Shown here one piece after another: positions 1-23,778 of a stretch of 23,778 nucleotides of DNA; the first letter of the stretch is position 1; the number at the start of each line of letters is the position of its first letter. The stretch is from the IMG/VR virus record IMGVR_UViG_3300027782_003369, positions 1 through 23,778 of that record. One strand, given 5' to 3'. A program made the position numbers and the translations under genes. The notes below the pieces were generated by a model. The model saw only the letters and a program-made list of their open reading frames with translations. It did not search any database and was not told the origin of the DNA. Source of the DNA: a virus.

Positions 1-803
1 TTAGGAGTACCAGCCGGCGCATACAAACCATACCAAATTGGAACGTCCACTCCAGGAACACGATCAGCAATACTTACAAGATTGGCCTGAGGTGTATCCT
101 TCTTGACAATAGCCGTACCACGGCGATCTAGTGCAGCAATGATTTTGACATTACCAGCACGATAGTGCGGTGCCATAGCAGTGTAGGTGTCAAACACAAA
201 CGGAATATGGCCGCCTAACACGTCTGCCACTTGCGGCGCTGATCCTTTGTAGAAAACAATGTTAGGACGTGGAAGGCCTTCCTTCTTGGCCCACTCGTAG
301 AAAATATTACCAGTGTAAGTGTTCCAAAAGCCTAGGTTGAATTTTTCTGGATTTTTCTTTACATACTGTTTGAACTCTTCGTACGTGTTGACAGGAACAT
401 TCTTGCCTACTACTAACACTGCGGTGCCTGCTCCTAGCGGTAAGATTGGTTCAAAACTATTTTCAGTATATTCAATACCGGGTGCCTTTTGTTTAAAGGC
501 AATGTTGGCGTCAATAAATCCATTACCACCAACATAGATTGTGTGACCATCGGGCTTGGCGGCCGCAACATAGTTACTACCAATCACAGTGTCTGCACCT
601 GGCTTGTTTAACACAGCACTTTGCCAACCCTGAGACTTGAAGATTTCATCCAACACACGACCCCATTTGTCAGTGGCGCCGCCCGGCGGATATGGAACTA
701 CAATTTCAATCACTTTGCTCGTAGGGTTAAAACCCTGAGCATTAACAGCTACAGATGCCACGGTCAAAATACCGACCAAGGCAATTTTTACAAAACTAAA
801 CAT
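1..803 (-). CDS. tctC: TTT/Bug-family (TctC) periplasmic substrate-binding protein, C-terminus cut by the window edge
   Basis: This is the solute receptor of a tripartite tricarboxylate transporter; such receptors bind carboxylates in the periplasm. The start is ATG at 803 with a good Shine-Dalgarno (AGGAGA, 811-816). Residues 1-22 form a signal peptide with a hydrophobic core and a cleavage site after VNA. The mature start carries the family signature VPYPPGGATD, followed by GGNGFIDAN and a late WYGLYAPAGTP segment, which is typical of TctC. 267 codons are present; the family is usually about 320 residues, so about 50 are missing off the left edge. The frame is open to the edge. A near-consensus sigma70 promoter sits upstream (872-901). 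Family assignment is firm. The ligand cannot be read, and no TctA/TctB membrane partner is visible, so in a phage it would have to work with host permease subunits (inference). Confidence 0.9.
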   Translation of the reverse strand, partial: MFSFVKIALVGILTVASVAVNAQGFNPTSKVIEIVVPYPPGGATDKWGRVLDEIFKSQGWQSAVLNKPGADTVIGSNYVAAAKPDGHTIYVGGNGFIDANIAFKQKAPGIEYTENSFEPILPLGAGTAVLVVGKNVPVNTYEEFKQYVKKNPEKFNLGFWNTYTGNIFYEWAKKEGLPRPNIVFYKGSAPQVADVLGGHIPFVFDTYTAMAPHYRAGNVKIIAALDRRGTAIVKKDTPQANLVSIADRVPGVDVPIWYGLYAPAGTP

Positions 804-810
804 GAAATTC

Positions 811-816
811 TCTCCT
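811..816 (-). promoter_or_regulatory. Shine-Dalgarno of the TctC gene
   Basis: AGGAGA read on the minus strand, seven bases before the ATG at 803. It fixes the start of the TctC-type gene. Confidence 0.7.
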
Positions 817-855
817 AAATTTAAATTAAGAGCTTGCAGAAGAACTCTGCTACGG

Positions 856-940
856 CCCGGCGTTATGTTATATTATAACAGTAAAGACATTGCTATGTCA
901 AGCGTCAGTTTGAATGCCGACGTCGGAAGAACCCGGCGTT
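856..940. repeat. 9-bp direct repeat in the TctC upstream region
   Basis: CCCGGCGTT occurs at 856-864 and 932-940, flanking the sigma70 promoter of the TctC gene. With only two copies it could be chance or a regulator site. Confidence 0.35.
872..901 (-). promoter_or_regulatory. Near-consensus sigma70 promoter of the TctC gene
   Basis: Minus-strand TTGACA (896-901) and TATAAT (872-877) are separated by 18 bp. The predicted transcript has a leader of about 60 nt containing a small hairpin (GCAGA and TCTGC arms, 837-851) before the ribosome binding site. A strong host-type promoter suggests early or constitutive expression. Confidence 0.8.
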
Positions 941-948
941 GCAGGAAT

Positions 949-956
949 TATTTATA
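949..956 (-). promoter_or_regulatory. T4-late-promoter-like TATAAATA upstream of TctC
   Basis: A perfect TATAAATA on the minus strand, just past the stop of the 2OG oxygenase gene and before the TctC leader. It matches the T4 late promoter core. On its own an 8-mer can occur by chance; its position between genes is what makes it worth listing. Confidence 0.35.
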
Positions 957-959
957 ATG

Positions 960-2027
960 TCAAATAAATTGTGGAATATTATTTTTATTAAGCCCAATGG
1001 CCAACACATACCGATATTGGTCACTGTTGTTGACCACAGCATGTGTAAAACGATCGGTGTTTACTATCATTGGTCCATCTTCCATACTCAAAATGCCGGC
1101 ATTATTAAATTTAATATAGTTATCGTTGGGCCAATGTATTGGTATGTATAACTGTACGCATCCGACATAAGGTGAATTGTCTAAATCTTTATCGGTGGTA
1201 TTGTCTGTGTGCGGATAGATAAATCCACCAGGTGGTAATACACCAACAAAAACAGACCAAATTTCCAAGCCCAACGAATCGATCAATTGCCAGGTTGCAG
1301 CAAATTGTTCTTGTTGATCTCTAGGCTTGCGTCGTCGTTTTAACCATACTCTTTTCCAAATCTTTTCGTCGGATAAATTAAATTCTTTTTGATTGTCAGC
1401 ATGTTGCCCATACCCTGTGCCCTGAGTTAATACAATATCTGTATTGTTGATTATTTCAGTTGTGGCCTTTGCTAGTAACTCAGGGTCAATTTGATCTTGG
1501 AACTTTACATATGGCACACGGCGATGATCAAAATTCAATCGACTGACCATGGTAAAATCAAAATTGTAATTAAAAAAATCTCTGACAGTTTGGGGAAAGT
1601 GGTCTGGAAGTTCTAAAGAATCTGGGTACCAAATGCAAAAATGTTCTGCTAGGTCTTTTCCATAATAATCATTGGGTATTTTTGTTTCAGTAACTGAAAT
1701 CCAATGGCTAAGTGGATTCCCAAACGGCAAAATCCAACACTGATCACGTTCCCATAGTTCTGTGCAAGGTTGAATGACTTGACCTGATGCGGTAGTTGCC
1801 CAACTTAGATATAGTAATTTTCTTAAACTAGCACCGTTGATTGACGCCTGGTCAAATGCAATTCTGTTATCAGAGCGGTTGGCTATTTTTAATTTGTGTA
1901 ACCCAAACTTGCCGGGTTCGCTTATTTTAATTGTATTATCAACAAGTTCAAAGTCAACTGGGAGGTTGTCTATGCTGATTTCTAATTCAGACGCAACAAC
2001 ATCACTGGTGATACTAATTAAAATCAT
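960..2027 (-). CDS. 2OG-Fe(II) oxygenase, aspartyl/asparaginyl beta-hydroxylase-like, with an extra N-terminal domain
   Basis: A 355-residue protein from the ATG at 2027. A GTG at 2054 would add nine residues, but neither start has a well-placed Shine-Dalgarno. The last third carries the iron-binding triad and 2-oxoglutarate arginine of the cupin-like oxygenases: H273-x-D275 in PHTD, H329 in DRFTH, R339 in QYRY. About 150 N-terminal residues, rich in beta-strand patterns, resemble no enzyme I recognise and could be a binding domain. It lies downstream of a small basic protein (2035-2316) and is probably co-transcribed with it. It is one of three oxygenases in this end of the window. The substrate is unknown; protein side chains or small molecules are possible for this family. 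Confidence 0.75.
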   Translation of the reverse strand: MILISITSDVVASELEISIDNLPVDFELVDNTIKISEPGKFGLHKLKIANRSDNRIAFDQASINGASLRKLLYLSWATTASGQVIQPCTELWERDQCWILPFGNPLSHWISVTETKIPNDYYGKDLAEHFCIWYPDSLELPDHFPQTVRDFFNYNFDFTMVSRLNFDHRRVPYVKFQDQIDPELLAKATTEIINNTDIVLTQGTGYGQHADNQKEFNLSDEKIWKRVWLKRRRKPRDQQEQFAATWQLIDSLGLEIWSVFVGVLPPGGFIYPHTDNTTDKDLDNSPYVGCVQLYIPIHWPNDNYIKFNNAGILSMEDGPMIVNTDRFTHAVVNNSDQYRYVLAIGLNKNNIPQFI

Positions 2028-2034
2028 GTTACGA

Positions 2035-2316
2035 TTATCTGCCTCGTCCAGCACTTCTAGTTGGTGGTTTCTTAGCTGGCCCTGCTGACGGTTTAATCTT
2101 GGCTTTTTTCTCTACTGTGGCATTAACTTCACTGCCGTCTACATGAGTCCGTCCTTGCTTCTTTGCCAGGGCCTTTGCTATGCTGTCGCTTAGTTTGCTC
2201 ATTTCACGTTCCTTTTTCTTTGCGTCTAGTCTTGCTAGTAATGCTAATAACTCTTGTCGAGTCAACATCTTACCCCAGGTTGGGTTGGGTTGTTTTTGTA
2301 CTTTTTTCTTTGTCAT
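2035..2316 (-). CDS. Small basic protein of unknown function
   Basis: 93 residues, very rich in Lys and Arg, with a predicted helical stretch (about residues 18-50) and a disordered, Pro/Lys/Arg-rich tail. No family is recognised. The ATG at 2316 lies four bases beyond the encoded CCA of tRNA-Thr (2321-2396), with no Shine-Dalgarno outside the tRNA. If the tRNA is cut out of the transcript, the mRNA left behind would be practically leaderless. The charge suggests nucleic-acid binding, but that is only a guess. Confidence 0.65.
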   Translation of the reverse strand: MTKKKVQKQPNPTWGKMLTRQELLALLARLDAKKKEREMSKLSDSIAKALAKKQGRTHVDGSEVNATVEKKAKIKPSAGPAKKPPTRSAGRGR

Positions 2317-2320
2317 TGTT

Positions 2321-2396
2321 TGGTGCCCCTTGTCCGACTCGAACAGACCACCTACTGATTACAAATCAGTTGCTCTACCGGATGAGCTAAAGGGGC
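2321..2396 (-). tRNA. tRNA-Thr(UGU)
   Basis: A complete 76-nt cloverleaf with CCA encoded. The acceptor GCCCCTT pairs with AAGGGGC, the discriminator is A, and the anticodon loop TTTGTAA gives UGU, reading ACA. It sits between two small basic-protein genes and shares their direction. Confidence 0.93.
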
Positions 2397-2402
2397 TGGA
2401 TA

Positions 2403-2615
2403 CTATGCTGTTACTGCTTCTACTGGAGCTCGGTAACTGGCTCGCCCTTTGATCACCGCAATCCTACGAGAGATTTTGGCCTGATTCTTTTTACGGGCAC
2501 TGGTCAGTAATTTTTCTAACTGTGCTACATTCAATGGTCCCAAGCGTTCCCGACCGTTCTTGGTACGCATTGGATCACCTTTACGACTCTTTTGATTTCC
2601 ACCTTTGGCTGCCAT
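2403..2615 (-). CDS. Small basic hypothetical protein
   Basis: 70 residues, strongly basic, with an N-terminal Gly/Lys/Arg-rich stretch and a helical middle (LNVAQLEKLLTSARKKNQAK). The start is ATG at 2615, with AAGGAA placed well upstream. It ends six bases before the 5' end of tRNA-Thr, so the gene and the tRNA probably share a transcript. No family is recognised. Size and charge are like ribosome- or nucleic-acid-associated phage proteins, which is inference only. Confidence 0.7.
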   Translation of the reverse strand: MAAKGGNQKSRKGDPMRTKNGRERLGPLNVAQLEKLLTSARKKNQAKISRRIAVIKGRASYRAPVEAVTA

Positions 2616-2671
2616 GATATTTCCTTATGTTATATTTTACTTATTTGGAGCCAATTATGTGATAAAAATTA

Positions 2672-2761
2672 TGGCGGAAGCGGTGAGATTCGAACTCACG
2701 ATACAGTTGCCCGTATGTCTGCTTAGTAGGCAGATGCCTTCGGCCACTCGGCCACGCTTCC
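2672..2761 (-). tRNA. tRNA-Ser with anticodon ACU
   Basis: A 90-nt class II tRNA with CCA encoded. The acceptor GGAAGCG pairs with CGCTTCC, the discriminator is G, and there is a long variable arm with an ATAC/GTAT stem. The anticodon stem TCTGC/GCAGA closes the loop CTACTAA, so the anticodon reads ACU rather than the usual GCU. The serine class is clear from the long arm and G73. A34 in this codon box is unusual in bacteria. Confidence 0.88.
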
Positions 2762-2778
2762 TAACTGCTATAATAAAA

Positions 2779-2943
2779 TCATTTATTCAGAATCTGAGCT
2801 TGTCGAAAGGCTTTAAGGCTAGCATGAGTTCGAACTCGACTGTCCATAATCTGACGACTGATATCAGCTCGCTTTTCACTTTTAGACCATTGCCCTGCCA
2901 GTGTGCGACTGAGGTCGCTTGCTGTTTGTTGTGGCTTTGCCAT
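2779..2943 (-). CDS. Small hypothetical protein, 54 aa
   Basis: The ORF runs from ATG 2943 to TGA 2779, with AGGTAAG as ribosome binding site. It is basic, with a predicted helix over most of its length. It starts one base after the stop of the omega-like gene (2945-3166), so the two are translationally linked. Its stop lies 17 bases before tRNA-Ser. No family is recognised. Confidence 0.6.
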   Translation of the reverse strand: MAKPQQTASDLSRTLAGQWSKSEKRADISRQIMDSRVRTHASLKAFRQAQILNK

Positions 2944-2944
2944 A

Positions 2945-3166
2945 TTATCTTACCTTTCCTAAGCAATCTAATAGATTGGCTTTTCCTGTTTGAATTTCCA
3001 ACAGCGCATCAATTGGAGTAATGTAAGCAGTGGTTTCCCGTGCTTTGCGGCGAAGTTCTCTAAGATGTTGTGATGCGGCAATAACTAGATCATAGCGTCC
3101 ACCTGCCCAATCCACGCACACTTCGTTATCAATTTCGGTACTACGACTTTCGACTCTTGGTTTCAT
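2945..3166 (-). CDS. rpoZ: RNA polymerase omega subunit-like protein
   Basis: 73 residues, close to the length of bacterial omega. The core GGRYDLVIAASQHLREL matches the omega signature (N-R-F/Y-E/D-L-V-x-x-A-x-x-R-A-x-x-L), and ALLEIQTGKANLLD matches the C-terminal helix. In bacteria omega stabilises the beta' subunit and aids RNA polymerase assembly. A bacterial rpoZ normally sits by gmk/spoT; here it is among tRNAs and oxygenases, which argues for a mobile or phage copy. It has its own promoter (3187-3215) and a good Shine-Dalgarno (AGGAGAG). The family call is by motif only and could be a chance resemblance in so short a protein. Confidence 0.6.
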   Translation of the reverse strand: MKPRVESRSTEIDNEVCVDWAGGRYDLVIAASQHLRELRRKARETTAYITPIDALLEIQTGKANLLDCLGKVR

Positions 3167-3186
3167 GATCTCTCCTGTAAAACTAT

Positions 3187-3215
3187 ATTGTACACTAAAA
3201 ATTAAATTAAGTCAA
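3187..3215 (-). promoter_or_regulatory. Sigma70-type promoter of the omega-like gene
   Basis: Minus-strand TTGACT (3210-3215), a 17-bp spacer and TACAAT (3187-3192). It is followed by a normal leader of about 14 nt containing the Shine-Dalgarno of the 3166 start. Confidence 0.7.
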
Positions 3216-3974
3216 TTAAGACTTGAGGTATTGTTGCTTTATTTTTGTAAAATATTCTATTTCCTCACCAGTTAATTGAATTTGATCCATTTTTTGCCGG
3301 TATTCATCTGCTTGATTTTGTAGTACATTGATATCGTTACGATATTTAAAATTGTCAGTTTGGTGTTGAGTATCGTATGCATCCATAATGATATGATACC
3401 TATTTTCAGTTGACTTGTTTTGCACCTGATGCAATCGATTGACCCACAAGATATAAACCGAACCATCAGCTGGCATGTGTAAATCCGTACCGTCACAGTG
3501 GTGTATGCATTGTGCATTGGTCCAAAGTGGTATATGTATTCTGGCCATATAAATCGACGGAATTGCATCACTGTGTAACAATGTAGCACCGCCGGGTCGT
3601 AATAAACTAACACGAGCTCGACGAGGTGAAAATCCAAGACTATTAATTTGTTCAAGAACTTCGGCAATGTAACCTTGACATCCGGCGGTGGGGTTCACAT
3701 GTTCAAAGCTATGACTGATGTTTAAAAATTTATGCACAGGGTAGTTGGGTCGACCGCCCGGGGAAACGATTTCTTCTCCTGGATGTCCTGTGTGCCCAAT
3801 TTCCCATCCGTCTTGCCAATCAGCAGTGCGACTCAATAAACTCCAGCCACCAAAATTGTCGTACCCATATTCGTCACCCTGAAATATAGGAGCACCCAAC
3901 GGAAACACATACTGTTCTACATCCTGCCGTAAACGGTCAATATCGATTGTAATTTTTAGTTTTTCGTAAAACAT
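3216..3974 (-). CDS. 2OG-Fe(II) oxygenase, aspartyl/asparaginyl beta-hydroxylase-like
   Basis: 252 residues. The triad and cosubstrate residues are H134-x-D136 (LLHSD), H182 (NRLHQ) and R192 (ENRYH), with the beta-strand pattern ARIHIPLW between them, as in the Asp/Asn beta-hydroxylase fold. A C-terminal coiled-coil-like tail (about residues 205-252) follows the catalytic core. The ATG at 3974 lies eight bases after a TATAAT box, so the mRNA would be almost leaderless. It diverges from a third oxygenase gene at 4030. The substrate is unknown. Confidence 0.75.
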   Translation of the reverse strand: MFYEKLKITIDIDRLRQDVEQYVFPLGAPIFQGDEYGYDNFGGWSLLSRTADWQDGWEIGHTGHPGEEIVSPGGRPNYPVHKFLNISHSFEHVNPTAGCQGYIAEVLEQINSLGFSPRRARVSLLRPGGATLLHSDAIPSIYMARIHIPLWTNAQCIHHCDGTDLHMPADGSVYILWVNRLHQVQNKSTENRYHIIMDAYDTQHQTDNFKYRNDINVLQNQADEYRQKMDQIQLTGEEIEYFTKIKQQYLKS

Positions 3975-3982
3975 ATAATTGT

Positions 3983-4011
3983 ATTATATATTAAAAAATT
4001 TAGGAAGTCAA
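3983..4011 (-). promoter_or_regulatory. Sigma70 promoter giving a near-leaderless mRNA for the 3974 gene
   Basis: Minus-strand TTGACT (4006-4011), a 17-bp spacer and TATAAT (3983-3988). Eight bases separate the -10 box from the ATG, leaving no room for a Shine-Dalgarno. It lies back to back with the late-type element serving the plus-strand gene. Confidence 0.75.
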
Positions 4012-4016
4012 CGACC

Positions 4017-4024
4017 TATAAATA
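4017..4024 (+). promoter_or_regulatory. T4-late-promoter-like TATAAATA before the 4030 gene
   Basis: A perfect TATAAATA on the plus strand ends five bases before the ATG at 4030. No -35 element is seen, which fits a T4-type late promoter. The transcript would start at or very near the ATG. Confidence 0.45.
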
Positions 4025-4029
4025 TTACC

Positions 4030-4620
4030 ATGCAAGCAACTTTCCAAAAACAGAAAGATCACCTATACACTCTTTGTCTTGATTTGCCCTGGACCAATGC
4101 TGAAATTGTTGAAGAACTCAAACAAGAAACATGGGATCCAGATCAAGCTGGCTATAGCCAAAATAGTTTTCCAACAAGATTTCGCATTAGAAACGTCCAG
4201 CAACCTAAATTAAAAGACATTGAACAGTATGTAGAGCACGGTGGGTTCAAACAACAGATAATCGACACCTTGTGGGCCACCAATTTTCCATCTATTTGGG
4301 GAGTTGATGCTGACCGTATGGATCGCATGACCTTTATCTACGCGATGTTTACCAAAGACTGTCCAGGCTATTCAATTAGAATACACACAGATGATCGTAT
4401 GCATGTGGTACAAGGAATGATCTATTTTATCGACGGTGATGATGCTGACCAAAGCACATGGTCTTACACGACTAAAAATGGAGATGATCCCTATCGTGTG
4501 CCCACTGGGCATGGCGCGGGATACTTTGCAGCCAATACCAACGACAGCTGGCACACTGGACAAAATGCCAGCACCCAAGATCGTTACAGTTTGGTATTCG
4601 GTATCAGACTAAACATTTAA
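4030..4620 (+). CDS. 2OG-Fe(II) oxygenase-like protein
   Basis: One of only two plus-strand genes. 196 residues from the ATG at 4030; an upstream TTG at 3979 in frame has no ribosome binding site and is rejected. H119-x-D121 (RIHTDD), H175 (SWHTG) and R185 (DRYS) form the iron and 2-oxoglutarate site expected of the family. The middle contains a conserved-looking FIDGDDAD loop. The stop codon abuts the encoded CCA of tRNA-Leu on the other strand (4621), so the gene converges with the tRNA operon with no spacer. The substrate is unknown. Confidence 0.72.
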   Translation: MQATFQKQKDHLYTLCLDLPWTNAEIVEELKQETWDPDQAGYSQNSFPTRFRIRNVQQPKLKDIEQYVEHGGFKQQIIDTLWATNFPSIWGVDADRMDRMTFIYAMFTKDCPGYSIRIHTDDRMHVVQGMIYFIDGDDADQSTWSYTTKNGDDPYRVPTGHGAGYFAANTNDSWHTGQNASTQDRYSLVFGIRLNI

Positions 4621-4697
4621 TGGTACCCCGGGAAGGTTTCGAACCTTCAACACCCTCCTTTTAAGAGAGGTGCGTCTACCTGTTGCGCCACCGGGGT
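4621..4697 (-). tRNA. tRNA-Leu(UAA) with a short variable arm
   Basis: 77 nt with CCA encoded. The acceptor ACCCCGG pairs with CCGGGGT, and the discriminator is A. The D-arm (GGTAGACGC) is leucine-like. The anticodon loop CTTAAAA gives UAA. The variable region is only five bases (GTGTT) where bacterial tRNA-Leu has a long arm. The T-arm GAAGG/CCTTC is regular. Charging by LeuRS is inferred from the anticodon, A73 and D-arm. Confidence 0.8.
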
Positions 4698-4703
4698 AAG
4701 ACT

Positions 4704-4778
4704 TGGCGGTCTCGACGAGAATCGAACTCGTCCCATCCCCGTGACAGGGGGATATTCTAACCAATAAACTACGAGACC
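4704..4778 (-). tRNA. tRNA-Asp(GUC)
   Basis: 75 nt with CCA encoded. The acceptor GGTCTCG pairs with CGAGACC, G73 is present, and the anticodon loop CTGTCAC gives GUC. Confidence 0.95.
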
Positions 4779-4784
4779 AAAAAC

Positions 4785-4862
4785 TGGAAGTAAGGGTCGG
4801 ATTCGAACCGACGACTTTAGGGATTTGCAATCCCTTGCATTGGGCCTCTCTGCCACCTTACT
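4785..4862 (-). tRNA. tRNA-Cys(GCA)
   Basis: About 78 nt with CCA encoded. The acceptor AGTAAGG pairs with CCTTACT, the discriminator is U as expected for Cys, and the anticodon loop TTGCAAA gives GCA. Confidence 0.92.
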
Positions 4863-4865
4863 ACA

Positions 4866-4939
4866 TGGAGCGGAATATCAGAATCGAACTGATAACAACA
4901 GATTGGAAATCTGTAGTTTTACCATTAAACTAATCCCGC
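4866..4939 (-). tRNA. tRNA-Gly(UCC)
   Basis: 74 nt with CCA encoded. The acceptor GCGGGAT pairs with ATTCCGC with one G-U, the discriminator is U, and the anticodon loop TTTCCAA gives UCC, reading GGA. Confidence 0.94.
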
Positions 4940-4946
4940 CTACTAC

Positions 4947-5021
4947 TGGCGCCTCTCCAGGGATTCGAACCCCGACGAGCGGTTTTGGAGACCGCCATGC
5001 TACCGTTAACATCAAAGAGGA
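4947..5021 (-). tRNA. tRNA-Trp(CCA)
   Basis: 75 nt with CCA encoded. The anticodon loop CTCCAAA gives CCA, and G73 is as expected for Trp. The acceptor stem is imperfect: the first pair is U1-C72 (a mismatch) and the last pair is U-G, so charging or processing may be inefficient. Confidence 0.88.
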
Positions 5022-5025
5022 ATAC

Positions 5026-5101
5026 TGGTACTCGGTAGGGGAATCGAACCCCTCTTCCTGCCGTGAAAGGGCAGTGTCCTAGACCGATAGACGAACCGAG
5101 C
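5026..5101 (-). tRNA. tRNA-Glu(UUC)
   Basis: 76 nt with CCA encoded. The acceptor GCTCGGT pairs with ACCGAGT through a G1-U72 wobble, and the anticodon loop CTTTCAC gives UUC. The next tRNA gene lies five bases away, consistent with one polycistronic tRNA precursor. Confidence 0.94.
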
Positions 5102-5106
5102 AAACT

Positions 5107-5191
5107 TGGTGGAGAACTCTGGGATCGAACCAGACGTGCCTGAAGGCGGCGGATTTACAGTCCACTGCATCACCATTGATGCTTCTTCTCC
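5107..5191 (-). tRNA. tRNA-Tyr(GUA)
   Basis: An 85-nt class II tRNA with CCA encoded. The anticodon loop CTGTAAA gives GUA, there is a long variable arm with a GCC/GGC stem, and A73 is present. The innermost acceptor pair is a G-G mismatch. Confidence 0.93.
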
Positions 5192-5192
5192 A

Positions 5193-5366
5193 TTATTTCT
5201 TATCTACATCCTTTTCTAAATAGACTGGAAAAAACTTCCAACCAAAACTTTTCCAATACTTGTGAATAATATTATTAATAACAACAGCCGCTATTACAAT
5301 AATAACAAACCCAAGTGCGGTCAAAATTGAACCTGCTAAAAATACTGCTGCTTGATCAATGTCCAT
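5193..5366 (-). CDS. Small single-pass membrane protein inside the tRNA cluster
   Basis: 57 residues from ATG 5366 to TAA 5193, with a very strong Shine-Dalgarno (AAGGAGTAAGT). A single hydrophobic segment spans about residues 7-30 (Ala/Ile/Val-rich). A short acidic N-terminus precedes it, and a basic/aromatic C-terminal part (HKYWKSFGWKFF) follows. The basic part after the segment suggests the C-terminus stays inside. It sits between tRNA-Tyr (one base away) and the initiator-type tRNA (14 bases away), so it is carried on the tRNA transcript. No family is recognised. Confidence 0.7.
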   Translation of the reverse strand: MDIDQAAVFLAGSILTALGFVIIVIAAVVINNIIHKYWKSFGWKFFPVYLEKDVDKK

Positions 5367-5380
5367 ACTTACTCCTTTAC

Positions 5381-5454
5381 TGGTTGCGGGTGATGGAATC
5401 GAACCACCAACTAGAGCTTATGAGACTCTCGAGATACCGTTTCTCTAACCCGCG
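5381..5454 (-). tRNA. tRNA-Met(CAU), initiator type (tRNA-fMet-like)
   Basis: 74 nt with CCA encoded. The anticodon loop is CTCATAA. The acceptor starts CGCGGGT and ends ACCCGCA, leaving a C1-A72 mismatch, the formylation and initiator determinant. The D-stem has A11-U24, as initiator tRNAs have. The anticodon stem AGAGU/GCUCU lacks the three G-C pairs (29-31/39-41) of normal initiators. Confidence 0.85.
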
Positions 5455-5517
5455 ATATTTGGTGTAGGGCTTCCACCTACTCCCACCTCGCTTTAAAGTC
5501 TGCGTGTCCAAGACTTA

Positions 5518-6123
5518 TTACATTGTAGGACCGTTGCCGTTCCTAAATCCAACTACACCACCTTCTGCTTCAATACGTGCAATGACGTCTTCAAACAAGA
5601 TAGGCGCAAAGTCTGGAGTTTGTTCCACGCATACACAATGGTAGCGCACATCGTTCTCTTCGCTGTACAGAACTTCTCCAGACCTTGCATCTACTCCACG
5701 GGCCTTCTTCACACGATTTGCGTGAGTGTGTCCGTGTATATTAACTCCAAAACGACCCAATGACTCTGCGTGTACAGGTATGTGACTAAGAATCATTCCG
5801 TTCATCACGTGATATGCACGAAGTTCACGGAAGTACAAGCGATACTCGTCGTCTCTAAAGATATCATGATTACCACGGATAAGAACTTTATCCCCGTTGA
5901 GTCTAGCAAGTGTAGCAAGACTTCTACGATTGATAACCACGTCACCCAAGTGATACACTTTATCTGTAGGCTTTACTCGCTCGTTCCAGGCCTTGACCAT
6001 TGCTTCATCCATTTCTTCTGGAGTGTCAAATGGTCTCAACTTTGTAACACCGTCGTTGCGTGTGAAGTGGCAAACACCTTTGTGTCCAAAGTGCGTGTCG
6101 CTTACTAAAAATACACTAGGCAT
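5518..6123 (-). CDS. Calcineurin-like metallophosphoesterase
   Basis: 201 residues with the full set of metallophosphoesterase motifs in order: D9-x-H11 (SDTHFGH), GD61, GNHD (N85, H86), H114 (LSHIPVH) and GHTH (H132, H134). These residues bind a dinuclear metal centre. The family hydrolyses phosphomono- or diesters; small phage and bacterial members of this length are usually uncharacterised. It is likely cytoplasmic, with no signal peptide. The start is ATG 6123 with AAGGAGGG and its own sigma70 promoter (6153-6181). The substrate (nucleotide, RNA or protein phosphate) cannot be read from sequence. Confidence 0.88.
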   Translation of the reverse strand: MPSVFLVSDTHFGHKGVCHFTRNDGVTKLRPFDTPEEMDEAMVKAWNERVKPTDKVYHLGDVVINRRSLATLARLNGDKVLIRGNHDIFRDDEYRLYFRELRAYHVMNGMILSHIPVHAESLGRFGVNIHGHTHANRVKKARGVDARSGEVLYSEENDVRYHCVCVEQTPDFAPILFEDVIARIEAEGGVVGFRNGNGPTM

Positions 6124-6152
6124 TGTGCCCTCCTTTCTTTAACTGTTGCACT

Positions 6153-6181
6153 ATTATAGCAAATTAGCTATTTTGGGTCAA
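6153..6181 (-). promoter_or_regulatory. Sigma70 promoter of the phosphoesterase gene
   Basis: Minus-strand TTGACC (6176-6181), a 17-bp spacer and TATAAT (6153-6158), then a leader of about 23 nt with a strong Shine-Dalgarno (AAGGAGGG). Confidence 0.8.
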
Positions 6182-6192
6182 CCAAATTATTT

Positions 6193-6210
6193 GTAATACT
6201 TTTGTATTAC
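6193..6210. repeat. Perfect 7-bp inverted repeat between two genes
   Basis: GTAATAC and GTATTAC arms around a 4-base TTTT loop, lying just after the stop of the 6213-6518 gene and before the phosphoesterase promoter. It is AT-rich and has no T-run on the minus strand, so it is a weak terminator at best; an operator or RNA-end hairpin is possible. Confidence 0.4.
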
Positions 6211-6212
6211 GA

Positions 6213-6518
6213 TCAAGCAGTTAACCACTTTTCTTTTGATTCTAATACCAGGTTCTCAGCCCCGTCATATTCTTCTATGCGGAACCTTGCACCCACTGGT
6301 ACCCAATCAACTGTTAAATCATCCAATCCTAACGTGGTATCGTCGGGGTATTTCAATTCTAAATAAGTTTTTATTTTATCCAAATCGCCTTGCTCTAACC
6401 ATTCCACAATACTAGGATCGTAAAGTAATTCCTCGTTAGTGTGCCAGCTGTACCACCCAGCACCGTACCCAGGGCTTACCAACACTGCTACCCGACCATC
6501 ACGAATCAATTTGTTCAT
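6213..6518 (-). CDS. Conserved phage-type hypothetical protein
   Basis: 101 residues. The N-terminus MNKLIRDGRVAVLVSPGYG, followed by AGWYSWH, is a pattern I associate with an uncharacterised family found in large phages; no enzyme motif is recognised. The rest is acidic. Its ATG at 6518 overlaps the last 20 bases of the preceding 52-aa gene and has no clear Shine-Dalgarno, so translation is probably coupled. It is governed by the leader and terminator unit at 6671-6876. Confidence 0.7.
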   Translation of the reverse strand: MNKLIRDGRVAVLVSPGYGAGWYSWHTNEELLYDPSIVEWLEQGDLDKIKTYLELKYPDDTTLGLDDLTVDWVPVGARFRIEEYDGAENLVLESKEKWLTA

Positions 6519-6657
6519 TGCGTTTTACTTTCTTTACTGTTTCAATCTGTGCTATCATCAATTCAACTTGTTCCCGAGCACGTTCTACTTTACTTTCAAT
6601 CAAAGCCACACGTTCTTCAGGATTTAAGAAAAATTTATTTTCTTTTTTGTTTTCCAT
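6499..6657 (-). CDS. Small helical protein, 52 aa
   Basis: ATG 6657 to TGA 6499, with AAGGAGAG as Shine-Dalgarno. Very basic at the N-terminus (MENKKENKFF), then a heptad-like helix (about residues 13-46) that could be a coiled coil. It is the first gene after the intrinsic terminator at 6671-6706 and overlaps the next gene by 20 bases. No family is recognised. Confidence 0.65.
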   Translation of the reverse strand: MENKKENKFFLNPEERVALIESKVERAREQVELMIAQIETVKKVKRNEQIDS

Positions 6658-6670
6658 TTTCTCTCTCCTT

Positions 6671-6706
6671 AAAATAAAAAACCCCGGAGTGTTTAGTTCC
6701 AGGGTT
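6671..6706 (-). terminator. Intrinsic terminator inside a gene leader
   Basis: On the minus strand AACCCTGG and CCGGGGTT arms (6699-6706 and 6680-6687) form an 8-bp stem, with one T-G pair, around an 11-base loop; a T-rich tract follows (6671-6681). It lies between a strong promoter and the ribosome binding site of the 52-aa gene, where a terminator must be bypassed for expression. Its upstream arm overlaps an alternative stem. Confidence 0.75.
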
Positions 6707-6744
6707 CTTAGATAAAATTTAAAATTTATTCTATTCAGAACCCC
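6701..6744 (-). promoter_or_regulatory. Candidate antiterminator stem
   Basis: On the minus strand GGGGTTCT (6737-6744) can pair with AGAACCCT (6701-6708), seven Watson-Crick pairs plus one G-U. The second arm shares six bases with the terminator stem, so the two folds exclude each other. The stop codon of the 35-aa leader ORF (6731-6733) is immediately past the first arm. Confidence 0.6.
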
Positions 6745-6838
6745 TACTCACATCTCCACATTCTAACATCCATAGATTGGCATAGCCGCCAATAATTGGA
6801 AGTGTTATGGAATCAAGATGTAATTTATTAGTCTTCAT
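6731..6838 (-). CDS. Possible 35-aa leader peptide
   Basis: ATG 6838 to TAG 6731, in the only transcribed leader between the 6848-6876 promoter and the terminator. There is no Shine-Dalgarno; the ATG lies nine bases after the -10 box, so the mRNA would start two or three bases before it. The peptide contains GGYANLWMLECGD and no obvious run of one regulatory amino acid. The stop lies at the edge of the antiterminator arm, which is the geometry of translational attenuation. It could also be a chance ORF in a structured RNA. Confidence 0.4.
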   Translation of the reverse strand: MKTNKLHLDSITLPIIGGYANLWMLECGDVSRGSE

Positions 6839-6847
6839 AGTAAGTAT

Positions 6848-6876
6848 TATATACGGTTATTTATGATCTGTCAACC
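6848..6876 (-). promoter_or_regulatory. Consensus sigma70 promoter of the attenuator-like leader
   Basis: TTGACA (6871-6876), a 17-bp spacer and TATAAT (6848-6853) on the minus strand, all consensus. The predicted RNA starts near 6841 and would be about 165 nt long if stopped at the terminator. Confidence 0.85.
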
Positions 6877-6890
6877 TGAAAGAGCAACAA

Positions 6891-6914
6891 AAAACCGGCC
6901 TAGGCCGGTTTTCT
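6891..6914 (-). terminator. Intrinsic terminator after the DctP-like gene
   Basis: A perfect palindrome (ACCGGCC, two-base loop, GGCCGGT) with A-runs on one side and T-runs on the other; on the minus strand it ends in six Ts. It follows the stop at 6940 by about 25 bases. Confidence 0.9.
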
Positions 6915-6939
6915 GAACAGTAATTGGATACTGTATGTT

Positions 6940-7929
6940 TTACTTCTGTGCTCGAATTTCCTGAATCAAACGGTCACTGAATGCATGTTTGAATTTGAAA
7001 TAAGTCTTTTGTGACTGCTTTCTCAACTCATCACGATCTGATTTGGACATGTCGGTGATAGATATTCCACGCTCTTCTGCGGTAGCTTCGTACGTTGCGG
7101 AGTCTTCAATACTCCATTTGCGTTCTTGGCGTGAAGCTGCTAGTGCAGCCTTGCGGAAGGATTCTTGCTGAGTGGCTGTCAATGTGTTCCAGAACGTGTT
7201 GCTGACCACAATGGTAGTCATAAACATGCTGTGGTTGCTTTTGAGTATGTGTTTTGCACTGGTGTCATCAAAGCGCAGGTATGTCGTTTCAACTGCATCA
7301 GCTTGACCGTTAACCATTGGGTCTTGCTTCCACCAAAGCCCAACTGGCCTAGGCATGTACTTGCCACCCATAGTCTGTAGGGTTTCGCCTAATGACCACT
7401 GATTGAATACAGCTACAGTTTTAGACAACAAATCTTCCAAGGTAGTAATTGGCTCGCCTGAACCAATCACACGGAAGCCGCCACTGTAAGTGAATGCTAA
7501 TCCAGTTATTCCGGTCTTTTCTCCCAGTTCTCGGCAGAGTTTTTGTCCAGTAGGACCTTCAACTACACGTTGCACATGATCATGATCTTCAAACATAAAT
7601 GGCAAATCCAACGCCCAGAAATCTGAGCTCAACTCGCCAATGTTGTTGACCTGCATCTGACTCATTTCAACCTGGCCATCGAACAATGCATTCCAGTAAG
7701 CATCCAGACCAATTTTTCTTTTAGATTCATCAAAGATTTGATATTGCATTTCTTCCAATCCAGGAATTTCTGCATAGTTTTGTTTATAGTCTTCGTAAGT
7801 TAAAATCTCAATATCCAACTCGTCGCCGCAGTATTTGGCCAGTTCTTCTTTAAAAGCACGGGCAGTGCGAACAAACAATTCTTGTGGGTGATGGGCAATT
7901 AGCCATCTAATTTTACGTTTATTGGTCAT
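6940..7929 (-). CDS. dctP: TRAP transporter DctP-like substrate-binding protein without a signal peptide
   Basis: 329 residues, normal for the mature DctP family. Recognisable family features are the N-terminal strand (IRWLIAHHPQ), the middle LDLPFMFEDHDHVQRV followed by GPTGQKL, GLAFTYSGGFRVIGS, and VNGQADAVETT, which corresponds to the usual G-x-x-D-A-x-E segment. DctP proteins bind carboxylates in the periplasm. This one begins MTNKRKIRW and goes straight into the fold, with no hydrophobic signal sequence and no in-frame upstream start with one. It would be cytoplasmic unless exported otherwise. Start ATG 7929, good Shine-Dalgarno (CCAGGAGA). No DctQ/DctM genes are present. Confidence 0.83.
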   Translation of the reverse strand: MTNKRKIRWLIAHHPQELFVRTARAFKEELAKYCGDELDIEILTYEDYKQNYAEIPGLEEMQYQIFDESKRKIGLDAYWNALFDGQVEMSQMQVNNIGELSSDFWALDLPFMFEDHDHVQRVVEGPTGQKLCRELGEKTGITGLAFTYSGGFRVIGSGEPITTLEDLLSKTVAVFNQWSLGETLQTMGGKYMPRPVGLWWKQDPMVNGQADAVETTYLRFDDTSAKHILKSNHSMFMTTIVVSNTFWNTLTATQQESFRKAALAASRQERKWSIEDSATYEATAEERGISITDMSKSDRDELRKQSQKTYFKFKHAFSDRLIQEIRAQK

Positions 7930-7956
7930 GTATTTCTCCTGGATTTTGATAAACTT

Positions 7957-7974
7957 GTATAAATGTATTTATAC
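7957..7974. repeat. Perfect 8-bp inverted repeat in the DctP-like promoter region
   Basis: GTATAAAT and ATTTATAC arms separated by two bases. The right arm includes the late-promoter-like TATAAATA of the minus strand, so this could be an operator or simply an RNA hairpin. Confidence 0.5.
7966..7973 (-). promoter_or_regulatory. T4-late-promoter-like TATAAATA upstream of the DctP-like gene
   Basis: A perfect TATAAATA, 36 bases before the ATG at 7929, with no sigma70 -35 element. It is the only promoter-like element I see for this gene. Confidence 0.4.
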
Positions 7975-8011
7975 CTGTAATGTGTTACTATAGTAAGTTG
8001 TATCCTTTTAT

Positions 8012-8965
8012 TTATGCTATTACCCCTAACATTTGTTGCAGTTTGGTACGCACAGGGCCAGTGTGTTGATCAATGATGCTCAGGCACTGTGACTTGAAAA
8101 AGTTGGATTTCAACAGGCATAAGTTGTGCTCAAAGCGACTTTGATTTTCAATAACAAATTGATGTACCCGCTCAAAGTTGTCAAGCACTGCCAGATTATC
8201 GGCTACAGCACAACGCACACGTTCTGCAGGATCTAACAATGATTGATAACGGTGATCTACAATATCATCAAACGTGTCAAAACCCTGTGCTCGTAACCAA
8301 TCAGCAATACGCCAACCTCCTACCCAAATTGGTATAGTTCCGCCCCATATGGCCATGAGTGTTTTTTCTGTAATTATAGTTTCATGTTCGTAAAACACAG
8401 GCTCAGTTACAAGACTCACACAGCTGGGTTCAAATACAGTTTGTTGTAGCAGGCCTTGATAAGTGTGTGCATTACGAAAACTGCCATTGCGTACTCCGCG
8501 GTCCATAACCACTTCTGGTCCAAAACAGTAATTGGTCACAGCAATATCATTCACAGTGTTGGTACGCCAAGCCAAAGAATGCCGGTAGTTGTTTAATCCA
8601 AACTGCTGTATCAATTTTAACAGTTGTATTCTGTGCGGCCTAGGCTTGTTGATCATGAAGTTAAACGTGGCGGTTTTGTTGCTCCAATTGGGTTGTATTT
8701 GTTGTTCAATAAACTGGCCGTTCTCTCGCGCCATAAAGCTGGGAAAATTTATCAGGTTATAATTTTGTAGTATATCATCGTGCTGTAACACATGATCAAG
8801 TATGATCACATGCTGGTGTGGATCACACGAGCTATTTTTTAACAATTGTTCAAGAGGAAAGCATTGATCAGTTTCGTTGTAATGATGATCTTGGACCACA
8901 ATGATTTCAGGCTTGGCCAACTGTTCTCCTTGATAGCGATATGTGCTGCCAACAAATTCTATCAT
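8012..8965 (-). CDS. Glycosyltransferase-like protein (GT10/phage type), paralogue 1
   Basis: 317 residues from the ATG at 8965, which overlaps the previous stop as ATGA; an upstream GTG at 9010 is less likely. The C-terminal half has the pattern seen in fucosyltransferase-like and phage glycosyltransferase proteins: VSLVTEPVFYEHETIITEKT, then AIWGGTIPIWVGG, then an acidic helix (GFDTFDDIVDHRYQ). The middle contains FMINKPRPHR, also present in its neighbour. It likely transfers a sugar from a nucleotide donor in the cytoplasm. The acceptor is unknown. Assignment rests on these motifs. Confidence 0.6.
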   Translation of the reverse strand: MIEFVGSTYRYQGEQLAKPEIIVVQDHHYNETDQCFPLEQLLKNSSCDPHQHVIILDHVLQHDDILQNYNLINFPSFMARENGQFIEQQIQPNWSNKTATFNFMINKPRPHRIQLLKLIQQFGLNNYRHSLAWRTNTVNDIAVTNYCFGPEVVMDRGVRNGSFRNAHTYQGLLQQTVFEPSCVSLVTEPVFYEHETIITEKTLMAIWGGTIPIWVGGWRIADWLRAQGFDTFDDIVDHRYQSLLDPAERVRCAVADNLAVLDNFERVHQFVIENQSRFEHNLCLLKSNFFKSQCLSIIDQHTGPVRTKLQQMLGVIA

Positions 8966-9939
8966 AGCTGTTGTATCTGGGTTAGTGTGTGATTTAATTT
9001 GCTGGGCCACGCCTGTGCAAACTTTTGTAATAGTTGACGATTGTGTTCTGCTGCCTGGGCAAAACGTAGATAATCCTGTGCTTGATACTGTCGATCAATA
9101 AATGTTTCAAGCTGGTCAAGAATAGACTGTAATCTAGTGCCGTGCGTTGTGATTTGATCATAACTGATGTCTACATAGTCCGCCAACACATCAAATCCGT
9201 GTGCTTGTAATAGTTCAATAGATCCTGGGCTGCAATACAGCAACCACGGTCTTGGCATTTGCAAGCATCTAAATAATTTTTCACTAAACACAATATGGCT
9301 GTCTGACACATAGGTTTCCAGTATCAAACTTATGCGAGAATCAATGATACACTGTTCAAGAGTTCCGTGTGATTCAACTGTGTTGTAGGGTATTAGCGAT
9401 TTTCCATGTAGGTGTTGCGGTTGGTAAGCATCAAGCTCGGCCTTGACAAACTCTTGTTCATACTCATCCAAGGTACAATTGTAACTTACAATGCCTTGCG
9501 CCAGGATATTTCTTTTAATTAATTCGTAAAAGGTCAACGAACGATCGCCGCGAGGCCTATTCATAAAACAATTGTAACCACATGTGGCTGGACGGTCTGT
9601 GTAGTTGGGCTCAAAATGCCAAATTGACCAGAACTCAGGCAGTACAGATATCATCTGACCTGGCACCGGATTGATAGGATGATTGTCAGTGATGATGATT
9701 GTGTCAGGATCAGTCCATGCCTCTGGATTGGTAAAAAACACACTGTCAACTACACGGCAATCAACTTGCAAGTTGTTTCGGGCATACATGTACGGATATC
9801 CAAAATTGTCGTTGGTCTGGCATCTGGATTCAAATCCACTGGCCATCAACTGTTGACTTAGTTGTTTTACTATGTTTTTTTCTTGAATACTAGAAATCCA
9901 AATTCCGTCGGTGTGAGTTTTAACGTGTGAACTTTGCAT
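8962..9939 (-). CDS. Glycosyltransferase-like protein (GT10/phage type), paralogue 2
   Basis: 325 residues, in tandem with and clearly related to the next gene. Shared landmarks are IIITDNH, CFMNRPRGDRSLTFYELI, ISLILETYVSDSHIVFSEK, then a Pro/Gly segment and GFDVLADYVDISYD near the C-terminus. The start is ATG 9939; the ribosome binding site is weak. The gene starts back to back with the plus-strand gene, with 15 bases between the two ATGs, so its promoter must overlap that gene. The paralogue pair suggests two steps in building one glycan or two acceptors (inference). Confidence 0.6.
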   Translation of the reverse strand: MQSSHVKTHTDGIWISSIQEKNIVKQLSQQLMASGFESRCQTNDNFGYPYMYARNNLQVDCRVVDSVFFTNPEAWTDPDTIIITDNHPINPVPGQMISVLPEFWSIWHFEPNYTDRPATCGYNCFMNRPRGDRSLTFYELIKRNILAQGIVSYNCTLDEYEQEFVKAELDAYQPQHLHGKSLIPYNTVESHGTLEQCIIDSRISLILETYVSDSHIVFSEKLFRCLQMPRPWLLYCSPGSIELLQAHGFDVLADYVDISYDQITTHGTRLQSILDQLETFIDRQYQAQDYLRFAQAAEHNRQLLQKFAQAWPSKLNHTLTQIQQL

Positions 9940-9954
9940 GTGATAATTACTTAT

Positions 9955-10644
9955 ATGTATTGGAATAATCCTATTTTAGAATTTGTCTGGCCCACAGAAC
10001 AAGATCCTGTAGCTGATAGTTTACACAATGGAACCCATTGTATATTTTATGATCCTGCGGTTGATAAAAATTCTATCCACACCAATCAACGTCTCGAAGA
10101 CTTGTGCAATTGGGCCAATAGTGGTATTGCACAACAAGGTTGGCAGAGCTTTGTACAAGATGCCAACAATCACTATGATCTGGCCAATTTGGTCAAACTA
10201 AATTTATGGGTACACGACTTGCCCGTGCATGGCAGTATCAAGCCCATGCTGTTACAGTATGTAGGTGACCCAAAATATCAAACTGGCACTGGTGAAAGCC
10301 GTCTTCGTGCGCTGGAAAGAATTCCCAAAATGCAAACAGTGGCAGCGTTCATCAGCACACATCAACAATATCAATCTCGGTTTGCACATTTGGAGTCAGT
10401 GACTACCTTTGCCAGGTTTGCTGAAATATGTCAAGCCGAACCCGGTCAACAATTTTTATTTAGATCCACAGACTCCACTGCACCCTACGGACTAGATTGG
10501 TACGAGTATAACAGTAGTCGTACTGCACAAGTTACGCCAGGCACTGATGCGTGTGTCAGGGCAATAACCCGTTACTTCGAAGCTCACACCGAAATAGTTA
10601 TTACGCCTGACTGGTTTGATCTGGTAATTGATTGGGAATTGTAA
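9955..10644 (+). CDS. Hypothetical protein with a ParB/sulfiredoxin-like core
   Basis: 229 residues from the ATG at 9955; an in-frame TTG at 9934 would overlap the divergent ATG and lacks a ribosome binding site. The segment HGSIKPMLLQ, GDPKYQTGTGESRLRALERI, then VAAFIST resembles the ParB N-terminal nuclease-like domain (I-x-P-h, then G-x-x-R-x-x-A-h, then a strand). Residues outside it are not recognised. ParB-like domains act in DNA or nucleotide chemistry, but many phage members are uncharacterised. Its last 61 bases overlap the 3' end of the asparagine synthetase gene on the opposite strand. Confidence 0.6.
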   Translation: MYWNNPILEFVWPTEQDPVADSLHNGTHCIFYDPAVDKNSIHTNQRLEDLCNWANSGIAQQGWQSFVQDANNHYDLANLVKLNLWVHDLPVHGSIKPMLLQYVGDPKYQTGTGESRLRALERIPKMQTVAAFISTHQQYQSRFAHLESVTTFARFAEICQAEPGQQFLFRSTDSTAPYGLDWYEYNSSRTAQVTPGTDACVRAITRYFEAHTEIVITPDWFDLVIDWEL

Positions 10645-12110
10645 AAACTCTTGAGCACGACCTGGCGCCAATCCTGATTACGATCGCCAGTGGATTCTAT
10701 CTCAACGTTTAACCACGGCAATGAATCATTACAATGCCCAGTGAATCCTTTTTTGGGCATGATATCTTTTTCCTTCCAGCGTTCTAAAAACATTCGACGT
10801 ATCAATGGTTTTGGTGTGACACCTACTTTGTATTCAAACGGAAGGCTCAAGGCTAATTTCATTATGGGTGCGGCCAAGAAAGGACTACGCGGTTCAATAC
10901 CCCAAGCGCCGGCAATCACATCAATACCGCGAGCATCACACCCGGCTATTTGATATAGATAATCGGCCAACAGCGTGGCCTGCCCGGCATGTTGATCATA
11001 CACAGATAAACACCGTTGCCATACTGTGTCGTTACAACCCGTACTGTATGGACTAGCTGACTGCTCTACGCTGTAGTTTAATGTTTGATAAGCAGTGTAG
11101 CCGCCAAACAATTCATCAGCACCAACTCCGGTAAACAGTACTCGTTGTTTACAATGCTGACTAATGATCCATTGTCCAACAAAACTCCAACTTTGCACCG
11201 GTAACTGAGTACGCTCAATGACGTTGTTAAAGGCTTCGGCCCATTGCTGTTCGTTCACTGCAAGATTGTTTAATCTTAACCATTCGTTGTTGGTTAAAAA
11301 CGCATTGATATGATCCACGATAGGATCTTTACCGGTCATGTTGGTGGTGTACAGTTCAAGATTGTCTATGTGACTCAGTATAATACTGCTGTCTAATCCA
11401 CCCGAATAAGTCAATGCCGCTGGGCAAGTGGGAGTCATCAATTTGGTTACTGCGGCCCACTGACTGGCAAATTCTTCATAGGCTTCGTCGATATTGTTGT
11501 AATCAACAGGTTGAACCCACGACCATATGTTGTCAATATTTTTTATATTATGGCCATCTTGGTACAATTGTCCCGCAGCAATTCTAGTAATACCAGGATA
11601 TGGTGTCTGATCCACAATGGCCCAATGCTTGCTGGTGTACTCATCGTGTGTTTTTGCCAAACCAACATAGTCCAGTATAGGAGCAATCTCGCTACACACA
11701 ATTAAGATATTTGCGTCTTGATATTGATACAAACAGCGTTCGCCTTGCGGATCTGAAGCATAACGCACTGTGGTTCCATCTGTCCAAGCCCAAGCCCACG
11801 GACCCCATCCTTGAGCCAACAACTCAATGTCGTTTTCCACAGCATGATGTACAAACTCTATGTCGTTATCAAATGTGCCAAACTGTTTAAAATTATAAAT
11901 TTCACCGTTGTAAGCTAGAAAGTTTTTGTGAACTGTGTGATAATATTCAGCTGAGCCAGTGATGTGTAATACTGCTTGGCCAATGAATATATTATTTTTG
12001 TAATCGTACCTACAGAAATCCGGACCGCGACTTTGTAGTTTAACAAAGGCTTCCAGATGTTGACGTAATGGAATTGAGGATTGACTTTTGACTAGGAGAA
12101 TACCGCACAT
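10584..12110 (-). CDS. asnB: Asparagine synthetase (glutamine-hydrolysing)-like protein
   Basis: 508 residues, normal for AsnB. The N-terminal class II glutaminase domain has the catalytic C2 (after Met removal), R29-G-P-D and YNGEIYN (67-73). The C-terminal synthetase domain has the ATP pyrophosphatase loop SGGLDSS (236-242) and GVGADELFGG (328-337). It would make asparagine or a related amide from glutamine, aspartate and ATP; some relatives amidate other substrates in sugar or peptide synthesis. The ATG at 12110 lies just beyond the terminator of the porin gene and has no clear Shine-Dalgarno. Placed next to glycosyltransferase genes, an amide-modification role in glycan synthesis is also possible. 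Confidence 0.88.
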   Translation of the reverse strand: MCGILLVKSQSSIPLRQHLEAFVKLQSRGPDFCRYDYKNNIFIGQAVLHITGSAEYYHTVHKNFLAYNGEIYNFKQFGTFDNDIEFVHHAVENDIELLAQGWGPWAWAWTDGTTVRYASDPQGERCLYQYQDANILIVCSEIAPILDYVGLAKTHDEYTSKHWAIVDQTPYPGITRIAAGQLYQDGHNIKNIDNIWSWVQPVDYNNIDEAYEEFASQWAAVTKLMTPTCPAALTYSGGLDSSIILSHIDNLELYTTNMTGKDPIVDHINAFLTNNEWLRLNNLAVNEQQWAEAFNNVIERTQLPVQSWSFVGQWIISQHCKQRVLFTGVGADELFGGYTAYQTLNYSVEQSASPYSTGCNDTVWQRCLSVYDQHAGQATLLADYLYQIAGCDARGIDVIAGAWGIEPRSPFLAAPIMKLALSLPFEYKVGVTPKPLIRRMFLERWKEKDIMPKKGFTGHCNDSLPWLNVEIESTGDRNQDWRQVVLKSFYNSQSITRSNQSGVITISV

Positions 12111-12125
12111 GAATTACTTACCATG

Positions 12126-12150
12126 AAAAAAGGCCCCGGAGGGCCTTTTT
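12126..12150 (-). terminator. Intrinsic terminator of the porin gene (possibly bidirectional)
   Basis: AAAGGCCC and GGGCCTTT arms around a short loop, with T-runs on both strands. It follows the porin stop at 12169 by 18 bases and precedes the AsnB start by 15. Confidence 0.88.
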
Positions 12151-12168
12151 GTAAACTCTAATTGTTAA

Positions 12169-12894
12169 TTAGAATGCTTTGGCTACGGAGAACACAACTG
12201 CGTTCTTGTAGTTTTTCTGACCATTAACAGTGTTGGCAGTTTGCAATGCAGAGTTCATACCAGTGTTGGTATAATACTTGGCAGACGCAACAAAGTTTTG
12301 TGGTAATACATAAGACAAACCAGCATTGTAATCACTATAGCCTAGGCTGTTGTGATTGGCAACCTGAGTGTGACCAGCATGAGCAACTGCGCTCAATTTG
12401 CCAACTACAGGAATTGCGGCATCAGCTTGGAAGTAGCGTGTATTTTGCGCATTGGTAGTACCGAAGTAACCATTGCCCAAAGTTTGGCTATACTTGGCAC
12501 TGACCAAATCTTTGTAACCTACACCAGCAAATGCTTCGTATGTGTCAAAGTTTGAACCTGTACCTGCTGAGGTAGCACGTGGATAAAAGTAGTTGTAACT
12601 ACCAATATCAATAGTGATGCCTTTGTACACGTCTTTCTTATATCCAGCATACAAGTCACTCTCTACACCAGAACCGTTTGTGTAAACTGATGAGCTTACA
12701 CTACTATTCCAGTTACCAATATAGAAACCACTTGAGTGATTATAGTCAACACCGCCTTGAACGGCAGGAGCATTTTGGGATTGACTGATACCACGGAAGC
12801 GGTAGTCAGAAGTCAAACCTAAATTGCCAGTTACTTGTGCTTGCGCCAAAGTAAAGCCGGCCATAGCTAGAATTGCTAATAGTACTTTTTTCAT
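12169..12894 (-). CDS. TorF-family outer-membrane porin-like protein
   Basis: 241 residues. A classic signal peptide (MKKVLLAILAMAGFTLAQA) with cleavage after residue 19, followed by the family signature NLGLTSDYRFRGISQSQNAP and GGVDYNHSSGFYIGNW. Alternating polar/aromatic strands follow, and the protein ends in Phe (VAKAF) as the assembly signal of outer-membrane beta-barrels requires. The family is common in beta- and gammaproteobacteria and is considered a small porin. The ribosome binding site is AAAAGGAAA. An outer-membrane protein gene beside phage-type genes points to a proteobacterial host and to remodelling of its surface (inference). Confidence 0.85.
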   Translation of the reverse strand: MKKVLLAILAMAGFTLAQAQVTGNLGLTSDYRFRGISQSQNAPAVQGGVDYNHSSGFYIGNWNSSVSSSVYTNGSGVESDLYAGYKKDVYKGITIDIGSYNYFYPRATSAGTGSNFDTYEAFAGVGYKDLVSAKYSQTLGNGYFGTTNAQNTRYFQADAAIPVVGKLSAVAHAGHTQVANHNSLGYSDYNAGLSYVLPQNFVASAKYYTNTGMNSALQTANTVNGQKNYKNAVVFSVAKAF

Positions 12895-13012
12895 TTAAAT
12901 ATTTCCTTTTAAGATACGGAACAGATTTGCGTCCGTGAATAATATTTAGTGGTTTTTACTGATGGCCAGTAATTTTTGCACGGTTTCTTGGTGCTTTTAG
13001 AGTAAACTGAGC

Positions 13013-13040
13013 ATAAAAAGAAACCCGCCGAAGCGGGTTC
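13013..13040 (-). terminator. Intrinsic terminator of the tmRNA gene
   Basis: AACCCGC, TTCG loop and GCGGGTT on the minus strand, followed by a T-rich tract. It lies about 45 bases after the tag stop codon, where the tmRNA coding piece should end. Confidence 0.92.
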
Positions 13041-13082
13041 TACTATTTTCTGTTACGAGGTATAATTACCCTATCGCGGTGA

Positions 13083-13172
13083 TTAAACTGCGAAAGAATC
13101 GGCTTTCACTGTGCGAGCAGAGAACTTGACGTTCTTACCAGATACAGTTACTTCGCCTGTAGATGCGTTTGC
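13083..13172 (-). other. tmRNA tag-coding segment (longest candidate)
   Basis: The frame ends KADSFAV then TAA. Two resume points are plausible. GCA at 13172 gives a 29-residue tag starting ANAS. A codon after the AGTAACT motif (GTA at 13145) gives a 20-residue tag. AGTAACT is the context of the resume codon in cyanobacterial tmRNAs, and the segment NVKFSARTVKA resembles cyanobacterial tags, but a GTA resume codon would be abnormal. Confidence 0.55.
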
Positions 13173-13261
13173 ATTTACGAGTTTTGCTTGATTTACGGTC
13201 ATCGCCTACCGTGTTGCCTCTTTCGCTATCTCACCATGTCGAAACCGGTCGGGCCCATCAG

Positions 13262-13353
13262 AAGTATATTGTAACGCGAACAAGAGTGAGTCGTTCCAAG
13301 TCGCCAGATCAACAAACACATTTCTGCGTTGTTCTCGCACCTGCAATATACTT
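13262..13353 (-). repeat. 10-bp inverted repeat bracketing the tmRNA intervening segment
   Basis: AAGTATATTG at 13262-13271 and CAATATACTT at 13344-13353. The stem would extend the tRNA-like acceptor stem and bring the two processing sites together before the spacer is cut out, as in other permuted tmRNAs. Confidence 0.8.
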
Positions 13354-13422
13354 TTGGTGGACCCGGGGAGAATCGAACTCCCGTCCACGATGCCTTCACT
13401 ACGAAGGAATTACAACAATTCT

Positions 13423-13629
13423 TTACTGTTGCGGAACAATGTTTGATGCTTGCTTGCCCTTGGGGCCTTGCACCACATCAAACATAACAGTTTGATTCTC
13501 TTTGAGTGTCTTAAATCCACCAGTGTTGATTGCTGAGAAATGTGCAAACAAATCGTCGCCACCACCATCGGGTGTAATAAATCCAAAACCTTTTGCATCA
13601 TTGAACCATTTTACTTTACCAAACGCCAT
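13423..13629 (-). CDS. cspA: CspA-family cold-shock protein
   Basis: 68 residues, the full length of a single cold-shock domain. RNP1 is KGFGFITP (13-20) and RNP2 is LFAHFSAI (27-34); the start [12 protein letters not shown] is classical. It binds single-stranded RNA and DNA in the cytoplasm as an RNA chaperone. The ATG at 13629 follows AAAGGAAG. The mRNA probably begins near 13803, giving a long leader with a strong hairpin (13685-13706). The stop is a dozen bases before the tmRNA acceptor piece, so cspA and the permuted tmRNA are likely co-transcribed. Host origin is probable, but transfer cannot be shown from sequence alone. Confidence 0.93.
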
Positions 13630-13684
13630 AGTACTTTACTTCCTTTTAAAATTTAACTATCATTACTTATGATCCGACCCACCA

Positions 13685-13706
13685 CGAACTTTTATGCAAA
13701 AGTTCG
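13685..13706 (-). promoter_or_regulatory. Stable hairpin in the cspA leader
   Basis: CGAACTTTT and AAAAGTTCG arms (9 bp) around a 4-base GCAT loop, about 55 bases upstream of the cspA ATG. It has no T-run, so it is not a terminator. It is a candidate RNA-stability or temperature-responsive element like the structured leaders of bacterial cspA mRNAs (inference). Confidence 0.55.
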
Positions 13707-13713
13707 AAAACTC

Positions 13714-13803
13714 TTACCGTTCGTTACTGTCTACCCAGTTTTTTAATTCGATTAACCCGTATACAAGTACACAGGCTAGAATAAGGTATGCAATCAATAT
13801 CAT
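13714..13803 (-). CDS. Possible 29-aa membrane mini-protein in the cspA leader
   Basis: ATG 13803 to TAA 13714, with a hydrophobic stretch (MILIAYLILACVLVYGLI) and a short charged tail. The ATG lies six bases after a TATAAT box, so it would start a leaderless mRNA. It could be a real single-pass peptide or a leader peptide coupled to cspA. Too short to identify. Confidence 0.4.
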   Translation of the reverse strand: MILIAYLILACVLVYGLIELKNWVDSNER

Positions 13804-13806
13804 AGC

Positions 13807-13974
13807 TTAATTATACCCTTTTACGACTTTGCCGTCAACCTTAGGATTACCTTTTGCATGGGCATCCAGATGTCGTTGGCTAACATCTCTTTCTTTGGGC
13901 AACGGACCACATCCTAATCGATCCCACTCTTTTTCAGAGTAGTAAAACTTATCAACGGGCGGTTTGTTGTGCAT
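13807..13974 (-). CDS. Small hypothetical protein, 55 aa
   Basis: ATG 13974 to TAA 13807. It overlaps the last 23 bases of the radical SAM gene and has only a weak ribosome binding site, so translation is probably coupled. It is hydrophilic, with FYYSEKEWDRLGCGPLPKER near the middle. The promoter of the cspA transcript lies inside its 3' end. No family is recognised. Confidence 0.5.
   Translation of the reverse strand: MHNKPPVDKFYYSEKEWDRLGCGPLPKERDVSQRHLDAHAKGNPKVDGKVVKGYN
13810..13838 (-). promoter_or_regulatory. Sigma70 promoter of the cspA-tmRNA transcript
   Basis: Minus-strand TTGACG (13833-13838), a 17-bp spacer and TATAAT (13810-13815). The predicted start is about 175 bases upstream of the cspA ATG, and the transcript can run through tmRNA to the terminator at 13013-13040. 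Confidence 0.8.
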
Positions 13975-15502
13975 GTTGATATTTATTCTTTCTGACCAGC
14001 GCCATTAATTTGACTCGATATATGTTTTCAAACTTGGGTTTGGTTTTGGTGCGTATCTTGTGCCAATCCATGTGACTAGAACAGGTAGTACGCACCTGAT
14101 CAAAATCCATGTCCATGGTTGTTAAATGCATGGCAGTGTGTCCGCTGACAAGATGATGTTGGCTGTTGTTACTTGCAACCATGTAGGCCGCACTCAACTG
14201 TGTGGCAGTTTCGTGATCAAGGTATTCATTACGCCAATTGATAAAACGGCCTTTGCTGTCGGCTAATCCAAGATTTTCGTAACCAAACTTTTCTGGAGTC
14301 AGGGTAATTTCGCTATTAAAAGCATTGTCCTCGGGCAGGAATATCTTTAACTCCTGAAAGATCCAACTGTCCAATGGTATGTGGCCTGACATGATCTGCC
14401 CGTAGGTTTTCTGTATACTTTCTACAGGTTCATAAGGAAGCCCTACAATAAAACTGCCGTGTTGGCTGATATCTGGATATTGATCTTTCATGCGTCGCAT
14501 CATTTCAATCTGCTTGGTACTATCAAACCCTTTGCCAATGGCACGCCCTGTGGGCTGATGCAGAGTCTCTATACCAAAATACATGCTTCTCACGCCGATG
14601 CGATACAATAGATCTAGGGTTTCGGGGCGGGTACAGATCAAATCTAATCTGTGGTAAGCCCAAAACACAGGTTGAAAGTCCAGTCGCTCGACCATGCTGA
14701 CCAGCGACTCTAATTTTTCTATATGATCATTAAGTGTATCGTCCACAATGATATAGTGCCGTATGCCGTACTGTTGATAGTTTTCTTGTAGTTCTTGATA
14801 CAACGTGTCTGGTGTGCGTACAAAATCTAACTGTTGTTTGCCATTCATAGGATAGCTACAAAATTTGCAACGGAATATACAACCACGTGCAATTTCCAAC
14901 GGCAACACCTTGTGATTTACTACATCTTCCGGCAACCATTTCATAGTACAACGTGGAAAATCATAATCTTTGGCATAACGATCATCTATGATCCAACGAC
15001 CCCAGACGTTTTTTACAGCCTTGTTCAATGGCTCGTCTAGATCCAAATGACGTATAAGATTGACCACGCTGATTTCACTGTAGCCCAACAATACATAATC
15101 TATGTTGCGATTGCTGTAGTTGGGCCCAGTTTTGGTGCCACCTACCATGGTTTTTATGTTAGGATTCAGCTGACGCAGATGTTGAATAATTTCAGCTTCA
15201 AATTCTGGACCCTGAGGGAACACAGTACTCTGCCCAATGTCTTCAACAGAGAGTTGAAACCCGTCATTGTCGTGAATCATGCGGTTTAAAAATGTAGTGC
15301 TGAATCCAGCTAGATAAGTTTCTGGGCCTACTGCATCGTTCAATAACGCACACAGTTCGTCTTTGTTCCAGGAACTGAGATGGTTGACTACCAAGCAAGA
15401 GTAACCAGCTTGCCGTATGACATGGGCGCACTTGTAAGGCCCCAAGGCCAGTGTGGTAACTATAGGGTCAGTGACGTCGCTAAAGATTATAGAATTATAC
15501 AT
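13952..15502 (-). CDS. Radical SAM protein with a B12-binding-like N-terminal domain
   Basis: 516 residues from the ATG at 15502; the longer frame upstream runs through the tRNA and is not credible. The N-terminal ~150 residues have the Rossmann-like layout of cobalamin-binding domains (AGFSTTF, VGGTKTG and YVLLGYSE segments), without a clear D-x-H-x-x-G motif. The radical SAM iron-sulfur site is C208-x3-C212-x2-C215 (RGCIFRCKFC). FGIET and SFIVGLPYEP are also typical of the class. It would use S-adenosylmethionine to start radical chemistry; methylthiolation, methylation or ring modification are all possible. The ATG lies nine bases after the encoded CCA of the tRNA and lacks a Shine-Dalgarno. 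Confidence 0.82.
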   Translation of the reverse strand: MYNSIIFSDVTDPIVTTLALGPYKCAHVIRQAGYSCLVVNHLSSWNKDELCALLNDAVGPETYLAGFSTTFLNRMIHDNDGFQLSVEDIGQSTVFPQGPEFEAEIIQHLRQLNPNIKTMVGGTKTGPNYSNRNIDYVLLGYSEISVVNLIRHLDLDEPLNKAVKNVWGRWIIDDRYAKDYDFPRCTMKWLPEDVVNHKVLPLEIARGCIFRCKFCSYPMNGKQQLDFVRTPDTLYQELQENYQQYGIRHYIIVDDTLNDHIEKLESLVSMVERLDFQPVFWAYHRLDLICTRPETLDLLYRIGVRSMYFGIETLHQPTGRAIGKGFDSTKQIEMMRRMKDQYPDISQHGSFIVGLPYEPVESIQKTYGQIMSGHIPLDSWIFQELKIFLPEDNAFNSEITLTPEKFGYENLGLADSKGRFINWRNEYLDHETATQLSAAYMVASNNSQHHLVSGHTAMHLTTMDMDFDQVRTTCSSHMDWHKIRTKTKPKFENIYRVKLMALVRKNKYQHAQQTAR

Positions 15503-15511
15503 GATATAAAA

Positions 15512-15586
15512 TGGTGGGCCTTGAAAGAATTGAACTTTCACTCCATCGATTATGAGTCGATTGCTTTACCATTAAGCTAAAGGCCC
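15512..15586 (-). tRNA. tRNA(CAU), probably tRNA-Ile2
   Basis: 75 nt with CCA encoded. The acceptor GGGCCTT pairs with AAGGCCC, and the anticodon loop is CTCATAA. The C4-G69 and C5-G68 pairs match determinants of TilS, which turns CAU into the AUA-reading lysidine form, so tRNA-Ile2 is preferred over elongator tRNA-Met. It is not an initiator (G1-C72 pair). The radical SAM gene starts nine bases after the CCA. Confidence 0.88.
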
Positions 15587-15603
15587 TGATGTATAGTATA
15601 GCA

Positions 15604-15975
15604 TCACGGCTCATAATTGTCAAGAAATTGCTGTAGGTTACCATACAGGTTGACCATCACTGCTTCTTTACTGCCAAAGAATATGATCTTTTTGGGTATG
15701 CCTTTGACTGCGTGAATATAATACGGCATTTGCATTTTACGATCCAACTTTAAAATGGTCTGTTGATTGAACATCAAAGGATTGTCAATGCTGTATGAAT
15801 AATTTTCCAAATCCAAATCCTCAGCAAATGCATCATACCCTATGGCAGTCAATCTCATTCCTCCATTGCGACGAGTGTTGAACCACCAGGCATGCATTGT
15901 TGTAGTTAGATCGGTGCGGTGCTCTTCGGGTAGAAGTGCTAGTAGTTCTTCAGTCAGTTTCTTTTTATTGCGCAC
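15604..15975 (-). CDS. Phage-type hypothetical protein
   Basis: 123 residues with a GTG start at 15975, one base after the stop of the preceding gene, so translation is coupled. An N-terminal Lys/Glu-rich helix is followed by a central HAWWFNTRRNGGMRLTAIGY, then mixed alpha/beta sequence ending KKIIFFGSKEAVMVNLYG. It is not homologous to anything I can name. The aromatic N-R-R-x-G-G core looks conserved and may bind nucleic acid, which is only a guess. Confidence 0.7.
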   Translation of the reverse strand: MRNKKKLTEELLALLPEEHRTDLTTTMHAWWFNTRRNGGMRLTAIGYDAFAEDLDLENYSYSIDNPLMFNQQTILKLDRKMQMPYYIHAVKGIPKKIIFFGSKEAVMVNLYGNLQQFLDNYEP

Positions 15976-15976
15976 A

Positions 15977-16264
15977 TCAAGGATAAATCTGGTCGCCTGA
16001 CTTTAACAACACCACGGTAAACTTTTCAGTTTTAAATTGTGTGTTGAGTTTGCGAGCCAAGTTCTTGGCATGGCCTGGATTACTGAATGAAACTTTTTTG
16101 TATTTGGGTCCAGGATATTGGACCAACATGTTTGATGTTTTTAGGTTGATAGGTTTAGCGTCATAGAACACAGCCCAAACTCCTTCGGAAGCCAAAACCT
16201 GCTCAGTCTTATAGGTGGCCTTGTTTGTGTGCTCAATTAATACACTAGGTTTTGGTCGGCTCAT
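15977..16264 (-). CDS. Hypothetical protein, 95 aa
   Basis: ATG 16264 with a good AGGAG upstream, inside a hairpin (16276-16304). Basic, mixed alpha/beta; GHAKNLARKLNTQFKTEKFTV is a helix followed by a strand. It is part of a run of small genes all in one direction. No family recognised. Confidence 0.7.
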   Translation of the reverse strand: MSRPKPSVLIEHTNKATYKTEQVLASEGVWAVFYDAKPINLKTSNMLVQYPGPKYKKVSFSNPGHAKNLARKLNTQFKTEKFTVVLLKSGDQIYP

Positions 16265-16275
16265 TTCATTAAACT

Positions 16276-16304
16276 CCTATATTTTATTTATCTAGAAATA
16301 TAGG
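16276..16304 (-). promoter_or_regulatory. AU-rich hairpin covering a Shine-Dalgarno
   Basis: CCTATATTT and AAATATAGG arms (9 bp, 16296-16304 and 16276-16284). The second arm contains the first bases of the AGGAG that serves the ATG at 16264. The stem is AU-rich, so it could melt with temperature. A variant late-type element (GATAAATA) lies in the loop. Confidence 0.45.
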
Positions 16305-16309
16305 TAGTT

Positions 16310-16519
16310 TTAGAATGTTCCACCATCCATTTGCACGGTAATCACTTCTTGTGGTGGAATTGCGGTCAATTGTTCACGTAGATTTTGAAGTTCTAACAAT
16401 AATCTAGTGATATCAGCGTGTACATCCTTGGCATCAGCCATGCTCATAATAAAATCTTTAGAGCCACGCGATTCGTGACCACGCACACGATCAACGAACT
16501 TCTGTAGGTGCATAGTCAT
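16310..16519 (-). CDS. Small helical hypothetical protein, 69 aa
   Basis: ATG 16519, with GAGGA eight bases upstream; a second ATG at 16513 is less well spaced. It overlaps the 3' end of the preceding gene by 29 bases. Predicted mostly helical (ITRLLLELQNLREQL), possibly a coiled coil. No family recognised. Confidence 0.6.
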   Translation of the reverse strand: MTMHLQKFVDRVRGHESRGSKDFIMSMADAKDVHADITRLLLELQNLREQLTAIPPQEVITVQMDGGTF

Positions 16520-16955
16520 TGGCTTCGTCCTCGGAGTAAAAAGGTCCTTGGTAAGGATAGCGTTGAATCATGATTAATTTTGGTGCTAGTATAGTTTTCC
16601 AGACTCGACCTTTGCGTACTCGGTACCATCCGGCTGCAATCCAACTTTTACTTTTGTTGGTCTTGGTGTACACTGGTAACTGTTGACTAACGTCCCACAT
16701 GGGATTGTACACTTGTCCTGAGACTGGATAACCATGCACATGTGTTGTTGTGGATTTTGGTCTGCTGATTTTAATTGCAGGTTCAAATTGAATGTTCACT
16801 CGCTGAGCGGCCATGCGTATGGTCTTGAACTGTACTATTTGATTATGGATCTTGACCTGATATCCGCCAGCACAAGCTTCTACATTGCCAATCTTACGAT
16901 TGTTTTCTTGTAAGATCCAATACTGTTTATCTATAACTGGTTTTGCTACTATCAT
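16491..16955 (-). CDS. Phage-type hypothetical protein, 154 aa
   Basis: The start is ATG 16955 because AAGGAA is well placed; the longer frame from 16991 is not. The N-terminal segment WILQENNRKIGNV, then GGYQVKI and VQFKTI, looks like a small beta-rich domain; the C-terminal half is basic and Tyr-rich (WYRVRKGRVWKTILAPKLIM). Similar proteins occur in T4-like phages in my recollection, with no function assigned. It overlaps the preceding 71-aa gene by 29 bases. Confidence 0.7.
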   Translation of the reverse strand: MIVAKPVIDKQYWILQENNRKIGNVEACAGGYQVKIHNQIVQFKTIRMAAQRVNIQFEPAIKISRPKSTTTHVHGYPVSGQVYNPMWDVSQQLPVYTKTNKSKSWIAAGWYRVRKGRVWKTILAPKLIMIQRYPYQGPFYSEDEANDYAPTEVR

Positions 16956-17142
16956 ATATGATTCCTTTTTTTCTACATGCTTCAATGGCATCCGGAGGGA
17001 AGTCCGGATGCCAACTACCGATCAACAATGCACAATCGTATTTGACTGGCATCTGATTGTCTCGGTAACTGGTTAACACTATAATTGCTACAGCCGCAAT
17101 TAAAAAAATACCAATGGTCAGAACGTTATGCATCAGTTTCAT
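16927..17142 (-). CDS. Small membrane-anchored hypothetical protein, 71 aa
   Basis: An N-terminal hydrophobic segment (about residues 5-25, VLTIGIFLIAAVAIIVLTSY) followed by a 45-residue soluble part with two cysteines (YDCALL, IEACRKK). It could be a membrane anchor or an uncleaved signal with the rest in the periplasm. ATG 17142 overlaps the exonuclease stop (17126); an ATG at 17133 is also possible. No family recognised. Confidence 0.65.
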   Translation of the reverse strand: MKLMHNVLTIGIFLIAAVAIIVLTSYRDNQMPVKYDCALLIGSWHPDFPPDAIEACRKKGIIYDSSKTSYR

Positions 17143-18136
17143 TTAATACGCCTTTGTATGTTTCATTCATCCAACGGCCAAAACTGTCGGCGCTTTCACT
17201 GCATTTGTTTAATTCATACTTGCCACAGAACTGCATAAAGCGTACACCGACCTGACCAATGTCCTTGTGACTGATCTGTTCACGGATGGCAGTGTCCACC
17301 ACTTGTTTAATCTCGTCGGGCTGTGCTGTTAAATCTATTAGAGTTCTGTTGCGTTCGTAATCATCTAGCACACGATGTTCTTGACCATCTGGATCAGTCC
17401 AGCGTTGTAGCATCATGTTGTTCCAGTTGAACCCTTGTTTCGCTCGATCTTCAAACGCTTCCTGGAGTCCAACTTTGTTCTTAGTGCCCTTAGTTCTGAC
17501 ACCTGGGTACGCTGAGAAGACATTATCCGAACTATCTCCTCGCATACACTTTTCAAAGAGTAGCCATTCTGGGTTCGGCGTTGTTTTAGGTGCTTTAGTT
17601 TTCTTATCGATAACCGCTTTACCTTTGGCATCGAATATTCCTTCTATGGTGATTAGTTCGTCTGTGATACCATTATATTGTGTAACATTGGGTGCTATTA
17701 ATTGAACAAAGTCAGTATCACTGCTGATAATAACGTGTTCGTCTTGGGGGTGTAGTGCTATCCAGCGAGCTATAATATCATCGCCTTCTGCTGTGGGACA
17801 TCTAACAACTGAGCAATTGGTTCTTTCGGACAAGTATTTAGTCAAATTATCATAGGTTTCCCAAAACATTTTATCTTCATCTGCTTGGGCTTCTGTCAGT
17901 GCCGCACGGGCTACAGCACGGTTATTTTTGTAGGGTTTATAAGTGTCTTTGCGCCAGCTTCTGCCTTCCAGTGCAAACACCACGTGATCTGCGTCAAAGC
18001 GTCGGGCCACCTTGTTAGCACTCATCAGGGTTACATGGAGGGCAAATCCAATTTTCTCCCACGTGTCAGCGGCACGAAAAGCACCGTGTCTAGCACGAAA
18101 GAACATATTAGCCGTATCTATAAGAACATATTTCAT
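17126..18136 (-). CDS. 5'-3' exonuclease / T4 RNase H-like flap nuclease
   Basis: 336 residues from ATG 18136. FEN/T4 RNase H metal-binding acidic residues are in the expected order: D7 region (LIDTANMFFR), AEGDD (117-120), SSDTD (138-142) and RGDSSDN (199-205). E57 in ALEGRSWRKDTYKPYK takes the place of the usual D-x-x-x-x-x-R segment. The enzyme would remove RNA primers and 5' flaps during phage replication. The ATG lies six bases after the -10 box of a consensus promoter (18143-18171), so the mRNA is probably leaderless. An upstream in-frame start at 18175 has no support. It is the best replication-type marker in the window. Confidence 0.88.
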   Translation of the reverse strand: MKYVLIDTANMFFRARHGAFRAADTWEKIGFALHVTLMSANKVARRFDADHVVFALEGRSWRKDTYKPYKNNRAVARAALTEAQADEDKMFWETYDNLTKYLSERTNCSVVRCPTAEGDDIIARWIALHPQDEHVIISSDTDFVQLIAPNVTQYNGITDELITIEGIFDAKGKAVIDKKTKAPKTTPNPEWLLFEKCMRGDSSDNVFSAYPGVRTKGTKNKVGLQEAFEDRAKQGFNWNNMMLQRWTDPDGQEHRVLDDYERNRTLIDLTAQPDEIKQVVDTAIREQISHKDIGQVGVRFMQFCGKYELNKCSESADSFGRWMNETYKGVLNETDA

Positions 18137-18142
18137 ACTACC

Positions 18143-18171
18143 AGTATAACAGAAGTTATCTATTTTGTCAA
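18143..18171 (-). promoter_or_regulatory. Sigma70 promoter giving a leaderless exonuclease mRNA
   Basis: Minus-strand TTGACA (18166-18171), a 17-bp spacer and TATACT (18143-18148). Six bases separate the -10 box from the ATG at 18136, so the transcript starts at or next to the ATG. Confidence 0.8.
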
Positions 18172-18872
18172 ACAAATTTGTTGGCTATTAGATAATTGAG
18201 TATGCGTTTGAACCACCATGCGTGGGCATCTTTATCAAAATGATATGAATTGGGTGCCACTGTTTCAAATCCAGCTGTGCGAATTTGGGCGTCAAATGTA
18301 CTGGCTGGATCATAAGGTCCTATGTAACTGAAACCCCAATCTTTTTGATTTTTAATCACGCTGAAATCATTGTTGCCATTGAAGAACACATGCGGTATAT
18401 TTTGGGCAAGAAGTTCTTGATGAAATTGCCAAATTTCGTCATGTGCTTGGTGTGTCTTTTGTTGCCAATCGAGACCAATTATGTAATTGCGATATCTTTC
18501 TTGGGCTTCGGGTGGAACTTGGTCAATACCCGAACCGTTGACTTGATAGGTAATACCATTGTATTCCCATTCTTCGCGTTCCCAAGTTGACCATTGAATA
18601 ATGACCAGAATGTCTTGTAGATTATTTTTTTGTTCTCCTAACCAGGCACGAGCAGTTCTCAGTATCCGGGCATTTGAACTGGCGCTTTCAGCTTCACACT
18701 GAAAACCACACCTCAACGACAGACTCAACAGTTTGCCCCAACTGGTCGCAAGATTTTCTGGGTGTGGTAATCGCCCTAGATAATATAATTTAGGATCATC
18801 TTCGGCAAACGCATGAGCATTTACGGCTTCGGCTGCCGCGGTGTGACTGTCACCATTAACATACAGAATCAC
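18168..18872 (-). CDS. SGNH/GDSL hydrolase-like protein
   Basis: 234 residues with a GTG start at 18872 overlapping the previous stop (GTGA). The N-terminal VNGDSHT carries the block I Gly-Asp-Ser of SGNH hydrolases. SSNARILRTARAW may be the oxyanion Asn block, VFFNGNNDF resembles block III, and the C-terminal DKDAHAWW has the Asp-x-x-His pattern. SGNH proteins de-esterify sugars or lipids. With cytidylyl and sugar-dehydrogenase genes upstream, a role in surface-glycan modification is plausible. No signal peptide. Moderate confidence in family only. Confidence 0.65.
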   Translation of the reverse strand: MILYVNGDSHTAAAEAVNAHAFAEDDPKLYYLGRLPHPENLATSWGKLLSLSLRCGFQCEAESASSNARILRTARAWLGEQKNNLQDILVIIQWSTWEREEWEYNGITYQVNGSGIDQVPPEAQERYRNYIIGLDWQQKTHQAHDEIWQFHQELLAQNIPHVFFNGNNDFSVIKNQKDWGFSYIGPYDPASTFDAQIRTAGFETVAPNSYHFDKDAHAWWFKRILNYLIANKFV

Positions 18873-19345
18873 GACTGTTTAAGAACCTTTATTGTTTCAG
18901 CTTCGGCCACACGTTTACGTAAACTGCTTGAACTAAACGAGTGATCACGTCCGTTAAAAATGGCCTTGATGCCACGGCGTTCACCTTCCTCACGTCCGGT
19001 AAAGGCCCTGTGTTCGTATTCCACACCCAACACACGGACATCCAACGGAAGGATCAGCAACAAGTCAATTAAGTCTTGTTCTGTTTGATAAACAACAACT
19101 TCATCTACATAGCGACAAGCGGCCAATTGTATTTGACGTTCTACAATACTTTGTACTGGTGGATTTTTACTGTCGGGACGGTCAATGGTAGGATCCGTTT
19201 GTAGTCCAGCAATCAGGTAATCACAGTGATTCTTAGCTTCGGCCAACATGGCAATATGACCTGCGTGTAACATATCAAAGGTACTGAAGGTGATGCCAAT
19301 AGTTTTACCTTCTTCTTTGAGTTTACGGATATGATTGAAAATCAT
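18869..19345 (-). CDS. Cytidylyltransferase-like nucleotidyltransferase (TagD/RfaE type)
   Basis: 158 residues from ATG 19345, which overlaps the previous stop (ATGA). The nucleotide-binding HxGH is MLHAGH (H27, H30), preceded by GITFSTFD as in glycerol-3-phosphate cytidylyltransferases, and SSSSLRKR near the C-terminus is the I-S-S-T-x-x-R block. It would join CTP or ATP with a sugar phosphate or polyol phosphate. It lies between the UDP-sugar dehydrogenase operon and the SGNH gene, consistent with a glycan precursor pathway. Confidence 0.82.
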   Translation of the reverse strand: MIFNHIRKLKEEGKTIGITFSTFDMLHAGHIAMLAEAKNHCDYLIAGLQTDPTIDRPDSKNPPVQSIVERQIQLAACRYVDEVVVYQTEQDLIDLLLILPLDVRVLGVEYEHRAFTGREEGERRGIKAIFNGRDHSFSSSSLRKRVAEAETIKVLKQS

Positions 19346-19743
19346 GATACTTCGGATCTGCCGTCGCCAATGTTGCGAGTCTTGACCACACGATCGCGTT
19401 CGGGATTCATAGCTTCGGCCTGCTCGTAGGTTTCTAATACTATGTTGCGACACACAGCAGTAAACCAACGATCTACAATGTCACTGTCGTGGTCTTTGGG
19501 GTTCATTTGATATCCAGCACGAACAAGATTGGCCACAAACTTGTCATTCCAGTCAAGTTCAAAAGCACCATTTTGTATATTCTCAGGATCAACTTCCATG
19601 CTGAGAATAGTCACAAAAGGCTCGCCTCGCTCAGTGGCCAATTCCTTGGCAGTTTTTTCTACCTTCTTGGGCTTGGGTTCGGGCTTGGGTTCAGACTTAA
19701 CTTCAGGTTGTTTCTTTTTTAAAAATCGATCAAATATGCCCAT
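19342..19743 (-). CDS. Conserved T4-like phage hypothetical protein
   Basis: 133 residues. A disordered basic N-terminus (GIFDRFLKKKQPEV, then Glu-Pro-Lys repeats) is followed by a structured core: EPFVTILSMEVDPENIQ, then NGAFELDWNDKFVANLVRAGY. I recall this core as a family in T4-like marine phages with no known function. Start ATG 19743, ribosome binding site AAGGAC. Its stop overlaps the cytidylyltransferase ATG. Confidence 0.75.
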   Translation of the reverse strand: MGIFDRFLKKKQPEVKSEPKPEPKPKKVEKTAKELATERGEPFVTILSMEVDPENIQNGAFELDWNDKFVANLVRAGYQMNPKDHDSDIVDRWFTAVCRNIVLETYEQAEAMNPERDRVVKTRNIGDGRSEVS

Positions 19744-19754
19744 AAAGGTCCTTG

Positions 19755-20993
19755 TTAGAGTCTGGTGTTACCATAGTGTACTACATTAATGCCTGGCATG
19801 TCAAGTGGTAATTTGCGCCACGGGTCAACTATTATGCTGCCGCCTTGTATTTGACAGTACGGTTGGGTGTCTAATTGGTCGCCGGTGTATTCGTATGTAA
19901 TTTTACGATTGTGTGCCCACAAAAATACAGCAGGAGCATGTACCTCTAACACAACGTTGGTAGGATCGTCGGCAAGTGGGTCAACATAGGTGACTGTAAA
20001 ACCTGCTTCTTTAATATAAAATCCAACCAGGGTAGAGTATGAACCAATACAATATTCAACGTCTGGCTTGTAGGCTTTACCGTGAATAACGATCGGCAAA
20101 TTGTTTTCTCGAGCTTGGTCAACTAGGAACAAAGCCAAGTTCTTTGCTTGTATTTCTCTAGCATGCATGACTGTATCAAACAAGTCATAGCCCACTTGAT
20201 ATTCTTCAGCTAACCAACGTAGGGCAATGTTATCTCTTGGATGGCAAGCGCCTGCATCACCCATACCTGCGGTCATGTACTTGGGGCCCATGATACGCAT
20301 GGTACTTTTGGCCAAGGCATCTGTGACCACGTCAACATTGATATTGCCAATCTTCATAGCAAAGTCTTGGACCATGTTAACCAGGCCAACTTTGGCACTG
20401 ATAAATGTGTTGTAGAAAATTTTAATAGCTTCGCACTCGTCCCATGTGCCAACTTCGTAGCGTGGATTATTCTGCATGATAGTTTCATACAAGTCTCGAA
20501 GTTCGCCAGCAACACCAGTCAAGCTACCATCTTCTGTGCCCAACATAATCATTTCAGGATTGACCATGTCCCACTTTACACTGCCCATGGCAATCAAATA
20601 AGGATTGTAAACAAATTCATGTTTAGGATCTAATAATGGAATAAACTTTTTACGAGTAGTGCCTGGCAATACTGTACTAATTAATACTACTTTTTTAGGT
20701 GTAGTGGCAAATTGATTGACTTTGTTAATTGCGTCAATGACAGCATCGTGCCCAAAGTCTCGGGGAGTCATGTGACTTGATGGAACTGATCCATCATACC
20801 CTTCGGCATGCGGAGTTGGAACAGCGATAAAAATCCATTCGCTTTCGTTGACTAATTCGTCGATGTTGCATACTTTTACTGTGTCGCTGACACGTGGATA
20901 AATGTCGTAACCACGAACTTCGTGTTTTTCTGCAAATACTTCTGCACAGTCCAAGCCCAGCTTGCCAATGCCAACAAATCCTATTTTTTTCAT
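19755..20993 (-). CDS. UDP-glucose/GDP-mannose dehydrogenase-family protein
   Basis: 412 residues. The N-terminal Rossmann NAD site is GFVGIGKLG; the middle helix has E188, K191 and N195 as in UDP-sugar dehydrogenases; the catalytic Cys is C250 in GDAGACHPRDN, a variant of the usual G-G-S-C-F-P-K-D. The C-terminal UDP-binding domain follows (GKAYKPDVEYCIGS matches the G-x-A-Y-K motif). It would oxidise a nucleotide sugar to the uronate. The ATG at 20993 has AAGGA upstream. Substrate unproven. Confidence 0.85.
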   Translation of the reverse strand: MKKIGFVGIGKLGLDCAEVFAEKHEVRGYDIYPRVSDTVKVCNIDELVNESEWIFIAVPTPHAEGYDGSVPSSHMTPRDFGHDAVIDAINKVNQFATTPKKVVLISTVLPGTTRKKFIPLLDPKHEFVYNPYLIAMGSVKWDMVNPEMIMLGTEDGSLTGVAGELRDLYETIMQNNPRYEVGTWDECEAIKIFYNTFISAKVGLVNMVQDFAMKIGNINVDVVTDALAKSTMRIMGPKYMTAGMGDAGACHPRDNIALRWLAEEYQVGYDLFDTVMHAREIQAKNLALFLVDQARENNLPIVIHGKAYKPDVEYCIGSYSTLVGFYIKEAGFTVTYVDPLADDPTNVVLEVHAPAVFLWAHNRKITYEYTGDQLDTQPYCQIQGGSIIVDPWRKLPLDMPGINVVHYGNTRL

Positions 20994-21053
20994 TTCAATC
21001 CTTGAGATAATATTGAGTGCTACAGACTAATTTATCTGGGTTTTACGTCAGGC

Positions 21054-21845
21054 TCAAGATTTTTTAAACACTGGAATAGGATTCATTTTGTGTAGACTAC
21101 GGCTACGAATAGCACGATATTTTAATAAGTTAGCTACCAATGAAGGCTCATCTGTTGTAATTTCGCCCTGGTCCATACGCATTGCAACCTCTAACTCAGC
21201 ATAACTAAGTCCGCCAAGCTGGTCTTGATCAGTGCGGCCATCATCCCATAAGCCATCTGTAGGTGCGGCATTGATAATATCGTTGAGTATGCCGAGCTCA
21301 CGGCCCATTTGCCACACTTCAGTTTTGTAACAGTCAGCAATAGGGCTAATGTCTACTCCTCCGTCACCATACTTGGTATAAAATCCCACACCAAAGTCTT
21401 CTACTTTGTTACCAGTACCAACCACAATACCATTTACTGATTGCGCAATTTGATACAAGGTAACCATACGTAGTCGACTACGACTGTTGGCCAGGCCCAA
21501 CAAGTTGGGATATGTAGCCAGGTGTTGTTCAAATTCATCAAAGATCGAAGTTAAATCAATAATTTCGTGACGTATATTATCAAAGTTTTGTGCTAACCAA
21601 AATCCTTGGCGCATACTGAGATCATGTAGGTCTGGGCGTTGATGAATAGGCATAGTGACTGCAAACACATTTAATCCAGTTCTAGCACACAACGCACTGA
21701 CCACAGCACTATCAATACCACCACTGATACCTACTACCAAAGATTTTATATTGGCTCTGTCAGCATAGTCTCGAATCCAAGTGGTGATACGATCTTGCAA
21801 TGAGGTTCCAGCTGATAGTCGATCTTCAGTTGTAAAAGTTGTCAT
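21054..21845 (-). CDS. nadE: NH3-dependent NAD+ synthetase
   Basis: 263 residues from ATG 21845, which overlaps the preceding stop (ATGA); ATG 21860 is possible but lacks that coupling. The PP-loop is SGGIDS (41-46). GTGNKVEDFGVGFYTKYGDG and DISPIADCYKTEVW are the family's product-binding and dimer motifs. No glutaminase domain is present, so it uses ammonia. It makes NAD from deamido-NAD. NAD synthesis genes in phages can support DNA ligation and counter host NAD depletion; that role here is inference. Confidence 0.92.
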   Translation of the reverse strand: MTTFTTEDRLSAGTSLQDRITTWIRDYADRANIKSLVVGISGGIDSAVVSALCARTGLNVFAVTMPIHQRPDLHDLSMRQGFWLAQNFDNIRHEIIDLTSIFDEFEQHLATYPNLLGLANSRSRLRMVTLYQIAQSVNGIVVGTGNKVEDFGVGFYTKYGDGGVDISPIADCYKTEVWQMGRELGILNDIINAAPTDGLWDDGRTDQDQLGGLSYAELEVAMRMDQGEITTDEPSLVANLLKYRAIRSRSLHKMNPIPVFKKS

Positions 21846-22078
21846 TGTTTTAAATTCCATATTAAATGTTCAATTCTTTCGTGATATCTAAATTCAAATA
21901 CAGCCTCACCGGGCCCATGATACATTGCTATACCTTCGTACGCATGGCATAACCATAGCCAACGTCCTGTTATAGCACTACGCTTGGGCCACCAAATAAA
22001 CTTTAGCCGCCATACTGCTTTGTGATAAAAATGATCATATGTATCCACACCGGGAGAATAGTAACCGGCACCCATCAT
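21842..22078 (-). CDS. Conserved small hypothetical protein in the nadE/queE operon
   Basis: 78 residues, overlapping QueE (ATGATG) and NadE (ATGA). Tyr/Trp/His-rich, with the pattern VWRLKFIWWPKRSAITGRWL and GPGEAVFEFRYH. I recall such small proteins in phages as unannotated but conserved. The many Trp and Tyr suggest an interaction surface. Function unknown. Confidence 0.75.
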   Translation of the reverse strand: MMGAGYYSPGVDTYDHFYHKAVWRLKFIWWPKRSAITGRWLWLCHAYEGIAMYHGPGEAVFEFRYHERIEHLIWNLKQ

Positions 22079-22941
22079 TTGCCCCAGCCATTACCCCACA
22101 AGTCCACATGTAATCTAGGACTGTAGTTAAATCCACGCTCACAACAGATGTTGGCAATGTTTAGTTTGTTGCTTTCGTATGGATCAACTACACCACCTTG
22201 CGGCATTAGGTAAACAACACCTTTAAATCCACCGGCACGGAACGCATCTACAGCCTTGACTGCCTCGTCCACATGATCTTCAGTTTCCACAACAAATTTG
22301 AGATAGGTATGACCAAACGACTGATATTCAGCTACTACATCGGGGCAAATAGCATCTTCCCATGACTCGCCTGATGCTGACAATTTAGCACTTACACTAA
22401 ATGTAATTTCTTTATTTTCACAACCGTAGGTCCAGAAATTGTCAATTAAAAATTGTTTAAAATCATCTGACAACGGTTGTGTGCCATTTGTTTCAAATGT
22501 GATATTTTTTAAGTCTGCCATGCGTGGATGACTCAATAACTCTCCATAGGCACGTTGCCAACCTAACAAGGGTTCGCCACCTGTAATAACCAAGTGAACA
22601 TCGTTGCCATTATTCTGCCGCCACACACGATTAGGAGTAAGTGCCAGCATGCGTTCAACCAATTCATCTGTGGTCAATGTAGGGCTCAAATGTTTAAATG
22701 CAGGATGCCAACTTGCGTAACTATCGCAACCTGTTTCCACCAATGGTAAGTCTGTAAACTTATCGTACATGTGAACAACTTCTGCTACATCGTCTGCACC
22801 TGTGCTCTTTTCACCAGGCTTGCAACCAAACCCTGCACAGGTAAAGTTACAACCATAAGTGCGTAAGAACACGCTAGGCACGCCTACAAAGCGACCTTCG
22901 CCTTGTAAGCTATAAAATATTTCTGACACTTTAATTTTCAT
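22075..22941 (-). CDS. queE: 7-carboxy-7-deazaguanine synthase-like radical SAM protein
   Basis: 288 residues. The N-terminal KVSEIFYSLQGEG is the QueE signature, followed by VFLRTYGCNFTC and TGGEPLL. QueE makes the 7-carboxy-7-deazaguanine of queuosine and 7-deazaguanine DNA modifications. The cysteines at 31, 35 and 40 (CNFTCAGFGC) are spaced C-x3-C-x4-C instead of C-x3-C-x2-C. Variant cluster loops are known in QueE. The ATG at 22941 has AAGGT upstream and overlaps the preceding gene. The rest of the pathway (QueC/D, Dpd-type) is not in the window. Confidence 0.87.
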   Translation of the reverse strand: MKIKVSEIFYSLQGEGRFVGVPSVFLRTYGCNFTCAGFGCKPGEKSTGADDVAEVVHMYDKFTDLPLVETGCDSYASWHPAFKHLSPTLTTDELVERMLALTPNRVWRQNNGNDVHLVITGGEPLLGWQRAYGELLSHPRMADLKNITFETNGTQPLSDDFKQFLIDNFWTYGCENKEITFSVSAKLSASGESWEDAICPDVVAEYQSFGHTYLKFVVETEDHVDEAVKAVDAFRAGGFKGVVYLMPQGGVVDPYESNKLNIANICCERGFNYSPRLHVDLWGNGWGK

Positions 22942-23134
22942 TTTTGACCTTTAATGGAATGCCTCTGAACATGTATTGCACGGAATTGTCTAGTAGAAAT
23001 GATTTATCAAAAAAAGTAAAGTTACTATTAAATTCTTCTTGGGTCAGTTCAAAATGATCAATGGGTTCTTTGCTGGCAGCAATGGCCTGTCTCATTTCAT
23101 CTAACAAATCGGGTTTTTTATAATGTATTTTCAT
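22931..23134 (-). CDS. Small hypothetical protein, 67 aa
   Basis: ATG 23134 overlaps the phosphoribosyltransferase stop (ATGA); a longer frame from 23167 is not supported. Mostly helical and acidic (KPDLLDEMRQAIAASKEPID), ending with MFRGIPLKVKNEN. It is held between the phosphoribosyltransferase and QueE by overlaps on both sides, so it is part of that operon. No family recognised. Confidence 0.65.
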   Translation of the reverse strand: MKIHYKKPDLLDEMRQAIAASKEPIDHFELTQEEFNSNFTFFDKSFLLDNSVQYMFRGIPLKVKNEN

Positions 23135-23628
23135 CGCCACCAAGCCTCCCACGGGAACACAATCCACACGTCTTCTTCAGCTTTATTTAGATCTACAGCA
23201 CTATAGCTGACATTTAATTCACTCTTACTAGATTCGTTGTCTACTAGTGTGGCAACACGAACATTTGCACCCCAAATTTCTTCGTCCCAGCGTGGGTCGC
23301 TAGGAAAGCAACTATCCTGCCAATCTCGTTTGATCCAGTTTAGTGTAGCACCCGAATCGTTTATATCATCTACAATAAGGATCTTCTTGCCTTCAAATGC
23401 ATCTTCACTCATCCAGCAGTTGCTTTCACAGTCACCACCGCCACGTAGACTTACTTTTAAAGTTTCCATTCTAATTTCTAAATATTGACTAATTAGATTA
23501 GCTGGTACCAACCCACCACGTGTGAGCCCAACTACATAATTGGGCATCCATGCGTCACGTTGTAATTGACGTAGGATTTCCTGTGTTTGATTTTCAATAT
23601 CTTGCCAGGTATAGTATATTTTCTTCAT
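23131..23628 (-). CDS. Purine-type phosphoribosyltransferase
   Basis: 165 residues. The PRPP-binding loop is ILIVDDINDSGAT (83-95), with two acidic residues followed by D-S-G-A-T; GLTRGGLVPANLIS is the pyrophosphate-side loop. This fits hypoxanthine/xanthine-guanine phosphoribosyltransferases, which salvage purine bases. The ATG at 23628 follows a consensus promoter by five bases, so the mRNA is leaderless. It is the first gene of the operon running through QueE and NadE, perhaps feeding guanine nucleotides into 7-deazaguanine synthesis (inference). Confidence 0.85.
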   Translation of the reverse strand: MKKIYYTWQDIENQTQEILRQLQRDAWMPNYVVGLTRGGLVPANLISQYLEIRMETLKVSLRGGGDCESNCWMSEDAFEGKKILIVDDINDSGATLNWIKRDWQDSCFPSDPRWDEEIWGANVRVATLVDNESSKSELNVSYSAVDLNKAEEDVWIVFPWEAWWR

Positions 23629-23633
23629 ATGCT

Positions 23634-23662
23634 ATTATACAATATTAATCAGAGTTTGTCAA
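23634..23662 (-). promoter_or_regulatory. Consensus promoter of the phosphoribosyltransferase-QueE-NadE operon
   Basis: Minus-strand TTGACA (23657-23662), a 17-bp spacer and TATAAT (23634-23639), with five bases to the ATG. Confidence 0.85.
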
Positions 23663-23778
23663 TTATCTTGCAAGCCATTCGGGATTGTTCTGAAACCAAT
23701 TAACTGTTTGAGTTAACCGTTTTGTGTAGGAATCGGGTGCTTGCCACCCTAGCTCGTATAGTCGACCGGGATCAACAC
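23663..23778 (-). CDS. C-terminus of a sugar-nucleotide epimerase/dehydratase (partial)
   Basis: The last 38 residues of a gene that enters from the right edge, ending TAA at 23663. The tail DPGRLYELGWQAPDSYTKRL, then TVNWFQNNPEWLAR, matches the LGW-x-P ... T-V-x-W-x-x-x-N-P-E-W end of SDR-type nucleotide-sugar epimerases and dehydratases (RmlB, GalE and Gmd relatives). Which member is not resolvable. It joins the glycan precursor theme of the 18-21 kb region. Confidence 0.7.
   Translation of the reverse strand, partial: VDPGRLYELGWQAPDSYTKRLTQTVNWFQNNPEWLAR

Follow-up and report, generated by a model that had tools for sequence, protein, structure and literature searches.

Comparative evidence for a putative ribosome-mediated transcription attenuator of tRNA operons in uncultivated phages

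The window analysed here is a 23,778-nucleotide stretch of viral DNA (IMG/VR virus record IMGVR_UViG_3300027782_003369), and all of the window features discussed below lie on its minus strand. A sigma-70-type promoter (6874-6846), consisting of TTGACA at 6874-6869, a 17-nt spacer and TATAAT at 6851-6846 and scoring 12/12, is followed by a leader ORF of 35 codons (6838-6731; MKTNKLHLDSITLPIIGGYANLWMLECGDVSRGSE*), which begins with an ATG 7 nt past the -10 box, ends with TAG, and includes at codon 23 (6772-6770) a Trp codon that is invariant among the relatives described below. The 5′ arm of a predicted antiterminator, GGGGTTCT (6744-6737), lies within the ORF and starts 11 nt ahead of the stop codon. 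Its 3′ arm, AGAACCCT (6708-6701), overlaps the 5′ arm of an intrinsic terminator, AACCCTGGA-ACTAAACAC-TCCGGGGTT plus a T tract (6706-6676), so that the two structures compete for one arm; pairing of the stop codon TAG (6733-6731) with CTA (6711-6709) would extend the antiterminator. The terminator stem joins 6706-6698 to 6688-6680 around a loop of 9 nt and runs into the T tract TTTTTT (6681-6676), and the hairpin was missed by a terminator scan whose loop limit was 8 nt. Immediately after the terminator comes the ribosome binding site of a two-gene unit, encoding a 52-aa protein (6657-6499, with its ATG at 6657) and a 101-aa protein (6518-6213) that has distant relatives in Vibrio and Erwinia phages. 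The promoter, 35-aa ORF, antiterminator, overlapping terminator and ribosome binding site had all been proposed in a first-pass annotation, and all are present. A promoter between the terminator and 6657, which that annotation had named as a competing explanation of expression, has no room in the 19 nt available.

Downstream of the two-gene unit, a second promoter (TTGACC-17-TATAAT, 11/12; 6181-6153) stands ahead of a calcineurin-like phosphoesterase gene (6123-5518; PHROG 547, Pfam PF12850), which separates the unit from an array of tRNA genes for Met, Glu, Trp, Gly, Cys, Asp and Phe (5454-4621); ARAGORN, from which the array calls come, reports further tRNAs for Ser (2761-2672) and Thr (2396-2321) beyond it. 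Upstream of the leader, a permuted, phage-encoded tmRNA occupies 12992-13468 (RF04321 and beta_tmRNA matches). A tmRNA is also found upstream in many relatives, making tmRNA, putative attenuator and tRNA array a recurrent order. The window also carries genes for a DctP-type solute-binding protein (PF03480; 6940-7929) and a Gcw_chp protein (PF09694; 12169-12894), both unusual cargo for a phage, and NAD synthetase and QueE-like genes near each other (21054-22941).

A search that started from the second gene (101 aa) turned up six loci in IMG/VR, with five distinct leaders, at which the leader is kept, and patterns built on the promoter and terminator led to about thirty additional IMG/VR contigs, the same layout being found at every terminator-pattern match and at most promoter-pattern matches. 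In total there are 34 modules, that of the window and 33 others from IMG/VR, with diverged leaders and a single module on each contig. In all 34, the promoter scores 10-12 of 12 and its spacer is exactly 17 nt, an ATG 6-11 nt past the -10 box opens an ORF of 26-48 codons, and the GAACT of the terminator follows the stop codon at a distance of 34-40 nt. A looser terminator pattern occurs in exactly one copy per contig across 40 related records, among them contigs 197, 320 and 344 kb long, and the terminator pattern has no match across 84,980 prokaryote genomes. The carriers of the module are uncultivated phages, often large. Among the 50,697 phage records of INPHARED, neither the window leader region nor a small-gene protein had a relative, and weak INPHARED blastn matches of two other leaders were dismissed as chance or tRNA matches. 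A covariance model applied beside tRNA-Trp in four known phages gave no credible match, and homology to the DctP-like protein upstream yielded no usable relatives from IMG/VR.

The leader frame is open in every module, and the alternative frames are open in 0 and 3 of 34. The ratio pN/pS is 0.38 in the leader frame and reaches 0.86 and 1.25 in the two alternatives. By these comparative criteria the leader ORF is under purifying selection and translated. Because the short distance from the -10 box to the ATG leaves no space for a Shine-Dalgarno sequence, the leader mRNA is probably leaderless, given the transcription start inferred from this layout; the first-pass annotation does not mention this feature. 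With regard to the promoter itself, most modules carry ATAAATA in the spacer (6857-6867 in the window, and homologous sites), compared with 1 of 116 other strong promoters at the same loci; that count led us to reject a general phage promoter class, and the motif hints at an operator or at a late-type promoter that overlaps. A further recurrent promoter class, with TTGACC, a spacer like AATAATTCCNNTTTGC and TATAAT, is present at several sites per phage (L082, L085, L087, L088 and others).

A selected ORF of this kind might simply be a small early gene that stands alone and has a terminator to itself, the genes downstream being fed by read-through or by other promoters without any switch, and in a single genome a leaderless gene followed by a terminator would look similar. 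We judge this very improbable. It does not predict the covariation of the antiterminator or the result of the arm-swap test given below, the terminator is found only here and once per contig, and the peptide is free to change apart from its Trp.

An attenuator calls for a second, competing structure, and an antiterminator that takes up the 5′ arm of the terminator is predicted in all 34 modules. The stop codon lies in the antiterminator helix, with all three bases in 31 modules and with one or two in the other three. Mean pairing energies of the arms are -16.8 kcal/mol for native combinations, -12.3 for swapped arms and -7.5 for shuffled arms, and none of 20000 permutations reaches the native value, a test that needs no alignment of pairs. 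In a model-fitted alignment of 34 sense matches, which leans towards structure, 8 of 12 pairs are changed on both sides, with 29 cells compared with 12.4 after shuffling (0/500), and two-sided changes far exceed those counted with the partners slid; many of the sequences are related, so these counts are not independent events. The covariation score of an unfitted MAFFT alignment was reached by 1 of 500 shuffles. The predicted antiterminator thus covaries, and the search for covariation in homologues that the first-pass annotation had proposed returned the same alternative pair, with compensatory changes, across the 34 modules. Folding of the window leader, the other check proposed there, beats 200 of 200 dinucleotide shuffles (z -4.4). 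The terminator hairpin is paired in 98.4% of cells (27 sequences) and its loop, ACTAAACAC, is conserved.

In 32 of the 34 modules the antiterminator equals or exceeds the terminator in predicted stability. When the leader is masked to 15 nt past the stop codon, the antiterminator is lost in every module, and when the mask instead ends 15 nt beyond the first base of the Trp codon, the antiterminator is kept wherever this was scored; L106 and L107, whose arm sits 26 nt before the stop, lie outside that score. Of 33 nascent leaders scored with no ribosome present, 31 are still predicted to form the antiterminator, and the leader folds contain no strong competing upstream hairpin of the trp 1:2 type. 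The full-length equilibrium fold without a ribosome still favours the terminator in most modules, which implies that the switch must be kinetic.

Beyond the terminator, 30 of the 34 modules have a gene of about 55 codons whose products form one loose family with the motif L-x3-K-x2-R[A]; the 52-aa member in the window matches no Pfam or PHROG family. A protein of this kind could bind the antiterminator, and it could be argued, from this gene and the conserved loop of the terminator, that the leader is a protein-bound antiterminator or a riboswitch, the latter echoing a riboswitch-like RNA offered in the first-pass annotation. The gene is absent from four modules, nothing resembling a conserved aptamer precedes the stop codon, and Rfam gives no match at the gathering score (the best known leader family, His_leader, scores 20.7 bits against a threshold of 49). 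With the peptide-coding constraint, and with the Trp codon as the only one conserved across the ORF, we set the riboswitch-like alternative aside and hold this whole class of explanation to be extremely doubtful.

The putative attenuator is linked to tRNA genes. Same-strand tRNA genes lie downstream in 31 of the 34 modules, and the remaining three contigs end within 1.3 kb. The array includes tRNA-Trp in 26 modules, often as its first gene. In L100, for example, tRNA-Trp begins 25 nt past the terminator, too close for a promoter of its own, and 18 modules have no promoter scoring at least 10/12 between the terminator and the first tRNA. What had been described as genes of unknown function is therefore better described as a unit in which the gene for the ~55-aa protein precedes a tRNA array, either immediately or with a few genes in between. 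Strong promoters are common within these arrays, and in the close relatives of the window the second promoter is kept at the same position. The attenuator would thus not be the sole control of the tRNAs in the window and these relatives; it would directly govern the 52-aa and 101-aa genes and only add to transcription of the tRNAs.

Two further RNA elements were observed between the module and the array. In L084, L089, L094, L098 and L103, the stretch from the ~55-aa gene to the array contains a 3′ half resembling tRNA-Tyr that is missing from the ARAGORN calls, and array counts are accordingly lower bounds. A different structured RNA, roughly 110-120 nt long and unrelated to the module, is located between the putative attenuator and the first tRNA in 22 of the 34 modules, after the ~55-aa gene where that gene exists (for example, L102:1735-1854 (+), L087:14893-15012 (-) and L092:1405-1524 (+)). 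It has compensatory changes at 14 of 19 consensus pairs, the one copy checked matched no Rfam family at E values up to 1, and it was not found in the window.

Among 22 diverged leader peptides, with a mean column identity of 25%, the initiating Met and one Trp are the only invariant residues. An in-frame TGG is found at codons 17-24 in all 34 modules; the other two frames have one in 8 and 14, and 45% of control gene starts have a TGG among their first 35 codons. The Trp codon lies 22-64 nt upstream of the antiterminator arm in 33 modules and 12 nt upstream in L100, and a ribosome stalled at this codon would leave the arm free. Two modules, L086 and L093, have the Trp codon and no tRNA-Trp within the downstream 2.5 and 13 kb, respectively.

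A single conserved Trp is also reminiscent of TnaC, in which W12 stands 12 residues before the stop, and in family A of our leaders the Trp is likewise 12 residues before the stop. By this analogy the leader would encode an arrest peptide, the Trp acting in the exit tunnel and the ribosome stalling in response to a small molecule or a host state, with a stall at or near the stop forcing termination. Such a peptide is distinctly improbable here, as the distance from Trp to stop varies from 8 to 25 residues and the residues flanking the Trp are not conserved, unlike known arrest motifs, and a stall at the stop codon would yield repression only.

Codons from Trp to stop, with Trp itself excluded, are enriched for codons readable by the module's own array (Stouffer Z 4.4 over 12 peptide clusters, with all cluster members used and simple wobble rules assumed). 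A module's own array fits its leader better than other arrays do, with values of 193/20000 for the post-Trp codons and 32/20000 for the whole ORF. In the window, the leader ends in W M L E C G D V S R G S E, and the tRNAs include Trp, Met, Glu, Cys, Gly, Asp and Ser (AGT). The bias is uneven: L100, whose leader is rich in codons of its array, weighs heavily (Z is about 3.2 without it, calculated by hand from cluster values), clusters C, F, H and J show little, and GG-rich codons within the antiterminator arm are partly forced by structure.

From sequence comparison come the module itself, its coding constraint, the covarying antiterminator, the invariant Trp, the linkage to tRNA genes and the codon bias; from these we infer that initiation is indeed leaderless, that ribosomes stall, and in which direction and to what signal the switch responds. 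On this basis the module probably acts on a phage tRNA operon as a ribosome-mediated transcription attenuator. Transcription would start on the leader AUG or no more than a few bases from it, and ribosomes would load on the leaderless mRNA. A ribosome that reaches the leader stop would cover the 5′ arm of the antiterminator, allowing the terminator to form and transcription to end. A ribosome stalled at the Trp codon above all, or at later codons for tRNAs of the array, would let the antiterminator form first and transcription read through; if no ribosome had loaded, the antiterminator would also form first and the polymerase would enter the ~55-aa gene and the tRNA genes. The attenuation geometry suggested in the first-pass annotation, with a finishing ribosome favouring termination and a stalled one favouring readthrough, thus gains support from the covarying alternative stems, the coding constraint and the conserved Trp. 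The switch would turn on the phage tRNAs when matching charged tRNAs run short, and candidate natural signals are cleavage of tRNAs by host defences, low Trp and a general failure of translation.

The same attenuator could respond to the last of these alone. It would then sense any loss of leader translation, whether through failed initiation, antibiotic-like inhibition or host shutoff, and the Trp codon would have no special role. The predicted folds of the ribosome-free leader, with an antiterminator in nearly all and no strong upstream competitor, imply that the default of an untranslated leader would be readthrough, and the dependence of leaderless initiation on the 70S state and on fMet-tRNA (PMC9031893) counts in the same direction. 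A sensor of translation failure in general does not account for an in-frame Trp kept in every module while the other residues turn over, nor for post-Trp codons that match the array, and we think it unlikely. The invariant Trp and the codon match are the reasons why the codon-specific version of the attenuator is ranked first. In its fullest form, which we put forward tentatively as one possibility, the codon-specific attenuator would make the tRNA operon self-sensing: a mini-gene composed of codons for the operon's own tRNAs would report their loss (for example, to host anticodon nucleases), replacement tRNAs would be switched on only then, and tRNA-Trp would serve as the master signal across many arrays.

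Why phages carry tRNA genes is an old question, and little is known about the regulation of their arrays. Phage tRNAs have been proposed to counter host depletion or cleavage of tRNAs (PMC10264068). The main text of that work, which concerns anticodon-loop changes and in which we found no operon attenuation, provides a reason for tRNAs made on demand. A leader that couples tRNA transcription to the decoding of codons would make such "supply on demand" directly testable. Neither Rfam nor a full-text literature search that took in few subscription papers yielded a previously reported attenuator acting on a phage tRNA operon, and as far as we found this would be the first leader-peptide attenuator described for one. 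As a device, the leader-peptide attenuator is well known; what appears to be new is its use on a phage tRNA operon, from a probably leaderless ORF whose stop codon falls within the antiterminator and whose control codons correspond to tRNAs of the operon itself.

Several known systems share part of this design. Leader-peptide attenuators of the trp, his and pheST type, which serve amino acid and synthetase operons, likewise combine a short leader that is translated and carries control codons with an antiterminator and an intrinsic terminator that exclude each other, and a stall is expected to result in readthrough. The phage module differs in being phage-borne, in controlling tRNA genes and a small phage protein instead of biosynthesis, in having a leader that is probably leaderless and usually contains one Trp codon rather than a run, and in placing the stop codon inside the antiterminator. 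In the enterobacterial trp leader, moreover, the 1:2 hairpin brings about termination when the leader is untranslated, whereas the phage modules have no obvious counterpart. T-box riboswitches also couple tRNA charging to transcription readthrough, as the phage module would, but they bind the tRNA directly; the phage module, which has no Rfam T-box match, would sense it by way of the ribosome. A further group, attenuators of antibiotic response genes that sense impaired translation, includes the leaders of PA5471.1/armZ-mexXY, msrD and hflXr, where lost or arrested leader translation is thought to raise readthrough into a gene that relieves the condition. Those leaders respond to ribosome-targeting drugs, whereas the output of the phage module is a set of tRNA genes and its leader is marked by an invariant Trp.
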